In this document: positions 1 to 64,000 of the stretch, one piece after another
Layout: every line of letters starts with the position of its first letter
Position numbering within the stretch: position 1 is the first letter of the stretch
Source of the DNA: Arthrobacter sp. ES3-54
GTDB lineage: Bacteria > Actinomycetota > Actinomycetes > Actinomycetales > Micrococcaceae
DNA length: 64,000 nucleotides
Direction: 5' to 3'
Assembly: GCF_029504395.1 (NCBI RefSeq)
Contig: NZ_JAQFIF010000006.1
Span: 124,001 to 188,000, forward strand
The notes under the pieces: generated by a model
What the model saw: only the letters and a program-made list of their open reading frames with translations
Told to the model about the DNA's origin: nothing
The model's database searches: none
Made by a program: the position numbers and the translations under genes

Positions 1-1279
1 CGATTGCTGCCTGTTGCGCACGGCGGGCCAGCACGCGGGCGGCGTCGCGTTCTTCCGAACCGTCCTCGGACGCCTTCAGGAACCGCATGAGCCACGGCAG
101 CGTCAGCCCGGGCAGTACCAAGGTGGCCAGCAGGACCGCGCAGGCGATCACCAGCAACTCGCTACGGGCCGGGAACGGCGTGCCGTCGGCAATTGTCAGC
201 GGAAGGGCCAGCGCCAACGCCAGGGTGGCCAGGCCGCGCATGCCGCACCAGGTCAGGATCAGCACGTCCTTGGCGGACGTAGGGCGCAGGACATCCTTCC
301 TGGCCCGGGACAGGCCGGACATCATGGCCAGCCAAGCGAAGCGTGCGGCGAACACGAGGACGCACACAACTGCGGCTGTGCCGATCATGCCGAACACGGC
401 GCTGCCTTCCTCATGGATGACCTGCCGTACTTCCAGCCCCACCAGCCCGAAGGCCAGGCCGGTGATCAGCAGTTCCACGACGTCCCAGAACGCGGTGCGG
501 GTCACCCGCTCCGCGGCGTCCGCCGGCCGGGAGTGGCGCTGCATTTCCAGGGCGGTGACGACGACGGCGATCACCCCGGAGGCGTGCAGCTCCTCGGCCA
601 GGATGTAGGCGGCAAACGGCACCACGAGGGTGACGGCGCTCCGGGCCACCATGGAGGACACGAGGCGGGTGATCAGGCTCGTGAGCCAGCCCATGCCGAT
701 GCCCACGACCACCGCGAGCGCGGCTCCCAGGACAAACTGGAGGACGACGTCGGAGGCGATTTTGGTGCCGGCTACGGCGGCGGCCACTGCCGCCTGGAAG
801 ATGACGATGGCGGCGGCGTCGTTGAAGAGGCCCTCGCTCTGGAGAACGTTGATGAGCCGCCGCGGCATATGGACACGACTGGCGATGGAGTCAACGGCCA
901 CGGGATCCGGCGGAGCCACCATGGCGCCCAGGGCGATCGCGGCCGGAATGCCGATGCCCGGGATCATGAGCCAGGCAGCGCCGGCCACCACCGCCGTCGA
1001 GACCACCACCAGCGCGACGGCGAGCATGAGCAAGGTGCGCCAGCGGACCCGGAAAACGGCCCAGGAGCTGCGCTGGGCCGTCGCGAAAAGCAGCGGCGGC
1101 AGGAAGATGGGCAGGATCAGTTCGGGCGGGATCTGAATCTCCGGGAAGCCTGGGATGAACGTCAGGGCGACGGCCAGGAGCAGCATCAGCACCGGGTAGG
1201 GCAGCCTCAGCCGGTCCCCCATGCCCACGGCCCCCACTGTGGCCAACAGGAGTCCAACGATAAGTGCCAACTGATCCAT
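1..1279 (-). CDS. Na+/H+ antiporter, CPA1 family (partial, C-terminus beyond window)
   Basis: The minus-strand frame opens at an ATG (1279-1277, MDQLALIVG) behind a GGGGAAAG ribosome site and stays open to the window edge, giving 426 codons. It encodes about a dozen hydrophobic segments. The GLFNDAAAIVIF stretch (near residue 165) and the APPDPVAVDSIASR loop are characteristic of CPA1 Na+/H+ exchangers (NhaP/YjcE type), where the ND pair is in the transport site. The likely role is electroneutral cation/proton exchange at the cytoplasmic membrane for pH and Na+ homeostasis. The visible 3' part (RRAQQAAI) is past the last membrane span, so only a short cytosolic tail is missing. It reads away from the next gene and appears monocistronic on what is visible. 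Confidence 0.9.
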   Translation of the reverse strand, partial: MDQLALIVGLLLATVGAVGMGDRLRLPYPVLMLLLAVALTFIPGFPEIQIPPELILPIFLPPLLFATAQRSSWAVFRVRWRTLLMLAVALVVVSTAVVAGAAWLMIPGIGIPAAIALGAMVAPPDPVAVDSIASRVHMPRRLINVLQSEGLFNDAAAIVIFQAAVAAAVAGTKIASDVVLQFVLGAALAVVVGIGMGWLTSLITRLVSSMVARSAVTLVVPFAAYILAEELHASGVIAVVVTALEMQRHSRPADAAERVTRTAFWDVVELLITGLAFGLVGLEVRQVIHEEGSAVFGMIGTAAVVCVLVFAARFAWLAMMSGLSRARKDVLRPTSAKDVLILTWCGMRGLATLALALALPLTIADGTPFPARSELLVIACAVLLATLVLPGLTLPWLMRFLKASEDGSEERDAARVLARRAQQAAI

Positions 1280-1378
1280 GCGCCCGCTTTCCCCGAAGGC
1301 GAGCCGGGGGCATCCCGGGTGGATGCACGGGCCGCCCCCACTACCCTATCGAGGTAATCGGTGCGGGGCTTAAGGGCT

Positions 1379-1434
1379 GGGCCTACGGTTCTGGGCTTAC
1401 GGTTCTGGGCTTACGGTAACGGGCCTAAGGTTCG
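1379..1434. repeat. Four 14-bp tandem repeats spanning a stop codon
   Basis: Units at 1379-1392, 1393-1406, 1407-1420 and 1421-1434 have the consensus GGGCTTACGGTTCT. The last unit contains the TAG of the NAD(P)-binding protein gene (minus strand, 1427-1425). Every unit carries TAG or TAA on the minus strand, and because the period is 14 the stops fall in successive frames (starts at 1427, 1413, 1399, 1385). Confidence 0.85.
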
Positions 1435-2078
1435 AGGGCCGCCGCGAGCGGTAGGGTACCGTCCCGGAACTGGATGATGCGCCCGATCGTGACGGGCAGT
1501 CCGAGAACCGCCGCCGCCACCAGGGCGACGTTGGCGCGGGAGGTTGCGGTGCCGTCCGACGTATCGGCGGGGTCGACGTCGATCATCCCGTTGCCGGGTC
1601 CGGCCGTCAGCGTGCCGGGCCCCAGAATGGTCCAGTCAAGGCCGGAGCCGCGCAGGTAGGCATCCGCCGCGGCCTTGGCCTCGGCGTAGGCGAAGAAGCC
1701 GTTGTCCGAGGGGACCCCGTGGTCCGGCCCGGCGCCGAAGTAGGAGACCATGACGTACCTGCTGACGCCTGCTTCTGCCGCGGCGTCCATCGAACGGATC
1801 GCGGCGTCCCGGTCCACGGCGTAGGTCCGTTCGGGGCTGCCGCCGCCGGCCCCGGCAGACCACACCACGGCGTCGTGGTTCCGCAGGGCATCGGCGATCT
1901 GCGCCGTCGTCGCGTTCTCCACGTCCAGAAGCGAAGGCGTGGCACCCGTGGCCGCGACGTCGGCCGCGTGGTCCGGGTTGCGGATGAAGGAGGTGACCTC
2001 CTGCCCGTCCGCCGCGAGGATCCTGGACAGTTCCAAAGCCACCTTGCCGTGGCCGCCGATGATTGCGATTCGCGTCAT
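1425..2078 (-). CDS. NAD(P)-binding Rossmann-fold protein (atypical SDR, NmrA/YwnB-like)
   Basis: The product has 217 residues. It starts MTRIAIIGGHGKVALELSRIL, with the GGxGxxG dinucleotide site of extended/atypical SDRs at residues 8-14. A YVMVSYFGA segment and YAEAKAAAD (Y-x3-K) resemble the SDR active-site region, followed by DWTILGPGTLT typical of NAD(P)H-binding SDR_a5 proteins. The family includes quinone and flavin reductases and redox sensors; the substrate cannot be deduced. The ATG overlaps the TGA of the upstream yidC-like gene (ATGA), so the two are almost certainly translationally coupled. The stop codon lies inside the 14-bp repeat array 1379-1434. Confidence 0.88.
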   Translation of the reverse strand: MTRIAIIGGHGKVALELSRILAADGQEVTSFIRNPDHAADVAATGATPSLLDVENATTAQIADALRNHDAVVWSAGAGGGSPERTYAVDRDAAIRSMDAAAEAGVSRYVMVSYFGAGPDHGVPSDNGFFAYAEAKAAADAYLRGSGLDWTILGPGTLTAGPGNGMIDVDPADTSDGTATSRANVALVAAAVLGLPVTIGRIIQFRDGTLPLAAALEP

Positions 2079-2875
2079 GGACCCATTCTGTCCCACCTGA
2101 TGGCGAACTGCTGCCCCATGGTCCAAAGGTTGGTGGTGGTCCAGTAGATCAGGACGCCGATGGGGAACACGATGCCGCCCACGCCGAAGACGACAGGCAG
2201 ACTGTAAAGGATCACCTTCTGCTGGGCCATGACCGGACTCGCCAGGGCCTCGTCGGACAAGGTCCTGGCCATGATTTGCTTCTGCGTGATGAACTGCGCG
2301 GCTGTCATGGCCAGGATCATCACGATGGAGAGGACCCACACCGAGAGTTGGTTGCCGCCGACGCCGTGCAGCAGCGATGCCGAGAGCGGGGCACCGAAAA
2401 TAGTGGACTGGTCGAACTGCATGACCTGCTCGGCGCTCATGGCACCGACGCCTTGGCTCTGGCCGGCCGTGGTGCTGATGCCGGAGAGCACCTGGAACAG
2501 CGCAAAGAAGAAGGGCATCTGGATCAGCATGGGCAGGCAGGCCGAGAACGGGTTGGTGCCGTGCGCCTTGTACAGGGCCATCTGTTCCTGCACCATGGCC
2601 TGGCGGGAGAGCGGATCGGTCTTACCCTTGTACTTCTCCTGCAGCTTCTTCAGGTCAGGCTGCAGCAGCCTCATGCGCTGCTGGGCGTTGACCTGCTTGA
2701 GAAACACCGGGATCAGGGCGGCGCGGACGACCAGCACGATCCCGATGATGGACAGGGTCCACGTCCAGCCGCTGGCCGCCGGCATGCCGATGGAGTTGAG
2801 GCCGTCATGGAAGGCCGCCATCATGGCTGAGACCAGCCATCTAAACGGGGCCATGACGGTGCCAAAGAAGTCCAC
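2075..2875 (-). CDS. yidC: YidC/Oxa1-family membrane protein insertase (second, short paralogue type)
   Basis: This is a membrane insertase that helps Sec-dependent and Sec-independent proteins fold into the cytoplasmic membrane. The sequence shows the YidC/Oxa1 core: a first span (WTLSIIGIVLVVRAALIPV) with the conserved Arg, a cytosolic coiled hairpin (QQRMRLLQPDLKKLQEKYK), then a span cluster with NPFSACLPMLIQMPFFFALF and a last span with IYWTTTNLW. At about 266 residues it lacks the charged tail of the usual oriC-linked actinobacterial YidC and is not beside rpmH/rnpA, so it is probably an accessory paralogue. I chose GTG 2875 because GGGGAT precedes it by 5 nt; a TTG at 2887 is the alternative. 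It ends in an ATGA overlap with the NAD(P)-binding gene. Confidence 0.88.
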   Translation of the reverse strand: MDFFGTVMAPFRWLVSAMMAAFHDGLNSIGMPAASGWTWTLSIIGIVLVVRAALIPVFLKQVNAQQRMRLLQPDLKKLQEKYKGKTDPLSRQAMVQEQMALYKAHGTNPFSACLPMLIQMPFFFALFQVLSGISTTAGQSQGVGAMSAEQVMQFDQSTIFGAPLSASLLHGVGGNQLSVWVLSIVMILAMTAAQFITQKQIMARTLSDEALASPVMAQQKVILYSLPVVFGVGGIVFPIGVLIYWTTTNLWTMGQQFAIRWDRMGP

Positions 2876-3012
2876 TGCTATCCCCAACTGTCAGGTGCTG
2901 CAAAGCTACGGTGAAACGAGCCGCTTGTCACGGGCGCGGGCTGCGTGAGGGCACGCAGCCGACCGGGAAACAAGGCGAGACCCGAGCCGCCGAGTGGTGG
3001 CATGATGGGCCC

Positions 3013-3603
3013 ATGAGCCAAGTCACGTGCGATCTGACTATCTCCCTCGACGGATTCCTCGCCGGCCCGAACCAAAGCATGACGGACCCCTTGGGCGAGG
3101 GCGGAGAGCTCCTGCACAGGTGGCAGTTCGAAGAACGCCAGTCCAACGCGGCCTGGCTCGACGGCATTCTCGCGGCCGGCGCTTACATCATGGGACGGAA
3201 CATGTTCGCTGGGCCCGGGACGTGGGATGAAACGTGGCGGGGATGGTGGGGTGAGGAACCGCCCTACCACGCGCCTGTGTACGTGCTCACCCACCACCAG
3301 CGCGAGCCCCTGGAGATGCAGGGCGGCACCACGTTCAACTTCGTGACCGACGGGATTGAATCAGCGCTGGCCCAGGCGCGGAAGGCCGCCGGCAGCAAGG
3401 ATGTGGCCGTTGCCGGAGGAGCGCAGACCGTCCGCCAATACCTGTCTGCGGGGCTGATCGACGAGCTGCGGCTCCATATCGCGCCCATCCTCCTGGGAGC
3501 GGGCGAGCGGCTGCTGGACGGCGTCGGGAACCTCAAGCTTGAACCGACGGAAGTGAGCGGCACCAACCTCGTTACCCACGTGCGCTATCGGGTGGTCCGC
3601 TGA
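3013..3603 (+). CDS. Dihydrofolate reductase family protein (RibD C-terminal domain)
   Basis: The product has 196 residues. The opening CDLTISLDGFLAGPNQS is the typical start of RibD_C/YyaP-YwjB proteins, which share the dihydrofolate-reductase fold and bind NADPH. A VAVAGGAQTVRQYL segment (near 135) and DELRLHIAPILLGAGERLL (near 155) are the conserved nucleotide-binding and strand regions of this family. Its physiological substrate is unknown; these stand-alone members are not proven riboflavin enzymes. The start is the ATG at 3013; the ribosome site is weak. The gene is alone, with the minus-strand YidC gene diverging upstream. Confidence 0.85.
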   Translation: MSQVTCDLTISLDGFLAGPNQSMTDPLGEGGELLHRWQFEERQSNAAWLDGILAAGAYIMGRNMFAGPGTWDETWRGWWGEEPPYHAPVYVLTHHQREPLEMQGGTTFNFVTDGIESALAQARKAAGSKDVAVAGGAQTVRQYLSAGLIDELRLHIAPILLGAGERLLDGVGNLKLEPTEVSGTNLVTHVRYRVVR

Positions 3604-3706
3604 AACGCTGAGTCTTAGTTTTAAAGTTCGCGGCTTCGCCTCATTGAGATCACGTCCCACATCTGGTCACCCATCGGAGTGGCACCCGTCTCGGCCAGGA
3701 AACAGC

Positions 3707-3719
3707 AAGACCCCCGGAA
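3707..3719. repeat. 13-bp direct repeat flanking the secreted nuclease gene (copy 1)
   Basis: AAGACCCCCGGAA at 3707-3719 recurs exactly at 4614-4626, where it forms one arm of the terminator beside tRNA-Met. The two copies bracket the nuclease gene. It could be a chance match or a relic terminator arm. Confidence 0.5.
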
Positions 3720-3868
3720 ATCGCACGGTGATGGCGTCGACGATGCATCAGCGAACAGATCGCCAAGTGGCCTCCGAAACCGCCCCGAACCGTCCGCTTC
3801 TTCAGGTGGCAGGACGCCGGCGACGGGCTACTATTGCTTTCACGTCTTCCTGAGAGTAATCGAGAACC

Positions 3869-4591
3869 ATGAACGTCCATCGCTCCAGCCATGTCGGCGC
3901 CACAGCCCTCTCGGTACTGAAATCCAGGCAATTGATTAAGCTGCGGCGGGCGGTGGGTGTAGCGGTGGTTGCGGCAGGCCTGCTGCTGAGCGGCCTTGCC
4001 GTTCCGGCCGAAGCAGCAACCGTATACACGGCTCCGCTGCGGACTGCCGTACGCGGACTCACTGTCGCGGCCGAGGTCAACGCCGGCTATGACCGGGATC
4101 GCTACTTCGGCGCCTGGGCGGATACCAACGGGGATTGCCAGAACACGCGGCAGGAAGTCCTCGTCCAGGAATCGAAGGGGGCCGTGTCCTATACCAACCG
4201 CGGTTGCATGGCCAGCAGGGGACGCTGGGTGACATCGTGGGACAACGGGGTTCACACCTCAGCGACGGAGGTGGAGGTCGACCATCTGGTCCCGGTTAAT
4301 GAAGCCTGGGGCTCCGGCGCAAGGTATTGGTCCCAGGCGCGGCGCGTGGCTTTCTATAACGACCTCGGGGACAGCCGCACCCTGAACGCGCAGACGTCCG
4401 CTCTCAACCACTCGAAGCGGGCCAGTGGCCCGGAAAGGTGGCTGCCGCCGAAGAATCGTTGCGCGTACATCGGCCAGTGGGTCGCGGTGAAGATCCGCTG
4501 GGGCCTGAGCGTCAACACCACAGAGAAGGCGGCGCTGATCCTCTACGCAGAATCCTGCCCTAACGTCACCCTGACGGTTACCCGCGTCTAG
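3869..4591 (+). CDS. Secreted HNH-family nuclease (DUF1524/GmrSD C-terminal type)
   Basis: The product has 240 residues. Residues 1-50 form a long signal peptide: an RR-containing n-region (KLRRAVGVAVV), a hydrophobic core, and an AEA-A cleavage site. The mature part carries VEVDHLVPVNEAWGSGA (near residue 133), the DHxVP histidine motif of the ββα-metal nuclease fold, followed by NLGDSRTLN-like sequence (YNDLGDSRTLNAQ) and conserved N and H residues before SGPERWLPP. This layout matches exported DUF1524 nucleases of actinobacteria, which probably degrade extracellular DNA for nutrients. Four cysteines in the mature protein could form disulfides. The gene stands alone between a RibD-like gene and tRNAs and ends at a strong hairpin. 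Confidence 0.88.
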   Translation: MNVHRSSHVGATALSVLKSRQLIKLRRAVGVAVVAAGLLLSGLAVPAEAATVYTAPLRTAVRGLTVAAEVNAGYDRDRYFGAWADTNGDCQNTRQEVLVQESKGAVSYTNRGCMASRGRWVTSWDNGVHTSATEVEVDHLVPVNEAWGSGARYWSQARRVAFYNDLGDSRTLNAQTSALNHSKRASGPERWLPPKNRCAYIGQWVAVKIRWGLSVNTTEKAALILYAESCPNVTLTVTRV

Positions 4592-4613
4592 CCACCCGTC
4601 TCCCGATACAGAA

Positions 4614-4648
4614 AAGACCCCCGGAATCTCAAGGATTCCGGGGGTCTT
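4614..4648. terminator. Bidirectional hairpin terminator between nuclease gene and tRNA-Met
   Basis: Perfect 15-bp stem: arms 4614-4628 and 4634-4648 with a 5-nt loop. An A-run on the left and a TCTT on the right suit termination of the nuclease mRNA (+) and of the tRNA transcript (-). Confidence 0.85.
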
Positions 4649-4653
4649 GCCTG

Positions 4654-4727
4654 TAGCGGTGGGGAGGCTCGATCTCCCGACCTCACGATTATGAGTCGTG
4701 CGCTCTAACCAACTGAGCTACACCGCC
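4654..4727 (-). tRNA. tRNA-Met (CAT), elongator type
   Basis: Cloverleaf read on the minus strand: acceptor GGCGGTG/CACCGCT, D-arm GCTC...GAGC, anticodon stem CACGA/TCGTG around loop CTCATAA, and T-arm GGGAG/CTCCC. The anticodon is CAT. The CCA end is not encoded. Arg/Ile alternatives do not fit the anticodon; a tRNA-Ile2 (lysidine-modified CAT) is possible in principle, but the body is that of elongator Met. Confidence 0.93.
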
Positions 4728-4789
4728 ATAAATGAGGAAAACCTGCGCTAAGCCGGTCAAAAACCGCCTTGACACAGGCCCTCATCCAG

Positions 4790-4861
4790 AGCCCCCCACC
4801 GGAATCGATCCGGTGACCTCGTTCTTACCAAGAACGCGCTCTACCACTGAGCTAGGGGGGC
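4790..4861 (-). tRNA. tRNA-Thr (GGT)
   Basis: Acceptor GCCCCCC/GGGGGGC, D-arm GCTC/GAGC, anticodon stem CGTTC/GAACG with loop TTGGTAA (anticodon GGT), T-arm ACCGG/CCGGT. It lies 62 bp upstream of tRNA-Met on the same strand, so they are probably one transcript. Confidence 0.93.
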
Positions 4862-5045
4862 AACGAGTAAATACTCTACCGGAAGATTCGCCCACCAACA
4901 AATCGGCGGCCGGACGACGTCGGACCGGCCGAAAACAGCGGAAATCCGGGCCCCCAGCACGGTCCTGCGAGCCTGAATCGGCTCCCAGAACCGGCATGCC
5001 GCCGCGGCTGTGACGAAGTGAACACGGGGGCGGAATAGTTAAACA

Positions 5046-5078
5046 AGAACGGGCCGGCTCAGGGAGCCGGCCCGTTCT
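5046..5078 (-). terminator. Hairpin terminator after the RNA helicase gene
   Basis: Perfect 15-bp stem (5046-5060 with 5064-5078), 3-nt loop, followed on the minus strand by a T-rich TTCTTGTTTAAC tract. It is 17 bp past the helicase stop codon. Confidence 0.88.
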
Positions 5079-5094
5079 CAGATAGTGCTAGTGA

Positions 5095-7224
5095 TTACCA
5101 CTTGTTGCGGGGCTTGAAGCCGCCTTCGGTGCGGGGCTTGCGGGTGTCGGCGCCGAAGGTGCGCTGCTCGGAGCGCTCGCTGAAGGAGCGGCCGCCACGG
5201 TCAGCGGAGGACCGCTCGCCGTCGCCCTTGCGGAATTCGCGCTTGAAGCCGCCGTTGCCCTTGAAGTTGCCGCTGCCACCGGAGTAGCCGCCACGGTCCC
5301 CGCCGCGGTCGCCGCCGCGGTTGCCCTGGTAGGAGCCGCTGCCACCGGAGGGCTTGCGGCCGTTGTCGAGCTCGAGGTGGATCAGCTCGCCGCCGATCCG
5401 GGTGCGGGACAGGGCCTTGAGCTGGTCGGCGCTCAGGTCCGCCGGGAGCTCCACGAGGGAGTGGTCCGAGCGGATGTCGATGCCGCCGATCTGGGCCGAG
5501 GAGATGCCGCCTTCGTTGGCAATGGCGCCAACGATGGAACCCGGCATGACGCGCTGGCGGCGTCCGACGGCGATCCGGTAGGTGGCGTTGCCCTCGGTCA
5601 GGGTGCGGGTCGGGCCGCGTGAGCCGAAGCCGTCCTTGGAGCGCTCGCGCTTCTGGAACTCGGGCGCTGCCGGCAGTTCCTTGACCAGGAGCGGCTGTCC
5701 GCCCTGGGCCATGACGGCCAGTGCGGCGGCGATCTCCGAGGCCGGCACGTTGTGCTCTTCCTCGTAGGAGGAGATGAGGTCGCGGAACGCGGCGACGTCC
5801 TCGGACTCGAGGGTCTCCGTGATGCGCTCGGCGAACTTGCCCAGGCGCAGCGTGTTGACGGTCTCGGCCGTGGGCAGGTGCATCTGCTCCACCGGCTGGC
5901 GGGTTGCCTTCTCGATGGAACGCAGCAGGTACTTCTCCCGCGGCGTCATGAACAGGATCGCGTCACCGGAACGGCCTGCGCGGCCGGTGCGGCCGATGCG
6001 GTGGACGTAGGACTCGGTGTCGTGCGGGATGTCGTAGTTGACCACGTGGCTGACGCGCTCGACGTCGAGTCCGCGGGCGGCGACGTCAGTGGCGACAAGG
6101 ATGTCGATCTTGCCGTCGCGCAGGGCCTCAACCGTGCGCTCACGCTGCTGCTGCGGGATGTCACCATTGATGGCGGCAGCCTGGAAGCCGCGGGAGCGCA
6201 GCTTGTCGGCGAGGTCCTCGGTGGCCATCTTGGTCCGCACGAAGGCGATCACGCCCTCGAACTCTTCGACCTCGAGGATGCGGGTCAGCGCGTCGAGCTT
6301 GTGCGGGCCCATGACCTGCAGGTAGCGCTGGCGGGTGTTGGCGCCCGTGGTGGTCTTGGACTTGACCTGCACCTCGGCCGGGTTGTTCAGGTACTGCTTG
6401 GAGAGCCGACGGATCTGGCTCGGCATCGTGGCGGAGAACAGCGCAACCTGGCGGCCCGCGGGGGTCTGCTGGAAGATCTGCTCAACGTCTTCGGCGAAGC
6501 CCATGCGGAGCATCTCGTCGGCCTCATCCAGCACGAGGTACTGGAGTTCGGACAGGTCAAGGGAACCCTTGGAGATGTGGTCGATGACACGGCCGGGGGT
6601 ACCGACAACAACCTGGGCGCCGCGGCGCAGGCCGGCGAGCTGGGGGCCGTAGGCGGAGCCGCCGTACACCGGGAGGACGGTGAAGTCGTCGATGTGCTTG
6701 GCGTAGGAGGTGAAGGCCTCGGCCACCTGGAGGGCGAGCTCACGGGTCGGAGCCAGCACCAGGGCCTGGGTCTTGCGGGACGGGCCGTTGAGGTCGTGGA
6801 GCTCGGCCAGACGGGACAGTGCCGGTACTGCGAATGCTGCAGTCTTACCGGTACCGGTCTGGGCCAGGCCCACGACGTCGCGGCCTTCGAGCAGCAGCGG
6901 GATGGTTGCTGCCTGGATCGGGGACGGCTTCTCGTAGCCGACGTCCTGCAGGGCAGCGAGGACACGGCCGTCGATGCCGAGGTCTACGAACTTGACGCCT
7001 TCTTCCTCGGCGTCCTCGTCCTTCGCCGGGGCGGAAGTGGCCTCGGTCTTGGTGTCAGCCTGCGGGGCAACTTCGGCAGCCTCGGCGGCGGCCGGTGCTA
7101 CAACGTTCGCAGGAGCCTCGGTGAATTCCGGGGCGGAGCCGGCTGCGGGGGCAGCCGTTTCAGAAGTCTCGACGTCGCTCTGAATGTTTTCGGTGTCGAC
7201 GGAGTTGTTCTGATTTTCGGGCAT
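5095..7224 (-). CDS. deaD: DEAD-box ATP-dependent RNA helicase, DeaD/CsdA type
   Basis: The product has 709 residues. After an acidic Ala/Glu-rich leader (1-75) come the Q motif (GYEKPSPIQ), motif I AQTGTGKT, PTRELALQ, TPGRVIDH, DEAD box VLDEADEML, SATMP, then domain 2 with ATDVAARGLDV and HRIGRTGRAGRSG. A DbpA-type RNA-binding domain follows (YRIAVGRRQRV...GAIANEGGI), and the tail is rich in RGG/GGDRGG repeats. This is the architecture of cold-shock/ribosome-assembly helicases that unwind structured RNA. The start at 7224 (MPENQNNS) follows GAGGAAATTTCACCT; an in-frame ATG at 7245 contains that ribosome site and is therefore unlikely. A strong terminator follows and an unusually long leader precedes it. 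Confidence 0.95.
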   Translation of the reverse strand: MPENQNNSVDTENIQSDVETSETAAPAAGSAPEFTEAPANVVAPAAAEAAEVAPQADTKTEATSAPAKDEDAEEEGVKFVDLGIDGRVLAALQDVGYEKPSPIQAATIPLLLEGRDVVGLAQTGTGKTAAFAVPALSRLAELHDLNGPSRKTQALVLAPTRELALQVAEAFTSYAKHIDDFTVLPVYGGSAYGPQLAGLRRGAQVVVGTPGRVIDHISKGSLDLSELQYLVLDEADEMLRMGFAEDVEQIFQQTPAGRQVALFSATMPSQIRRLSKQYLNNPAEVQVKSKTTTGANTRQRYLQVMGPHKLDALTRILEVEEFEGVIAFVRTKMATEDLADKLRSRGFQAAAINGDIPQQQRERTVEALRDGKIDILVATDVAARGLDVERVSHVVNYDIPHDTESYVHRIGRTGRAGRSGDAILFMTPREKYLLRSIEKATRQPVEQMHLPTAETVNTLRLGKFAERITETLESEDVAAFRDLISSYEEEHNVPASEIAAALAVMAQGGQPLLVKELPAAPEFQKRERSKDGFGSRGPTRTLTEGNATYRIAVGRRQRVMPGSIVGAIANEGGISSAQIGGIDIRSDHSLVELPADLSADQLKALSRTRIGGELIHLELDNGRKPSGGSGSYQGNRGGDRGGDRGGYSGGSGNFKGNGGFKREFRKGDGERSSADRGGRSFSERSEQRTFGADTRKPRTEGGFKPRNKW

Positions 7225-7614
7225 AGGTGAAATTTCCTCATCCATAGGGGCCAAGCGGCACAACCCGAGGTGAGCGGAGCCGCAGTACGCGTGACACGAA
7301 TTGCCGGGCGTACGGTTGACCGGCGGGTCACATAGAAGTCCGGCGCTTTCGCAATCCCGTGGCAGGACTTCCCGCTGCATCTCTTGGCTGCTATCCCAGC
7401 AGTCTGTACAGCGTTTTCTTTTGCCGGCTCTCCCTATGAAAATGCCCGCATCACAGTTGCGGGCCCCAACACTTGCCAGTCCTGCCTCAAGAATTGGGCA
7501 GGAATAAGGGATTTCCGGAGTGGGGGATATTTCAAGTGTAGGGCATGGATCAGGACAGTGGTAGTTGAGGGGCCAACGGCGGACGGTGAGCTTGCGCACA
7601 CCGGCGCCCCAGGC
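7225..7614 (-). other. Long untranslated leader/promoter region of the helicase gene
   Basis: These 390 bp hold no convincing gene. The helicase frame stays open upstream, but the extension lacks a sensible start and family similarity. Cold-shock DEAD-box helicase mRNAs are commonly preceded by long structured leaders, so this is probably 5' UTR plus promoter. No known riboswitch or sRNA family could be recognised by eye. Confidence 0.5.
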
Positions 7615-8268
7615 CTAGACCCCGAGGCGGCGCTGCAGCTGCTCAAAGCCCTGGTGGTACTCGGGCTGCAGGCGGATCTGGCCGTCGGCGTCGGCGTCGC
7701 GCAGGGCCTCCATGTCCTCCAGTGTGGGGTCGGTGAACCACTTGGCGATCGTCACGCCGTGGGCGGGGACGAAGAGCTGGTGGATGTGGTTTCCGGCTTC
7801 GATGCTGCCGGTCCTGACCACCCTGAGGTAGGTGCCCACCCGGCCTGCCTCGGTGAACCGCTTGACCCAGTGCGGTTCGCCCATCCGGCGCTGGAAGGTG
7901 GCGCAGGGGATGCGGGGTGAGGTGACTTCGACCTCGACGTCCAATCCGATCTTCCAGCGTTCGCCGATCACGGCGTTGGAGGCGTTGAGGCCCGTGATCC
8001 GCAGGTTTTCGCCGAAGATGCCCGGCGGCAGGTCCCGCCCGAGCTCGCCGGCCCAGTAGTCGGCGTCGTCCTGCGAATACGCGTAGAGTGCCTGGTCCTC
8101 GCCGCCGTGGTGGATCCTGCTGGCCTGGACATCACCGCGCAGGCCGAGTTTGTGGACCCGCACCGGTCCGGCGACGGGGCGCTTGTCAATCGCGGTGACC
8201 CCGACGCTGCCGGGATCATCGAGCAACTGGTGAACCCTGCAGACAGCAAGCACAGATGCGGTTTCCAT
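7615..8268 (-). CDS. MOSC domain-containing protein (YiiM-like)
   Basis: The product has 217 residues from METASVLAVC. The MOSC core is visible: GLRGDVQASRIHHGGEDQAL (residues 45-65, conserved G-D and HGG-D), GIFGENLRI (near 90), and RIPCATFQRRMG (near 125), whose Cys is the residue thought to carry transferable sulfur or bind molybdenum cofactor. YiiM-type MOSC proteins reduce N-hydroxylated compounds such as 6-hydroxylaminopurine with the molybdenum cofactor. I preferred ATG 8268 to an in-frame ATG 24 bases upstream because conserved sequence starts there. It is divergent from the acyl-CoA dehydrogenase, with 75 bp between them. Confidence 0.88.
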   Translation of the reverse strand: METASVLAVCRVHQLLDDPGSVGVTAIDKRPVAGPVRVHKLGLRGDVQASRIHHGGEDQALYAYSQDDADYWAGELGRDLPPGIFGENLRITGLNASNAVIGERWKIGLDVEVEVTSPRIPCATFQRRMGEPHWVKRFTEAGRVGTYLRVVRTGSIEAGNHIHQLFVPAHGVTIAKWFTDPTLEDMEALRDADADGQIRLQPEYHQGFEQLQRRLGV

Positions 8269-8343
8269 GGCACCAGTGTAGGCCTGCGGCACGGCCGGGC
8301 ACCGGACTCAACGCGGCACGCTGGCCGGCCGTAGGATGCTGGC

Positions 8344-9534
8344 ATGAGCAACCACGTCAACCAGTCCGACGTTTCCGATGTCCTAGCGATCGATTCGCTG
8401 CTGAGCGCTGAGGAGCTGGCTGTGCGGGAGCGCGTCCGCGATTTCACCAACCAGCGGATCCGCCCCGACATCGCCGGCTGGTACGAGGACGCCGTGTTCC
8501 CCCTCGACCTCGCCCCGGAACTTGGCGAACTCGGCGTGCTCGGCATGCATCTGGAGGGCTACGGTTGCCCGGGCCGCTCCGCCGTCGAATACGGCCTCGC
8601 GGCCATGGAACTCGAGGCCGGCGATTCCGGCGTCCGCACGTTCGTCTCCGTGCAGGGCTCCCTCGCCATGACAGCCATCCACAAGTGGGGCTCCGAGGAC
8701 CAAAAGCAGGAGTGGCTCCCCCGGATGGCCGCCGGCGAACTGATCGGCGCGTTTGCCCTGACCGAGCCCACGGCCGGATCCGATCCAGCGTCCATGACCA
8801 CCTTTGCCCGCCCTGACGGGACCGGCGATAGCGCCGGCTGGATCCTGGACGGCGCCAAACGCTGGATCGGGCTCGCCTCCGTGGCGGATGTGCTGGTGGT
8901 GTGGGCCATGACCGACGACGGCGTGCGCGGTTTCCTCGTCCCCGCCGGCACCGCGGGCGTCACCGCCACCCCGATCGGGCAGAAACTCTCGATGCGCGCC
9001 TCCATCCAGTGCGACATCACGTTCGACGCCGTCCGGCTGGGCCCCGAGGCGCTGCTGCCGGCGGCGCGGGGGCTGCGGGGCCCCTTCTCCTGCCTCAACG
9101 AGGCCCGGTACGGGATCGCGTGGGGTGCGATGGGCGCCGCCCGGGATTCCTACGAGGCCGCCCTGGCCTATGCCCAGGAGCGGCTGCAGTTCGGCAAACC
9201 GCTGGCCGGATACCAGCTAACGCAGGAGAAACTCGTGAACATGCTCCTGGAAATCCAAAAGGGCACCCTGCTGGCCCTGCACCTGGGCCGGCTCAAGGAC
9301 GCCGGCACGCTGCGTCCGGAACAAATCTCGCTCGGCAAGCTGAACAACGTGCGGGAGGCACTCGCCATTGCCCGGGAGGCGCGCACCATCCTGGGCGGCA
9401 ACGGCATCACGCTGGACCATTCCCCGCTGCGGCACGCCGCCAACCTGGAATCGGTCCGCACGTACGAGGGAACCGACGAAGTCCACACCCTGATCCTGGG
9501 CCAGCACATCACGGGTCTGCCCGCCTTCCGCTAG
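8344..9534 (+). CDS. Acyl-CoA dehydrogenase, glutaryl-CoA dehydrogenase-like
   Basis: The product has 396 residues with the three acyl-CoA dehydrogenase domains in order: an N-terminal helical domain, the β-barrel (FALTEPTAGSDPASM, FAD/substrate binding, near 140), and the C-terminal helical domain (GNGITLDHSPLRHAANLESVRTYEGT). The Glu of YEGTDEVH is the catalytic base. The R-E-A-R-T-I-L-G-G-N-G segment and SVQGSL-type N-terminal motif resemble GcdH, which oxidatively decarboxylates glutaryl-CoA to crotonyl-CoA in lysine and tryptophan breakdown. No ETF or other pathway gene is adjacent, so the substrate is an inference. The start ATG follows TAGGATGCTGGC. Its stop overlaps the stop of the convergent truncated SDR gene. 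Confidence 0.9.
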   Translation: MSNHVNQSDVSDVLAIDSLLSAEELAVRERVRDFTNQRIRPDIAGWYEDAVFPLDLAPELGELGVLGMHLEGYGCPGRSAVEYGLAAMELEAGDSGVRTFVSVQGSLAMTAIHKWGSEDQKQEWLPRMAAGELIGAFALTEPTAGSDPASMTTFARPDGTGDSAGWILDGAKRWIGLASVADVLVVWAMTDDGVRGFLVPAGTAGVTATPIGQKLSMRASIQCDITFDAVRLGPEALLPAARGLRGPFSCLNEARYGIAWGAMGAARDSYEAALAYAQERLQFGKPLAGYQLTQEKLVNMLLEIQKGTLLALHLGRLKDAGTLRPEQISLGKLNNVREALAIAREARTILGGNGITLDHSPLRHAANLESVRTYEGTDEVHTLILGQHITGLPAFR

Positions 9535-9659
9535 CCGCGCGAGTCGAGCGTCCGTGTAGAAGTCCCGGCGGCAAGACGGCGCGCAATGCCGGCGCCCATT
9601 CCGGCGAGCCGGCCGACCCCGGTGACAAGGGCCGTCTTATGCGGGACAAGGTTGCTCAT
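9531..9659 (-). pseudogene. Truncated short-chain dehydrogenase (SDR) remnant
   Basis: A 42-codon minus-strand frame starts MSNLVPHKTALVTGVGR and contains the SDR cofactor motif (ALVTGVGRLAGMGAGIARRL), then ends after GTSTRTLDSRG at a TAG that overlaps the stop of the acyl-CoA dehydrogenase gene. A functional SDR needs about 240 residues, so everything after the first β-α-β turn is lost. It sits 35 bp downstream of the GT87 gene on the same strand. It may be an internal deletion that joined the N-terminus to a few C-terminal codons, but the origin of the tail cannot be proven here. Confidence 0.7.
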
Positions 9660-9694
9660 ACCAGACAGCTCAGCGGTGGCGGCCGTCAGGCCGC

Positions 9695-11071
9695 CTACGA
9701 AGCGGAGGAAGAGGCGGCGGCCCGGAAGTCCCGTTCGGCAGCCGGCCCGGACGCGAGGTCGAGCCCGGGTGGCAGGTCGAGCCCCGGTGCCAGCGCATCG
9801 AGCCGCAGGGCGACGAGCCAGCAGACCAGCAGGGCCACGGCGCAGAAGACACCGGAGCTGGAGGCCATGATCCACAAGCCGGGCGTCTGGACATCGAGGT
9901 TTTCCGCGCCGAGGGCTGTGCCAATGGTCTTGGGCGAGAACAGGAAGACGAGGATCGAGATGCCCAGCACGACGCCCATGGTCCAGCGCATTCCGGCGTA
10001 GCGGCGCGGGGTTTCCCGCAGGGTCCAGGCGAAAGCCGGAAATATTGCCGCGACCCAGACCCAGTGGTGGGACCACGAGACCGGGCTGATCAGGAGCATG
10101 GTGAGCGCCGTCGCGGACACGGCCACGACGCGGGCGCCCTGATCGCTGGCGGCTTTGATCACTCCGGCGCCAACGGCCACGACCACCAGGCTCAGCACCA
10201 GCCACGGCACAGTGGCGTGCGCCTCCGGGACACCGAAGTGCAGCAGGGCGCCCTTGAGCGACAGGTTGTCCACATAGCCCGCTCCCCCCATCCGGGAGGT
10301 GTCCGGCAGCATCTGGAGCCAGAACTGCAGGGATTCGGCGGGCCGCAGCAGCCAGCCGAGCACCACGGTGGCGGTGAAGCCGGCAGCCATGTTGCCCAGG
10401 CCGCGCCAGTCCTTGCGGACCAGGTAGTACAGCCCGAACACCAGGGGCGTCAGCTTGATGCCGGCAGCGACGCCCACCAGGAAGCCGCTGCCGGGGAAGC
10501 CGCGGGTCCAACGCGGGTTGCGGGCCAGCAGGTCCACGGCGATCAGGCCCATCAGCAGGGCATTGATTTGTCCGAACGCCAGGGTCTCGCGCCACGGACC
10601 GAGGTTCAGCACCGCCAGGACCAGGACGGCGGCGGCCCAGCCGTTGCCCGGAGTCCGGAAGGTAGCGCGCCACGAGGATTTCGCGTTCCAGTACCGGACC
10701 GCACGGGCCGCGGTCAGGATCGCCACGACGGCGCCGGCCGCGTTGAACAGGTTCAGCGCTGCCGCCTGGGGCAGCCGGGCCAAAAGACCGAAGATCAGGG
10801 CGGCGAACGGCGGGTAGGTGAACATCAGGTTCGGGCCGCCGGCCCAGTCCACATTTCCCCTGTACAGGTCCGAGGGCGCCGCGCCGGCGTCGTTGAGGAT
10901 TTTGCCGCCGTACCAGTAGACGCTGAAGTCCAGGCCGTGCTTGGCCCAGAGGCCGAGCGAGATCCAGATGAAGTAGCCCACGGCGGCGATGGCCAGGACG
11001 ACGGAGAGCCGGAGCAGCTGCGGGACGGGTGAGTGCCGCGCCGGGCTGTGGTCGGAATCGGGCACTGACAT
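9695..11071 (-). CDS. GT87-family polyprenol-phosphate-dependent mannosyltransferase
   Basis: The 458-residue integral membrane protein has about ten hydrophobic spans. After the first span comes GLDFSVYWYGGKILNDAG with the conserved acidic residue, then NLMFTYPPFAALIFG, both hallmarks of GT87 (DUF2029) glycosyltransferases such as mycobacterial PimE, which use decaprenyl-phosphomannose on the outer face of the membrane. KLTPLVFGLYYLVRKDWR and VSWSHHWVW are further conserved loops. The acceptor is unknown (lipomannan-like glycolipid or wall glycan is likely). The ATG at 11071 follows GGGGAATTC. The tail includes an 18-bp DNA duplication (9756-9791) that repeats PGLDL. Confidence 0.9.
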   Translation of the reverse strand: MSVPDSDHSPARHSPVPQLLRLSVVLAIAAVGYFIWISLGLWAKHGLDFSVYWYGGKILNDAGAAPSDLYRGNVDWAGGPNLMFTYPPFAALIFGLLARLPQAAALNLFNAAGAVVAILTAARAVRYWNAKSSWRATFRTPGNGWAAAVLVLAVLNLGPWRETLAFGQINALLMGLIAVDLLARNPRWTRGFPGSGFLVGVAAGIKLTPLVFGLYYLVRKDWRGLGNMAAGFTATVVLGWLLRPAESLQFWLQMLPDTSRMGGAGYVDNLSLKGALLHFGVPEAHATVPWLVLSLVVVAVGAGVIKAASDQGARVVAVSATALTMLLISPVSWSHHWVWVAAIFPAFAWTLRETPRRYAGMRWTMGVVLGISILVFLFSPKTIGTALGAENLDVQTPGLWIMASSSGVFCAVALLVCWLVALRLDALAPGLDLPPGLDLASGPAAERDFRAAASSSAS

Positions 11072-11173
11072 GAATTCCCCAATCGGGCTGCTGGTGTAGA
11101 CGCTGGCCGTTTGGTCGGTTCCGTCCAGGGCGGCGCAAACGCGCCCTCGCTGTCGGGTCAGTCTACAGAACAG

Positions 11174-12523
11174 CTACGCCGGGACCGGGACCGACTCCGG
11201 CTTCCGGGCGTCTTTGCGGATGGTGGCGCTGATGACGGCGGCGATGGTGCACATGGCGGCGGCGGCAAACCAGGCGTAGGTGTACTGGCCGGTGGCGTCA
11301 CGCACCGCCCCGGCTGCAAGGGCGGCGGCGGCCGCGCCGAGCTGGTGGGCCGCGAACACCCAGCCAAACACGACGCTCCCGTCGGCACCGAACACCTGGC
11401 GGCAGATCGCGGCGGTGGGAGGCACGGTGGCGACCCAGTCCAGGCCGTAGATGACCACGAACACGATCATGCTGGGCTGGACGGTGGCGCTGAGCAGCAG
11501 CGGCAGGACCAGCAGCCCGATCCCGCGGAACTGGTAGTACACGGCGAGCAGGATCCGGGGGTTGAAGCGGTCCGTGAGCCAGCCGGAGGCGATGGTGCCG
11601 ATGATGTCGAAGAGGCCGACGACGGCGAGCAGGCCCGCCGCGGTGGTTTCGGGCATGCCGTGGTCATGTGCGGAGGGGATGAAGTGGGTGCCGATCAGCC
11701 CGTTGGTGGTCGCGCCGCAGATCGCGAAACCGGCCACGAGGGCCCAGAAGGTACGCACCTTGCTGGCCCGCTTGAGGACCTGCAGGGCACGGACCGCGGC
11801 GTTCCGGCGCGCCTCCGCTGTTTCCGGCCCTATCGATTCGGTCGATTCGGTCGATGCCAGCCCGGTGCTTGCGTCGGCGGCCGGCGGCGTCGCCCCGTAG
11901 GGCAGCACGCCGACGTCGGCCGGGGAGTTCTTCAGGAACTTCAGCACGAGCGGCACCACGGCCAGCGCGCCGGCACCGATAAGGAGCGAGGCCTGCCGCC
12001 AGCCCGGGTCCTGGGCCAGGAGCGCGATGAAGGGCAGGAACACGAGCTGCCCGGCGGCACTGCCGGCGGTGAGGATGCCGATCACCAGGCCGCGGCTCTT
12101 GGCGAACCAGGTGTTGGCGATGGTGGCGGCGAAGACCAGCGCCATGGACCCGGTACCGAGCCCGATCAGCAGCCCCCACGTCAGCAGGATCTGCCAGGAC
12201 TGCGTCACGAGGACCGTCAGGGCGCTGCCGGCGCCGATCAGCACCAGAGCCACGGCCGTGACGGCGCGGATGCCGAAACGTTCCATCAGGGCCGCCGCGA
12301 ACGGCGCCGTGAGCCCGAAGAGCACGAGGTTGATGCTGACCGCGGCAGAGAGCACGGTGGTGGACCAGCCGAACTCGTTCTGCAGCGGCACCATCAGCAC
12401 GCCCGGCGCTGCCCGGAACCCGGCGGCGCCGACCAGCGCGAGGAATGCCACGGCGGCGACAGTCCACGCCGGGTGGAAGCGGCGGCGGACGGGAACGGGG
12501 GCCATGGTTTCAGGGGCGCTCAT
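11174..12523 (-). CDS. MFS transporter, monocarboxylate/oxalate-formate antiporter type
   Basis: The product has 449 residues with 12 predicted spans and a central loop (AADASTGLASTESTESIG) that splits the two halves. Segments such as FGWSTTVLSAAVSINLVLFGLTAPFAAAL and RGLVIGILTAGSAAGQLVFLP are typical of the MCT/OFA-like (MFS_1) exporters or importers; the substrate is not evident. The start ATG overlaps the stop of the HxlR regulator (ATGA), so regulator and transporter are coupled and the transporter is probably the regulated function. The loop's repeated TEST codons come from a short GATTCGGTC duplication near 11833-11850. Confidence 0.88.
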   Translation of the reverse strand: MSAPETMAPVPVRRRFHPAWTVAAVAFLALVGAAGFRAAPGVLMVPLQNEFGWSTTVLSAAVSINLVLFGLTAPFAAALMERFGIRAVTAVALVLIGAGSALTVLVTQSWQILLTWGLLIGLGTGSMALVFAATIANTWFAKSRGLVIGILTAGSAAGQLVFLPFIALLAQDPGWRQASLLIGAGALAVVPLVLKFLKNSPADVGVLPYGATPPAADASTGLASTESTESIGPETAEARRNAAVRALQVLKRASKVRTFWALVAGFAICGATTNGLIGTHFIPSAHDHGMPETTAAGLLAVVGLFDIIGTIASGWLTDRFNPRILLAVYYQFRGIGLLVLPLLLSATVQPSMIVFVVIYGLDWVATVPPTAAICRQVFGADGSVVFGWVFAAHQLGAAAAALAAGAVRDATGQYTYAWFAAAAMCTIAAVISATIRKDARKPESVPVPA

Positions 12524-13041
12524 GCGGCGGTTCCGTTCTGGACAGGGGTCCCGGTGCCGGCCGAGGCCAGGGGCACGGGGTCCGCGGTGCGGGAGAGGCT
12601 GTGCCAGCTCGTGTTGACGGCCGTCAGCGGTTCCCCGCAGGCCGTACACGTGTCCGCCGAGGAGGTCCGCTCCCCGCAGCCGCTGTGGATGACGAACATG
12701 TGCGCCTGCCCGGACGGCGCCGGGAGGTGCTTTTCGGCCCAGATCACGACGGCGTTGAGCACCGGGAGGGCGTCCTCGCCCTTGGCGGTGAGGACGTATT
12801 CCTGGCGGGTGCGGCCGCCGTCGTCGTAGGGCCGCCGGGTGAGGAGGCCGGCCTCGACGAGCCCGGCGAGCCGCTTGGTGAGCACGGAATCGGCCACCCC
12901 CAGCCGCTGCTTCATGGCCTCGAAGCGGCCGTTGCCGAAGAACACCTCGCGCAGGACCAGCATGCTCCAGGGATCGCCGAGGATGTCGAGGCCGCGGGCC
13001 ATGCTGCAGGTCCGCTGGGACCAATCGGATCGAAGTGCCAT
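12520..13041 (-). CDS. HxlR-family winged-helix regulator with C-terminal CxxC tail
   Basis: The product has 173 residues. Residues 12-100 form the HxlR winged helix: CSMARGLDILGDPWSMLVLRE, FEAMKQRLGVADSVLTKRLAGLVEAGLL, then the wing YDDGGRTRQEYVLTAKG. After residue 115 there is an extra segment with HSGCGERTSSADTCTACG, four Cys and a His in a zinc-ribbon- or redox-switch-like arrangement, not present in minimal HxlR proteins. This suggests a metal- or thiol-responsive sensor that controls the coupled MFS gene (inference). The ATG at 13041 is preceded by AGGGTGG, which is part of a perfect inverted repeat (13044-13084). Confidence 0.88.
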   Translation of the reverse strand: MALRSDWSQRTCSMARGLDILGDPWSMLVLREVFFGNGRFEAMKQRLGVADSVLTKRLAGLVEAGLLTRRPYDDGGRTRQEYVLTAKGEDALPVLNAVVIWAEKHLPAPSGQAHMFVIHSGCGERTSSADTCTACGEPLTAVNTSWHSLSRTADPVPLASAGTGTPVQNGTAA

Positions 13042-13043
13042 GC

Positions 13044-13084
13044 GGCCACCCTAGCTGACTCTCTTAGAGAAAGCTAGGGTGGCC
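13044..13084. promoter_or_regulatory. Perfect 13-bp inverted repeat over the HxlR ribosome site
   Basis: Arms 13044-13056 and 13072-13084 (AGCTAGGGTGGCC and its complement) enclose a 15-nt spacer that itself contains TCTCTTAGAGA. The arm next to the HxlR ATG contains the AGGGTGG ribosome site. It could be an autoregulatory operator, a terminator for the upstream cystathionine gene (22 bp past its stop), or a translation-blocking hairpin in read-through mRNA. Confidence 0.7.
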
Positions 13085-13105
13085 GAGGCGCGGGTTAGCT
13101 GCCGC

Positions 13106-14314
13106 TTAGTTGTTGTCCGCCAGCGAGGAGATGGCGGCGTCGAGGTCCGCGATCAGGTCCTCGACGTCCTCGATGCCGCAGGAGAGCCGGATCAGGTTGA
13201 CCGGGACCGCCAGTTCGGTGCCCTTGACCGAGGCGTGCGTCATTTCCGAGGGGTAGTTCATGAGCGATTCGATCCCGCCCAGGGACTCGGCCAGGGTGAA
13301 CACGGAGGTCGATTCGGCCACCTTGCGTGCCGCGGCCTCGCCGCCCTTGAACTGCACGGAGATCATGCCGCCGAACTTCTTCATCTGCTTCCGGGCCAGC
13401 TCGTGGCCCGGGTGGGACGGCAGGCCCGGGTAGAGCACGGCCTCCACCTCGGGGCGTTCCAGCAGCCATTCGGCCACGGCCTGGGCGTTGTCGCTGTGCC
13501 GGTCCATGCGCACGCCGAGGGTTTTCAGGCCGCGGGTGGTGAGGAAGGCGTCCATCGGCCCGGACACGGCGCCGACGGCGAACTGGACGAAGCCAATCTT
13601 CTCCGCCAGCTCCGGGTCGTTGACCACGATCGCGCCGCCGACGACGTCCGAGTGGCCGCCGATGTACTTGGTGGTGGAGTGCACCACGATGTCGGCGCCG
13701 AGGGCGAGCGGGGTCTGCAGGTACGGCGAGGCGAACGTGTTGTCCACCACGAGGAGCGCGCCGGCGTCGTGCGCCACCTTGGCGAGCGCCTCGATGTCGG
13801 TGATCTTCATCATCGGGTTCGACGGCGTCTCCACCCACACCAGGCGGGTCTTGCCGCCGCCGTCGGCGGTGCCTCCGGCCGCGACGGCGGCGGCGACGGC
13901 GTCGAGGTCGGCCATGTCCACCGGGGTGTTGCCGATGCCCCACTCCCCCAGGACCCGGCTGATGAGCCGGTATGTTCCGCCGTAGGCGTCGTTGCCGAGC
14001 ACAATGTGGTCACCGGGGCGGCTGAGGGCGCGGATCATCGAGTCCTCGGCGGCCAGGCCCGAGCTAAAGGAGAACGCGGCGCTCCCGCCTTCCAGCGCGG
14101 CCAGCTGCTCCTGCAGCGAGTCACGGGTGGGGTTGGTGCCCCGGCCGTATTCGTAGCCGTCCCGCAGCCCGCCGATGCCGTCCTGGGCATAGGTCGACGA
14201 GAAGTGCACAGGGGGCACCACCGCCCCGGTGCGGGGCTCAAACGCCTGGCCGGCGTGGATGGCGCGGGTGTTGAAGCCCGGGTTTTTCGAGGAAGAGCTT
14301 TTAGGCAAAGACAT
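13106..14314 (-). CDS. metB: Cystathionine gamma-synthase/lyase (Cys/Met metabolism PLP enzyme)
   Basis: The product has 402 residues. It is a fold-type I PLP enzyme with YEYGRGTNPT (residues 54-63), SSGLAAE, and the PLP lysine K216 in VHSTTKYIGGHSDVVGG. RLSCGIEDVEDL near the C-terminus is the usual signature end. It joins O-acyl-homoserine and cysteine to cystathionine, or runs as a gamma-lyase. Because it is 17 bp downstream of cystathionine beta-synthase, a reverse-transsulfuration role (cystathionine to cysteine) is plausible and may be the main one; sequence alone does not decide. The start follows an AAGGAG ribosome site by 4 nt. Confidence 0.92.
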   Translation of the reverse strand: MSLPKSSSSKNPGFNTRAIHAGQAFEPRTGAVVPPVHFSSTYAQDGIGGLRDGYEYGRGTNPTRDSLQEQLAALEGGSAAFSFSSGLAAEDSMIRALSRPGDHIVLGNDAYGGTYRLISRVLGEWGIGNTPVDMADLDAVAAAVAAGGTADGGGKTRLVWVETPSNPMMKITDIEALAKVAHDAGALLVVDNTFASPYLQTPLALGADIVVHSTTKYIGGHSDVVGGAIVVNDPELAEKIGFVQFAVGAVSGPMDAFLTTRGLKTLGVRMDRHSDNAQAVAEWLLERPEVEAVLYPGLPSHPGHELARKQMKKFGGMISVQFKGGEAAARKVAESTSVFTLAESLGGIESLMNYPSEMTHASVKGTELAVPVNLIRLSCGIEDVEDLIADLDAAISSLADNN

Positions 14315-14331
14315 GGGACTCCTTGAACTGG

Positions 14332-15717
14332 TCAGTTGCTGAGGTACGCGAGGAGGTCGTGGCGGGTCAGGATCCCCACCGGGGCGCCGACAAACGTCAC
14401 CATGAGGGTGTCAGCGTCGGAGAGGAGTTCGCGGGCGGTCGAGATCGATTCGAGCGAGCCGATCACAGGGAGGCGGGCCTCCATGTGTTCGGAGATTTTG
14501 TCCGAGAGTTTGGCCTCGCCGCGGAACAGCTTGGCCGTGAGGGTTCGCTCGTCCACGGCGCCAAGGACCTCGCCCATGACCACGGGCGGTTCCTGGGACA
14601 GGACGGGGATGTGCGAGACGCCGTATTCGTTCATGATGTTGATGACATCGCGGACGGATTCGTTCGGGTGGATGTGGACGAGGTCCGGGAGTTCACCGGT
14701 CTTGGCCTTGAGGACCTCGCCCACCGAGGCCTCGTCCCCGCTGGCCAGGAAGCCGTAGGAGCGCATCCACTGGTCATTGAAGATCTTCGCCAGGTAGCCG
14801 CGGCCGGAGTCCGGCAGGATGACCACGACGACGGCTTCCGCCGGGAGGTCCTTGGCGACCTCCATGGCGGCCACGACGGCCATGCCCGAGGACCCGCCCA
14901 CCAGCAGGCCTTCCTCGCGCGCCAGCCGGCGCGTCATCGCGAAGGAATCGGCGTCGCTGACGGCAATGACGTCGTCCGGGACGGACTTGTCATAGTTGGC
15001 CGGCCACATGTCCTCCCCGACGCCCTCGACAAAGTACGGGCGGCCCGTGCCGCCGGAGTACACCGAGCCTGCGGGATCCGCGCCGATGATCTTCACGACC
15101 CCGCCCTCTGCCGCGGGCCGCCCGGCGGAAACTTCCTTGAGGTACCGGCCTGTGCCGGTGATCGTGCCGCCGGTGCCGGCGCCGATGACGCAGTGCGTGA
15201 TGCGGCCGTCGGTGTCGTGCCAGATCTCAGGGCCGGTGGTTTCATAGTGGCTTGCCGGGGCGGCCGGGTTGGAGAACTGGTCCGGCTTGTAGGCTCCCGG
15301 GATCTCGGTGACGAGCCGGTCCGAGACGCCGTAGTAGCTTTGCGGGCTGTCCGGCGGGACGGCGGTGGGCGTAACCACCACTTCGGCGCCGTAGGCCTGG
15401 AGCACGGCCCGCTTGTCTTCGCCGACCTTGTCCGGCACGACGAAGATGCAGCGGTAGCCCTTCTGCTGGGCCACGAGCGCCAGGCCAACGCCGGTGTTGC
15501 CCGAGGTGGGCTCCACGATGGTGCCGCCGGGCAGGAGCTTGCCCGTTCGTTCGGCCTCCTCGATCATCTTCGCCGCGATGCGGTCCTTGATCGAACCGCC
15601 GGGGTTCAGGTATTCCAGCTTCACCAGGATGGTGGCAGCGATGCCATCGGTCACGTGGTTGAGTTTGACGAGCGGCGTATGGCCAATGAGGTCCAGGATG
15701 GACTGGGCGTACTTCAT
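14332..15717 (-). CDS. Cystathionine beta-synthase
   Basis: The product has 461 residues. The N-terminal fold-type II PLP domain has PGGSIKDR with the PLP lysine at K44, EPTSGNTGVGLA (phosphate/substrate loop near 68-79), and GTGGTITGTGRY; the C-terminal 120 residues form two CBS domains (SVRDVINIMNEYGVSHIPV and a second copy ending in PVGILTRHDLLAYL). It condenses serine (or O-acetylserine) with homocysteine to cystathionine. The CBS pair probably senses an adenosyl ligand. There is no haem-binding N-terminal extension as in animal enzymes. It is the first gene of a two-gene operon with the cystathionine gamma-synthase/lyase. Confidence 0.93.
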   Translation of the reverse strand: MKYAQSILDLIGHTPLVKLNHVTDGIAATILVKLEYLNPGGSIKDRIAAKMIEEAERTGKLLPGGTIVEPTSGNTGVGLALVAQQKGYRCIFVVPDKVGEDKRAVLQAYGAEVVVTPTAVPPDSPQSYYGVSDRLVTEIPGAYKPDQFSNPAAPASHYETTGPEIWHDTDGRITHCVIGAGTGGTITGTGRYLKEVSAGRPAAEGGVVKIIGADPAGSVYSGGTGRPYFVEGVGEDMWPANYDKSVPDDVIAVSDADSFAMTRRLAREEGLLVGGSSGMAVVAAMEVAKDLPAEAVVVVILPDSGRGYLAKIFNDQWMRSYGFLASGDEASVGEVLKAKTGELPDLVHIHPNESVRDVINIMNEYGVSHIPVLSQEPPVVMGEVLGAVDERTLTAKLFRGEAKLSDKISEHMEARLPVIGSLESISTARELLSDADTLMVTFVGAPVGILTRHDLLAYLSN

Positions 15718-15798
15718 AGGTACAAAGTTACCGTCTCCGAACGGGCGGGCACGTCGGCGCGGCCACGGCGCTGCCACGGCTCTGGCAGATGCGAGGAT

Positions 15799-16992
15799 AT
15801 GGCGGTGAAGAGGATCGCCCGGCTGAAGAAGCTCAGGAGCTACGCGCTGCCCGCTGGCATGCTGCTGGCCGGCTGCGCGGCGCTGGCCACCGGGCTGCTG
15901 CCGGTCCCCGCTTTTCAGGAGCTGGCAGCGCGGACCGTGCCGGTGCTGGCGTTCGTGGTGGCGATGTCCCTGGTCACGGAGCTGGTGGATGAGGCCGGGC
16001 TCTTCCGCGTGGTCACCGAGCGGCTGGCCGCCCTGGGCCGCGGCCGGGTCCTGTTGCTGTGGTTCCTCGTGATCGCCCTCGCCACCGTTTCCACGGTGTT
16101 CTTGTCGCTGGATACGACGGCGGTGCTGGTGACTCCCGTCGTCGTGCTGCTGGCCATTCACGCCCGCATTCCGCCGCTGCCGTTCGCGCTGACCACAGTG
16201 TGGCTGGCGAACACGGCCTCGCTGCTGCTGCCGGTCTCCAACCTGACCAACCTGCTGGCGCAGGACCGGCTCAAGCTCAGCCCCGCCGCGTTCGCTTCGC
16301 TGGTGTGGGCCCCCGCCTTGGTGGGGATCCTCGTGCCGCTGGTGCTGCTGTGGCTGGCGTTCCGGAAGGATCTGCGCGGCACGTACGGGCCGCAGCCGGT
16401 CCATAAAGTGCGGGACCGGGTGCTGCTGTACGCGGCGTCCGGGGTCATGGTGGTCCTGCTTCCGGCGCTTGTCTCGGGGGTTCCGGTGCAGATCCCGGCG
16501 CTCGCGGCAGCCGCGGCCCTGCTCCTGCTTTTCCTCTGGCGGCGGCGCTCCGTCCTGCGCTGGTCCATGATTCCGTGGCGTCCGCTCATGCTCACGTCCG
16601 GACTGTTCATGGTGGTGGAGGCCCTGCACGCCAACGGGCTCACCCGGTTCCTGTCCGGGATCGCCGGCACGGGCGAGAGCCTGCCGGCGCTCCTGCAGCT
16701 CGCCGGCCTGGGCGCTGGGGCAGCCAACGCTGTCAACAACCTGCCCGCCTATTTGGTCCTGGAACCGGTGGGCGGCTCCCCGGCCCGGCTGGCGGCCCTG
16801 CTGATCGGCGTGAACCTGGGCCCGCTGGTGACCCCGTGGGCTTCCCTGGCCACGCTGCTGTGGCACGAGCGGCTCCGTTCCCTCAACGTGGAGATCCGCT
16901 GGGGAGGCTTCGCCGTGGCCGGCGTGATCGCCGTCGTCCTCACTGTCCCGCTGGCGGTCGTGGCACTGTGGCTCACCACGGGGATGCACTGA
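15799..16992 (+). CDS. SLC13/ArsB-superfamily anion carrier
   Basis: The product has 397 residues and about 11 spans. VFLSLDTTAVLVTPVVVLLA and, in the second half, GAGAANAVNNLPAYLVLEP are the paired re-entrant loop motifs of the ArsB/NhaD/CitMHS ion-transporter superfamily (NNLPA is especially ArsB-like). It probably exports or imports a small anion. Arsenite export is possible, but there is no ArsR, ArsC or ArsA gene nearby, so I leave the substrate open. The ATG at 15799 follows GCGAGG. The gene diverges from the CBS gene and is followed by a repeat array rich in TGA codons. Confidence 0.85.
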   Translation: MAVKRIARLKKLRSYALPAGMLLAGCAALATGLLPVPAFQELAARTVPVLAFVVAMSLVTELVDEAGLFRVVTERLAALGRGRVLLLWFLVIALATVSTVFLSLDTTAVLVTPVVVLLAIHARIPPLPFALTTVWLANTASLLLPVSNLTNLLAQDRLKLSPAAFASLVWAPALVGILVPLVLLWLAFRKDLRGTYGPQPVHKVRDRVLLYAASGVMVVLLPALVSGVPVQIPALAAAAALLLLFLWRRRSVLRWSMIPWRPLMLTSGLFMVVEALHANGLTRFLSGIAGTGESLPALLQLAGLGAGAANAVNNLPAYLVLEPVGGSPARLAALLIGVNLGPLVTPWASLATLLWHERLRSLNVEIRWGGFAVAGVIAVVLTVPLAVVALWLTTGMH

Positions 16993-17020
16993 GGCAGGTG
17001 CTGAGGTGATTGTTCTGGGG

Positions 17021-17076
17021 TTGGATGTACCGAGTTTGATGTACTGAGTTGGATGTACTGAATTGGATGTACTGAG
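17021..17076. repeat. Four 14-bp tandem repeats downstream of the ArsB-like gene
   Basis: Units at 17021-17034, 17035-17048, 17049-17062 and 17063-17076, consensus TTGGATGTACTGAG. Three carry TGA within CTGA. Together with TGAs at 17002 and 17007 they put + strand stops in all three frames within about 60 bp of the gene's own TGA (16990). Confidence 0.85.
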
Positions 17077-17101
17077 GGGGCCTGCGCGCCCGTCAGGGAT
17101 G

Positions 17102-17524
17102 TCAGGCGCCGATGTCATCCGCCGCTGCGCCGGTGCCGCCCTCACGCGGGGCGCTTTGCCAGAGACCGACCACGTTGCCTTCGGTGTCACGGAAGTAGGC
17201 GGCCCAGCCCATGGTGCCGATTTCCTGCCGCGGCAAGACGGTGCTGCCGCCCAAGGAATTGATCTTCTCCAGCGCCGCGTCAATGTCATCGACGTCCACC
17301 GTGACAACCGGGGACGTGAGGTCCCCTTCGCGGCGGAACATGCCGCCGTTGATCGAGCCCGGAACGGAGGGCATGCCGGTTGCGTCCGTCGGCGTCGTCT
17401 TGATCATGGCGTAGCTCATCTCCGGCACGGCGCTTACTTCCCAGCCGAACGCGGAACTGTAGAACTCCCGTGCGCGGCCCTCGTCGTCTGCGGGGATTTC
17501 GAAATGTACCACTCCACCAGCCAT
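17102..17524 (-). CDS. VOC-family (glyoxalase-like) protein
   Basis: The product has 140 residues. It opens VVHFEIPADDEGRAREFYSSAFGWEV and ends with GTMGWAAYFRDTEGNVVGLWQ, the two βαβββ modules of a single VOC domain. The conserved metal-ligand positions (H near 7, E near 53 absent, E near 121) suggest a PhnB/27-kDa-antigen-like fold; enzyme activity is unknown. I start at ATG 17524 because AGGAG lies 6 nt upstream; a GTG one codon earlier is also possible. Confidence 0.85.
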   Translation of the reverse strand: MAGGVVHFEIPADDEGRAREFYSSAFGWEVSAVPEMSYAMIKTTPTDATGMPSVPGSINGGMFRREGDLTSPVVTVDVDDIDAALEKINSLGGSTVLPRQEIGTMGWAAYFRDTEGNVVGLWQSAPREGGTGAAADDIGA

Positions 17525-17597
17525 CACACTCTCCTAAGAACAAGGATTCGGGCCAAGAGGCGGGCGTGGACGCTCCACGCCACAGCCGGATTTTAGT

Positions 17598-17632
17598 CCC
17601 GGCAGCGCCGGGGGTTAAGGGCCGTACGGCCC
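17598..17632. promoter_or_regulatory. Two dyads in a divergent intergenic region
   Basis: CCCGGC-AGC-GCCGGG at 17598-17612 and a perfect 14-bp palindrome GGGCCGTACGGCCC at 17619-17632 lie between the divergent VOC and DNA glycosylase genes. These could be operator sites, but no regulator is adjacent. Confidence 0.4.
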
Positions 17633-17679
17633 CTGCTCGGTTGCTTCGGATGCGGCCGCTGTCAGGAGGACATGGGAAC

Positions 17680-17691
17680 ATGTTCGAATGA
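17680..17691 (+). other. Possible 3-codon leader cistron (MFE) coupled to the glycosylase gene
   Basis: ATG TTC GAA TGA begins about 10 nt after a strong AGGAGG (17664-17669), and its TGA overlaps the glycosylase ATG as ATGA. The glycosylase ATG itself is 18 nt from that ribosome site, too far for efficient direct initiation. Confidence 0.4.
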
Positions 17692-18668
17692 CCGTTGCAG
17701 ACGTCCCCGCAGGCCTCGCCGCCGCGGCGGACGCCTCCTTGCGGTGGCGCCCGGGCGGCCCGTTCGACTTGATGCAAACCATCGGCACGCTCCTGCGCGG
17801 CCACGGCGACCCGTCCATCCGCACAGCCCCGGACGGAGTCTGGCTCGCGTTCACCACCCCGCACGGTCCGGCCACACTGCGCCTGGCAACCGCCGGGCCA
17901 TGGGCGGACCCGGCCGTGGACGCGCAGGCCTGGGGCCCCGGAGCGGTGGACGCCGTCGATTCCGTGCCCCGCATGCTCGGGAGTGAGGACGATTGGTCCG
18001 GCTTCGACGAGCCCGCGTTCCACGCCACGCTCCCGCGCATGGTGGTTGAAGCCCGACGCCGGAACCTCGCGATTCGGCTGCCTGCAACCGGCCGGATGAT
18101 GGATTCACTGGTGCCGACCATCCTGGAGCAGAAGGTCACTGTCATCGAGGCCCGCCGCGGGTACCGCTACCTGATGTACCGCTTCGGGACGGCCGCGCCG
18201 GGTGCCGGCACCGTGGCTCCCGCCAATCTGCTAGTCCAGCCGACGGCTGCGCAGTGGCTGCACATTCCGTCCTGGGAATGGCACAAGGCAGGGGTGGGGC
18301 CGCAGCGTTCGGCCACCATCATGCGGGCGCTGCGTTCCGCCGCCGCGCTTGAACGGCTCGCCACGCTTCCCGCCGCGGAGGCAGGGACCAAGCTGCAGAC
18401 GCTCCCCGGAATCGGGGTGTGGACGGCGGCGGAGGTGGTGCAGCGCACGCATGGCTGTCCGGATTCGATCGCGGTGGGCGATTACCACCTGGCGGCCTAC
18501 GTGGGCGCCGCCCTGACCGGCCGCCGCACGGACGACGCCGGCATGCTCAGGCTGCTGGCCCCCTGGGCAGGGCACAGGCAGCGGGTGGTCCGGATGCTCG
18601 GGCTGAGCGGCTTCCGGAAACCGACGTTCGGCCCGCGGATGACCATCCAGGACCACCGCGGCCACTGA
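17688..18668 (+). CDS. DNA-3-methyladenine glycosylase II-like HhH-GPD protein
   Basis: The product has 326 residues. The HhH-GPD signature is clear at about residues 245-275: LQTLPGIGVWTAAEVVQRTHG followed by the catalytic aspartate in SIAVGDYHLAAYV. LEQKVTVIEARRGYRYLM upstream is the helical part of the AlkA fold. These enzymes remove alkylated purines from DNA to start base-excision repair. No Ada-type regulator is nearby. Translation may begin through a leader mini-cistron (17680-17691). It appears to be a single-gene transcript, though the ABC exporter genes follow on the same strand after 96 bp. Confidence 0.88.
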   Translation: MTVADVPAGLAAAADASLRWRPGGPFDLMQTIGTLLRGHGDPSIRTAPDGVWLAFTTPHGPATLRLATAGPWADPAVDAQAWGPGAVDAVDSVPRMLGSEDDWSGFDEPAFHATLPRMVVEARRRNLAIRLPATGRMMDSLVPTILEQKVTVIEARRGYRYLMYRFGTAAPGAGTVAPANLLVQPTAAQWLHIPSWEWHKAGVGPQRSATIMRALRSAAALERLATLPAAEAGTKLQTLPGIGVWTAAEVVQRTHGCPDSIAVGDYHLAAYVGAALTGRRTDDAGMLRLLAPWAGHRQRVVRMLGLSGFRKPTFGPRMTIQDHRGH

Positions 18669-18764
18669 CAACGCCCGGTGGACCGACCCCACGCGCCGGG
18701 TATGCCGTTGCGGCATGGCGTCCGGCAGCCCAGGGCGCCCGTGCCTCGCCCCCTGGAGTGCGCA

Positions 18765-19731
18765 GTGATTCACACCCGGAAACTCACCAGAAATTTCGTC
18801 GTCAAGAAGGAAACAGTAGAAGCCGTCAAGGGCGTCGACATCGACGTCGCGCCAGGTGAGCTCGTAGCGTTCCTCGGCCCGAACGGCGCGGGCAAATCCA
18901 CCACCCTGCGGATGCTGACCACCCTCCTGAAGCCCACGTCCGGGACCGCCACCGTAGCGGGGCTGGACGTCGCGGCAGATCCGGCAGGGGTGCGGGCCAG
19001 GATCGGCTACATCGGACAGGGCAACGGCGGCGGCCACAGCTACCGCGTCATCGACGAGATGATCATGCAGGGCCGCTTCTACGGAATGAATGCCGCGGAC
19101 GCCAAGGCCCGGGCCGACGAGCTGCTCACATCGCTGGAGCTCACCGACCTCGCAAAACGCACCGTCATCAAGCTCTCCGGCGGCCAGCGGCGGCGTATGG
19201 ACGTGGCCCTGGGCCTGATGCATTCTCCGCAGCTGTTGTTCCTGGACGAACCTTCCACCGGTATGGACCCGCAGAACCGCGCGAACCTCTGGGAGCATCA
19301 CGCGCATGCGCGCCGAGCACGGAACCACGATCGTCCTCACCACGCATTACATGGACGAGGCGGATTCGATGTCGGAGCGGGTGATCGTCATAGACCACGG
19401 CACGATCATCGCCGATGACACTCCTGCGCGTCTCAAGGCGGACCTGGCCGGGGACCTGTTCGCGGTGGAGGTCGCGGCGGGGTCCGCGGCCGGAGTGCGG
19501 CCCCTCCTGCGGCGTGCGGCCGCGGGTGGCGAAGTGGAGGAAGGCGCGTACGACGACGTGGTCCGCTTCCGGCTCCGGATCACTCACGACTCCCGGCTGG
19601 CTCCGGGACTTCTCAACCAGATGCACGATGCCGGCGCCCCCGCCTTGTCCATGGAACTCAAGCCTCCAACGCTGGACGATGTGTTCCTTGAACTGACCGG
19701 GCGCAGCCTGCGGGAAGGAGCGGACGCCTGA
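18765..19731 (+). pseudogene. ABC exporter ATP-binding protein (DrrA-like), frameshifted
   Basis: From GTG 18765 (ribosome site GGAG 7 nt upstream) the frame encodes a normal nucleotide-binding domain: Walker A GPNGAGKST (38-46), LSGGQ signature, and Walker B LLFLDEPSTGMDPQ. At about 19296 (residue 177) the frame is lost. The next frame continues directly with ITRMRAEHGTTIVLTTHYMDEADSM (19297 on) and the DrrA C-terminal domain to 19731. Restoring two bases at GAGCATCACG (as GAGCACATCACG) rejoins the frames, so a 2-bp loss in a CA repeat is the simplest explanation. It is either a natural inactivating mutation or a sequencing error. It overlaps the permease start by one base (TGATG). Confidence 0.85.
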
Positions 19732-20543
19732 TGCTTGGGCAAGCCACCCGGGACCAGACCGCACTGAAGAAACCGGGACTTCGGCAGGTCCTGCGGGACA
19801 CCTGGTATGTCTTCTGGCGCGAGATGCTGCTTCCGTTGCGGGATCCCTTCTCGCTGGTCTTTTCCTTGCTTCAGCCGCTGGTCTTCCTCGCCCTGTTCGG
19901 GCCTTTGCTCGGATCCGCCGTGGGGGCTCCGGCCTTCGGCGGCCAGTCCACATTGCAGTGGTTCCTGCCCGGCGTGGTAGTGATGATCGCGCTGTTCGGC
20001 ACGTCCATGACCGGATCCAATCTGCAGTACGAGCTCATGACGGGCTCCTACGAGCGGATCCTGGCCACGCCGCTTTCCCGCTCCTCGCTGATGATCGGAC
20101 GGGCGCTCAAGGAGTGGGCGCCGCTGGTGGTGCAGGGCATGTTGATCGCCATAGTGTGCGTGCCCTTCGGGTTCACCTTTTACCCGTTGCATGTGGTGTT
20201 CGGCCTCATCATCCTGGGCATCTTCGGCATCGGTTTGGGCGCCCTGTCCTATTCGCTGGCCCTGGTCTCGCAGAGCAAGGAGTGGATTTTCTGGGCTGTG
20301 CAGCAGACGCTCCTGTTTCCGCTCATGATCCTGTCCGGCATCATGCTGCCCATTGAAACCGGTCCGGACTGGATGCAGGTGGCGAGCCGGTTCAATCCGC
20401 TGACGTATCTGGTGAACGCGGAACGCGAACTGTTCGCCGGATCCATCGGCCTGGACACGCTGTACGGGCTCGTTGCCGCCGTCGTGACCGCGGTCATCGG
20501 CCTTGCTGTGGGCATCCGGACCATCAGCCGGAGCACCAGCTAG
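19731..20543 (+). CDS. ABC-2 type exporter permease (DrrB-like)
   Basis: The product has 270 residues and six spans. FWREMLLPLRDPFSLVFSLLQPLVFLALFG at the N-terminus, YERILATPLSRSSLMIGRALKEW in the long loop and LSGIMLPIETGPDWMQVASRFNPLTYLVNAER near the C-terminus are conserved ABC2_membrane motifs. It is the membrane partner of the preceding ATP-binding protein, as in daunorubicin-type exporters; substrate unknown. If the ATPase frameshift is real, the exporter is probably inactive unless another ATPase serves it. The start is GGAAGGAG then ATG in a TGATG overlap. The stop overlaps the convergent acyl-CoA synthetase stop by 4 bp. Confidence 0.9.
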   Translation: MLGQATRDQTALKKPGLRQVLRDTWYVFWREMLLPLRDPFSLVFSLLQPLVFLALFGPLLGSAVGAPAFGGQSTLQWFLPGVVVMIALFGTSMTGSNLQYELMTGSYERILATPLSRSSLMIGRALKEWAPLVVQGMLIAIVCVPFGFTFYPLHVVFGLIILGIFGIGLGALSYSLALVSQSKEWIFWAVQQTLLFPLMILSGIMLPIETGPDWMQVASRFNPLTYLVNAERELFAGSIGLDTLYGLVAAVVTAVIGLAVGIRTISRSTS

Positions 20544-22216
20544 AGGCCCAGCCTCGCCGCGGCCTCCTGGCGCATGTCCACCTTGCGGATCTTGCCGGAG
20601 ACGGTCATCGGGAAGCTGTCCCGGACATCCACGTAGCGCGGGATCTTGTAGTGCGCCAGCTTGCCGCGGCAGAACTCGGCCAGGCTGGCGGCGTCCATCG
20701 GCGCGGCGCCGGGCTTCAGGATGACGCAGGCCATCAGTTCCTCGCCGTATTTGGCGTCCGGGACGCCGATCACCTGCACGTCCTGGATGTCCGGGTGGGT
20801 GTAGAGGAATTCCTCAATTTCGCGGGGATAAACGTTCTCGCCGCCGCGGATCACCATGTCCTTGATCCGGCCCTCGATCACGATGTAGCCGCCGTCGTCC
20901 ATCCGGGCGAGGTCCCCGGTATGCATCCAGCCGTCGGCGTCGATCGCCTCCGCGGTCTTGTCCGGCTGGTTCCAGTACCCCTGCATCACGGCGTAGCCGC
21001 GCGTGCAGAGTTCGCCGATCCCGCCGCGCTCCAGCACTTCTCCCGTCACCGGGTCCACGATCCGGCTCTCCAGGTTCGGCATGGTCCGGCCCACGGTCTC
21101 GGTCCGCTGGGCCATGGTGTCCACGCTCCGGGTCATGGTGGACACCGGCGAGGTCTCCGTCATGCCGTAGCAAATGGCGACATCTGTCATGTTCATTTCG
21201 GTGATGACCCGGTTCATCACCTCGATCGGGCACAGCGATCCGGCCATGACGCCCGTGCGCAGGGTCGAGAGATCGTAGGAGGCGAAGTCCGGCAGGGCGA
21301 GCTCGGCGATGAACATGGTCGGCACCCCGTACAGCGAGGTTCCACCGAAGTCCTGCACGGCCTCCAGCGCCGAGGCCGGCGTGAACGCCCGTCCGGGGAT
21401 GATGGTGGCCGCGCCGTGGCTGAGGGCCGCCAGGTTCCCGATCACCATGCCGAAGCAGTGATAGAAGGGCACCGGGATCACCACCCGGTCGTGTTCCGTG
21501 TAGCCCAGCTGCTCGCCGATCGAGTAGCCGTTGTTGAGGATGTTGTGGTGCGTCAGGGTGGCTCCCTTCGGGAAACCCGTGGTGCCCGAGGTGTACTGCA
21601 GGTTGATGGGATCGTGCGGGTCCAGTTCCGCCATGCGCGCCTTCAGGGCGGAATGCCCGACGTCGTCGGCCCGCTTGAGCAGTTCGGCGTACGTGCGCTC
21701 CGCCTCGTTTTCGGGCTCGCCCGCGGTCAGCCCGTCCAGGCCGGCATCCGGGAGGAAGACCAGCTCGCGCAGGTCCGGGCAGGCCGCCAGCGCCTGCCGC
21801 GCCATTCCGGTGTAGTCGCTGTTCCGATCCGACGGCGCGGTGACCAGCATCCGCATGCCGTTCTGCTTGACCACGAACTCGAGCTCGTGGCTGCGGTAGG
21901 CGGGGTTCACGTTGACCAGGATCGCCCCGATCTTCGCGGTGGCGTACTGCAGGATGGTCCATTCGGCGCAGTTGGGGCTCCAGATGCCGATCCGCCCGCC
22001 CTTCGCGACGCCCAGGGCGAGGAGCGCACGCGCCAGGCGGTCGACGTCGTCGTTCAACTTGGAATAGCTCCACCGCCGGGCCTCTTCGCCGGGCACCGCG
22101 GCCGCCTCGATCAGGGCGTCCTGATACGGGAACCGCGCCGCAATCCGTTCGAAGTTCGCGCCAATGGTTTCCTCGAGCAGCGGAACGTCAGTGTCCCCGG
22201 CTGTGTAAGCAAGCAT
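20540..22216 (-). CDS. Acyl-CoA synthetase (AMP-binding family, FadD/FadK type)
   Basis: The product has 558 residues. ANL-superfamily motifs are all present: the P-loop-like YTSGTTGFPKGATLTHHN (A3), YGMTETSPV (A5), DGWMHTGDLARMDDGGYIVIEGRIKDMVIRGGENVYP (A7-A8) and the catalytic A10 lysine region TVSGKIRK. It activates a carboxylic acid, most likely a medium- or long-chain fatty acid, to its CoA thioester via an acyl-adenylate. No other β-oxidation gene is adjacent, so chain length is open. The start is ATG 22216 (MLAYTAGDTDVPLLEETIG). Confidence 0.92.
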   Translation of the reverse strand: MLAYTAGDTDVPLLEETIGANFERIAARFPYQDALIEAAAVPGEEARRWSYSKLNDDVDRLARALLALGVAKGGRIGIWSPNCAEWTILQYATAKIGAILVNVNPAYRSHELEFVVKQNGMRMLVTAPSDRNSDYTGMARQALAACPDLRELVFLPDAGLDGLTAGEPENEAERTYAELLKRADDVGHSALKARMAELDPHDPINLQYTSGTTGFPKGATLTHHNILNNGYSIGEQLGYTEHDRVVIPVPFYHCFGMVIGNLAALSHGAATIIPGRAFTPASALEAVQDFGGTSLYGVPTMFIAELALPDFASYDLSTLRTGVMAGSLCPIEVMNRVITEMNMTDVAICYGMTETSPVSTMTRSVDTMAQRTETVGRTMPNLESRIVDPVTGEVLERGGIGELCTRGYAVMQGYWNQPDKTAEAIDADGWMHTGDLARMDDGGYIVIEGRIKDMVIRGGENVYPREIEEFLYTHPDIQDVQVIGVPDAKYGEELMACVILKPGAAPMDAASLAEFCRGKLAHYKIPRYVDVRDSFPMTVSGKIRKVDMRQEAAARLGL

Positions 22217-22327
22217 GATGTGACGCTACCAACTGACCGAAGGCAAAAGAAGAGCAAAGCTTGGAAGTCCTATGAAATCTTGGGTCATCTTCCGGCCCCG
22301 GCGTGGCGGCCCGGTAGGGTAATTGCC

Positions 22328-22606
22328 ATGACTGCACCCGTTGACCTTCAGGCCATTTTCATCCCCAACGACGGCGAATTCTTCCGCGTGAAGCTCGCCC
22401 TGGACATCGCGATTGACGAGGTGGTCAATGAGCCCGGCTGTATCCGCTACGAGCTCACCGAGGCCAGCGAGGACAAGCTCGTGCTGACCGAACGGTGGGC
22501 CAGCCAGTCGGACCTGGACACGCACTCCAAGGGCACTGCCGTCCAGGACCTGAACGAATCCCTCAGCGCGCTGCTGGCCGAGCCGGTCAAGCTGGAAACG
22601 CTCTAG
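22328..22606 (+). CDS. Antibiotic biosynthesis monooxygenase (ABM) domain protein
   Basis: The product has 92 residues. A single dimeric α/β-barrel unit: LQAIFIPNDGEFFRVKLALDIAIDEVVNEPGCIRYEL then LVLTERWASQSDLDTHSKG. The conserved histidine of DTHSKG and the PGCIRYEL strand match YgiN/ABM proteins, which act as quinol monooxygenases or small stress proteins. Function in this organism is not determinable. It diverges from the acyl-CoA synthetase and ends at a long hairpin. Confidence 0.82.
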   Translation: MTAPVDLQAIFIPNDGEFFRVKLALDIAIDEVVNEPGCIRYELTEASEDKLVLTERWASQSDLDTHSKGTAVQDLNESLSALLAEPVKLETL

Positions 22607-22644
22607 GCAGTCCGCCTGCAACCAGCGCCCGGTAAACGCGCAAA

Positions 22645-22706
22645 AACGCGGGCCCACGCCGCGTCCAATCCCCGAGGGGTTTAGAGGCGCGGCGTGAGCC
22701 CGCGTT
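22645..22706. terminator. Long hairpin between convergent ABM and thioredoxin genes
   Basis: Arms 22645-22663 and 22688-22706 (AACGCGGGC...GCCGCG against its complement, one mismatch) with a central loop. It is placed to terminate both convergent genes. Confidence 0.75.
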
Positions 22707-22708
22707 GC

Positions 22709-22753
22709 TTAAAGCCGTGGAGTTAAGCCTCCGATTTAAGCCGTGGCGGTTCA
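22709..22753. repeat. Degenerate 13-15-bp repeats with stop codons at the thioredoxin 3' end
   Basis: On the minus strand the sequence GCTTGAA, GCTTAAA, GCTTAAC, GCTTTAA recurs every 13-15 bp, the first TGA being the real thioredoxin stop. Later TAA codons start at 22738, 22725 and 22711 and fall in frames 0, +1 and 0. Confidence 0.65.
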
Positions 22754-23164
22754 AGCTTCCGGGATCTGGGTCCCGTCCTGGTTGGCCGCCGCGGCGGCGG
22801 CCTCGGCCTGCGAGCGGGCTACGTGGGCGTGGACTTCTTCCATGTCCAGGGCCTTGACGGCGTCGACCACCTGCTCCAGCTGCTGCGCATTCAGGGCGCC
22901 GGGCTGCGAGAACACCAGGACCTTTTCGCGGAAGGCCATCAGCGTGGGGATCGACGTGATGCCGGCCTCGGCAGCGAGCTGCTGCTCGGCTTCGGTGTCG
23001 ACCTTGGAGAAGACGACGTCCGGGTGCTTCTCGGAGATCGCTGAGTACGTGGGGCCAAACTGCTTGCACGGGCCGCACCATTCGGCCCAGAAATCGACGA
23101 GGACGATGTCGTTATCCTCGACTGTCGATGCGAACTGTTCACCTGTGATGTCTACGGTAGCCAT
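22751..23164 (-). CDS. trxA: Thioredoxin
   Basis: The product has 137 residues. The active site WCGPC is at residues 29-33, followed by K34, in the DFWAEWCGPCK context of thioredoxins, with cis-Pro in SIPTLMAF. It is longer than a minimal thioredoxin (about 107) because of an Ala/Glu/Gln-rich tail (HAHVARSQAEAAAAAANQDG), which is probably flexible. It is a cytosolic thiol-disulfide reductant supplied by thioredoxin reductase, encoded elsewhere. It is monocistronic, and its stop lies in a degenerate repeat array. Confidence 0.93.
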   Translation of the reverse strand: MATVDITGEQFASTVEDNDIVLVDFWAEWCGPCKQFGPTYSAISEKHPDVVFSKVDTEAEQQLAAEAGITSIPTLMAFREKVLVFSQPGALNAQQLEQVVDAVKALDMEEVHAHVARSQAEAAAAAANQDGTQIPEA

Positions 23165-23242
23165 GAGTCAACGGTACGGGAGCAGCCGTGAATTGTCCCC
23201 GGCATTTCGCTGTTGGCACATCCGGGCAGACCGGAGCGGAGG

Positions 23243-23788
23243 TCACGCCCAGGCGTGCGGGGCCGGACGCCTGGCGCCGGGCAGGGCATTGGTTTCGCGC
23301 CATTCGTGGATCCACTCGGGCAGCTCCAAATCCGACGGCGGAGCGCCGAATTCGCGGACGATTTCCTCCTGGCTGACGGGCTTGCCCCTGCTGACCAGCC
23401 GGGTGGCGATGTAGGCGCGCGCGTAAACCTCGCCGTCCACCACCATCCGCTGCTCGAAGTAGATGGCCTTCGAGTCGAGGCCGATGATCCTGGATTCGAT
23501 GGTGTACTGCTGCCAGAGCTGCAGCGAACGGCGGAAGGCGATGGTCTCCCCCGCCGCCACCGGGGTCCAGCCCCGCCGGCGCATCTTTTTCCAGGTTCCG
23601 CTGCGGGCCATGAGATCGAAGCGCCCGAGGTCCATGAGCGAGAAGTACATGCCGTTGTTGACGTGCAGGGCGATGTCGATATCCGTGGGCAGGACCCGCA
23701 GCGGCAGCGAGGAGTTGTCCCAGATGCTCAGGGGTGAGCGGCGCGAGGACGTGAACAGCAGAAGGAGGGTCCGGAACAGAAGGTGCAT
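23243..23788 (-). CDS. Acyl-CoA thioesterase-like protein (hotdog fold, 4HBT type)
   Basis: The product has 181 residues. VLPTDIDIALHVNNGMYFSLMDLGRFDLM (residues 33-60) is the conserved D-x-(D)-x3-HVNN-Y segment of 4-hydroxybenzoyl-CoA/YbgC-type thioesterases; the aspartate and N-residues line the active site. Residues 1-20 are hydrophobic and may associate with the membrane. It probably hydrolyses acyl-CoA esters, substrate unknown. The family also includes the THEM6-like proteins, which resemble this length and N-terminus more closely. Confidence 0.82.
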   Translation of the reverse strand: MHLLFRTLLLLFTSSRRSPLSIWDNSSLPLRVLPTDIDIALHVNNGMYFSLMDLGRFDLMARSGTWKKMRRRGWTPVAAGETIAFRRSLQLWQQYTIESRIIGLDSKAIYFEQRMVVDGEVYARAYIATRLVSRGKPVSQEEIVREFGAPPSDLELPEWIHEWRETNALPGARRPAPHAWA

Positions 23789-24015
23789 GAGCCAATGTTA
23801 CCCGTCGGTAACAAGCGTGCCAAGGGGCAAGGCGGCGTACAGCTAGCCGCGCGCGGACAGAGCCGAGCCGACCGCCGCGGCGGCTCCAAAGTGTCTTCAG
23901 CGATTGACCGGCCCGAACTGCCAGGAACATAATCGGAATCGGTACTAGCTTCACCACACGACTGCGCCGACCATGAGGCCGACGGCAGAGCATTCAACGG
24001 AAAGCGGTCGGCACT

Positions 24016-24450
24016 ATGAGTACTGCCCATCACCCTGTCGCTTCGACTGGCTGGACCGGTTGGGTCCGTTTCGCCGGAGTCATTCTGATCATCAACGGCG
24101 TTTTCAGCGGCCTTCAAGGTCTCGTCGCGCTCACCGGGCCCGACACCTACTATTTGTCGACCCCGGGCACGCTGTTCCTCTTCGATGCGAAGGGGTGGGG
24201 CTGGTGGAATGTGGCTCTCGGGGCGCTCCTGATCCTCACCGCCATCGCGCTCTTCTCCGGTGCAACGTGGGCTCGAGTGGTTGCTGTCGTCGTTGCGGGC
24301 GTCAGCGCAGTCGTTCAACTGATGCTCATTCCGGTGCAGCCGTGGTGGTCCTTCATCGTCATCGCCATGGACGTGCTGATCATCTACGCGGTCATCGCCC
24401 ACGGCGAGGAACTTAAGGCTGAACAGGCGCCTCCGTCAACCAACCCGTAG
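24016..24450 (+). CDS. Four-helix membrane protein, DUF7144-like
   Basis: The product has 144 residues and four hydrophobic spans (WVRFAGVILIINGVFSGLQGLVAL, WWNVALGALLILTAIALFSG, WARVVAVVVAGVSAVVQLML, WWSFIVIAMDVLIIYAVIAHG). Aromatic WxGWVRFAG and GWWNVxLG motifs are typical of this actinobacterial family of unknown function. No signal peptide. A GGAAAG lies 12 nt before the ATG. Neighbours give no clue. Confidence 0.78.
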   Translation: MSTAHHPVASTGWTGWVRFAGVILIINGVFSGLQGLVALTGPDTYYLSTPGTLFLFDAKGWGWWNVALGALLILTAIALFSGATWARVVAVVVAGVSAVVQLMLIPVQPWWSFIVIAMDVLIIYAVIAHGEELKAEQAPPSTNP

Positions 24451-24463
24451 GGCACCGACGGGA

Positions 24464-24898
24464 TCAGTCCGAGGCAACCAGCTCCACTTCGTAGCCGTCC
24501 GAATTCACGAGGTAGGCGGCGAAGTGGCCGGGGCCTCCAGCGTGCGGGTATTTCTCCGGAAATAGCTCGGCCCAGCCGTGGCTGAGGCTCTCGCCCGCCA
24601 CGGCGTCCACGTGCTCCCGCGTCCCCGCGCTGAAGGCGAGATGGTTCAGGCCCGGCGCGGTGCGCTGGTGCACGGTTCCGCTCAGGGCCGGGGACTGCTC
24701 GACGACTATATACGTGGGCCCCCGGCGCCAGCTGCACCCGTGGGTCCAGTCCTGGTAGGCCTCGTAGCCGAGCCGGCCCAGCAGCCAGCCCCACTGGTCC
24801 CTGGCCCGTTGCAGGTCCGGCACCCAGAGCTCAACATGGTGCAGGGCACCAAAGTCCGCAGACGTAATCGGAACGCGTGCATCCGGAACAGCCGCCAT
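24464..24898 (-). CDS. VOC-family protein (glyoxalase/dioxygenase-like)
   Basis: The product has 144 residues. LHHVELWVPDLQRARDQWGWLLGRLGYE (N-terminal module with metal-ligand His 20-21) and GLNHLAFSAGTREHVDAV (second His), then AAYLVNSDGYEVELVA with the terminal Glu: the H-H-E pattern of a metal-dependent VOC protein. Substrate unknown. Its ATG overlaps the upstream acetyltransferase stop by one base (TGATG), so the two are co-translated. Confidence 0.85.
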   Translation of the reverse strand: MAAVPDARVPITSADFGALHHVELWVPDLQRARDQWGWLLGRLGYEAYQDWTHGCSWRRGPTYIVVEQSPALSGTVHQRTAPGLNHLAFSAGTREHVDAVAGESLSHGWAELFPEKYPHAGGPGHFAAYLVNSDGYEVELVASD

Positions 24899-25440
24899 CA
24901 GTACAGGATCCGCTGGAACAGGATGTGGTCCTGCCAGGAACCGGCAATCCGAAGGTACCGGGGGGCCAAACCGATCTCCTCAAACCCGGCCCGCTTCAGG
25001 ATCCGCTGCGACGCGGAGTTGTGCGGGAGGGTGGCGGCCTGCAGCCGGTGCAGGCCCAGCTCGTTCCGGGCGGTTTGGACGGCGAACTCCAGCGCTGCCG
25101 AGCCAATCCCCCGCCCGGTCATGTCCTTGTCCACCCAGTAGCCAAGGTGGGCGCTGAGGAACGGCCCCCGGACAATCCCGCTGAGGTTCATCACCCCGAT
25201 GATCCGGGAACCTTCCACCAGAACCCATGGCACGTCCGATCCCGCGATGAACAACCCGAGCTTGGATTCAATGCTGGCGGCCTGCCCCTCGACGGTAAAG
25301 AATTCCTTGGTCCGCACCGGCTCCCAGGGCGCCAGGTGCTCCCGGTTCCGCAGGTAGGCATCCGCCAGGGGGCCAGCGTCGGGCCTGCGCAGCACGCGCA
25401 CACGCACAGTCTTCGTCAGGGCGATGCTGTTCTCGGTCAT
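24898..25440 (-). CDS. GNAT-family N-acetyltransferase (RimJ/RimL-like)
   Basis: The product has 180 residues. VRVLRRPDAGPLADAYLRNREHLAPWEP starts the fold; YWVDKDMTGRGIGSAALEFAVQTA (near 118-140) is motif A with the acetyl-CoA pyrophosphate loop R/Q-x2-G-x-G; LQAATLPHNSASQRILKRAGFEEIG is motif B. RimJ/RimL-type enzymes acetylate protein N-termini or small amines. It is first in a two-gene unit with the VOC protein. Confidence 0.87.
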   Translation of the reverse strand: MTENSIALTKTVRVRVLRRPDAGPLADAYLRNREHLAPWEPVRTKEFFTVEGQAASIESKLGLFIAGSDVPWVLVEGSRIIGVMNLSGIVRGPFLSAHLGYWVDKDMTGRGIGSAALEFAVQTARNELGLHRLQAATLPHNSASQRILKRAGFEEIGLAPRYLRIAGSWQDHILFQRILY

Positions 25441-25512
25441 CCGGAGACTCTAACGGTCATCCCGAACGGCTTCAATCAGCGTGCACGGCAGTTCGAGAAT
25501 GGTCATCGTGCT

Positions 25513-25926
25513 TCATCGGCCAGGCTTGAGCTTCCGCCAGCCGCCGGCCCGGTTGTTTGCGATGATCTGCCGGAACATCGCGGTGAGGGCCTGGCCGGGG
25601 ATGGCCTCCCCCTGGGTGAAAGCGACGGTGCGGGCGGTCTTGTTGTCGTGCCCGCCGGTGATGATGCCCTCCGGGTCCGGGGCGATCCCGCCGTCGTACA
25701 GGAAGACGTTGACGTGGTCCTTGGCCGCGAGCAGGGCGCAGATGTTGCCGTCGAGGACGAAGTAGGGCTGCGTGGTGCGCTTGATGGTCTCTTCGACCGC
25801 CGGGTCGGCGGCAAGGACAAGTTCACGCACCTGAGCGCAGATATCCTGCTGCCAGTCCGGCAATGCCGCTATGAACGCGTCGACCCGGGGATCCTGCTGC
25901 GGCGGGTTGTCAGGCGCTTTCGTCAT
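25513..25926 (-). CDS. DUF1801 (YdhG-like) protein
   Basis: The product has 137 residues. VDAFIAALPDWQQDICAQVRELVLAADPAVEETIKRTTQPYFVLDGNICAL matches the DUF1801 fold, a small soluble domain of unknown function distantly like YdhG/YjhX proteins. HVNVFLYDGGI and the basic end GGWRKLKPGR are typical. It overlaps the upstream mgtC-like gene by 17 bp on the same strand, so they are co-transcribed. Confidence 0.8.
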   Translation of the reverse strand: MTKAPDNPPQQDPRVDAFIAALPDWQQDICAQVRELVLAADPAVEETIKRTTQPYFVLDGNICALLAAKDHVNVFLYDGGIAPDPEGIITGGHDNKTARTVAFTQGEAIPGQALTAMFRQIIANNRAGGWRKLKPGR

Positions 25927-26641
25927 CGTCGTCTTCGTTCGGGTCGGAGCCCTGGACGGTGACGCTCTTCACGCCGGGCAATTCCAGGAGGTAGGGGACG
26001 AGCTCCCGCAGCGGAAGATGCCCGTGGAAGCGGACGTCCATGAGGACGATCGGATTTTGTTCATCGCCCGATTTTTTGGTGCTCAGGATTGAAGAGCTGA
26101 AGCCCATGTTAGTAGCGATCTCCAACACTTGCCGCAGCACCCCCTGGTTGTCGGCATAGCCCAGGTGCAGGACCCGGTGGGCGTCCGGGGTCGGGATCTT
26201 CCTGATCATGGGAGAGACGACGTACAACGTGATGAGGTGGAAAGCGGTCAGTGCAACAGCCAGGGACAGCATTCCGGCCCCGCACGCCATGCCAACGGCG
26301 GCGGAAACCCAAATGCTGGCGGCCGTCGTCAGGCCGCGGACAACGTTCCGTCCCTTGAAAATCACGCCGGCGCCGAGGAAACCGATGCCGCTGACGATTT
26401 GGGCCGCAATACGGGACGGGTCCATGGTGGCCCCCGGCGCCATCGCGTAGACGAAGCCGTAGGCCGAGATAAGGGTGAAGGTGCAAGAGCCCAACCCGAC
26501 CAGAACGTGGGTGCGGTAGCCCGCGATCTTTTGCCGGACCTGCCGTTCTGTGCCAATCAGCGAACAGAGGACAAATGTCGCCAGCAGCAGCCCGACTTCC
26601 ACCAGCGTGGTTGGGGTATATAGCCCATATGCGTCCTGCAT
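25910..26641 (-). CDS. MgtC/SapB-family membrane protein
   Basis: The product has 243 residues. Four or five N-terminal spans include LLATFVLCSLIGTERQVRQKIAGYRTHVLVGLGSCTF and GIGFLGAGVIFKGRNVVRGLTTAASIWVSAAVGMACG, the MgtC signature (R-T-H, G-F-L-G-A-G, G-L-T-T-A-A). The C-terminal 75 residues form a soluble ACT-like domain ending in an acidic PNEDDDDESA tail. Family members support growth in low Mg2+ or modulate ATP synthase; the exact role here is unknown. I chose ATG 26641 because GGAGG lies 6 nt upstream. Confidence 0.88.
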   Translation of the reverse strand: MQDAYGLYTPTTLVEVGLLLATFVLCSLIGTERQVRQKIAGYRTHVLVGLGSCTFTLISAYGFVYAMAPGATMDPSRIAAQIVSGIGFLGAGVIFKGRNVVRGLTTAASIWVSAAVGMACGAGMLSLAVALTAFHLITLYVVSPMIRKIPTPDAHRVLHLGYADNQGVLRQVLEIATNMGFSSSILSTKKSGDEQNPIVLMDVRFHGHLPLRELVPYLLELPGVKSVTVQGSDPNEDDDDESA

Positions 26642-26730
26642 CCCGCCCTCCGGCCCGGCCCGAGAGTGGCGCCCGGTCAACTCTGAGGTGCGCCAAGGAC
26701 TCTCGAAGTTGATACTACCGCTGCCCTTTG

Positions 26731-26766
26731 TTGGGGAGTAGGGCGGGGTTGGGGAGTAGGTCGGGG
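26731..26766. repeat. Two 18-bp tandem repeats
   Basis: TTGGGGAGTAGGGCGGGG at 26731-26748 and a one-base variant at 26749-26766, with a third partial start. They lie between the divergent mgtC-like and DUF1810 genes. Confidence 0.7.
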
Positions 26767-26821
26767 TTGGGCGCTTCCACGGCCCTGTCGCTTCACTGCC
26801 TGGCGACGTAGCCTAGCGAGC

Positions 26822-27286
26822 ATGAAAGAAGACCCCTACGATCTTGAACGGTTCGTGATCGCCCAAGACGCCGGCGGAACCTACGGGCACGCCCTGGCGG
26901 AGCTGAGGTCGGGCATGAAGCGGAGCCACTGGATGTGGTTCGTTTTCCCCCAGCTCGCAGGCCTGGGGCACAGCGAAACGGCCCGCAAATATGCCATCTC
27001 CTCCCTGGACGAGGCCCGGGCCTACGTCTGGCACGACGTCCTTGGCCCCCGCCTCCGGGAGGTGGCCGCCGCGGTGGCTTCCCTGGAGGGGCGGTCCGCG
27101 GTGCAGATCTTCGGCGGCATCGACGCTCGGAAGCTGCACTCGTCCATGACGCTGTTCCGGCTGGCGGCCCCCGGCGAATCCGTGTTCCGCGATGTCCTGG
27201 ACCGCTATTTCGATGGTCTGGAGGACCCCGGCACGGGACAGTTGCTGGGGCAACGGTCAGGCGATCCGGACCCGGCCGACGGTTAG
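26822..27286 (+). CDS. DUF1810 family protein
   Basis: The product has 154 residues. DLERFVIAQ, the SGMKRSHWMWFVFPQLAGLG segment (residues 30-50) and YAISSLDEARAYVWHDVLGPRL are the conserved blocks of DUF1810, a compact helical domain of unknown biochemical role found widely in bacteria. It ends 4 bp inside the convergent EAL-domain gene. Confidence 0.85.
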   Translation: MKEDPYDLERFVIAQDAGGTYGHALAELRSGMKRSHWMWFVFPQLAGLGHSETARKYAISSLDEARAYVWHDVLGPRLREVAAAVASLEGRSAVQIFGGIDARKLHSSMTLFRLAAPGESVFRDVLDRYFDGLEDPGTGQLLGQRSGDPDPADG

Positions 27287-28428
27287 CTGTCGGCCAGGGC
27301 CGTGATCATCCGTTCCATGCGGGCGACGCCGGCAAAGCGGCCGGCGTTGTCCGTCACCAGCAGGGGGTCAAACCGGCTGGCCTGACTCCGAGTCATGGAG
27401 CGTGCCAGGGCCTCGCTGATCGGAGTGTCCAGGTTGACGCACATTCCCGGGCTGACCACGCCCAGTGCCGCCGCCGCGGGGTCGAGCACCGCAACGGGCC
27501 GCAAATGCTCGCCCATCAGCACCACTGACTGCAGGGCGGGGCTGTCATCAAACGCGGCGGCCGCCGTCGCCGTCGTGGTGGCCGTCGTCGCGGGTTCCAC
27601 GATGTCCCGGATGACGCCCTGGTGGGCCACCGGTGGTTTGGACGCGAGTCGGTGGGCAACCTCAAGGTCGATCGGTTCCCACGCCGGCCCCGGCCGGGCC
27701 AAGCAATACCCCTGCACCAGCGGTACGCCGAGGGCGACGAGGGCGTCCAGTTCCTCCACCCGCTCCACTCCTTCGGCCAGGATCCAGGCATCCACGCGGC
27801 TGGCAAAGGTTCCGAGCATGGAGATCAGGGCGCGCTTGGCTTCGTCACGGTCGACATCCTGGATGAGTTCACGATCGATCTTGATCAGCGAGGGCCGCAG
27901 CGCCAGGAGGTGACGGAGTCCCGCGTAGCCGGCCCCGGCGTCGTCGATCGCGATCAGCGCGCCCGCAGCGCGCAGCTGGTTGAGGTCAGGCTCAAGCTCC
28001 AGATAGGAGTCGATCGGGGTTTGTTCCGTAAGTTCAACCACCAGTCCGCCAAGGTTTCCCTGACTGCGCCAGATCTCACGGATCCCCTCCGTCAGCAGCA
28101 GCTCCGGTGAGACGTTGAGGGTCAGGAAGCAGTTCGCAGGCAGGGTGGGGCGTGCCGCGAGCGCCACCCGCAAGGCCGCTGCCTCGAGCTCGGCCGCCAA
28201 GCCATGCGTGCGCGCGGCGGCAAACCACACTTCAGGATTTTTTTCGGCGAAACCCGGAAACCGGGCCAGGGCCTCATAGCCCACCACTGTGCCGCGGGCA
28301 GTATCAACAATGGGTTGGTAGGCCGCGGCAAGGCCAACACCTCGGCAGGCGGCCGCCAGATCCTCGTTCCAATCCGGGCCCGGAGCGGTCCCGGCGTCGG
28401 GCGGGTGGCCGCCTGCCTCGTGAATCAA
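27283..28428 (-). CDS. EAL-domain c-di-GMP phosphodiesterase with C-terminal CBS-like region
   Basis: The product has 381 residues and no membrane span. The EAL domain (about 30-250) keeps the catalytic set: YEALARF (EAL), N in LTLNVSPELL, E in VVELTEQTP, DD in IAIDDAGAGYAGL (DDFG replaced by DDAG), K in LIKIDRELI, AEGVE and QGYCLARP. Hydrolysis of c-di-GMP to pGpG is therefore plausible. The C-terminal part (MCVNLDTPISEALARSMTRS... GVARMERMITAL) resembles one CBS-like sensor unit. The first codon is TTG, overlapping the TGA of the upstream DUF1059 gene (TTGA), with only a weak own ribosome site, so it probably depends on coupling. Confidence 0.85.
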   Translation of the reverse strand: MIHEAGGHPPDAGTAPGPDWNEDLAAACRGVGLAAAYQPIVDTARGTVVGYEALARFPGFAEKNPEVWFAAARTHGLAAELEAAALRVALAARPTLPANCFLTLNVSPELLLTEGIREIWRSQGNLGGLVVELTEQTPIDSYLELEPDLNQLRAAGALIAIDDAGAGYAGLRHLLALRPSLIKIDRELIQDVDRDEAKRALISMLGTFASRVDAWILAEGVERVEELDALVALGVPLVQGYCLARPGPAWEPIDLEVAHRLASKPPVAHQGVIRDIVEPATTATTTATAAAAFDDSPALQSVVLMGEHLRPVAVLDPAAAALGVVSPGMCVNLDTPISEALARSMTRSQASRFDPLLVTDNAGRFAGVARMERMITALADS

Positions 28429-28601
28429 CTAACGGAAATGATGGCTTTGTGGACCGACTGCACGACGTCGGCCGGCAGCTCCTCCAGCCCATGTGCGGAC
28501 GCAGCATGGGCTGCCACATTCACCAGAATTTCGTCTTCCGTACTGCATACCCAGCGGGCTTCGCAGCCCGGAACCACATCACCACAGGCAAACGACTTCA
28601 C
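28425..28601 (-). CDS. DUF1059 small protein
   Basis: The product has 58 residues from a GTG at 28601 with an AAGGAG ribosome site 5 nt upstream (VKSFACGDVVPGCEARWVCS). The C-GDVVPGC-x5-C arrangement and the ADVVQSVHKAII end are diagnostic of DUF1059, small cytosolic proteins of unknown function; the Cys cluster may bind metal. A longer in-frame start at 28637 exists but is not supported. Its stop overlaps the EAL gene's TTG. Confidence 0.82.
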   Translation of the reverse strand: MKSFACGDVVPGCEARWVCSTEDEILVNVAAHAASAHGLEELPADVVQSVHKAIISVS

Positions 28602-28751
28602 GATCGCTCCTTCTTCTTCAACAGCGGACCGGACCACCCTACGTTGGCACTGCCTCGAAAACTGAGATTTTGCTTTCAGAACATTGGGTGTTGCCGGCAG
28701 CGTGTCGCCGGCTAGGTTCTCCGGCCGCTGTCGGCCCGATGTCGGCCTGCG

Positions 28752-29345
28752 CTACCGGTCTGGCGCGCCTGCTGCGGCGGCGACGGCGGCCGCCTCGATG
28801 CGGGCCCGATGAACATTCCACTCTTCGGGTGTGCGTACGGAGAGGTTCGGGTCCCCCGGGCGCTGGCCGGCCCTGCCGTCGATGAGCTCGCGCAGGATGT
28901 CCGCGTGGCCTAGGTGATGGGCCGTTTCCACGCACATGTGCACGAGAATCTGGTGCAGGGTCACGTGCTTGCGCTGGTCCGGCCACCAGGGCACCACGCC
29001 GGGTGCGTCCAGGGCGAGTTCATCGATGGTGGCATCGCTGTGCACGGCAGAGAGCCGGTGCAGCTCGGCGATCTGCTCGCGCGTCTCGCCGGGGGCAGCC
29101 CACATGTCGGCGTCCGGCTCCGCATCGTCGGCGAACCATGGCAGTTCCAGGTCGCTGGGCCGGCCAAAAACCTCGCCAAAGTAACCGAGTTCAACGCTGG
29201 CCACATGCTTGACCAGGCCCAGCAGGTTGGTGCCCGTGGCTGTGAGGGGCCGGCGCGCGTCGTACTCGCTGAGCCCGTCAAGCTTGGCCAGCAGGCTGGC
29301 CCGCCGGGTGCGCAGATAGGTGTGCAAGATCGCTTTTTCGTCCAT
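28752..29345 (-). CDS. DinB superfamily protein
   Basis: The product has 197 residues. The helical DinB/YfiT fold with three metal-ligand histidines in typical positions: LVKHVASVELGYFGEVFG (His near 46) and ETAHHLGHADILRELIDG (two His near 145-150). DinB-like proteins include mycothiol- or bacillithiol-dependent S-transferases; the YWWPDQR-like loop and length fit the actinobacterial DUF664 group. The reaction is unknown. Start ATG 29345 (MDEKAIL) is preferred over a longer frame. Confidence 0.85.
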   Translation of the reverse strand: MDEKAILHTYLRTRRASLLAKLDGLSEYDARRPLTATGTNLLGLVKHVASVELGYFGEVFGRPSDLELPWFADDAEPDADMWAAPGETREQIAELHRLSAVHSDATIDELALDAPGVVPWWPDQRKHVTLHQILVHMCVETAHHLGHADILRELIDGRAGQRPGDPNLSVRTPEEWNVHRARIEAAAVAAAAGAPDR

Positions 29346-29466
29346 GACCGGCACTATACCGAACCCGCGGAGCCTCGCCCTACGGAAAATCATGTTTCAT
29401 CAAACGTATGGAATAATTGGCGCCAACGGGCCTCGGGGGGAGGCCCCGAATGACAGGACACCCAGC

Positions 29467-30036
29467 GTGAGTCACGGTTCCGGTGTAAAACGCGTCCGGA
29501 CGGCCGCCGCAGTTGTTCTGGCCGCGGTTCTAGCCGGCCTGCTGACCGCCTGCGAATCCGGCACGGATGCCCGGGGCGGAACCCCGGCGGCCGCTGCAAC
29601 GTCCCCGGGGCCCCCTGCAACGTCCCCGGCGCCCCCGGGCCTGCTGGGGACGACCGAACTGAACGGGTTTTATCAGCCGATGCGCTACACGGCCGTCGAC
29701 GGCGACACCTGGGAAGGCATCGCCGCCCACTTCCGGATGACTCCCGAGATCCTCAGGAGTTTCAACGATTCGGCGTCCGTTGCGGCGGGAAAGGTCATCG
29801 ATCTCAGAGGCGTGGACGTGCCGCAGCTCGGCGCCGGCGGTAGCGTGACCGGCCAGGACGGGCGGGGGCAGCTCTTGTACAGGACGAGCGCCGGTGATAC
29901 TCCCTCCGGCATCGCGAGCCGCTACGGCATACCGCTCTATGCACTGCGGATAGCCAATTTGAATTATCTGACCGGCGGCGAATGGATTCCGCCCGCCGGG
30001 ACAACGATAGCTATCCCCAATCCGCCCCTCGACTGA
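29467..30036 (+). CDS. Lipoprotein with two LysM domains
   Basis: The product has 189 residues from an in-frame GTG. The n-region KRVR, hydrophobic core and lipobox LLTAC (Cys near 27) make a lipoprotein signal peptide. A low-complexity Pro/Ala/Thr linker contains a repeated SPGPPATSP/SPAPPG segment. Two LysM-like modules follow: YTAVDGDTWEGIAAHFRMTPEILRSFN and YRTSAGDTPSGIASRYGIPLYALRIAN, each ending near an I-x-IP strand. It probably binds peptidoglycan at the outer face of the membrane. No catalytic domain is attached. Confidence 0.85.
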   Translation: MSHGSGVKRVRTAAAVVLAAVLAGLLTACESGTDARGGTPAAAATSPGPPATSPAPPGLLGTTELNGFYQPMRYTAVDGDTWEGIAAHFRMTPEILRSFNDSASVAAGKVIDLRGVDVPQLGAGGSVTGQDGRGQLLYRTSAGDTPSGIASRYGIPLYALRIANLNYLTGGEWIPPAGTTIAIPNPPLD

Positions 30037-30135
30037 GCCTCGGACTATCTCTGCGCGGACTGTGTTGGGTGGGCCCGACGAACGTGACTGGGCCCGACGA
30101 ACGTGGGTGGGGCCGCGGAACCGCGGGCAAAGAAA

Positions 30136-30167
30136 AAGCCTCCGGAACCGATTGGTTCCGGAGGCTT
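30136..30167. terminator. Hairpin terminator downstream of tRNA-Tyr
   Basis: Perfect 14-bp stem (30136-30149 with 30154-30167), 4-nt loop, A-run before and TTTT after. It can end both the tRNA transcript (-) and the LysM gene (+). Confidence 0.85.
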
Positions 30168-30176
30168 TTCCAAGGG

Positions 30177-30258
30177 TGGCAGATGAGGGATTCGAACCCC
30201 CGTAGGCGTTGCCAGCTGATTTACAGTCAGCCCCCTTTGGCCGCTCGGGTAATCTGCC
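30177..30258 (-). tRNA. tRNA-Tyr (GTA)
   Basis: Class II tRNA with a long variable arm: acceptor GGCAGAT/ATCTGCC, anticodon stem around loop CTGTAAA (anticodon GTA), T-loop GTTCGAATC. CCA is not encoded. Confidence 0.93.
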
Positions 30259-30419
30259 GAACTTCAAAAGAAGATCACTCGCGGTTTCCAGTCCCAGAAC
30301 GCCTGTTTCCAGTCCGTTCCGCTTCCAGCACCCGCGGGCAAGACAACTTTACAGAACTTCCGCCGAAGAATCGAATCGGCGCTTCAGCGGCCCAGAAATG
30401 GGCCAAAATGCCTGGAAAT

Positions 30420-30674
30420 TCAGGCCTCTCCGAGAATGCGCCCGGCCAGCCTTGCCTCGAATCGTGCCGCCTGCTCCGGGGTGACCTGGTTCAGCTCGAC
30501 AGCGCGGGCCAGGTCCGTGTGGACACCGTCCATGCGCGCTGAGGCATCGGGGGCCGGGCTCAGAATGATGGAGGCCGCCAGTGCGGCGGCGGCAACGGAG
30601 GTCGCCGTCGCGGCCAGCGTGGTGGCAGCGGCGGCGGTGGTGCGGTTAACGTAGCGGACGGCCTTGTGGTGCAT
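30420..30674 (-). CDS. Small membrane-anchored or exported protein, unknown function
   Basis: The product has 84 residues from ATG 30674 (MHHKAVRYVNR), behind AAGGCAAGAAC. A basic n-region is followed by one long Ala/Thr/Val-rich hydrophobic stretch (residues 12-45) ending SPAPDASA, a possible signal-peptidase site. The rest (MDGVHTDLARAVELNQVTPEQAARFEARLAGRIL) is a soluble helix. No family recognised. Confidence 0.6.
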   Translation of the reverse strand: MHHKAVRYVNRTTAAAATTLAATATSVAAAALAASIILSPAPDASARMDGVHTDLARAVELNQVTPEQAARFEARLAGRILGEA

Positions 30675-30872
30675 GTTCTTGCCTTTCAGCAGCGGTTCCA
30701 ACCCTTGCAACTCTTCCGGGCCTGGCTTCGTTCCCGCCGTGATTGAGCTATGAGCGGACTGTGAAACCTCGTCCCGTCCGGCCGCCCTCCAGAATGGGGG
30801 CATCCGTACTAGGCTGGAATGCAGACAACCGGCCTCACATCAGGCACCCGGCTAACCATCAGGAGGAAAGTC

Positions 30873-31364
30873 ATGGCAGGCGAATCCACGTTCGACGTCG
30901 TCAGCAAGGTAGACAAGCAGGAGGTCGCCAACGCGCTGAACCAGGCACAAAAGGAAATTGCCCAGCGCTACGACTTCAAGGGCGTCGGCGCCGAGGTTGA
31001 TTTCAGCGGCGAGAAGATCCTGATGAAGGCCAACTCAGAAGAGCGGGTGCTGGCGGTGCTCGACGTGCTGCAGTCCAAGCTCATCCGCCGCGGCATCTCG
31101 CTGAAGTCCCTCGACACCGGCGAGCCCTACGCCTCCGGCAAGGAATTCCGGCTCGAGGCCTCCATCAAGGAGGGCATCGCCCAGGACCTCGCCAAGAAGA
31201 TCAATAAGCTGATCCGGGACGAGGCCCCCAAGTCCGTCAAGTCGCAGATCCAGGGCGACGAGCTCCGGGTGACGTCGAAGTCCCGCGATGACCTCCAGGA
31301 GACCATGAACCTGCTCAAGGGCTTCGACGAGGCCGACCTGCAGTTCGTCAACTTCCGCAGCTAG
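30873..31364 (+). CDS. YajQ-family nucleotide-binding protein
   Basis: The product has 163 residues. STFDVVSKVDKQEVANALNQAQKEI and the middle SKLIRRGISLKSL strand, then DDLQETMNLLKGFDEADLQFVNFR at the end, are the near-invariant YajQ pattern: two ferredoxin-like domains. Xanthomonas and Pseudomonas YajQ proteins bind c-di-GMP and act as co-regulators; in actinobacteria the ligand is unproven. An ideal AGGAGG precedes the ATG by 6 nt. A strong terminator follows. Confidence 0.92.
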   Translation: MAGESTFDVVSKVDKQEVANALNQAQKEIAQRYDFKGVGAEVDFSGEKILMKANSEERVLAVLDVLQSKLIRRGISLKSLDTGEPYASGKEFRLEASIKEGIAQDLAKKINKLIRDEAPKSVKSQIQGDELRVTSKSRDDLQETMNLLKGFDEADLQFVNFRS

Positions 31365-31398
31365 CTTCCCGTCCGCGGCGCAAGTTTCCTCACGACGC

Positions 31399-31446
31399 GC
31401 AAAAGGGCTGGCGACACCGGTATTCGGGTGTCGCCAGCCCTTTTGC
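31399..31446. terminator. Bidirectional terminator between yajQ-like and htpX genes
   Basis: Perfect 20-bp stem (31399-31418 with 31427-31446), 8-nt loop, AAAA before and TTTT inside the arms. It serves both convergent genes. Confidence 0.88.
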
Positions 31447-31489
31447 GTGTCACGGATCTATTTGCGCGTCGCCAGAGCCGCAGGTGGCT

Positions 31490-32359
31490 TCAGGTGAGCT
31501 GCCGGCCGGCCATCCGCTCCAGCCGGCCGATCCGCTCGGCCATCGGCGGGTGGGTGGAGAACATCTTGGCCACGCCTCCGCCGCGGAACGGGTTGGCGAT
31601 CATCATGTGGGAGGCGTTGACCAGCCGCTGGTCCTGCGGCAGTGGCGCCAACTGCACACCCTGCTCGATCTTGCGCAGGGCGGAGGCGAGCGCCAGCGGA
31701 TCTCCGGTGAGCGCGGATCCGTCTTCGTCGGCGTCGTACTCCCGCGTCCGCGAGATGGCCATCTGGATCAGGGACGCGGCGAACGGGGCCAGCAGCGCCA
31801 TCGCGATCGCGGCGAACGGGTTCGCGTTGCGGCGATCCCCGCCGCCGAACAGCAGCATCATCTGCGCCACCGAGGTAATGACGCCGGCGACGGCGGCGGC
31901 CACCGACGCCGTCAGGATGTCCCGGTTGTAGACGTGCATCAGTTCATGGCCCAGGACGCCGCGGAGCTCGCGGGCGTCCAGCAGCCGCAGGATGCCCTCG
32001 GTGCAGCACACCGCCGCGGTCTGCGGATTCCGGCCGGTGGCGAAGGCGTTCGGCGCCATGGTGGGCGAGATGTAGATCCGCGGCATCGGCTGGTTGGCCC
32101 GGCCGGACAGTTCCCGGACGATCTGGTACAGCTGGGGCGCCTCGGCCTCCGTGACGGGATAGGCCTGCATGGACCGGATGGCGAGCTTGTCGCTGTTCCA
32201 GTACCCGTAGGCGGTGGTGCCCACGCCGATCAGGGCCATGATCCAGATCGGCGCGGCACTGCGGGTCCCGGCTGCGATGAACGCCCCCAGACCAAGCAGG
32301 ACCGCCCACAGGACTCCGAACAGGGCCGCGGTTTTCAGTCCGTTGTGATGCTGGTGCAC
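31490..32359 (-). CDS. htpX: HtpX family zinc metalloprotease
   Basis: The product has 289 residues from GTG 32359, with AGGAGG 5 nt upstream. Two N-terminal spans, then the M48 zinc motif HELMH (138-142), two more spans (SVAAAVAGVITSVAQMMLLFGG; FAAIAMALLAPFAAS), and the third ligand in SRTREYDADE. HtpX cuts damaged membrane proteins at the cytosolic side of the membrane, often in heat or envelope stress. It lies 50 bp after the MFS gene on the same strand and may be co-transcribed. Confidence 0.93.
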   Translation of the reverse strand: MHQHHNGLKTAALFGVLWAVLLGLGAFIAAGTRSAAPIWIMALIGVGTTAYGYWNSDKLAIRSMQAYPVTEAEAPQLYQIVRELSGRANQPMPRIYISPTMAPNAFATGRNPQTAAVCCTEGILRLLDARELRGVLGHELMHVYNRDILTASVAAAVAGVITSVAQMMLLFGGGDRRNANPFAAIAMALLAPFAASLIQMAISRTREYDADEDGSALTGDPLALASALRKIEQGVQLAPLPQDQRLVNASHMMIANPFRGGGVAKMFSTHPPMAERIGRLERMAGRQLT

Positions 32360-32409
32360 TGGTCCTCCTGATGCCCTTGACCTCGATGGGTACCAATGAA
32401 AACGAACCG

Positions 32410-33690
32410 CTACGCTACCGGGTTCCGCGCGTCGTACCGCAGGAATCCGCACTGCAGGTGGGCCAGCGTCCAGGCCACGGCAATGCACATCGCGCCGCCG
32501 ATCAGCAGAACCCATCCCTCGTTCAAAAGTTTAGTCGCGCCGCCTGCCAGCATGTCACCGATCCGGGGTCCGCCGGCCACCACCACCACGAACACGCCCT
32601 GCAGCCGCCCGCGCAGGTGGTCCGGGGTGGAGGCCTGCAGGATGGTGGTCCGGAAGACGGCGCTCACGGAATCCGCGATGCCGGCCAGCGCGCAGCACAC
32701 GGCGGCGGGCAGCAGCCACACCGTCACGCCGGCCTCTCCGGCCTCTCCGGCATGACCGGCGAGGACCACCACCAGGCCGAAGGCCGCCACCGAGGCGCCC
32801 CAGCCCATTACGGACCACACCACCGCGGCACCCTGCCGGCGGACGCCGCCCAGCGGGCCGGAGAACAGCCCGGCCAGGAACGCGCCCACGGCCATCGAGG
32901 CCAACAGGATCCCCACCGTGGCCTCGCCGCCGCCGATCATCACGGCACCGATCGCAGGCAGCAGCGCCCGGGGCTGGGCGAAGATCATGGCCACGAGGTC
33001 GATCACGAATGTCATGCGGAGGTTGGGCCGGGTGCCAAGGAAACGGAATCCCTCCACCACGGAACGCAGCCCGGCCGGCCTCGCATGCTCCCCGGGCGGC
33101 ATGGGCGGCAGCTTCAGGAGCGCCCAGAACGCAAACGCAAAGCTGACGACGTCGATCGTGTAGGTCCAGCCGAACCCGATCCACGCCACGAGCACCCCGG
33201 CCAGCAGCGGCCCGGCGGTCATGGTCAGCCCGAATATCATCATGCTGAGGGCGTTTGCGGCCGGCAGCAGCTCCTTGCGCACCAGGACGGGGATGATCGC
33301 GCTGCGGGCGGGCTGGTTGATGGCCTGGGCGCCGCTCTGCACCGCCACGAGTGCGTAGAGCAGCCACACGTTGCCCAGTTGCATCCATGCCTGCAGGGCC
33401 AGCGCGGCCGTGGTAAGCCAGAGGACGGACGAGGCCAGGAGCGCCACTGTGCGGCGGTCGTGGGCGTCGGCGATCGAGCCGCCCAGGAGGCCGCCGAACA
33501 CCAGCGGCACGAGGGCGAAGAGGCTGAGCAGGCCCACATAGAGGCTGTCCTGGGTCAGCCGGTAGATCTCCAGGCTGACTGCCACGAGGGTCAGCTGGCT
33601 GCCCAGTGCGGAAACGGCGGACCCCAGCCACAGACGGCGGAAGGCCGGACTTTCACGCAACGGCGTGATGTCCGCCAGAAATTTCCCCAC
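32410..33690 (-). CDS. MFS transporter (EntS/MFS_3 type)
   Basis: The product has 426 residues and 12 spans. FRRLWLGSAVSALGSQLTLVAVSLEIYRLT and GGLLGGSIADAHDRRTVALL (motif A region) are typical of MFS_3, the group of the enterobactin exporter EntS and macrolide-type exporters. LSMMIFGLTMTAGPLLAGVLV follows. The substrate is unknown; no siderophore genes are adjacent. The start is GTG 33690 with a weak ribosome site. HtpX lies directly downstream. Confidence 0.88.
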   Translation of the reverse strand: MGKFLADITPLRESPAFRRLWLGSAVSALGSQLTLVAVSLEIYRLTQDSLYVGLLSLFALVPLVFGGLLGGSIADAHDRRTVALLASSVLWLTTAALALQAWMQLGNVWLLYALVAVQSGAQAINQPARSAIIPVLVRKELLPAANALSMMIFGLTMTAGPLLAGVLVAWIGFGWTYTIDVVSFAFAFWALLKLPPMPPGEHARPAGLRSVVEGFRFLGTRPNLRMTFVIDLVAMIFAQPRALLPAIGAVMIGGGEATVGILLASMAVGAFLAGLFSGPLGGVRRQGAAVVWSVMGWGASVAAFGLVVVLAGHAGEAGEAGVTVWLLPAAVCCALAGIADSVSAVFRTTILQASTPDHLRGRLQGVFVVVVAGGPRIGDMLAGGATKLLNEGWVLLIGGAMCIAVAWTLAHLQCGFLRYDARNPVA

Positions 33691-33751
33691 CGGGCAACTC
33701 TAGTGGCGAGCCGCGGGCGCCCTGGACGCGGCCGGAAATGTTAGCCGCGCC

Positions 33752-33774
33752 TTATTGTGAGACAGTCATAATAA
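33752..33774. promoter_or_regulatory. Fur/FurA-type box upstream of furA-katA
   Basis: AT-rich dyad TTATTGTGA-N5-TCATAATAA, 17 bp before the regulator's start codon, in otherwise GC-rich DNA. One arm position deviates from perfect symmetry. Its place and composition resemble boxes through which FurA represses furA-katG/katA operons. Confidence 0.7.
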
Positions 33775-33790
33775 GTGCTTGAATGGGGGT

Positions 33791-34258
33791 ATGACGGATT
33801 CCTCGGGCACCCACGATGCATGGGCAGCGGCCCTGCGTGCCCACGGCCGCCGGGTGACCAAGCAGCGCCTGGCCGTGCTGGCCGCCGTCGAACATCACCC
33901 GCATTCGCCGGCGGAGGCGATCCTTGCCGCCGCCCGGCAGGAATTGCCGGACCTGACCGCGCAGTCCGTCTATGTGGTCTTGGGGGACCTGACCGATCTG
34001 CACATGCTGCGCCGTTTCGAACCCCCGCACTCCCCCGCGCTGTACGAGACGCGGGTGGGAGATAACCACCACCATGCCGTGTGCATCAGCTGCGGCCGCG
34101 TGGAGGACGTCGAATGCGCCGTGGGCCACGCGCCCTGCCTGACCCCGCACTGGGACGCGAACGCCAAGCCGATGACCATCCAGATCGCGGACGTGCTGTA
34201 CCAGGGCATCTGCCAGGACTGCCAGCGCACCCAACAACTTCCCTCCGAACGAAACTAA
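33791..34258 (+). CDS. furA: Fur-family peroxide/iron-responsive regulator (FurA/CatR type)
   Basis: The product has 155 residues. The winged helix ([47 protein letters not shown]) is followed by the HHHAVC metal-site segment and two CxxC pairs (CISCG; CQDC) that hold structural zinc. Position directly before katA, 23 bp apart, identifies it as the catalase repressor; in this group peroxide or haem/metal status relieves repression. I chose ATG 33791; a TTG four codons upstream is possible. An AT-rich dyad just upstream is its likely operator. Confidence 0.9.
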
Positions 34259-34281
34259 GAAACCCAACCAAAAGGAGAACG

Positions 34282-35781
34282 ATGACCGAGATCATCTCTG
34301 CGCCCGCCGTGTCCACGACACAGTCCGGCGCTCCCGTCACTTCCGACGCCCACTCCAAGTCCGTCGGCGCCGACGGCGCGCTCATCCTGACCGATCACTA
34401 CCTGATCGAGAAGCTCGCGCAGTTCAACCGCGAGCGCGTCCCGGAGCGTGTCGTGCACGCCAAGGGCGGCGGCGCCTTCGGTAGCTTCAAGACCACCGAG
34501 GACGTCTCGAAGTACACCAAGGCCGCGCTGTTCCAGCCCGGCACGGAGACGGACATGCTCATCCGCTTCTCCTCCGTTGCCGGCGAGGCAGGCTCCCCCG
34601 ACACCTGGCGCGACCCCCGCGGTTTCGCCGTGAAGTTCTACACCACCGAGGGCAACTACGACCTCGTCGGCAACAACACCCCGGTGTTCTTCATCCGCGA
34701 CGGCATCAAGTTCCCCGACTTCATCCACTCCCAGAAGCGCCTCCCGGGCACCCACCTGCGCGACGCCGACATGCAGTGGGACTTCTGGACCCTCTCCCCC
34801 GAGTCCGCCCACCAGGTCACCTGGCTCATGGGCGACCGCGGCCTGCCGGCCTCCTGGCGTGAAATGCAGGGTTACGGCTCGCACACCTACCAGTGGATCA
34901 ACGCCGAGGGCGAGCGGTTCTGGGTCAAGTACCACTTCAAGTCCAACCAGGGCGTCAAGTCCATGTCCGGTGACGAGGCCGAGGCCCTGGCCGGCGCTGA
35001 CGGCGACTTCTACATCCGCGACCTGCAGGAAAACATCGCCGCCGGCAACTTCCCGTCCTGGGACCTGCACGTCCAGGTCATGCCGTACGAGGACGCCAAG
35101 ACGTACCGCTTCAACCCCTTCGACCTGACCAAGGTGTGGCCGCACGCGGACTACCCGCTGATCAAGGTCGGCACCATGGAGCTGAACAAGAACCCGGAGA
35201 ACTACTTCGCGCAGATCGAGCAGGCAACCTTCGCGCCGTCGAACTTCGTGCCCGGCATCGCCGCTTCCCCGGACAAGATGCTGCAGGCCCGCATCTTCTC
35301 CTACGCGGATGCGCACCGCTACCGCGTCGGCACCAACCACGCCCAGCTCCCGGTGAATGCGCCCCAGAACCAGGTCAACAACTACAGCCAGGACGGCGCC
35401 GGACGTTACCACTTCAACGCTCCGACCGTTCCGGTATATGCACCGAACTCCGTCGGCGGCCCGGCCGCGGTTGAGCCCGCCATTGCCGGCGGCGGCTGGG
35501 AGAACGACGGCGCGCTCACGCACTCCGCGCACTCCCTGCACCCCGAGGACAACGACTTCGGCCAGGCCGGCACGCTGTACCGCGAGGTGTACAACGACGG
35601 CGAGAAGGCCCGCCTGCTGGAGACCGTCACCGGCGCCGTCAGCGGCGTCAAGAACGCCGGCGTCAAGGAACGCGCCATCCAGTACTGGACCAACGTCGAC
35701 GCCGAGTTCGGCGCCAAGCTGCGCGCCAGCCTCGGCGCCGGCCAGGTTGAGTCCGACGCAGAGGCCGCCAACAAGGTCTGA
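34282..35781 (+). CDS. katA: Monofunctional haem catalase
   Basis: The product has 499 residues. Catalytic His59 lies in [14 protein letters not shown], the distal Asn in [31 protein letters not shown] is the catalase signature, and the haem-ligand Tyr is in [12 protein letters not shown]. It turns H2O2 into water and oxygen in the cytosol. The codon choice is strikingly C-ending and uniform, as in highly expressed genes. The start follows AAAGGAG, and the operon ends at a strong hairpin 76 bp past the stop. There is no C-terminal flavodoxin-like domain, so it is a small-subunit clade catalase. Confidence 0.96.
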
Positions 35782-35856
35782 TCGCCGCGTCGCGGGTTGC
35801 CTGAACGGCCGGCCGCTTCAAAGGCCGACTGTACCTGTGACCGTTTGAGCCACTAG

Positions 35857-35890
35857 AACGCCCCGCCACGGACCTCCGTGGCGGGGCGTT
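35857..35890 (+). terminator. Terminator of the furA-katA operon
   Basis: Perfect 16-bp stem (35857-35872 with 35875-35890) closed by a 2-nt apex, effectively a tight loop, followed by TTTG. Confidence 0.85.
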
Positions 35891-35956
35891 TGCCGTTATC
35901 CACATGGGCGCGCGTGCCCCTCGCCACCGTGCACTGCGGCTCCGTAGGATTTGGGC

Positions 35957-36592
35957 ATGACCGCATTTGCAGGCATTCCGGATGACGCCTTCCGGTTCTA
36001 CGCCGATCTTGAACAGAACAACAACCGGGACTGGTGGCTGGAGCACAAGCCTGTCTACGACGCCGCGGTGAAAGGGCCGCTAACCGAGTTGCTGGCCGAG
36101 CTGGAGCCACGCTTCGGCCAGGCCAAGCTCTTTCGCCCCAACCGGGATGTGCGGTTCTCGCCGGACAAGTCGCCCTACAAGACCGCGCAGGGGGCCTTCG
36201 CGGCGCTGGACGAAGGAGTGGGCTTCTATATCCAGCTCAGCGCCGACGGCATGCTGATCGGCGGCGGCTGCCACACCCACACCCCGGCCCAGCTGGCACG
36301 CTTCCGCGGCGCCGTGGACGATCCCGCCAGCGGCGAAGTCCTGCAGGAGATCGTGCGCCAGGTCGAGGCAGCGGGGTTCGAGGTGGAGGGCGAACGCCTG
36401 AAGACGGTGCCGCGGGGTTTCGAGAAGGACCATCCCCGGGCGGAGCTGCTCAAGCACAAGTCGCTCACGGCCGGGGTCAATGTGGGCCAGCCCGGCTGGC
36501 TTGCCGGACCCGGGGCGGTGGAGGAAGTGGCGCGGCGCTGGGAGGAATTGCGCCCCCTCGTGGAGTGGGAGGGCCGCTACGCCGCCCCCTGA
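35957..36592 (+). CDS. DUF2461 family protein
   Basis: The product has 211 residues. FRFYADLEQNNNRDWWLEHKPVYDAAVKGPL at the N-terminus, LFRPNRDVRFSPDKSPYKTAQGA in the middle (residues 58-80) and RGFEKDHPRAELLKHKSL near the end are diagnostic of DUF2461, proteins of unknown function found across bacteria and some eukaryotes. The start is ATG 35957 with AGGA 8 nt before; a TTG two codons upstream is possible. It converges on the TetR gene. Confidence 0.87.
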   Translation: MTAFAGIPDDAFRFYADLEQNNNRDWWLEHKPVYDAAVKGPLTELLAELEPRFGQAKLFRPNRDVRFSPDKSPYKTAQGAFAALDEGVGFYIQLSADGMLIGGGCHTHTPAQLARFRGAVDDPASGEVLQEIVRQVEAAGFEVEGERLKTVPRGFEKDHPRAELLKHKSLTAGVNVGQPGWLAGPGAVEEVARRWEELRPLVEWEGRYAAP

Positions 36593-36600
36593 GATTCAGC

Positions 36601-37206
36601 TCAGATGTGCTGGCCGTCGGTGGCCAGGCGCCTGTCGAGATTGTTGAAGAAGACCAGCATCATCAGCTCAAAGGCCTTGGTGGCTTCCTCGGGCTGGTTG
36701 TTGACGACGAAATCGAACTGGAGCCCATAGAACGCTGCGGTGAACAGGCGGGCGTCGGTGTCCGCGAACTCCGGCAGGATGCCCTGGATGATGAGCCAGT
36801 CCCGGGCCTTCTCGTGCAGCATCCGGAAGTGCTCCGGGGCGGTGCCGCGCGGCGCCGCGGCCACAACGTCCTGCGCAGTCGCCTCGAATTCAAGCCGGGC
36901 CAGGTGCCGGTTGCGCTGTGCCATGGTCCACTGCCAGGACTCGAGGAAGAAGGCCCGCCATGCATCCCTGTCGATGTCCCTGACGTCGGTGGCACGGACG
37001 CTGTCCAGCCGGGATTCGATGCCGCGGATGATCTCGTTGATCAGCTGCTCGCGGTTGCCGAAGTGGTACACCAGGACGTAGCTGCTGACGCCCAGCCCCT
37101 CGGCGAGGCTGCGGAATGTCAGCTCCGCCAGCGTCTTGTCCATGAGGTAGTCGAGAATCGCCGACAACAACTCTGATTTACGTTCCGGTCTTGCTGGGCG
37201 GGCCAT
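36601..37206 (-). CDS. TetR-family regulator
   Basis: The product has 201 residues. The N-terminal helix-turn-helix ELTFRSLAEGLGVSSYVLVYHFGNREQLINEII (residues 28-60) is standard TetR, and the rest is a helical ligand-binding and dimer domain. The ligand is unknown. The closest candidate target is the APC permease gene upstream on the same strand; the gap between them holds repeats and a hairpin, so co-transcription is doubtful. Confidence 0.88.
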   Translation of the reverse strand: MARPARPERKSELLSAILDYLMDKTLAELTFRSLAEGLGVSSYVLVYHFGNREQLINEIIRGIESRLDSVRATDVRDIDRDAWRAFFLESWQWTMAQRNRHLARLEFEATAQDVVAAAPRGTAPEHFRMLHEKARDWLIIQGILPEFADTDARLFTAAFYGLQFDFVVNNQPEEATKAFELMMLVFFNNLDRRLATDGQHI

Positions 37207-37224
37207 GTGTCCATCTTAGGGAGC

Positions 37225-37278
37225 GCAGGCCAAACGCCGAGCACCGGCCAAACGCCGAGCGCGTGCCAAACGCCGAAG
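37225..37278. repeat. Three 18-bp tandem repeats upstream of the TetR gene
   Basis: Units at 37225-37242, 37243-37260 and 37261-37278 share the core GCCAAACGCCGAG. They start 19 bp before the TetR start codon. Confidence 0.75.
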
Positions 37279-37337
37279 TCGCCGGAACCGTGCGAGCACG
37301 CCGGAAGTTTCCAGCGAATTCGCACGGTTCCGGCGAC
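37278..37337. terminator. Perfect 18-bp inverted repeat after the APC permease gene
   Basis: Arms 37278-37295 and 37320-37337 (GTCGCCGGAACCGTGCGA and its exact complement) with a 24-nt loop, 30 bp past the permease stop. A T-run is lacking, so it may be a terminator, an mRNA-stability element or a dispersed palindrome. Confidence 0.6.
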
Positions 37338-37367
37338 TCCGGTTATTCGGGACGGACGGCTCCCCGG

Positions 37368-38939
37368 TCAGGAGCGGGTCAGCGCGTCCTCGTCGGTCTC
37401 CGCGGCCGGTGCGGCCGCCTGGACGGGGCTTGCCGTCCCCGGGCCGTTCACGGAGGCGCGGGCCTCCGCGAACTTTTCGTTCAGCCTGGAGTGGCGCTGG
37501 CCGTAGGCGAAGTAGATCGCGACGCCGATCACCAGCCAGATCGCGAAGAAGATCCAGGTCTCCACGGCGAGGTTCGTCATGAGGTACAGGCACAGGACGG
37601 CAGAGACGATCGGGAGCACCTTGCCGAACGGGACGCGGAAGGCCGGCTTCAGGTCGGGACGCTTCTTGCGGAGCACCAGGATGCCGAGGCTGACCATCAC
37701 GAAGGCGGACAGGGTCCCGATGTTGATCATTTCCTCCAAAAGATCCACATTGGTCAAGCCGGCAACGAGCGCCACTCCGGCGCCACAGATGATCTGGAGG
37801 CGGGCCGGTGTTCCACGCGCGGCGCTGGTCTTGGACAGGGAGCGCGGAAGCAGGCCGTCGCGGCTCATCGCGAGGACCACGCGGGACAGGCCCATGAGCA
37901 GCACCATGATGACGGTGGTTAGGCCCACCAGGGAGCCGAAGGCGATGACCTTGGCGGCGTCGGTATTGCCGACGGCCTCGAAGGCGGTGGTGAGCGTCGG
38001 GTTCTTGGCCTCGGCCAGCTTCGTGTAGGACACCATGCCGGTCAGTGCCAGCGACACCAGGATGTAGAGCACCGTAACGATCGCCAGGCCACCGAAGATG
38101 CCGCGGGGCAGCGTCTTCTGCGGGTTCTTGACCTCTTCGGCCGAGGTGGCGACGACGTCGAAGCCGATGAAGGCGAAGAAGACCAGGGCGGCGCCGGCGA
38201 AGATTCCCAGGGTCCCGTACTGGGCGGGGGCCGCGCCGGTCAGGAAGCCGAAGAAGGACTGCTTGAGGACATCCGCGGTTCCGGTGCCTCCGGTCGGCTC
38301 GGAAGCCGGGACGAACGGGGCGTAGTTCTCGAACTTCATGTAGGTGAAGCCCACGACGATCACGAAGAGGACCACCGCGATCTTGATGAGCGTGAAGATG
38401 TTGCCGACCCGGGCAGAGAGTTTGGTCCCGAGCACCAGCAGCACCGTGAAGATAGCAACAATCAGGAAGGCGCCCCAGTAGAGGTCGACGCCGCCCAGGG
38501 AGATCGACGGCGGAATGTCCACGCCCATGAGCGCGAAGACCTTGCTGAGGTAAATGCCCCAGTACTTCGCGATCACGGCGCCGGCCGTGAAGAGTTCGAG
38601 GATCAGGTTCCAGCCGATAATCCACGCGAGGATCTCACCCATGGTGGCGTAGGTGAAGACGTAGGCGGAGCCTGCGACCGGGATGGCCGTGGCGAACTCG
38701 GCGTAACACATGATGGCGAGCGCGCAGGTGACGGCGGCGATCGCGAAGGAGATGGTCACGGCGGGGCCGGCGAAATTCGCCGCGGCCTTGGCGCCGACCG
38801 AGAAGATTCCGGCGCCCACGGCAACGGCGACCCCCATGATCATGAGGTCCCACGTGCTTAGCGAGCGCTTCAGCTTGCGTCCGGGTTCATCGGCGTCGGA
38901 CATGGACTGTTCGATGGATTTGGTCCGGAAAAGGTTCAT
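37368..38939 (-). CDS. APC-superfamily amino acid permease (YfnA/CAT type)
   Basis: The product has 523 residues and 12 spans. LKRSLSTWDLMIMGVAVAVGAGIFSVGAKAAANFAGPA carries the unwound first span (G-A-G-I-F) that binds the substrate carboxylate; GFDVVATSAEEVKNPQKTLPRGI is the conserved loop after span 6 of cationic amino acid transporters. It imports amino acids by proton symport, specificity unknown. The tail is Ala/Pro-rich and cytosolic. The start is ATG 38939; a TAGGAT-type -10 lies about 50 bp upstream. Confidence 0.92.
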   Translation of the reverse strand: MNLFRTKSIEQSMSDADEPGRKLKRSLSTWDLMIMGVAVAVGAGIFSVGAKAAANFAGPAVTISFAIAAVTCALAIMCYAEFATAIPVAGSAYVFTYATMGEILAWIIGWNLILELFTAGAVIAKYWGIYLSKVFALMGVDIPPSISLGGVDLYWGAFLIVAIFTVLLVLGTKLSARVGNIFTLIKIAVVLFVIVVGFTYMKFENYAPFVPASEPTGGTGTADVLKQSFFGFLTGAAPAQYGTLGIFAGAALVFFAFIGFDVVATSAEEVKNPQKTLPRGIFGGLAIVTVLYILVSLALTGMVSYTKLAEAKNPTLTTAFEAVGNTDAAKVIAFGSLVGLTTVIMVLLMGLSRVVLAMSRDGLLPRSLSKTSAARGTPARLQIICGAGVALVAGLTNVDLLEEMINIGTLSAFVMVSLGILVLRKKRPDLKPAFRVPFGKVLPIVSAVLCLYLMTNLAVETWIFFAIWLVIGVAIYFAYGQRHSRLNEKFAEARASVNGPGTASPVQAAAPAAETDEDALTRS

Positions 38940-39103
38940 AGGAAAGTCCGCAATCTCGATAACTGGTTTGGAAACAGACCTATCTATCCTAGATGTCCAT
39001 CCACTGGACGGCCCGATTTGTCCCACATAGTGAGACGCCCGGGCAGGGTGGGTGCGGCCGCGGACCAGCCTCAGAACCCGCGCGGGTGGGCCCAGACCAG
39101 GAC

Positions 39104-39511
39104 TCAGCCGGGCCAGTCCATCAGCGTCGAGCGGATCAGGAATCGCTTGCCTTCCGGTGCTTCCACCGAGAACCCGCTCCCCCGGCCGGGAACGACGTCG
39201 ACAGTCAGGTGCGTGTGGCTCCAATAGTTGAACTGCTCCCTGGACATCCAGAATTCCAGCGGCTGGGGCTGCAGACCGTCCGAAATGTCGAACAGTCCCA
39301 GCTGCACGTCCGAGTCCCCCGTGATGAACTCCCCTGCCGGATAGCACATCGGTGAGGAACCGTCGCAGCAGCCCCCGGACTGGTGGAACATCAGCGGCCC
39401 GTGCTGGAGCCACAGCTTGCGCAGCAGTTGTACGGCCTCCGGCATGAGCGCCACCCGGGAGAAGTCCTCGCCGGGGCAGGTCACGGCGGCGTCAAGCCTG
39501 GTCTGGGTCAT
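39104..39511 (-). CDS. DUF779 family protein, partner of aldehyde dehydrogenase
   Basis: The product has 135 residues from MTQTRLDAAV, with an AGGGAG 9 nt upstream. HGPLMFHQSGGCCDGSSPMCYPAGEF (residues 45-70), with three Cys, is diagnostic of DUF779, and HTHLTVDVVPGRGSGFSVEAPEG follows. DUF779 genes habitually accompany ExaC-type aldehyde dehydrogenases, as here, where the enzyme gene ends 81 bp upstream. The Cys/His cluster suggests metal or thiol chemistry; function unproven. Confidence 0.85.
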   Translation of the reverse strand: MTQTRLDAAVTCPGEDFSRVALMPEAVQLLRKLWLQHGPLMFHQSGGCCDGSSPMCYPAGEFITGDSDVQLGLFDISDGLQPQPLEFWMSREQFNYWSHTHLTVDVVPGRGSGFSVEAPEGKRFLIRSTLMDWPG

Positions 39512-39544
39512 TTGGGGTCTCCCTGGCTGGTCCGGAAAGTGGTG

Positions 39545-39580
39545 CGGGCGGGGCGGATCACTGCCGATCCGCCCCGCCCG
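39545..39580 (-). terminator. Strong hairpin inside the aldehyde dehydrogenase-DUF779 unit
   Basis: Perfect 15-bp GC-rich stem (39545-39559 with 39566-39580), 6-nt loop, 12 bp after the dehydrogenase stop and 33 bp before the DUF779 start. There is no T-run, so partial termination or mRNA stabilisation is likely. Confidence 0.65.
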
Positions 39581-39592
39581 GGTCAATGCGGC

Positions 39593-41116
39593 TTAGAAGA
39601 AGCCGAGCTTGTTCTCGTTGTAGCTGACCAGGAGGTTCTTGGTCTGCTGGTAGTGGTCCAGCATCATCGAGTGGTTCTCGCGGCCGATGCCGGAGGACTT
39701 GTAACCGCCGAACGCAGCCCCCGCCGGGTAGGCGTGGTAGTTGTTGACCCACACGCGGCCGGCCTGGATCTCACGGCCGGCGCGGTAGGCGACGTTGCCG
39801 TTGCGGGACCAGACGCCGGCGCCGAGGCCGTAAAGGGTGTCGTTGGCGATGCCCATGGCGTCGTTGTAGTCGCTGAAGCGGGTCACCGAAACTACCGGGC
39901 CGAAGATTTCCTCCTGGAAGATCCGCATCTTGTTGTGGCCTTCGAAGATAGTCGGCTGGACGTAGTAACCGCCGGCCAGGTCTCCGGGCATTTCGGCCCG
40001 GGCGCCGCCGGTGAGCACCTTGGCGCCCTCCTGCTTGCCGATGTCGATGTAGGAGAGGATCTTTTCCAGCTGGTCATTGGAGGCCTGGGCACCAAGCTGG
40101 GTCTCTGTGTCCAGCGGGTTGCCCTGGATGATTTTCTCCGTCCGGGCCACGGCGTCGGCCATGAAGGAATCGTAGATATCTTCCTGGACCAGGGCGCGGG
40201 ACGGGCAGGTGCAGACTTCACCCTGGTTGAAGGCGAAGAGCGTGAAGCCCTCCTGGGCTTTGTCGTAGAAGGCGTCGTTGCTGTCCGCGACGTCGTTGAA
40301 GAAGATGTTGGGGCTCTTGCCGCCGAGTTCCAGGGTGACCGGAATCAGGTTCTGGCTGGCGTACTGGCTGATCAGGCGGCCCGTGGAAGTTTCGCCGGTG
40401 AAGGCGATCTTGCGGATGCGGGGGCTGGAGGCCAGCGGCTTGCCGGCCTCCACGCCGAACCCGTTGACCACATTGAGGACACCGGCCGGCAGCAGGTCGC
40501 CGATGAGTTCCATCAGCACCAGGATCGAGGACGGTGTCTGCTCGGCGGGCTTGAGGACGACGGCGTTGCCGGCGGCGAGGGCCGGGGCGAGCTTCCAGAC
40601 GGCCATGAGGATCGGGAAGTTCCAGGGGATGATCTGGCCGACGACGCCGAGCGGCTCGTGGTAGTGGTACGCGGTGGTGTCGTCGTCGAGCTGGGACAGC
40701 CGGCCTTCCTGGGCGCGCACGGCGGAGGCAAAGTAGCGGAAGTGGTCCGCGGCCAGCGGAATGTCGGCGTTGAGGGTTTCGCGGATCGGCTTGCCGTTGT
40801 CCCAGGATTCGGCGACGGCGAGCATCTCGAGGTTCTCATCGATGCGGTCGGCGATCTTGTTCAGGATGGCGGCGCGCTCGGCGACGGAGGTCTTGCCCCA
40901 GGACGGTGCGACCTTGTGGGCGGCGTCCAGTGCCAGTTCGATGTCCTCGGCGGTGCCGCGGGCCACCTCGCAGAAGGCCTTGCCGGTCACCGGGGTGATG
41001 TTCTCGAAGTACTGGCCCTTAACCGGGGCAACCCATTCGCCACCAATCCAGTTCTCGTAGCGGTCCTTGAAGGTGACCTTCGAGCCCTCGGTACCGGGCT
41101 GGGCGTAGACAGTCAT
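39593..41116 (-). CDS. Aldehyde dehydrogenase (ExaC/AcoD type)
   Basis: The product has 507 residues. Glu base in [14 protein letters not shown], catalytic Cys in [36 protein letters not shown] at the cofactor site, and [10 protein letters not shown] near the end: a complete NAD-dependent aldehyde dehydrogenase. The double-Cys active site (CTCPSR) and the tail [22 protein letters not shown] are those of acetaldehyde/ExaC enzymes used on ethanol or acetoin. The start follows an AAAGGAG ribosome site. It is likely controlled by the GAF-domain regulator 133 bp upstream, on the same strand. Confidence 0.93.
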
Positions 41117-41249
41117 TGCTAGCTCCTTTGCTGTGCAAGATTAATGGCGGCCAGTTGCTGGCGCTCACCGTTGCCTACAGCGTAGAAGCCGGAAGGTTGC
41201 AATCAGGTTGCAAGCAAGTGATCCGGGTCACTTTCGCGGGAAATGCCGG

Positions 41250-42635
41250 TCAGGCGCCGAGTTCTTTATCCAGCCGTTCGAGATCAGAGACGACGGCGGC
41301 ACGTTTGGGCGAGCGGGGCGGCAGCAGCTTCAGTGCGGCGCTCCGGACCTCGACGTCGTCCCTTGCCTCGGGCAGCTCGGCGTACTTCAGCAGCGATTCC
41401 GCGCTGCCGTCAGTCAGCACTGCCTCGCGCAGCAGGGAGGAGACCCGGCTCCGCAGTTCGACGATGCCGGGCGCTTCCGAGCGCGGCAGCACGGCCCCGC
41501 GGTAGATCTCCAGGGCAATCCGGTGGGCGCCACGCTGCAGGCAGTTGAGGACCTGGCCGGAGTCCGGCACCAGGTCCATCGGCAGCCGGTAAGGCCGGGA
41601 TTGCGGGACCGCGTCCGGGTTGAGTTGTTGCAGGACCTTGCGCAGGCGCACCATCTCGGCCCGCAGAGTCATGGTGGAGGCCTCCCCGGGATAGAGCAGG
41701 GTGCAGAGCTCCTCCGCGTTCAGTCCTGCGGGGTGGGTGCTGAGCAGGGCCAGGATTTCGCTGTGCCGGGCGGACAGGGCCACGGTGCGGCCGTCGATGC
41801 TGAGCAGCGCCTGGTCCCGGCCCAGCAGCTGGAGGCTGTTGCGGTAGAGGCTGCCGGCGGCTGCCGCATCGCGCCCGCTGTGGGAGGCGGGCCCCGCGTT
41901 TCGCCGCCGCGACGGCGAGGACTGCCCTGCCGCGGCCAACTGCAGCCGTTCCACCCGCAGGTGCGCCTGGGCCGCGGCGACCGTCGCCTCAACCAGCGAC
42001 AAGGTATGCGGGGCCACGGCCGACGCCGTGCCGGTGATGTCCACGACCCCCAGCAGGGCGCCGGAATCAGGATCGTGGAACGGCACAGCCGTGCAGCTCC
42101 ACGGATGCACCGAGCGCTTGTAGTGTTCGGCACCGGAGATCTGGATTCCCCGGCCGAGAGCCAGCGCGGTGCCGGGGGCGCTGGTGCCGACTGTCGCCTC
42201 GGACCAGTCGGCGCCGGGGACGAACATCATGCCCTCGGCCCGGCGCTGCAGGGCTGCGTCGCCTTCCACCCAGAGCAGCCTGCCGACCTCGTCCCCCACA
42301 GCTACCAGCATTCCGCTGTCATGGCTCGGCAGGACCAGGAGCTTGTGGATCACGGGCATGATGGCGGCCAGCGGGTGCTGGCGGCGGTATTCTTCGAGTT
42401 CCTCGCGGTCCATGGCCAGCGGCGCCTCGGGGTTGTCCGGATTGGCGTGCAGCTGCGCGGAACGCCGCCACGACTCCTGGATCAGGCTGCTGAGTCCAGG
42501 CAGTTGCAGGTTCCCGGGGAAAGCGAGTCCGCGCGAGTCCAGTTCCTCGTGCCCGGTGCTGGCATGCTGCTGGCGCAGCTCCGCGGTGACTCCGCCTGCG
42601 GGCGGCAGAGCTGCCGGATGGACCAGATTCCTCAT
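41250..42635 (-). CDS. GAF-domain transcriptional regulator (AcoR-like, without AAA+ domain)
   Basis: The product has 461 residues from ATG 42635 (MRNLVHP; GGGAG upstream). Residues 40-70 (SLIQESWRRS) begin the AcoR-type sensor, which continues with a GAF domain (GDEVGRLLWVEGDAALQRRAEGMMFVPGADWSEATVGTSAPGTALALG... VHPWSCTAVPFHDP). The C-terminal third (SLRSEILALL-type: LSARHSEILALLSTHPAGLNAEELCTLLY) is a winged-helix DNA-binding segment. The σ54 AAA+ module of proteobacterial AcoR is absent, as usual in actinobacteria. It probably activates the adjacent aldehyde dehydrogenase genes in response to acetoin, acetaldehyde or a similar ligand (inference from position). Confidence 0.85.
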   Translation of the reverse strand: MRNLVHPAALPPAGGVTAELRQQHASTGHEELDSRGLAFPGNLQLPGLSSLIQESWRRSAQLHANPDNPEAPLAMDREELEEYRRQHPLAAIMPVIHKLLVLPSHDSGMLVAVGDEVGRLLWVEGDAALQRRAEGMMFVPGADWSEATVGTSAPGTALALGRGIQISGAEHYKRSVHPWSCTAVPFHDPDSGALLGVVDITGTASAVAPHTLSLVEATVAAAQAHLRVERLQLAAAGQSSPSRRRNAGPASHSGRDAAAAGSLYRNSLQLLGRDQALLSIDGRTVALSARHSEILALLSTHPAGLNAEELCTLLYPGEASTMTLRAEMVRLRKVLQQLNPDAVPQSRPYRLPMDLVPDSGQVLNCLQRGAHRIALEIYRGAVLPRSEAPGIVELRSRVSSLLREAVLTDGSAESLLKYAELPEARDDVEVRSAALKLLPPRSPKRAAVVSDLERLDKELGA

Positions 42636-42886
42636 TGAACTCCCACTGGACGGGCTCGACGGCGTACCGAAGGCCGCCACGTCCGGCCCAGTCTAGTGGG
42701 CGTTTCGGACCCCTCGCTAGAGGATGCGCCGTCCTGCCCACCGCATGCCCCCAGCGCCCGTCCTGCCGTGGCGAACAGCTCCGCGACGCGCAATCGCCTC
42801 CCCGACGCGCGAAAATACCCCCGCGGCCGGAATACCCTGCGCGCCAGGCATTTTGCGCGGCGTGGAAAAATTTGCGCAGCGCACGG

Positions 42887-44323
42887 CTACCCGCGGGAAA
42901 TCTCGATCATATCCTCGCGCGGCACAACCTTGATGCGCTCCCGCTCGATCCCGTCGGCGGACTGCGCCGCGGACCATTCGGCGCCGAGGGCGAGCTCATG
43001 GGCGTCGAGCTTGATCCACCCTTCCCACGTGGTGTACTCGATGCCGCGCTCCTGAAGCAGGTCGATGATGGCCTGCGGGTCCGGGTTCTGCGCCGGGGGC
43101 AGCGTCAGCCGGTCCTCCAGCAGGAAGCCGATGGTTTCCAGCGCGTCGCCCTTCGTGTGGCCGATCAGGCCGACGGGCCCGCGCTTGATCCAGCCGGTGG
43201 CGTAGATTCCGGGCACGGCGTTCCCGTCGGCGTCGAGCACGCGGCCGCCTTCGTTCGGGACAACGCCGCGGCGGGCGTCGTATTCCAGCTCGTCCAGCGG
43301 CGAACCGTGGTAGCCGATCGCGCGGTAGACGGCCTGGACCGGGTAGTCGAGGAACTCCCCGGTGCCCTTGACATTCCCGGTGCCGTCCAGCTCCATGCGT
43401 TCGAACTTGATGCCAGCGACCTTGCCGGGGTTCGCGGCGTCGTCATGGATCTCGACGGGGCTGTGCAGGAAGTGCAGGTGAAGCCGGCGCGAGGACGGTT
43501 CCTCGGCCTCGGCGTGCTCCTCGACGAGCCAGTTCGTCAGGGTGTTCACCATGGTCCGGACCTGGTTGTTGCTGCGGATGGCCTCGTCCGAGGCCTCGTC
43601 GAACTCGAAATCCTCCGGATACAGCACGATGTCCACGTCCTTGGCGTGGCTGAGTTCGCGCAACTCCAGCGGCGTGAACTTCACCTGGGCCGGGCCGCGG
43701 CGGCCAAAAACGTGGACGTCGGTGACCGGCGAATCCTTCAGTGCCCGGTAGACGTTGTCCGGGATTTCCGTGACCAGGAGTTCATCGGCGTGCTTGACCA
43801 GCATGCGGGCCACATCGAGGGCCACGTTGCCGTTGCCGATCACCGCAATCTCCTTGGCCTCCAGCGGCCAGTCCCGCGGCACATCCGGGTGGCCGTCGTA
43901 CCAGGAAACAAAGTCTGCCCCGCCGAAGGAACCCTCCAGGCTGATCCCGGGAATATCCAGGTCCGCGTCCTTGATGGCGCCGGTGGAGAAGATGACGGCG
44001 TCATAGAACGCCCGGAAGTCATGCAGCGTCAGATCCCGGCCATAGGTGACGTTGCCGAGGAACCGGATGTCGCCGCGGTCCAGGACCTTGTGCAGTGCGT
44101 TGACGATCCCCTTGATCCGCGGATGGTCAGGTGCCACCCCGTACCGGATGAGGCCGTACGGTGCCGGATATGCCTCGAAGAGATCGATGCTGACCTGGAG
44201 GTCGCCGCCTTTGACCTCATTGGACTTCGTCAGGATGTCCGCGGCGTAGACGCCGGCCGGACCGGCACCAACAATCGCGACACGGAGGGGACGAGTGGAT
44301 GTGGATTCGGCCGAGTTGGACAC
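42887..44323 (-). CDS. FAD-dependent ferredoxin-NADP+ reductase (FprA-like)
   Basis: The product has 478 residues. The FAD site VAIVGAGPAGVYAADIL (residues 14-30), AYPAPYGLIRYGVAPDHPRIK (adrenodoxin-reductase signature), and NADP site IAVIGNGNVALDVARML mark the adrenodoxin reductase/FprA group that passes electrons from NADPH to ferredoxin, often for cytochrome P450 or desaturases. The start is GTG 44323 after AGAAGGG. A close paralogue is encoded at the end of the window (63213 on). No ferredoxin gene lies next to it. Confidence 0.92.
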   Translation of the reverse strand: MSNSAESTSTRPLRVAIVGAGPAGVYAADILTKSNEVKGGDLQVSIDLFEAYPAPYGLIRYGVAPDHPRIKGIVNALHKVLDRGDIRFLGNVTYGRDLTLHDFRAFYDAVIFSTGAIKDADLDIPGISLEGSFGGADFVSWYDGHPDVPRDWPLEAKEIAVIGNGNVALDVARMLVKHADELLVTEIPDNVYRALKDSPVTDVHVFGRRGPAQVKFTPLELRELSHAKDVDIVLYPEDFEFDEASDEAIRSNNQVRTMVNTLTNWLVEEHAEAEEPSSRRLHLHFLHSPVEIHDDAANPGKVAGIKFERMELDGTGNVKGTGEFLDYPVQAVYRAIGYHGSPLDELEYDARRGVVPNEGGRVLDADGNAVPGIYATGWIKRGPVGLIGHTKGDALETIGFLLEDRLTLPPAQNPDPQAIIDLLQERGIEYTTWEGWIKLDAHELALGAEWSAAQSADGIERERIKVVPREDMIEISRG

Positions 44324-44453
44324 CGGGAGCCCTTCTGAGTCTTAGGGACAGCGCCAGTAGATACAGCGCACAGGCCCCTATTCTAAATGTCGCCGGCTGG
44401 CTCGTGCTCCGATTGGCAGGAATAGGCGCCGCGCAGGTGGTGTTATTGATCTT

Positions 44454-45479
44454 GTGCCTAAGCCGAACGGATCCTTCTCCCCCGCCCCACTGACAGCGCT
44501 GAGCGCCGCAGCCGCTGCAACAGGGTCTGCGCCGGCCCGGCCGGCGGGACCGGCACCGGTAGACAAGGACACGACGGCGGGGATCCTCTTCGGCATCGGC
44601 GCCTACGGGCTCTGGGGACTGCTGCCCCTGTACTTCTTTGTGCTGGCACCCGCCGGCGCCGTCGAGATCGTGGCCAACCGTGTGGTCTGGTCGCTGATTT
44701 TCTGCACCCTGCTGATCACCGTGACCCGTTCCTGGCGGGTGCTCGGCGCCGCGTTCCGGAACCGCACGGTGATCGGCCCGCTGTCCATCGCCGCAGCTCT
44801 GATCGCGGTGAACTGGCTGACGTATACCTACGGCGTGACCACGGGCCAGGCCGTCGAGGCCTCTTTGGGTTACTTCATCAACCCGCTGGTCTCCGTGTTG
44901 CTGGGAGTCTTTGTCCTGAAGGAAAAGCTGCGCCCGCTGCAGTGGGCCGCCGTCGGCATCGGTTTCGTTGCCGTCGGGGTGCTGACGGTCTCCTACGGCA
45001 AGCTCCCCTGGATCGCGTTGACGCTTGCGCTGAGCTTCGGACTGTACGGATTCGTCAAGAAGCGCGTCGGCCCGCGGGCGGACGCGATCACCAGCCTCAC
45101 CGTGGAGACGATCGTGCTGGCGCCAGTGGCTGCGGCCACGATGATCTTCCTCGCGGTCAGCGGGGCGGCAAGCCTGGCCTCAAACGGTGCAGGGCATTTT
45201 TGGCTGTTGGTGGCGTCGGGCGTCATCACCGCCGTGCCACTGCTGTTCTTCGGCGCCTCTGCCCGCCGGCTGCCGATGACCACGATCGGCCTGCTTCAGT
45301 ACTTCGCACCTGTCCTGCAGTTCATTGTGGCGCTCGTCGTGTTCAAGGAAGCCATGACGCCGGACCGCTGGGTCGGTTTCGGCGTCGTCTGGCTGGCGCT
45401 GCTGGTGCTGACTGTGGACATGCTGCTCACAGCCCGGAAGAACTCCGTGACCCGGAAACTGGCCCGCGCCGCCGCCTAG
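44454..45479 (+). CDS. rarD: EamA/RarD-family transporter
   Basis: The product has 341 residues and ten spans. GILFGIGAYGLWGLLPLYFFVLAPAGAVEIVANRVVWSL and the NWLTYTYGVTTGQAVEASLGYFINPLVSVLLGVFVLKEKL segment are the RarD signature (DMT superfamily). E. coli RarD relates to chloramphenicol sensitivity; the substrate is unknown. A low-complexity Ala/Pro leader precedes the first span. The start is GTG 44454. Its TAG begins a 13-bp tandem repeat array. Confidence 0.88.
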   Translation: MPKPNGSFSPAPLTALSAAAAATGSAPARPAGPAPVDKDTTAGILFGIGAYGLWGLLPLYFFVLAPAGAVEIVANRVVWSLIFCTLLITVTRSWRVLGAAFRNRTVIGPLSIAAALIAVNWLTYTYGVTTGQAVEASLGYFINPLVSVLLGVFVLKEKLRPLQWAAVGIGFVAVGVLTVSYGKLPWIALTLALSFGLYGFVKKRVGPRADAITSLTVETIVLAPVAAATMIFLAVSGAASLASNGAGHFWLLVASGVITAVPLLFFGASARRLPMTTIGLLQYFAPVLQFIVALVVFKEAMTPDRWVGFGVVWLALLVLTVDMLLTARKNSVTRKLARAAA

Positions 45480-45530
45480 CGTTACTGCCTAGCCCTACTG
45501 CCCTGCGTTACTGCCCTGCGTTACTGCCTT
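45478..45530. repeat. 13-14-bp tandem repeats at the rarD stop codon
   Basis: Four units (45478-45490, 45491-45504, 45505-45517, 45518-45530) with core CGTTACTGCC. The + strand stops at 45477 (real), 45490 and 45530 lie in frames 0, +1 and +2. Confidence 0.75.
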
Positions 45531-45560
45531 GAGGGGCTATGGCCTGCGCACCACGGCCGC

Positions 45561-45588
45561 TGTGCATTAGTGTCATCATGAATGCACA
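45561..45588. promoter_or_regulatory. Perfect 8-bp dyad upstream of the GGDEF-EAL operon
   Basis: TGTGCATT-N12-AATGCACA, with arm centres 20 bp apart (two helical turns), 28 bp before the first start codon of the operon. A dimeric regulator could bind here. Confidence 0.55.
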
Positions 45589-45615
45589 TGTTGGGGCGAA
45601 AATTGAGGATTGCTG

Positions 45616-46014
45616 GTGCCAGAAGAGGATCGTGAAACTCCGGGCGGGCGCGACTTCTCGTCTTTGGACTTCGACAGCAGCGGCATCTTGCGCCTCGAGT
45701 GGGCCCGGGGCGTCGTGATTGATGCCCCCAACGCCCAACTGGCCATGGATCGTGTCAATGACTTGTGCGGCGGCCGGCCCACGCCGCTCCTGATCGACAT
45801 GGCCACGACGCAGTCCGTCAGCCGGGCCGCCCGGGCCGTGTTCGCCAAGCGCTGCGACGCCTCGGCAATCGCGCTCCTCGGCTCGTCCGCCGTGGACCGG
45901 GTTCTCGCCAATTTCTTCCTGGGCGTCAATTCGGCGCCGGTTCCGACACGCTTTTTCACCAACGGCGATGAGGCGGTCCGCTGGCTGACCGCGCAGGGTC
46001 ATGACAAGGCCTGA
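45616..46014 (+). CDS. STAS/SEC14-like (SpoIIAA-like) domain protein
   Basis: The product has 132 residues from a GTG with GAGG 7 nt upstream (a TTG two codons earlier is also possible). Strand-helix alternation with ILRLEWARGVVIDAPNAQLAMDRVNDLCGGRPTPLLIDM and RAARAVFAKRCDASAIALLG, then FLGVNSAPVPTRFFTNGDEAVRWL, resembles SpoIIAA-like (STAS/SEC14) proteins. The fold is known for protein-protein switching; ligand and partner are unknown. It overlaps the GGDEF-EAL gene by 14 bp, so it is probably part of the same signalling unit. Confidence 0.75.
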   Translation: MPEEDRETPGGRDFSSLDFDSSGILRLEWARGVVIDAPNAQLAMDRVNDLCGGRPTPLLIDMATTQSVSRAARAVFAKRCDASAIALLGSSAVDRVLANFFLGVNSAPVPTRFFTNGDEAVRWLTAQGHDKA

Positions 46015-47533
46015 GGATGACCGCCGCCTCGAGGAACTCGTGGACGGCATCGTTGTACTGTCCTCGGGCGATCTGTCGAACCGCCTGCCAGTCTCACCGG
46101 CACGGGACGGCATTGACGCCGTCACCACGGGCATCAACCTGCTGGCCGAAGAGCTCCAAAGCATGTACGAGGACCTGGAAGTCCGGGTCGCCGAGCGGAC
46201 CGCGCTCCTGGAGGCGGCCAAAGCCGAACTCCGCCGCGTCATCAACACCGACGAGCTGACCGGCCTGGCCAGCCGCTCGCTGCTGCGGGAAAAAGTGGCC
46301 GACGCCGTTGCCGGGGCCGGCACCGGACACCAGCCGGCCCTCATCCTGCTGGACCTCGATTCCTTCCGGCTCATCAACGACAGCCTTGGCCATGCCGCGG
46401 GGGACGCCGTGCTGCGCGAGGCGGCCCTGCGGCTTCGCGCAGCGGCCGGGGCCGGCCACCTGATCGCACGCCTCAGCGGCGATGAGTTCGCCGTGCTCAT
46501 CGCGGACCAGGACACGGAGGCCGTGCTGCAGATCGCGGCCCGGCTCGGCGAATCGCTGAAGGACAGAATCATCGCCGGCGGTGTCGCGGTGGCCCTCACG
46601 GCCGGAACCGGTGTCCGGCTGGGGGAACCTGGCCTGCGCAGCGAGGAACTCATCCGCGATGCCGACATCGCCATGCACGAGGCCAAGAAACGCGGCCGGG
46701 ACACCCTCCTGGTCTTTTCCGCGGCCATGCACGAAGCCGCCAAGCAGCGCGTCCACCAGGTGGCGGAGCTGAGGACGGCGCTGGCGATGGACCAGCTCGA
46801 GCTGGAATACCAGCCCATCATGGACCTGCGCACAGGAGCCATTGCCGGCGCCGAGGCCCTGATCCGCTGGCGCCACCCCGCCCTGGGCCTGCTGGCGCCG
46901 GATACCTTCCTCGATGCCGCCGACGAGGCCGGGCTCACCGTGGAAATCGGCCACTGGGTACTCCGGAACGCCATTGCGCAAACCGGCCGCTGGAAGTCCG
47001 ATCCCGGGCTTCCGGCGGACTTCAGCACGCACATCAATCTCTCCCCTGCTGACCTGCACCACGTCGATCTGGCGCCCTATGTCGAAAGCCTGCTGGCCCG
47101 GCACGGCGTGGACCCCTGCCATGTCTCAATCGAGATCACCGAAACCGCGATCATGCGCGGCGGCCCGGAAGTGGCAGCCACCATGCAGTCGCTCAATGAC
47201 CTCGGCGTACGGATCGAGATCGATGACTTCGGCACGGGCTATTCGTCCATCAGCTACCTGCGCACCCTCCCGGCCGCGCAGGCAAAGATCGACAAGTCCC
47301 TGCTCGACGGACTAACCACAGACCGGCAACAGGAGACATTCGTCGCGGCCATCCTGCAACTGATCCATTCGGCCGGACTGGGCGCCGTCGCCGAGGGCAT
47401 CGAGGACAGGGAGCAGGCGAACAGGCTGCGGCAGCTGAACTGCGAATTCGGTCAGGGGTACTTCTTCAGCCGTCCGCTGCCGGTGCCGGACATGACGGAT
47501 CTGCTCGCGCACAAAGACGGTGCGGTCGCGTGA
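46001..47533 (+). CDS. GGDEF-EAL bifunctional c-di-GMP enzyme, soluble
   Basis: The product has 510 residues and no membrane span. Residues 1-80 contain a HAMP-like segment (LSSGDLSNRLPVSPARDGIDAVTTGINLLAEEL) and a coiled coil. The GGDEF domain (80-240) reads RLSGDEFAVL: SGDEF instead of GGDEF, still compatible with cyclase activity; the RxxD inhibitory site upstream is absent. The EAL domain (255-500) keeps AEALIRW, N in NLSPADL, E in EITETAI, DDFGTG, KIDKSLL and AEGIED, so phosphodiesterase activity is expected. Partnering a soluble enzyme with a STAS-like protein suggests control by protein contact (inference). Confidence 0.9.
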   Translation: MTRPEDDRRLEELVDGIVVLSSGDLSNRLPVSPARDGIDAVTTGINLLAEELQSMYEDLEVRVAERTALLEAAKAELRRVINTDELTGLASRSLLREKVADAVAGAGTGHQPALILLDLDSFRLINDSLGHAAGDAVLREAALRLRAAAGAGHLIARLSGDEFAVLIADQDTEAVLQIAARLGESLKDRIIAGGVAVALTAGTGVRLGEPGLRSEELIRDADIAMHEAKKRGRDTLLVFSAAMHEAAKQRVHQVAELRTALAMDQLELEYQPIMDLRTGAIAGAEALIRWRHPALGLLAPDTFLDAADEAGLTVEIGHWVLRNAIAQTGRWKSDPGLPADFSTHINLSPADLHHVDLAPYVESLLARHGVDPCHVSIEITETAIMRGGPEVAATMQSLNDLGVRIEIDDFGTGYSSISYLRTLPAAQAKIDKSLLDGLTTDRQQETFVAAILQLIHSAGLGAVAEGIEDREQANRLRQLNCEFGQGYFFSRPLPVPDMTDLLAHKDGAVA

Positions 47534-48429
47534 GCGGACCCGTTCCGGCGGGCACGGACAGAACGGGCACACGCACACTGGGCATGGATAAGGCGGCGGA
47601 CACGCTCCGGCTGGTGGCCAAGGTTGCGGCACTGTCCCTGCACCGTCCCAGGCGCCCGGACCGACGCTGGGACGCCTTCTGGCGCGGAGTCTCCCTTGGC
47701 TCCCTTAGCGAACCGATCATCTGGGATGCCGCCCCCGGCGCCGGGAACGAAGAGATCCGACACCACCTGCAGGCCATGGCCAACGCGATGGATACCCGCC
47801 TCCCCTTGATCGATCTCGGCTGCGGGAACGGCGCCATCACACGGCGGCTGACCGAAATCTTTCCCTCGGTCCTGGGCGTCGACGTCTCACCTGAGGCCGT
47901 GGCAGCCGCGCAGTCCGCGCACCCGCACGTCCCCGGCCTCAGTTTCCGGCGCCTGGATGCTACGCAGCCGGCCGCGGCGGCAGGGCTCTGGCGCGAACTC
48001 GGCGACACCAACGTCTTTGTCCGCGGCGTGTTCCACGTCCTCAGCCGACGACGGCAGGCACGCCTCGCAGGCTCCATCGAGGCCCTCCTCGGCACCCAGG
48101 GACGGATCTACCTCGTCGAGACAAACGTCCCGGGCGGCGCGCTCAGCTACCTGCGGGGCCTGGGCGCCACAGGCGAGAAGATCCCCGGACCGCTCCGCCA
48201 GGCCATTTCTGCCCTGCCGAAACCGGGGCATTTCGGCACGAGGCAACGCTCGCGCGTGTTCCCCGCGGACCGCTGGACCCTCATCGCGGAGGGTGCCACC
48301 GTCCTGAAGACGGTGCCGATGGAGACCGGTGGACCGCCCGGCAGCATTCCCGCGTACTGGGCGGTCCTGGCCCCGCGGCCCCAGACCTCCGGGCCTCAGA
48401 CCGCCGGGAAGGTATCCACTTGCTGGTAG
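47530..48429 (+). CDS. Class I SAM-dependent methyltransferase
   Basis: The product has 299 residues, starting with a GTG that overlaps the stop of the GGDEF-EAL gene (GTGA). The SAM-binding motif LIDLGCGNGAITRRLTEIFPSVLGVDVS (near 92-120) is clear, followed by motif II-like RRLDATQPAAAA and DTNVFVRGVFHVLSRRRQARL. The substrate is unknown; the fold looks like the small-molecule Methyltransf_25 type. Its tight coupling to a c-di-GMP enzyme is unusual. The tail repeats PQTSGPQTAG (15-bp duplication), and the last 34 bp overlap the convergent universal stress gene. Confidence 0.85.
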   Translation: MSGPVPAGTDRTGTRTLGMDKAADTLRLVAKVAALSLHRPRRPDRRWDAFWRGVSLGSLSEPIIWDAAPGAGNEEIRHHLQAMANAMDTRLPLIDLGCGNGAITRRLTEIFPSVLGVDVSPEAVAAAQSAHPHVPGLSFRRLDATQPAAAAGLWRELGDTNVFVRGVFHVLSRRRQARLAGSIEALLGTQGRIYLVETNVPGGALSYLRGLGATGEKIPGPLRQAISALPKPGHFGTRQRSRVFPADRWTLIAEGATVLKTVPMETGGPPGSIPAYWAVLAPRPQTSGPQTAGKVSTCW

Positions 48430-49268
48430 TCGCGCGGGACCACGACCATCGGAACAGGGAGCGCCCGCAGCACCTTGTAGGCCGTGCTGCCGATGAACAG
48501 CTTGTACTTCTCCGCCAGACGGGATGACCCCACGATCATGACCTCGCCGTCGTCCCATTCCAGGTCGTCGATTGCTTCTTCGATCGTGCGCCCATGGGCG
48601 ACCTCGACACTGACGTGGTGGCCCTCCGGCAGACGGTGTGCGGCGGCGGACAGGACGGTGTTGGCGTGGATGTGGGCCGCGTTGACGTTTTCCCCGCCGT
48701 CCCCCTCGACGTCCAGTTCCACGAGGGAGACCAGCCGAAGCGGCACCCCGCGGCGCTCGGCGGATTCGATCGCGACGTCGATCGCCGCCTCCGCTCCGAC
48801 GCGCTGGCCCACGGCGAGGGTCAGACGCGTGATGGCTTCGGTCCGGCGGTAGCCGTGCGGCGCCAGTGCCACCGGAACCGGGGCGGCGTGCAGAAGGGCG
48901 TTGGCCACGTTGCCCACGGTATGGCGCTTAAACAAGCCATGGCTTGCCGCACCCACCACAATCAGGCCGGCCCTGTACTCGAGGGCGGCGTCGATCAGGC
49001 CAGCTGCGAACGATTCCGCCTGGCGGACGTGGAAGTGCGCCTCCAGTCCCTCAGGGACGAGTTCCATTCCCTGGCGTTCCGCGGAGAGGACCTGCTGCTC
49101 CGCGGCGCTGACCCGGTTTCCTTCCGGGTTCATCGCCACATAGGGCGTGTGCCGGTCCACCACATAGACCAGGTCGAGATGCGCTCCCTGCGCGCGGGCC
49201 ATGGCCGACGCCAAGGCAACGGCGTCTGCGCCGCGTTCGGTGGGTGTATAGCCGACTACGTATCGCAT
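48396..49268 (-). CDS. Universal stress protein, two UspA domains
   Basis: The product has 290 residues. Domain 1 (1-140) opens YVVGYTPTERGADAVALASAMA and holds LIVVGAASHGLFKRHTVGNVANALLHAAPVPVALAP; domain 2 (150-280) holds MIVGSSRLAEKYKLFIGSTAYKVLRALPVPMVVVP. The G-x2-G-x9-G(S/T) ATP-binding pattern is present in degenerate form in both. Such tandem Usp proteins respond to starvation or envelope stress; partner unknown. AAGGGG precedes the ATG. Confidence 0.88.
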   Translation of the reverse strand: MRYVVGYTPTERGADAVALASAMARAQGAHLDLVYVVDRHTPYVAMNPEGNRVSAAEQQVLSAERQGMELVPEGLEAHFHVRQAESFAAGLIDAALEYRAGLIVVGAASHGLFKRHTVGNVANALLHAAPVPVALAPHGYRRTEAITRLTLAVGQRVGAEAAIDVAIESAERRGVPLRLVSLVELDVEGDGGENVNAAHIHANTVLSAAAHRLPEGHHVSVEVAHGRTIEEAIDDLEWDDGEVMIVGSSRLAEKYKLFIGSTAYKVLRALPVPMVVVPRDYQQVDTFPAV

Positions 49269-49458
49269 GTATGAACCCCTTATGGGTCTGTGGCAGACGC
49301 CAGCTGCGCCCCGGGGGTTCCGGGCGACGTCGGCCGGTCTGCGCTCCTGCAGTGGATAGGAACGACTCTAGTCCAGCGGGCCCCGAAAGATGGTGACTAT
49401 TGGCCCTGAGCAGCACAAACTTCTGGGCCTACGCTGGGATGGTCGAGGGGAGCCCGTC

Positions 49459-50235
49459 ATGAACGCCATCCGCAACCGCAGGACCGGGTCGCGGACCGCG
49501 CGGGTGGGAACCCTGGCGCTCCTGCTGGTCCTGACCGCCTGCGCGCCGCCAGCCCCGCCGCCCTCGGCCGGCAGCCAGCCGCCGTCGCAGTCCCCGTCCG
49601 TCAGCGCGGCGGCCAGCCTGTCCCCCTCGGCGGCCGGCGACGCTGACGAAACGGCGCCCCCGCAACCAGGCGACAAGGTGATCTCGTCCACGGTCACCCA
49701 CAACTGGTCGGTGCCGGGGCCGGCCACCCCGTTCCACACGGACCACGGAAACCCTGTGCCCATCGCGCCACCGCCGGCGGCACCGCTGCCGACGCTGCAC
49801 GCGATCGGCGCGGGCCAGCACGCCTCCGACTCGCCGCCATATGACCAGCTGAGCTTCCGGTTCACCGGCGGCTTTCCCAGCTACGACGTTCAGACGGTCC
49901 CCGAACTCGTCAATGACGGCAGCGGCCTGCCCATCCCGATGCCCGGCACGGGAAGCATCCTCGAGGTGACGTTCCGCGGCGCCCAGTCGCACACTGCGGA
50001 CGGCACAGCCAGCACCGTGACCAGCGCGCCAGCGCCGGCCATCGGGTACCAGGCGCTCGCCAGCTACGCCCCGGCCGGGGACTTCGAGGGCGTGCTGAGC
50101 TACGGCATCGGCGTCGGCCGTCCGATGAGCACGGTCCCGGAGACAAAGGTGCGCGTCACTGAGGTGGAGAAGATCGAACAGGGCCAGCACCTGTATGTGG
50201 TGGCGATCCAGCTGGACGCGACCGCCTGGAAGTAG
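49459..50235 (+). CDS. Lipoprotein with AMIN-like domain
   Basis: The product has 258 residues from MNAIRNRR. Signal peptide with lipobox LTAC (Cys near 31), then a Pro/Ser/Ala-rich spacer. The C-terminal 140 residues (YDQLSFRFTGGFPSYDVQTVPELVNDGSG... GSILEVTFRGAQSHTADG) match AMIN-like domains of actinobacterial surface lipoproteins, β-sandwiches that may bind peptidoglycan or glycans. Ribosome site GAGGGG. It ends at a terminator hairpin shared with gabT. Confidence 0.8.
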   Translation: MNAIRNRRTGSRTARVGTLALLLVLTACAPPAPPPSAGSQPPSQSPSVSAAASLSPSAAGDADETAPPQPGDKVISSTVTHNWSVPGPATPFHTDHGNPVPIAPPPAAPLPTLHAIGAGQHASDSPPYDQLSFRFTGGFPSYDVQTVPELVNDGSGLPIPMPGTGSILEVTFRGAQSHTADGTASTVTSAPAPAIGYQALASYAPAGDFEGVLSYGIGVGRPMSTVPETKVRVTEVEKIEQGQHLYVVAIQLDATAWK

Positions 50236-50297
50236 GGCGGTATACGCCAACACAAGCCGGAACGACGGAGCGGCGAAAGAACGGGAACCACGAAAAG

Positions 50298-50336
50298 ACG
50301 CAGGAGCCGCGGACGGTGTGTCCGCGGCTCCTGCGT
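50298..50336. terminator. Bidirectional hairpin between the lipoprotein gene and gabT
   Basis: Perfect 16-bp stem (50298-50313 with 50321-50336), 7-nt loop, with AAAAG on the left. It lies between convergent genes. Confidence 0.82.
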
Positions 50337-50420
50337 TGTGTCGCCCGCTGTTCGGCAGGGCTGGTCTCCGGGAAGGGATTGCCTTCCCGGCAGCTCAATG
50401 GCGGTTGGCTTGGCGCTTGG

Positions 50421-51776
50421 CTAGGCGTTGGCCTTGATGGCCGCGGCCAGGACCGCGAGGCCGTCCAGCAGCAGCTCGTCGCTGATCACCAGCGGCGGCA
50501 GCAGCCGGATGACGTTGCCATAGGTACCACAGGTGAGGATGATGACGCCCTCCTTGAGGCAGGCTGCGGCGACGGCCTTGGTCAGCTCCGGGTTCGGCTC
50601 CTTGGAACCGGCCTGGACGAGTTCAATGGCCAGCATGGCGCCGCGGCCGCGGACGTCACCGATCACGGGCTGCTCAGTGGCGAGTTCGCGCAGCTTGCCG
50701 AGCGCGATCTCCTCGATGTGCTTGGCACGGCCGTTGAGGTCGTACTGCTCCATCGAACCGATCGAGGCCAGCGCGGCGGCGCACGCCACCGGGTTGCCGC
50801 CATAGGTGCCGCCGAGGCCGCCCGGGTGCACGGCGTCCAGGAGGTCGGCACGGCCGGTGATGGCCGAGAGCGGCATGCCGCCGGCGATGCCCTTGGCCAT
50901 GGTGATGATGTCCGGGACAACACCTTCGTGGTTCACGGCAAACCATTCGCCGGTGCGGCAGAAGCCGGACTGGACCTCATCGGCGATGAAGACGATGCCC
51001 TTGTCCTTGGCCCAGTCAGCCAGCGCGGGCAGGAACCCGTCGGCAGGGACAATGAAGCCGCCCTCGCCCTGGATGGGTTCGATGATGATCGCGGCGACCT
51101 GCTCGCCGCCAATCTGCTTCTCGATCATGGTGATGGCGCGCTTGGCGGCCTCGGCACCGGTGATCGCCGGGTTTTCCTCGCGGAACGGGTAGCTCATCGG
51201 CATGCGGTAGACCTCGGGCGCGAACGGGCCGAAGTTGGTCTTGTACGGCATGGCCTTGGCCGTCAGCGCCATGGTCAGGTTGGTGCGGCCGTGGTAGGCG
51301 TGGTCGAACGCGACGACGGCGTCCCGGCCGGTGGCCAGGCGGGCCACCTTGACGGCGTTTTCGACAGCCTCGGCGCCGGAGTTGAACAGCACCGTGCGCT
51401 TTTCGTGATCGCCCGGGGTCAGGCGGTTCAGCTGCTCGGCCACGGCGACATAGCCTTCGTACGGGGTGACCATGAAGCAGGAGTGGGTGAAGTGCTCGAC
51501 GGCTTCCTTCACGGCGCCGACGACGGCGGGGTCCGAGGCGCCGACGCTCGTCACCGCGATGCCGGAGCCGAGGTCGATGAAGGAGTTGCCGTCGACGTCG
51601 TGGATGATGCCGCCGTCGGCGTCGGCCACGAAGACCGGGACGCTGGACGCGACGCCGGCGGCGACGACCGCCTTGCGGCGCTCGGTCAGGGCAACGGACT
51701 TGGGGCCAGGGAAGTCGGCCTGGACGCGGCGTTTCTGCTCGAGCCGGTAGGTGATGTCATGTGCGGTGGTGGTCAT
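50421..51776 (-). CDS. gabT: 4-aminobutyrate-2-oxoglutarate transaminase
   Basis: The product has 451 residues. Class III aminotransferase: NSGAEAVENAVKVAR (phosphate site), FDHAYHGRT, IIIEPIQGEGGFIVP, FIADEVQSGFCRTGEWFA (PLP-contacting Asp/Gln) and the PLP lysine in ITMAKGIAGGMPLSAITGR. It converts GABA plus 2-oxoglutarate to succinate semialdehyde plus glutamate. It lies 81 bp downstream of the aminobutyraldehyde dehydrogenase gene on the same strand, so putrescine-derived aminobutyraldehyde can be taken to succinate semialdehyde by this pair. The start is ATG 51776 after AGAAAGG. Confidence 0.95.
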   Translation of the reverse strand: MTTTAHDITYRLEQKRRVQADFPGPKSVALTERRKAVVAAGVASSVPVFVADADGGIIHDVDGNSFIDLGSGIAVTSVGASDPAVVGAVKEAVEHFTHSCFMVTPYEGYVAVAEQLNRLTPGDHEKRTVLFNSGAEAVENAVKVARLATGRDAVVAFDHAYHGRTNLTMALTAKAMPYKTNFGPFAPEVYRMPMSYPFREENPAITGAEAAKRAITMIEKQIGGEQVAAIIIEPIQGEGGFIVPADGFLPALADWAKDKGIVFIADEVQSGFCRTGEWFAVNHEGVVPDIITMAKGIAGGMPLSAITGRADLLDAVHPGGLGGTYGGNPVACAAALASIGSMEQYDLNGRAKHIEEIALGKLRELATEQPVIGDVRGRGAMLAIELVQAGSKEPNPELTKAVAAACLKEGVIILTCGTYGNVIRLLPPLVISDELLLDGLAVLAAAIKANA

Positions 51777-51814
51777 GGGAAAGCCTTTCTAAGCGGGCGG
51801 TTGAGGCGCGCGAG

Positions 51815-51860
51815 TTATGCGTCAGGGTGAGCTAAGCAGCCGCGTTAAGCGACTGCGTTA
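51815..51860. repeat. Degenerate 13-bp repeats with stop codons at the patD 3' end
   Basis: On the minus strand GCATAACGC, GCTTAACGC, GCTTAGCTC and GCATAACTC recur. The stop codons start at 51860 (real TAA), 51847, 51834, 51824 and 51817, covering frames 0, +1, +2, 0 and +1. Confidence 0.7.
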
Positions 51861-53288
51861 TGCGTCCAACGCAGACATGACGTGCTTGATGCGGGTGTAG
51901 TCCTCGACGCCATACATCGACAGGTCCTTGCCGTAGCCGGACTGTTTGAAGCCACCGTGCGGCATCTCGGCGGTGAGAAGAATGTGGGTGTTGATCCAGA
52001 CGGCGCCGAAGTCGAGGTCCCGGCTCAGGCGCATGGCGGTGCCGTGGTTGGACGTCCAGACGCTGGAGGCCAGGGCGTACTCGACGTCGTTGGCCAGTTC
52101 CACTGCCTCGTCCTCGGTGCTGAACTTCTGCACCGTGATGACCGGGCCGAATGTTTCCTTCTGGACAATGTCATCGGTCTGCTTGGCGCCGGTGACAATC
52201 GTGGGCTCGAAGAAGAAGCCCTTCTCGCCCGCGCGGTGGCCGCCGGTCTCGATCCTGCAGTTCGCCGGCAGGTGCTCGACAACGGACGTGACCGCGTTGA
52301 AGTGGTTGACGTTGTTCAGCGGGCCGAAGTAGTTGTCTTCGTCGTTCTGCGAGCCCGTGTGCAGGGTCTTGGTGTGCTCCACCATGGCGGCGACGACGTC
52401 GTCGTGCACCGAATCCTGGACCAGGACCCTGGTGATGGCCGTGCAGTCCTGGCCGGCGTTGAAGAAGGCGAACTCGGCGATCGCCGCCGCGCTCTTCTTG
52501 ATGTCGGCGTCGGCGAAGACAATGGCCGGAGCCTTGCCGCCGAGTTCCAGGTGGGCGCGTTTGAGTCCCTTGGCGGCGCCCGAGGCGACGGCGATGCCGG
52601 CGCGGACGGAACCGGTGATGGACACCAGGCCCGGGACCTTGTGCTCCACCATCATGGCGCCGGTCTCGCCGGTGCCCAGGACAACGTTCAGGACGCCGGC
52701 CGGGAAGATCTCACCAGCGAGCCGGGCCAGCACCAGGGTGGATTCCGGGGTGGTGTCCGAGGGCTTGAGGACCACGGTGTTGCCGGCGGCCAGGGCGGGA
52801 CCGATCTTCCAGATGGCCATGAGGAACGGGTAGTTCCACGGGGCAACTTGGGCGACGACGCCGATCGGCTCGCGGCGCACGTAGGAGGTGTGGCCTTCGA
52901 AGTACTCGCCGGCGGACTTGCCTTCCATGATGCGGGCGGCGCCGGCGAAGAAGCGTAGCTGGTCAGCGCCCGCGGCCACTTCCTCGGAGGCGATCAGGGA
53001 GCGGACCTGGCCCGTGTTGCGGTGCTGGGCCTCCACGAGCTCGTCGCTGTTGGCCTCGACGGCATCCGCGAGTTTGAGCAGCATGAGCTGCCGCTGCCCC
53101 GGCGTGGTGTGCTTCCAGGTCTTGAACGCGTTCTTGGCTGCCGTCATGGCGGCGTCGACGTCGGCCTGCACCGAGATCGGCGCCTGCGCCACCACGTCGC
53201 CGTTGGTGGGGTTCACGATGGGCAGCAACCCGGTGCCGGCGGGGGTGACAAACTCGCCGTTGATGAAGTTCTGCAAGGTTTGAACCAC
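51858..53288 (-). CDS. patD: Gamma-aminobutyraldehyde dehydrogenase
   Basis: The product has 476 residues. Aldehyde dehydrogenase motifs: AHLELGGKAPAIVF (Glu base), FNAGQDCTAITRV (catalytic Cys), VAPWNYPFLMAIWKIGPALAAGN. The ending MPHGGFKQSGYGKDLSMYGVEDYTRIKHVM is typical of PatD/YdcW. It oxidises 4-aminobutanal to GABA in putrescine breakdown, feeding gabT just downstream. I chose GTG 53288 as start (AGAGG upstream); a TTG at 53315 gives a 9-residue extension. It is transcribed divergently from the PucR gene, its likely regulator. Confidence 0.92.
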   Translation of the reverse strand: MVQTLQNFINGEFVTPAGTGLLPIVNPTNGDVVAQAPISVQADVDAAMTAAKNAFKTWKHTTPGQRQLMLLKLADAVEANSDELVEAQHRNTGQVRSLIASEEVAAGADQLRFFAGAARIMEGKSAGEYFEGHTSYVRREPIGVVAQVAPWNYPFLMAIWKIGPALAAGNTVVLKPSDTTPESTLVLARLAGEIFPAGVLNVVLGTGETGAMMVEHKVPGLVSITGSVRAGIAVASGAAKGLKRAHLELGGKAPAIVFADADIKKSAAAIAEFAFFNAGQDCTAITRVLVQDSVHDDVVAAMVEHTKTLHTGSQNDEDNYFGPLNNVNHFNAVTSVVEHLPANCRIETGGHRAGEKGFFFEPTIVTGAKQTDDIVQKETFGPVITVQKFSTEDEAVELANDVEYALASSVWTSNHGTAMRLSRDLDFGAVWINTHILLTAEMPHGGFKQSGYGKDLSMYGVEDYTRIKHVMSALDA

Positions 53289-53434
53289 GGTGTACAACCT
53301 CTTTCTTACTGCCAATGACGGATGTGTAACTGGTCACGAGCCTATGCCAGCAGTGCAAGTCAGGGAATAGGCACCTGCACACCAGGCCTGCCACACTTTA
53401 GTGCGCTTGACCAGCACCCGGCTATCCTGAATTT

Positions 53435-54877
53435 ATGGCCATTTCACTCGCCGCCCTGCTGGGGGTTCCGTCCCTGAATCTCACCAAGGCCGGCCTTGCC
53501 GAAACCACCTGGCACCAGGACATTCTCTGGGTTGCCGTCACCGAACAGGAGGATCCGCAGCGCTTCCTCAACGGCGGGGAACTGATCCTGACGACGGGGA
53601 TGCGGCTCAAGAGCGCCGCGGAGCAGCGCCGGTTCGTGCGGCAGGTCCAGCGGGCAGGCGCGGTGGGAATCGGGTTCGGGGTCGGCCTGACGCACGACGC
53701 CGTGCCGCCGGCCCTGATTGCCGAGGCCAACCGCTGGGGGCTGCCGGTGGTGGAAGTGCCGTACGAAACGCCTTTCATCGCGATCGGAAAGCTCGTGGCC
53801 GATGCCCAGTCCGCGGACCATCTGGTCAAGCTCGAGCGGCTCATCGCGGGGCACCAGATCCTGGCCCGCGCCCTGCTGACCGGCGGCGGCCTCGCCGAAC
53901 TCCTGAAACACCTGGGCTCGATGCTGCGCACCGAGATCGTCCTGACCCAGTTCACCGCCCAGCTCTACAACAGCGTGTCCGGCCACCCGGCACCCAAGGC
54001 GGAAGGTTGGGCGTCCTACCCCATCCCCACGGGCCGCCGCGACGCCTGCACCCTGTGGGTGAAGCAACCCTTCGAGGACTCGGGCATTGTGGGCTACGCC
54101 CAAAACCTGATCAGTGTCGAGCTCAATAACATGGTCAAGCAGCGGCAGGCCCAGCGGGCGCTGGCCGGCCAGGTCCTCGACGACGTCATCCACGGGACGC
54201 TGGAGGCCAGCGAAGCCACCCGGCGCCTCGCCGGCGTCGGCATCAACAGCACCCGCAAGAACGTGGTCCTGCTCGCCGAATCGGCCGCCCACCAGAAACA
54301 GCTAGGGAGTTCTTCCCTGCCCCAGCCGCTCGAGGCGGCGGTCAGCGCCGTCGTCGGGAAGGACCTCGTGGTGGTGACGCCCGACGACGGCAGCGGCGCC
54401 AGCGCCAGCGCCCGCAGCCTCAGCGACCACCTGGCCGAGGCCGGGATCCACGCAACGATTGGCATCGGCGGGGCCTACACCAAGCCCAACGGCTTGCGCT
54501 GGAGCTACTTCGAGGCACGCGACGCGGCCAGCCACGGCCTGCCGGTCAATGAGCCCGAGCGACTGAGCCTGACCTCGCTGCTGCTGGCCAGCGAGGACGT
54601 TCCGCTGGCGGACATGGCCAGCGAATCGCTGAACCCGCTGCGGGCCTTTGACGTGGCGCACGGGGCCGAACTCATGGCCACACTGGAAAGCTACCTCGGC
54701 AACAACGGTTCGGTGGCGGCCGTCGCCGAGGAACTCACCCTGCACCGCAATACGGTCCGCTACCGGTTGGCGCAGATCACCGAACTCACAGGATACGACC
54801 CCGCACAGACGGCGGACCGGGTGCAGCTCTGGCTCGCGCTGGCGGTGCAGCGGCTCAGCGCCCGGCACCCGCGCTGA
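53435..54877 (+). CDS. PucR-family transcriptional regulator
   Basis: The product has 480 residues. The N-terminal PucR sensor domain (ISLAALLGVPSLNLTKAG... GGELILTTGMRL) is followed by a GGDEF-like but degenerate central region and the C-terminal PucR helix-turn-helix LESYLGNNGSVAAVAEELTLHRNTVRYRLAQI. Such regulators respond to purine, amino acid or polyamine metabolites. Divergence from patD-gabT, 146 bp apart, suggests it controls putrescine/GABA use; GABA or a semialdehyde may be the signal (inference). Confidence 0.9.
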   Translation: MAISLAALLGVPSLNLTKAGLAETTWHQDILWVAVTEQEDPQRFLNGGELILTTGMRLKSAAEQRRFVRQVQRAGAVGIGFGVGLTHDAVPPALIAEANRWGLPVVEVPYETPFIAIGKLVADAQSADHLVKLERLIAGHQILARALLTGGGLAELLKHLGSMLRTEIVLTQFTAQLYNSVSGHPAPKAEGWASYPIPTGRRDACTLWVKQPFEDSGIVGYAQNLISVELNNMVKQRQAQRALAGQVLDDVIHGTLEASEATRRLAGVGINSTRKNVVLLAESAAHQKQLGSSSLPQPLEAAVSAVVGKDLVVVTPDDGSGASASARSLSDHLAEAGIHATIGIGGAYTKPNGLRWSYFEARDAASHGLPVNEPERLSLTSLLLASEDVPLADMASESLNPLRAFDVAHGAELMATLESYLGNNGSVAAVAEELTLHRNTVRYRLAQITELTGYDPAQTADRVQLWLALAVQRLSARHPR

Positions 54878-54962
54878 CAACCACCGCGCCGGCACCGGCA
54901 CAGCCCTCAGGAATGCGTCACGTGCCGAGATATTCGCCACTAAAGGCTGACTCCCAAACATC

Positions 54963-54977
54963 AAACGTCTAACGTTT
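54963..54977. promoter_or_regulatory. Likely FadR-type operator overlapping the MFS-FadR start region
   Basis: Perfect dyad AAACGT-CTA-ACGTTT ends 4 bp before the MFS start codon. GntR/FadR regulators typically bind short dyads of GT-N-AC type; the gene two positions down encodes one. Confidence 0.6.
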
Positions 54978-54981
54978 AAAT

Positions 54982-56301
54982 ATGGTAAGCATGGCTAGCA
55001 GCACGGCGGTTTCCGCACTTTCCCAGACAGCCCCACCCGGCGCGGCCCGCCCGCGCGGCGTGATCGTGGCCGGCGTCGTGGCGCTCGTGCTCATCGGGCT
55101 CAACCTGCGCGCCGGAATCACCGGCGCCGCCGCGCTCTTCCACGACCTGCAGGCTGTCCTGGGCTACGGCCCGCTGATCGCAGCCCTGATCCCCTCGATC
55201 CCCACGCTGTGTTTCGCGGTGGCCGGCGCGGCCACGTCCTGGCTCACCCGGCAGCTGGGGCTGGAAAAAGCCATCCTGCTCTCCCTCGTGATGCTGGCGG
55301 CGGGGCTGCTGCTCCGCGGAGTTCCGTCCACCGGGATGCTGCTGGCCGGCACCGTGGCCGGGATGTCCGGGCTGGCCATCTGCAATGTGGCCATGCCCTC
55401 CTTCATCAGGGTGCACTTCGCGGACCGCACGTCGCTCATGACCGCCGTCTACACGTTGACCATGACCACAGGCGCCACCGTCACGGCCGTGCTGATCGTT
55501 CCGGTGGCCCAGGCCCTTGGCTCTCCCTCGGCAGGCGTCGGTTCCATCGGTCTCCTGGCCTTGGGCGCCTGCCTCGGCTTCATTCCGATCGCGGTGCACG
55601 CCCATCGCAACGCGTCGGCCGGCAAGGCCGCCCGGGTTTCCCCCTGGCCCCTGCTGCGGACCCGCACCGGGGCGCTGATCACCCTCGGCTTCACCGTGCA
55701 GGCACTCCTGGCCTATGCCGTGCTCAGCTGGTTCCCCTACATGCTGGTCACGATGGGCGTCACCGCCTCCGACAGCGGGCTCATGTTCGGACTCATGCAG
55801 CTGGTCTCCGTCCCCGCCGGCATGGTGCTGGTCGCCATCGGCTCACGCCCCCGGATGCTGCGGACGGCGTTCTACCTGGCCACCGTGACCATGGCCCTCG
55901 GCGTCCTGGCCATGCTGGTCCTGCCAGCTGCTTTGGCTCCACTGACCGCGGTGCTGCTGGGCTTCGGTCTCGGCATCTTCCCGCTGGTCATGGTGATGAT
56001 CAGCCGCAGTGGCCGCACCACGTCCGAGACCACCGCGCTGTCCACCGTGGCCCAGTCCGCCGGGTATCTGCTCGCGACCCTCGGGCCGTTCGGCATGGGC
56101 CTGCTGCACAGCGCCACCAACTCCTGGACGCTGCCCCTGGCGCTCCTGCTGGCAGTGGCCCTCGGCCAGATCGCGGTAGGCCACCTCCTGTCGGCGGGAC
56201 CGAAGGAGCTGCGGGCCAAGGAACTGCGGGCCAAAGAACTGCGGGCCGCCGCGCACTCGCCCGAGGGAACTGGGTACTCCCCCGAAGGAACACGGCGATG
56301 A
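54982..56301 (+). CDS. MFS transporter, CynX/NimT type
   Basis: The product has 439 residues and 12 spans. LIGLNLRAGITGAAALFHDLQAVLGYGPLIAALIPSIPTLCFAVAGA is typical of the cyanate/2-nitroimidazole (CynX/NimT) group, with YMLVTMGVTASDSGLMFGLMQLVSVPAG in the second half. The cytosolic tail has an in-frame triple KELRA repeat (15-bp units near 56208-56250) and SPEGTGYSPEGT. No cyanase gene is nearby. The ATG at 54982 has no ribosome site and lies directly after the operator dyad, so the mRNA may be leaderless. It is coupled to the FadR gene by ATGA. Confidence 0.88.
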   Translation: MVSMASSTAVSALSQTAPPGAARPRGVIVAGVVALVLIGLNLRAGITGAAALFHDLQAVLGYGPLIAALIPSIPTLCFAVAGAATSWLTRQLGLEKAILLSLVMLAAGLLLRGVPSTGMLLAGTVAGMSGLAICNVAMPSFIRVHFADRTSLMTAVYTLTMTTGATVTAVLIVPVAQALGSPSAGVGSIGLLALGACLGFIPIAVHAHRNASAGKAARVSPWPLLRTRTGALITLGFTVQALLAYAVLSWFPYMLVTMGVTASDSGLMFGLMQLVSVPAGMVLVAIGSRPRMLRTAFYLATVTMALGVLAMLVLPAALAPLTAVLLGFGLGIFPLVMVMISRSGRTTSETTALSTVAQSAGYLLATLGPFGMGLLHSATNSWTLPLALLLAVALGQIAVGHLLSAGPKELRAKELRAKELRAAAHSPEGTGYSPEGTRR

Positions 56302-56978
56302 CACTGACTGCCTCGCACCGTCCGCCGTTGGCGGAGGAAATCACGGCCAAGCTGCGGGCGCTGATCCACTCGGGCGAGTGGCCGCTGCAGCAGCGCATTC
56401 CGGCCGAACCTGAGTTGATGGCCGCGTTCGGGGTCTCCCGCGGCACGCTGCGCGAGGCCATCAAAGCGCTCGCCCACAGCGGCATGCTCGAGGTCCGCCG
56501 CGGGGACGGCACGTACGTCCGCGCCACGAGCGAGATCGCAGGCGCCACGCAGCGGATGTATGAGGACCACTCCCAGGAGCACATCCTCGAGGTCCGGGTC
56601 GGGCTGGACACCCAGGCGGCCCGGCTCGCTGCCCGCCACGCGACGGCAGACGACCTCACCTCCCTGCGCGGTTTGCTCACCGCACGCCGTGTCGCCTGGT
56701 TGGCCGAGGACTATCCCGCGTGGGCCCGCGCCGATTGGGATTTCCACGTGCGCGTAGCGCAGGCGTCCGCCAACCCGCTGCTGCATGAGCTGTATGTCAG
56801 CTTCGGCAGCGTTTTCCACAATGATCTGCTCCGCCAACAGCGGCGGGGAGGCTTCGACGGCCTGCCGCTCGAGGGCCACGACGAACTCGTGGCCGCGATT
56901 GCTGCCCGGGACGAGGCTGCCGCCGTCGAGAGTGTCACCCGGAACCTGAACTCCTGCGCGGAATGGCTCCAAGAGTAG
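56298..56978 (+). CDS. GntR/FadR-subfamily regulator
   Basis: The product has 226 residues. Winged helix RIPAEPELMAAFGVSRGTLREAIKALAHSGMLEVRRGDGTYV (residues 35-75), then an all-helical FCD domain (HILEVRVGLDTQAARLAARHAT... DWDFHVRVAQASANPLLHELY... GHDELVAAIAARDEAAAVESV) whose Asp/His residues bind a metal and a carboxylate ligand. It overlaps the MFS gene by ATGA and probably represses its own operon through the dyad at 54963-54977, released by the carried substrate (inference). Confidence 0.9.
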   Translation: MTLTASHRPPLAEEITAKLRALIHSGEWPLQQRIPAEPELMAAFGVSRGTLREAIKALAHSGMLEVRRGDGTYVRATSEIAGATQRMYEDHSQEHILEVRVGLDTQAARLAARHATADDLTSLRGLLTARRVAWLAEDYPAWARADWDFHVRVAQASANPLLHELYVSFGSVFHNDLLRQQRRGGFDGLPLEGHDELVAAIAARDEAAAVESVTRNLNSCAEWLQE

Positions 56979-57384
56979 CCCCTAGGGTTTTCCCAAGGTG
57001 GCCAGAAGATGCTCTGTCTCAGTGGCGGCCGCCACTCGCGCACCGGCCTCGCGGCCAGGCTCGCGATCACGCGGATTCCCGTCATCGTCGGCGTCAACGC
57101 CGACTCCAGACGGCCGGTCCCTGCGCCCAGCAGCAGGGGCCGGCTCGGCTGTGGCGCGTGGTTCCGCGGGCACGTCGATAGGGTCTTAGTGCCGTAGACC
57201 GGTCTCCGACCTCGGTCAACACTAAGAGTGGTAGGACGCTATACGAAGGTGCCCGCGACAGGGTGCCTGCATTTCAGGTCCAGTCCCGGGGACGAACGTG
57301 CAGCCTCATCGAATGACAGTCTCGTCGGGTGTCAGTCTTGCCGGGTGTTGTGATTGCCTCAGCAAGTACGCCGCGAGGAGGTCG
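56979..57384. other. Intergenic region upstream of PPK2 with three short dyads; no convincing gene
   Basis: 406 bp. A 62-codon + frame at 57009-57197 and a 63-codon minus frame at 56982-57173 are low-complexity and lack start signals or recognisable families. Dyads: AGACCGGTCT (57196-57205), CTTAGTG...CACTAAG (57185-57191 with 57220-57226), and GTCCC-G-GGGAC (57283-57293). A GCTATACG near 57240 could be a -10 element for the PPK2 operon. Confidence 0.5.
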
Positions 57385-58218
57385 ATGGTGGGCAAGAAGA
57401 AGAAAAAGACCAAGAGCGCCGACGGACAGGACGAGCAGGCCGGCAAGAAGATGCCCCGCAAGAAGTACGAGGCGGAGATGGCCGTCCTGCAAGGTGAGCT
57501 GGTCGCCATGCAGGAGTGGGTCAAGGCCACCGGAGCCAAGGTCTGCATCGTCTTCGAGGGCCGGGACACGGCCGGCAAGGGTGGAACGATCAAGCGCATC
57601 GTCGAGAGGGTGAGCCCCCGGGTGTTCCGTGTGGTGGCTCTCCCCACCCCGACCGAGCGGGAGAAATCCCAGATGTACCTCCAGCGCTATATGTCGCACT
57701 TCCCGGCGGCCGGCGAGGTGGTCATCTTCGATCGCAGCTGGTACAACCGTGCGGGTGTGGAGCGCGTGATGAACTTCTGCACCCCGGAGGAGACCCAGAG
57801 GTTCCTCAACTTGGCCCCGATGGTTGAGAAGGCGATGGTCGACGCCGGAATCATCCTGATCAAGTACTGGCTCGAGGTCAGCGCTGACGAGCAGACCCGG
57901 CGGCTCAAGAGCCGCATGGATGATCCCCGCAAGACCTGGAAGTTGTCTCCGATGGATCTCAGGTCCTACAAACGGTGGTACGACTACTCCCGGGCCAGGG
58001 ACGCCATGTTCGAGGCGACCGACACCGCCTGGGCACCGTGGTACGTCGCGAACAACGACGTCAAGAAGCGCGGCCGGCTCAACATCATCAGCCACTTGCT
58101 AAGCCAGGTGCCCTACGAGCCGTTCCCGGGGCTCGACGTCGAACTCCCCAAGCGTCAGAAGTCCGACGACTACCGTGAACCCACGCTGGCTGTCCGGCAC
58201 ATCCCGACACCATTCTGA
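57385..58218 (+). CDS. ppk2: Polyphosphate kinase 2 (PPK2 family)
   Basis: The product has 277 residues. After a lysine-rich leader (VGKKKKKTKSADG) comes the PPK2 domain: Walker A FEGRDTAGKGGTIKR (56-70), Walker B and following arginines VVIFDRSWYNRAGVERVM, and the lid segment RLKSRMDDPRKTWKLSPMD. The enzyme transfers phosphate between polyphosphate and nucleoside mono/diphosphates; the single-domain form here fits class I (ADP or GDP plus polyP). An ideal GAGGAGG precedes the ATG. The P-type ATPase gene starts 28 bp after its stop, so they are almost certainly co-transcribed. Confidence 0.93.
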   Translation: MVGKKKKKTKSADGQDEQAGKKMPRKKYEAEMAVLQGELVAMQEWVKATGAKVCIVFEGRDTAGKGGTIKRIVERVSPRVFRVVALPTPTEREKSQMYLQRYMSHFPAAGEVVIFDRSWYNRAGVERVMNFCTPEETQRFLNLAPMVEKAMVDAGIILIKYWLEVSADEQTRRLKSRMDDPRKTWKLSPMDLRSYKRWYDYSRARDAMFEATDTAWAPWYVANNDVKKRGRLNIISHLLSQVPYEPFPGLDVELPKRQKSDDYREPTLAVRHIPTPF

Positions 58219-58246
58219 GCAGCGTCCCGGCGATGAGGAGGAAGTC

Positions 58247-61015
58247 ATGACCGACAATCCCGGAGCGGCAGCAGAGTTGGCTGCGACCGACGTGGACACG
58301 ACGTGGTACGCGCTGGCCCCCGCGGAGGTGGCGGCCGAGCTGCAGGTGGACCCGGCCAGCGGGTTGAGCGCGGCAGAGGCGGAGCAGCGGCTGCAGGAGT
58401 ACGGGCCGAATGCCCTGGCCGCCGCGAAGCCGGAACCGGCCTGGAAGCGGTTCTTCAAGCACTACCGGGACTACATGCAGATCGTGCTCGTGGTCGCCGC
58501 CCTGGTCAGCCTGCTGATCGAGGAGTACGGGACCGCCATCGGGCTCGCCTTGCTGACGCTGTTCAACGCGTGGTTGGGCTATCACCAGGAAGGCAAAGCC
58601 GAGGCGGCCGCCGCCTCCTTGGGGAAGATGATGAAGTCGATGGCGAAGGTGCGCCGCGACGGTGACATGGCGGAGATCCCCGCCGAGCAGCTTGTGCCGG
58701 GCGACATCGTGGTGGTCGATGCCGGTGACCGTGTCCCTGCCGACGGCAGGATCATCCTGGCGGCGACCCTCCAGATCGAGGAGGGCGCACTGACCGGCGA
58801 AAGCGTCGCCGTCGAAAAGGACACGGCGGCCATCAGCCGGCACGAGGTCGGTATCGGAGACCGCGTGAACATGGCGTTCATGAACACCAACGTGACCCGG
58901 GGCCACGGCGAGATCCTCGTGACCACCACCGGCATGGGGTCAGAGGTCGGCCACATCGCCCACATGCTGTCCGGCCAAAAGGAGGAGAAAACCCCCCTCA
59001 CCAAACAGGTGGACCGGCTCACGATTTTCATCATCATCGCGGCCCTCTTCGCGTTCGTCGCGATCGTGGTGATGGGCCTGGCACAGGGCGAGACTTTCGC
59101 GGTGCTCTTCGGGATCGGCGTGGCCCTGGCGGTCGGCTCGATCCCGGATGCGCTGCCCGCCGTCGTCACCACCATCCTGTCGGTGGGCTCGGTCAACATG
59201 GCCAAGAAGAACGCCATCATGAAGGTCCTGCCGGCGGTCGAGACGCTGGGTTCCACATCGGCCATCAATTCCGACAAGACCGGCACCTTGACCCTGAACC
59301 AGATGACGGTGCGGGAATTCGTGACTGTGCAGCACCACTACACGGTCAGCGGCGAGGGCTACAGCTTCAACGGCCAGATCCAACGGACCACCGGCGACGC
59401 CGAACGTGACCTGGACTACGTGATGTTCCCGTGCGCGCTGTGCAACGACTCCGATATCGAGGACGGCGAAGTGATCGGGGACCCCACCGAGGCGGCGCTG
59501 TACGTGCTCGCGCAGAAAGGCGGCGTGGACGTCCGGGAGTTCCGCAGGAACAATCCGCGGGTGGCGTCCGTGCCCTTTGACTCCGACTACAAGTTCATGG
59601 CCACCTTCCACCTGATGCCCGGTGCCGATGGCAGGCCCGTGATCCGGGCCTACGTGAAGGGCGCACCCGACGTCGTTCTCAACAGGTCCTCGTCCGGGCG
59701 GATGCCGGGCGGACGCACCGAGACCCTCACCGAGGAAATGCGGGGGAAAGTGCTGGCCGCGAACGAACGCATCGCCAGCCAAGGCCGGCGGGTGCTCGCC
59801 CTGGCGCAGCGCGAGTTCGACCCCAGGACGTTCCAACCGTCGGGCGATCTGATGGCGCTGATGCAGGACCTGGAAATTTCGGCGCTGATTGGCGAGGTAG
59901 ACCCGCCGCGCGCCGAGGCGGTGGCTGCCATCGCCAAGGCGAAACACGCCGGCATCCGGGTCCGGATGATCACCGGCGACCATGCCATCACCGCGGCGGC
60001 AATCGCGGACGAGTTGGGCATCCGCGGGCGCGCCGTCACCGGTGCCGAGTTCGCGGCCATGAGCGACTCCGAGGCCGACAGCCAGGTGGACGGGATCGGG
60101 GTGATCGCCCGGGTGGCGCCGGAGCACAAGGTCCGGCTGGTCGAGGTGCTCAAGCGCAAGGGCAACGTGGTCGCGATGACCGGCGACGGCGTGAACGACG
60201 CACCGGCCATCGCCGCGGCCGACATCGGGATCGCGATGGGCATCACGGGCACCGACGTCGCCAAGGGAGCGGCGAAGATGATCCTCGCCGACGACAACTT
60301 CGCCACCATAGTGACCGCTGTCGAGCAGGGCCGGCTCGTGTACGACAACCTGCAGAAGTTCATCCGCATCCAGGTGGCCAACCTGTTCATGTTCATCCTG
60401 GCCTTCATCGGCTCGTCGGCGTTCGCGATCGCAGGCACAGCGCTGCTCAGCCCGGCGCAGGTGCTGTGGATCCACATGGCGATCGTGGCCCCGATTGGGG
60501 CCGTGATGGGCCTGGACCTCGCGACGCCGGGCATCATGGACCGCAAGCCGCGGCCGTTCAACCAGCCCATCATCGTCCGGTCGATGATGGTGCGCCTGTT
60601 CGTGGTCGGGCTGTTCATGGCGGCCGCCACGCTGGTCCTTGTGCAGATCGGCAAGGCCAGCTACGGTTCCCTGGAGGTCGGGCAGACCATGGCCATAGTT
60701 GGCCTGGGGCTGATGAACATTGCGGTCGCGCTCAACCTGCGTTTCCCCGAGGAAAGCGCGTTCGGGCCTTCCACCCTGTCCAACCCGAAGCTGCTCTGGG
60801 CTTTCGCTTGGGCATTTGTCGGCTCGATGCTGATCACCCAGATACGCGTACTGCAGGAACTGTTCGGCACCCTCCCGCTCACCGGAGCGCAGTGGTTGAT
60901 CTGCTTAGTGCCGGCCGTGGTGCTGCTGCTTCTTGGCGAACTGTTCAAGCTGATCCTGCGGGCCGTGCACGCGGGCGAACAGGCCAAGATCCAGACTGCG
61001 TCCGTACCTGCCTGA
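58247..61015 (+). CDS. P-type ATPase, P2-like, with altered ion-binding motifs
   Basis: The product has 922 residues. An N-terminal cation-ATPase domain, actuator loop LTGESVAVEKD (TGES at 183-186), phosphorylation site NSDKTGTLTLNQMT (Asp343), KGAPDVVL and TGDGVNDAPA (645-653) show a complete catalytic machine like Ca2+ or Na+ pumps. The membrane motifs differ: M4 has PDALP (300-304) instead of PEGLP; M5 has FIRIQVANLFMFIL where SERCA has the NVGE ligands; M6 has WIHMAIVAPIGAVMG where SERCA has WVNLVTDG. The usual Ca2+ ligands are therefore missing, and the transported ion cannot be predicted. A GAGGAGG ribosome site precedes the ATG. The DUF1206 gene follows after 145 bp. Confidence 0.9.
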   Translation: MTDNPGAAAELAATDVDTTWYALAPAEVAAELQVDPASGLSAAEAEQRLQEYGPNALAAAKPEPAWKRFFKHYRDYMQIVLVVAALVSLLIEEYGTAIGLALLTLFNAWLGYHQEGKAEAAAASLGKMMKSMAKVRRDGDMAEIPAEQLVPGDIVVVDAGDRVPADGRIILAATLQIEEGALTGESVAVEKDTAAISRHEVGIGDRVNMAFMNTNVTRGHGEILVTTTGMGSEVGHIAHMLSGQKEEKTPLTKQVDRLTIFIIIAALFAFVAIVVMGLAQGETFAVLFGIGVALAVGSIPDALPAVVTTILSVGSVNMAKKNAIMKVLPAVETLGSTSAINSDKTGTLTLNQMTVREFVTVQHHYTVSGEGYSFNGQIQRTTGDAERDLDYVMFPCALCNDSDIEDGEVIGDPTEAALYVLAQKGGVDVREFRRNNPRVASVPFDSDYKFMATFHLMPGADGRPVIRAYVKGAPDVVLNRSSSGRMPGGRTETLTEEMRGKVLAANERIASQGRRVLALAQREFDPRTFQPSGDLMALMQDLEISALIGEVDPPRAEAVAAIAKAKHAGIRVRMITGDHAITAAAIADELGIRGRAVTGAEFAAMSDSEADSQVDGIGVIARVAPEHKVRLVEVLKRKGNVVAMTGDGVNDAPAIAAADIGIAMGITGTDVAKGAAKMILADDNFATIVTAVEQGRLVYDNLQKFIRIQVANLFMFILAFIGSSAFAIAGTALLSPAQVLWIHMAIVAPIGAVMGLDLATPGIMDRKPRPFNQPIIVRSMMVRLFVVGLFMAAATLVLVQIGKASYGSLEVGQTMAIVGLGLMNIAVALNLRFPEESAFGPSTLSNPKLLWAFAWAFVGSMLITQIRVLQELFGTLPLTGAQWLICLVPAVVLLLLGELFKLILRAVHAGEQAKIQTASVPA

Positions 61016-61160
61016 GCTCGTCTGCAACGTTGAGGGCCGGAACGCGATGTTCCGTCCCTCAACAGTTGCGGCTTCGCCCCGCGTAGAATCGGCGCAAAAG
61101 GCACAATGCCGCGGGCACAACACCGTTTCACCGGACCGAATGAGGATTAGCAGCATCGAC

Positions 61161-62000
61161 ATGGCAAAAGAAGACTCCGGGATCGAAGCCGCCCTCGGCG
61201 ACGCCGCCGACGCCGCCGAGGCGGCGTCGGACAGCATCTGGCTCGACGTCGTCGCACGTTCGGGGTTCGCCGTGATGGCACTTCTTCATATTGTGATCGG
61301 GGCCATCGCCGTCGCGCTGGTCCTGGGCGCGCCCGGCCAGGCCGAACCCACCGGCGCCATCGAACAACTCGCCGCCAACCCGTGGGGTCCGGCCGTGATG
61401 TGGGCGGCCTGCATCGCCTGCGCAGGGCTCTCGCTGTGGCAGCTGAGCGAAGCGACCCTCCGGGCCCGTCACCTTCCGCGCGGCGAGCAGCTGGGCAAAC
61501 TCGTTTCCTCCGGCTTCCTCGCCATTGCGTACGGGAGCGTCGGGCTGAGCTTCGCGGGCTTCGCACTCGGCCAGCGCGGCGATTCGGGCGACTCGACGCG
61601 GGACTTCAGTACCGCCCTGGTCCAGTCCCCGTTCGGGGCGCCGGCCCTGGTGGGCCTCGGGCTGACCATCATCGGGATCGGGGTGTACTTCATCGTCAAG
61701 GGCTTCGGAAAGAAGTTCAAGGAGGAACTGCACCACTTCGAAGGGACCCACCGCGGAAGGCTGATCAGCTTACTCGGAGTCACCGGCCACGCCGCGAAAG
61801 GGCTGGCGCTGATCCTTACCGGGCTGCTCTTCGTCATCGCCGCGGCAACCAACAACCCCGGTTCTTCCACCGGTCTGGACGGCAGCCTCAAGGCACTCCG
61901 GGACCACCCCTTCGGCCCGTACCTGCTCCTGGCGATCGGGGCAGGGTTCATCGCCTACGGCGTGTTCGCCCTGGTCCGGGCGCGCTTCGGCCGGATGTAG
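61161..62000 (+). CDS. DUF1206 membrane protein
   Basis: The product has 279 residues. Three repeats of a two-span unit typical of DUF1206: LDVVARSGFAVMALLHIVIGAIAVALVLG, LGKLVSSGFLAIAYGSVGLSFAGFALG and LISLLGVTGHAAKGLALILTGLLFVIAAA, each with a G-x-x-x-(K/R)-G-(L/I)-type start, and a final HPFGPYLLLAIGAGFIAYGVFALVRARF. Function unknown; the family is common in actinobacteria. I start at ATG 61161 (MAKEDSG), with no strong ribosome site; an ATG at 61140 is the alternative. Confidence 0.82.
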   Translation: MAKEDSGIEAALGDAADAAEAASDSIWLDVVARSGFAVMALLHIVIGAIAVALVLGAPGQAEPTGAIEQLAANPWGPAVMWAACIACAGLSLWQLSEATLRARHLPRGEQLGKLVSSGFLAIAYGSVGLSFAGFALGQRGDSGDSTRDFSTALVQSPFGAPALVGLGLTIIGIGVYFIVKGFGKKFKEELHHFEGTHRGRLISLLGVTGHAAKGLALILTGLLFVIAAATNNPGSSTGLDGSLKALRDHPFGPYLLLAIGAGFIAYGVFALVRARFGRM

Positions 62001-62049
62001 CGGCGGCGCGGGCGTAGCGACCCCAGATGCAGCGGGCGGAATGGGCGCA

Positions 62050-63051
62050 CTAGCCCGCTGCCTTCCGCAGCGGAACCACATCGCCTTCCTGGTACAGCAG
62101 GGCGCGGATCTCGGACTCGGCGGAATCCGGCCGCTTCGGGTCGATCGTCTCCCCCGCGGCGAAGTGGTCCAGCAACCGCGGATCCACATAGCTTTTCCGG
62201 GCGATCGACGGCGTGTTACCCAGCACGGCGGCGGCGTCCTGCATGGCGCGGCTCACCGCGCTCTTGCGGGCCGAGACTTTCGGCTGCGGGCCGCTCTGCG
62301 CCAGGCTGACGGCTGCCGCCGCCGTCCCCCGCAGGGTCCGGAAGTCCTTGGCAGTGAAGTCCTCCCCCGTGCGCTCCTTGACGTATTCGTTGATGTCCGC
62401 GCTGGACACCGGATGCCAGCTGCGGCCGTCCTTGTACGCCAGCAACCGGGCTTTGCCGCCGCGCCGCTTGAGCTGGCGCACGACGGCGGCGAGGTCGGCG
62501 TCGTCGATCCGCGACTCCCAGGTCTTGCCGCTCTTGGCAGGAAAACTGAGCCGGAGTTCGTCCTTGCGCACCTTGACATGGGCGCAGAGCAGGGTTGCGA
62601 GGCCGTGGCTGCCGTTTTCGTTCGTGTAGCGCTCCGAGCCGACCCGCAGCGACCCGCTGTCGAGCATCCGGAAAGCGGCCGCCAGCACCCGTTCCCGGGT
62701 CAGCCCTTCGGAGCGCAGGTCCATGGTTACCAGACGGCGTGCGGCCGGCAGGGTCTCGGCCAGCTGGAGCGAACGGTCGAACTTCAGCCGGTCCTTCCGC
62801 TCCCGCCAGCTTGGGTGGTAGATGTACTGCCGTCGGCCCACCGCGTCGACTCCCGTGGCCTGGATGTGCCCGTTGTCGTACGGGGCAATCCAGACGTCCG
62901 TCCAGGCCGGCGGTATCCCGATGCCCTCCAAACGCTCCCGCACGGGTCCGGGCGGCAGGGTGGACCCGTCCAGGTCCTTGTAGCTGAACCCGGTCCCGGC
63001 GGGGACCCGGCGGTATCCGCGGCCGGAGGCGTTGCTGTGACGAAGCCTCAT
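62050..63051 (-). CDS. DNA topoisomerase IB
   Basis: The product has 333 residues. A poxvirus-type small topoisomerase IB: Arg in DLRSEGL, Lys in CAHVKVRKDEL, the KDFRTLRGTAAAA segment with Arg, and the nucleophile Tyr288 in SIARKSYVDPRLL. It relaxes positive and negative supercoils through a 3'-phosphotyrosine link. Bacterial homologues are widespread in actinobacteria, where the role is probably repair or stress DNA topology. It converges on the DUF1206 gene. Confidence 0.92.
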   Translation of the reverse strand: MRLRHSNASGRGYRRVPAGTGFSYKDLDGSTLPPGPVRERLEGIGIPPAWTDVWIAPYDNGHIQATGVDAVGRRQYIYHPSWRERKDRLKFDRSLQLAETLPAARRLVTMDLRSEGLTRERVLAAAFRMLDSGSLRVGSERYTNENGSHGLATLLCAHVKVRKDELRLSFPAKSGKTWESRIDDADLAAVVRQLKRRGGKARLLAYKDGRSWHPVSSADINEYVKERTGEDFTAKDFRTLRGTAAAAVSLAQSGPQPKVSARKSAVSRAMQDAAAVLGNTPSIARKSYVDPRLLDHFAAGETIDPKRPDSAESEIRALLYQEGDVVPLRKAAG

Positions 63052-63131
63052 TGGCCGGCCTCGGGCGAATCGTGCTCATCCATGACGGTAAGCCTACTGA
63101 CTACCGCCCGGGTTTCCACGCACAGCAACAA

Positions 63132-63199
63132 AAACGGGGTCACTTCGCGCCCATGATCCCGCCGGCGGGGATCGATGGACGCGAGGTGACCCCGCGTTG
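63132..63199. terminator. Imperfect long hairpin between ferredoxin reductase 2 and topoisomerase genes
   Basis: Arms AACGGGGTCAC...TCGCG and CGCGAGGTGACCCCGCGTT pair with two interruptions, and the loop holds a second hairpin (GATCCCGCCGGCGGGGATC). It follows the reductase stop (minus strand). Confidence 0.65.
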
Positions 63200-63212
63200 T
63201 TCTGCGTGGACG

Positions 63213-64000
63213 CTAGACCTCGACGGCGGCGCCGCGGGAGATTTCCACCATGTCCTCGCGGGGCACCACCTTGATGCGCTCGCGCTGGACGGTGACACCG
63301 TGCGACCCGCCGGCCGCGGTGGCCTTCTCGCCGAGGGCGCGCTCGTGCTCGTCCAGGGCCAGCCAGCCTTCCCAGCTGGTGTACTCGACGCCGCGGCCCG
63401 CCAGGAGTTCCACGATCGCCTCGGGGGCGGGTGTGGCGGCCTGCGGCAGGTTCTCGCGGTCCTCGAGCAGGTAGGTCACGGTTTCGAGGGCGTCGCCCTT
63501 GGTGTGGCCGATCAATCCCACCGGCCCGCGCTTGATCCAGCCGGTCGCGTAGATTCCCGGCACGTGGGTGCCGGCGGCGTCCAGGACGCGGCCGCCGTCG
63601 TTCGGGACAACGCCCTTGCTGTGGTCGAACTCGACCTCGGGGAGGGCGGAACCAAAGTAGCCGATGGCGCGGTAGACGGCCTGGACCGGGTAGTCGACAA
63701 ACTCGCCGGTGCCGCGGGCGTTGCCGGTGCCGTCCAGTTCGGTGCGCTCGAACTTGATCCCGGCGACGCGGCCGGGAGCCTCGGCGCCGTCGTACACCTC
63801 CACCGGGCTGTGCAGGAAGTGCAGGTGCAGCCGGCGGGACGCGGTGAGCTCGGAGAGGTCCTCGGGCTGTTCGGCGATCCAGTTGGTGAGCGTGCCCACC
63901 ATGGTCTTGGTCTGGTTGTTGCTCTGGATCTGCCGGTCGGACTCGGCGTCGAACTCGAAGTCCTCGGCGTAGAGGATGATGTCGACGTCCTTGGAGTGCG
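63213..64000 (-). CDS. FAD-dependent ferredoxin-NADP+ reductase, second copy (partial, N-terminus beyond window)
   Basis: At least 262 codons of the C-terminal half, open to the window end. It reads WIKRGPVGLIGHTKGDALETVTYLLEDR, AVYRAIGYFGSALPEVEFDHSKGVVPNDGGRV and ends REDMVEISRGAAVEV, matching the C-terminus of the reductase at 42887-44323 almost line for line. It is therefore a paralogue of the FprA-like enzyme. A short internal start at 63902 is not the true start; conserved sequence continues upstream to the edge. It would supply electrons from NADPH to a ferredoxin. Confidence 0.9.
   Translation of the reverse strand, partial: HSKDVDIILYAEDFEFDAESDRQIQSNNQTKTMVGTLTNWIAEQPEDLSELTASRRLHLHFLHSPVEVYDGAEAPGRVAGIKFERTELDGTGNARGTGEFVDYPVQAVYRAIGYFGSALPEVEFDHSKGVVPNDGGRVLDAAGTHVPGIYATGWIKRGPVGLIGHTKGDALETVTYLLEDRENLPQAATPAPEAIVELLAGRGVEYTSWEGWLALDEHERALGEKATAAGGSHGVTVQRERIKVVPREDMVEISRGAAVEV

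Follow-up and report, generated by a model that had tools for sequence, protein, structure and literature searches.

The window, a 64,000-nucleotide stretch of Arthrobacter sp. ES3-54 DNA, contains a gene for a PPK2 polyphosphate kinase that is directly followed, 28 bp downstream, by the gene for a P2-type P-type ATPase (Table 1). This arrangement had been claimed in the preliminary description, together with the TGES, DKTGT and TGDGVND motifs of the pump and the M4 and M6 residues; all of these were found as described, and both reading frames are open and complete. No terminator-like site was found within the spacer, so the arrangement is consistent with PPK2 and the pump being expressed from one transcript. 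No sigma-70-like site was identified in the promoter scan, a result that says little in this GC-rich genome.

Table 1. Positions of the PPK2 and pump genes and of the pump motifs in the window
Feature	Position	Strand	Basis
PPK2 polyphosphate kinase, 277 aa, TIGR03707 type	57385..58218	+	open, complete ORF
Spacer between PPK2 and pump genes, 28 bp	58219..58246	+	terminator scan
P2-type P-type ATPase, 922 aa, SERCA/SPCA/LMCA1-like fold, divergent ion site	58247..61015	+	open, complete ORF
M4 motif IPDALP; Asp301 at the position of LMCA1 Glu292 and SERCA Glu309	59141..59158	+	alignment
DKTGT phosphorylation motif, Asp343 of the pump	59273..59287	+	motif
M5 RIQVANLFMF of the pump, containing Leu713 and Phe716	60365..60394	+	alignment
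M6 VLWIHMAIVAPIG of the pump, containing His743 and Val747	60461..60499	+	alignment

The kinase exceeded the cut-off of the P. aeruginosa-type PPK2 model TIGR03707 (349.6 vs 301.8 bits) and matched solved PPK2 structures from E 5.6e-78. Its catalytic motifs, Walker A GRDTAGKGG and FDRSWYNRAG, are intact. It therefore resembles P. aeruginosa-type PPK2 (solved structures include 5ll0 and 4yeg), except that it belongs to a two-gene unit with a pump. We assigned its function from the family, and presumably it carries out polyphosphate-dependent phosphorylation of ADP or GDP.

The distribution of the two genes was determined in 150 genomes of the same genus using thresholds of E up to 1e-200 for the pump and up to 1e-110 for PPK2. 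At these thresholds both genes were present in the same 18 genomes and absent from 132, and neither occurred alone. Loci counted as present include L060/L178 (genome G466, 79% complete), in which both genes are broken up across multiple frames, and L053 (G538), which has one in-frame TGA. PPK2 adjoined the pump in 18/18 genomes, with the PPK2 match (stop codon included) ending 28–40 nt before the pump start. In 12 of the 16 loci compared for synteny, a set that includes the window as well as L172, which seems to duplicate the L066 record, the pair occupied one of two slots of a single syntenic region. It lies before MFS-GntR at L061, L063, L170 and L171, and after MFS-GntR in the window (L179) and at L064, L066, L070, L167, L168, L172 and L173; PPK2 and the pump stay together across both slots. 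Chance adjacency was rejected on the basis of these co-occurrence and adjacency counts together with those for IPEALP and PEG-type pumps given below.

Loci from wider relatives were taken from the best 80 matches of the pump scan, which is not a random sample. Pumps of the branch with an IPEALP motif had a PPK2 gene within 300 bp in 30/30 sampled cases (26 upstream on the same strand, 3 downstream on the same strand and 1 divergent), whereas standard PEG-type pumps had one in 0/23 (Fisher p 1.6e-15, relatedness ignored). IPTGLP pumps had a PPK2 within 500 bp in only 8/41 cases, 3 of which share the PPK2 with an IPEALP pump. The partner kinases belong to TIGR03707 in the window, L099 and L111, and to TIGR03709 in L107, L138, L121, L105, L113, L091, L074 and L137. 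In the genus as sampled the two genes always occurred together, and across the wider set pumps repeatedly adjoin kinases of either PPK2 family. Of 125 rows, 16 were dropped from the pump tree: rows nearly identical to other Arthrobacter or methanogen entries, L116, which is partial, and an unrelated second pump encoded at L067. Adjacency within 500 bp required 8 changes on this tree, or 6 without three sandwich T rows, L130, where the PPK2 matches are weak and in two frames, and L065, a Cryobacterium MAG (pump identity 85%) in which the adjoining PPK2 is a remnant without Walker motifs. A correlated-trait test on the same tree found only 2 pairs.

Among the matches listed, the closest relatives outside the Arthrobacter–Cryobacterium group were methanogen pumps that are 67–71% identical. 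No PPK2 was found within 8 kb in the methanogen loci with full flanks (L067, L068 and L116, the last with a partial pump match), indicating that this pump type can exist without an adjoining PPK2. Absence of PPK2 at L069, L071, L078 and L164 is not conclusive because these contigs begin inside the pump gene or no more than about 100 bases from its start. When whole genomes were searched, no PPK2 was detected in G264 (89% complete) or G366 (82% complete). Conservation of the adjacency, on which the preliminary description depended, therefore held within the genus and the sampled IPEALP branch, but not in the methanogens or in most IPTGLP loci. We also considered the kinase side by sampling the loci of 18 of the 23 other PPK2 matches. 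PPK2s 54–76% identical to that of the window were near such a pump in 0/18 loci, indicating that these kinases are not dedicated to it, and the possibility of a PPK2 subfamily found solely with the pump was rejected within this sample. One of the sampled loci, L248, contains a copper-type pump as judged by its M4 motif.

Flanking genes were clustered after leaving out 14 near-copy Arthrobacter loci. The most constant cluster in IPEALP loci after PPK2 was SulP-STAS, which was present in 12/30. Several IPTGLP-type loci also contain DUF1269, DUF7144, SHOCT, DUF2252 and LuxR genes, and some of them contain arginine deiminase and OTCase genes. Arginine deiminase was a weak marker of T-type pumps, with matches at 10 loci (6 with T-type only, 1 LPEN, 1 LPEN and T, 1 IPEALP and 1 control, L139). 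The stress-island-like setting of the IPTGLP-type loci, and the presence of related PPK2s away from such pumps, would fit a model in which a single stress (starvation, anoxia or acid) calls for both proteins and they share an operon for joint expression only. We consider this explanation possible but rather unlikely, as the partner of the sampled IPEALP pumps is specifically PPK2, drawn from two families, and no other flanking cluster is as constant.

The pump is a member of the P2 group of the P-type ATPase superfamily. It contains DKTGT, TGES and TGDGxND motifs and PF00690, PF00122, PF00702 and PF00689 domains, and it exceeded the TIGR01494 cut-off (277.7 vs 62.3 bits). However, it passed no substrate-specific NCBIfam cut-off. 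The best-scoring model was PMR1/SPCA (TIGR01522; 581.8 vs a cut-off of 798.3 bits), and scores were also below the cut-offs for SERCA (TIGR01116; 531.6 vs 703.4), PMCA (TIGR01517; 409.5 vs 507.05), Na+/K+ and H+/K+ (TIGR01106; 419.6 vs 946.1), fungal K+/Na+ (TIGR01523; 450.6 vs 645.05), H+ (TIGR01647; 387 vs 615.5) and Mg2+ pumps (TIGR01524; 363 vs 610.75). As all of these curated cut-offs were missed, assignment to any established subfamily of Ca2+, Na+, H+ or Mg2+ pumps was rejected. The AlphaFold model (mean pLDDT 79.8) has helices consistent with ten membrane segments, and its nearest solved folds are SPCA1, the top structural neighbour, SERCA and LMCA1. On the pump tree the protein falls in a supported clade without the standard ligand set, which, together with the NCBIfam results, bears out the earlier proposal of a separate ATPase subfamily. 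Pump relatives in plasmid records were only <60% identical. Values of dN and dS were 0.018–0.058 and 0.22–0.55 for the pump in five Arthrobacter-type homologues, and 0.034–0.050 and 0.26–0.40 among three PPK2s. These values indicate that both genes are under purifying selection, and a pseudogene reading was rejected on this basis.

Asp301 in M4 and His743 in M6 are the only ionisable residues left at the ion-site positions of the pump. In SERCA numbering, Leu713 and Phe716 of M5 correspond to Asn768 and Glu771, and His743 and Val747 of M6 to Asn796 and Asp800. The P2A site II side chains, Glu in M4 and Asn plus Asp in M6, are not present, the pump having Asp301, His743 and Val747. The suggestion that all main Ca2+ ligands are changed agrees with the M4–M6 residues but is a little strong, because the M4 Glu to Asp change is conservative. 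Similarly, M5 does lack the NVGE motif, but this loss alone is not distinctive since at the two M5 positions Asn occurs in only 14/23 standard PEG-type pumps and Glu in 9/23. Leu713 in combination with His743 and Val747 is more distinctive. Taken together, the D and IPEALP groups have His in place of the key M6 Asn in 51/55 rows, although the D group contains near-duplicates (the window is itself L179, and L172 apparently repeats the L066 record). In these 51 rows position 747 is Asn in 26, Val in 21 and Leu in 4, and never Asp.

The Listeria Ca2+-ATPase LMCA1 (P2A; PDB 6zhf/9euq) has the same fold and domain order as the window pump (521 bits, residues 23–903), and its own IPEAL-type M4 motif resembles the IPDALP region. 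According to an excerpt of PMC11977196, LMCA1 binds one Ca2+ through M6 residues Asn716 and 720, Glu292 and M4 carbonyls, with Arg795 replacing site I; the window pump instead has His743, Val747, Asp301 and Asn824 at the positions of Asn716, 720, Glu292 and Arg795. Residue 720 is written as Asn720 in that excerpt and is Asp in the aligned sequence. The PMR1/SPCA Ca2+/Mn2+ pumps are closest by both NCBIfam model and structure, but the window pump falls below their cut-off and its M6 ligand positions are replaced. Mycobacterial CtpE, CtpF, CtpH and CtpI are also actinobacterial pumps, grouped as alkali/alkaline-earth transporters; their M4 motifs as given in an excerpt of PMC3573892 are PEGL (CtpE, CtpF and CtpI) and PEGM (CtpH), which set them apart from PDAL and PEAL. 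As regards a curated family with the same M4–M6 residues, the window pump passed no substrate-specific NCBIfam model, the direct residue comparison covering LMCA1 and the motif comparison those published mycobacterial sequences.

The nearness of fold and sequence to LMCA1 and SPCA1, the partial reliance of LMCA1 on M4 backbone carbonyls along with M6 side chains (PMC11977196, excerpt), and retention of the LMCA1 set of Glu, Asn, Asp and M8 Arg in four IPEALP pumps (L105, L113, L114 and L124) could be explained by an ordinary Ca2+/Mn2+ exporter. In such a one-site LMCA1/SPCA-like pump Asp301, His743 and M4 carbonyls would form the site and the changes would tune affinity only. We regard this as unlikely given the prevalence of the M6 Asn to His replacement and the consistent lack of Asp at 747 that accompanies it.

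The Arthrobacter pump probably moved between lineages, as among the matches listed proteins from Cryobacterium and methanogens are closer to it than those of other actinobacteria; the window PPK2 groups in the PPK2 tree with those beside IPEALP pumps, where few non-adjacent PPK2s were sampled. That the pair was joined once and spread horizontally, leaving adjacency without function, is nevertheless very improbable in view of the two PPK2 families, the three arrangements, a sandwich arrangement in Chloroflexota, the 6–8 adjacency changes and the maintenance of the pair in two slots.

As judged from the sequences, the pump represents a distinct lineage without the Ca2+-type ligand set, and catalytic motifs are retained in both proteins. 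We put the chances at about even that the two genes constitute one functional module for energy-poor conditions, in which a pump with an altered site uses PPK2-regenerated ATP. PPK2 would transfer phosphate from polyphosphate to ADP, thereby recycling nucleotide and regenerating ATP near the membrane. The ATPase would then spend this ATP to carry a cation across the membrane via a site centred on Asp301 and His743 instead of the Glu/Asn/Asp arrangement used by Ca2+ pumps. Pairing could keep the pump running once respiration or the nutrient supply has failed and the cell is left with its polyphosphate store as an energy source. Supply of ATP to the pump by PPK2 and the stress setting are suggested by this model, as is an ion other than Ca2+, for which a proton or monovalent ion would be the first candidate and a soft divalent metal the second. 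More speculatively, and with considerable doubt, the pump could be a new P2-type branch that moves a non-Ca2+ cation through an Asp/His site and is locally energised by polyphosphate via PPK2 in dormant or starved cells. A literature search by title and abstract opening returned no description of a PPK2–pump two-gene unit.

P-type ATPases are normally thought to draw on the general ATP pool. The occurrence of a pump with an adjoining PPK2, involving two kinase families and two bacterial phyla, suggests that polyphosphate runs a particular transport step, and by curated cut-offs this pump subfamily stands outside those with an assigned ion. PPK2 and the pump travel as a unit in soil bacteria, and the pump may run on the polyphosphate reserve. 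The pair thus provides a concrete test system for the purpose of bacterial polyphosphate stores.

The PPK2 gene (277 aa) and the P2-type ATPase gene (922 aa; hereafter the pump) lie on the forward strand of the window, separated by 28 bp. These positions were given correctly in the preliminary description, and the ATPase motifs cited there matched the sequence exactly. A gene encoding a DUF1206 membrane protein follows the pump gene on the same strand; such a gene is also found near the pump in other Arthrobacter loci, though not always adjoining it. The 4.77-Mb genome contained four PPK2 matches at three places. A second pump close to that of the window was not found in this genome, the remaining pump matches being fragments of at most 48 bits in genes carrying the M4 motifs ACPCAL and ACPHAL, which are typical of heavy-metal pumps.

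Positions of the gene pair and the following gene in the window
Feature	Position	Strand	Basis
PPK2 gene	57385-58218	+	open reading frame
P-type ATPase gene	58247-61015	+	open reading frame
DUF1206 membrane protein gene	61161-62000	+	

The pump was detected in 18 of 150 genomes of the genus (E up to 1e-200) and PPK2 in the identical 18 (E up to 1e-110); at these thresholds no genome among the 150 contained one gene without the other. PPK2 adjoined the pump in all 18 (for one, L060, the fetched stretch covers only the PPK2 end). Comparison of 16 Arthrobacter-type loci placed the pair in one syntenic region, before an MFS-GntR gene pair in four loci (L061, L063, L170 and L171) and after it in eight (the window, L064, L066, L070, L167, L168, L172 and L173). 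The pair is 3' of a PucR gene in L169 and L178, where the fetched stretch showed no MFS-GntR, and neither L177 nor L065 has a flank in common with the window.

Beyond the genus, the analysis covered the best 80 of at least 573 relatives together with loci drawn from genome samples, and pumps were typed by their M4 motif. Among these sampled loci, PPK2 and pump were no more than 500 bp apart in 30/30 IPEALP rows, 15/24 IPDALP (D) rows, 8/41 IPTGLP (T) rows, 0/3 LPENLP rows and 0/2 other rows. By contrast, none of 23 standard PEG-type control rows had PPK2 within 500 bp or anywhere in the fetched stretches, which had flanks of up to 8 kb on both sides. The controls represent 22 loci from the same phylum, 20 from one genome sample and 2 from the best-80 list. 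The difference between IPEALP and PEG-type rows gave a Fisher p of 1.6e-15, a value that ignores relatedness. In the IPEALP rows PPK2 was upstream on the same strand in 26 cases, downstream on the same strand in 3 and divergent in 1. In four Chloroflexota loci (L105, L114, L124 and L204) a T-type pump, PPK2 and an IPEALP pump are in tandem, such that two unlike pumps flank one kinase. Ten adjacent PPK2s were typed (7 beside IPEALP and 3 beside T-type pumps); 2 exceeded the cut-off of the PPK2 family TIGR03707, which the window PPK2 also passes, and 8 that of TIGR03709. Twelve of the 30 IPEALP loci have a STAS-domain sulfate permease of the SulP type in their flanks, mostly directly 3' of the pump (e.g. 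L162:10646-12478).

The adjacency on which the preliminary description based a functional link was thus conserved in the genus and in the IPEALP rows, but not in methanogens or in most T rows. Nine D rows lacked PPK2 within 500 bp: four methanogens, two Coprothermobacterota bins, two other actinobacterial bins and L177, where the measured match starts late and PPK2 really adjoins the pump, as seen in L012 from the same genome. Methanogen loci with full flanks had no PPK2 adjoining a 67–71% identical pump; PPK2 is present elsewhere in methanogen genomes G563 and G564, and a genome search did not find it in G565, G264 or G366. In a Cryobacterium bin, a PPK2 remnant without Walker motifs (L065:234-710) lies immediately 5' of an intact pump gene. 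Starting from the kinase, the association is weak: a pump of this clade was present in 0/18 fetched stretches around PPK2 genes of the phylum 54–76% identical to that of the window.

The window pump carries every domain of the P2 set; among solved structures, its sequence is most similar to Listeria LMCA1, SPCA1 and SERCA. It passed none of the substrate-specific NCBIfam models listed, scoring far under each curated cut-off (PMR1/SPCA, 581.8 versus 798.3; SERCA, 531.6 versus 703.4; PMCA, 409.5 versus 507.05; H+ pump, 387 versus 615.5; Mg2+ pump, 363 versus 610.75). An AlphaFold model based on an alignment of 41 sequences (mean pLDDT 79.8, pTM 0.67) had helices that would fit ten membrane segments, with a predicted M4 break at residues 299–302, and Foldseek ranked SPCA1 first for this model. 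Four mycobacterial alkali/alkaline-earth pumps carry PEGL or PEGM in M4 (PMC3573892) and hence do not match the window pump. LMCA1 binds a single Ca2+ between M4 and M6 through Glu292, M4 carbonyls and two M6 residues (Asn716 and residue 720), with Arg795 occupying the place of site I (PMC11977196). Pairwise alignment put His743, Val747, Asp301 and Asn824 of the window pump at Asn716, residue 720, Glu292 and Arg795, respectively.

A residue survey classified 124 aligned rows after one unrelated pump was excluded from 125. PEG-type rows had M4 Glu and M6 Asn in 23/23 and Asp at 747 in 19/23. All 25 D-type rows had Asp in M4 and His in M6, with Val (21) or Leu (4) at 747; Asp was at 746 in L075 and L078, and His at 824 in four rows. 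M4 Glu was present in 30/30 IPEALP rows, 26 of which had His and Asn747; the other four (L105, L113, L114 and L124) kept Asn and Asp with Arg in M8, which is the LMCA1 set. The 41 T-type rows had M4 Thr. Read from these present-day residues, the branch resembles a Ca2+-type pump with a single site in which M6 Asn would later have become His and the M6 Asp have been lost. Candidate ions for the Asp/His site, judged from its residues, would be protons or a monovalent ion, or else a soft divalent metal; alternatively, this may be a retuned but ordinary Ca2+/Mn2+ pump.

A tree of 109 pump rows was built with motif columns excluded, using a quick method with no bootstrap and with long-branch warnings. 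One clade of 86 rows (IPTGLP, IPDALP, IPEALP, LPENLP and like types; SH-aLRT 100%) was separate from all 23 PEG-type pumps. Support for joining the D and IPEALP branches was 89%, which is not firm. Acidic M4 plus His required 2 changes on this tree, and PPK2 adjacency 8, or 6 without doubtful rows. Among the matches listed, the most similar named loci were, by title, mostly Arthrobacter, plus one Pseudarthrobacter and one Cryobacterium bin. The Arthrobacter pump was closest to that of a Cryobacterium MAG (85%), followed by methanogens of the Methanospirillaceae, Methanoregulaceae and Methanobacteriaceae (67–71%; L067, L068, L069, L071 and L116), whereas other actinobacterial relatives among these matches reached at most 54%. 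These identities therefore suggest that the pump moved between domains, in either direction. In the phylum of one methanogen relative, the pump occurred in 2 of 196 sampled genomes (E up to 1e-225), both already among the listed loci. The pump is sparse in methanogens and in the Arthrobacter-Cryobacterium group alike, a distribution that suggests cross-domain transfer. One pump gene (L053, genome G538) contains a single in-frame TGA, which may reflect a sequencing error or a recent disruption of the gene.

Several T-type loci also contain DUF1269, DUF7144, SHOCT, DUF2252 and LuxR genes, and some carry arginine deiminase with OTCase, as does one control locus; these neighbors are loosely compatible with a stress setting. 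Matches to arginine deiminase, part of another ATP-yielding pathway, were found in the flanks of ten loci (L073, L074, L086, L091, L095, L098, L102, L103, L122 and the control L139), mostly with T-type pumps.

No description of a PPK2-pump pair was found in the open-licence PMC literature, as judged by titles and abstract openings. PPK2 enzymes of this family use polyphosphate as the donor for nucleotide phosphorylation. Our weighting of the possible readings is based on the co-occurrence within the genus and on the contrast between IPEALP and control rows. The simplest reading is that PPK2 would regenerate the pump's ATP at times when other sources run low.
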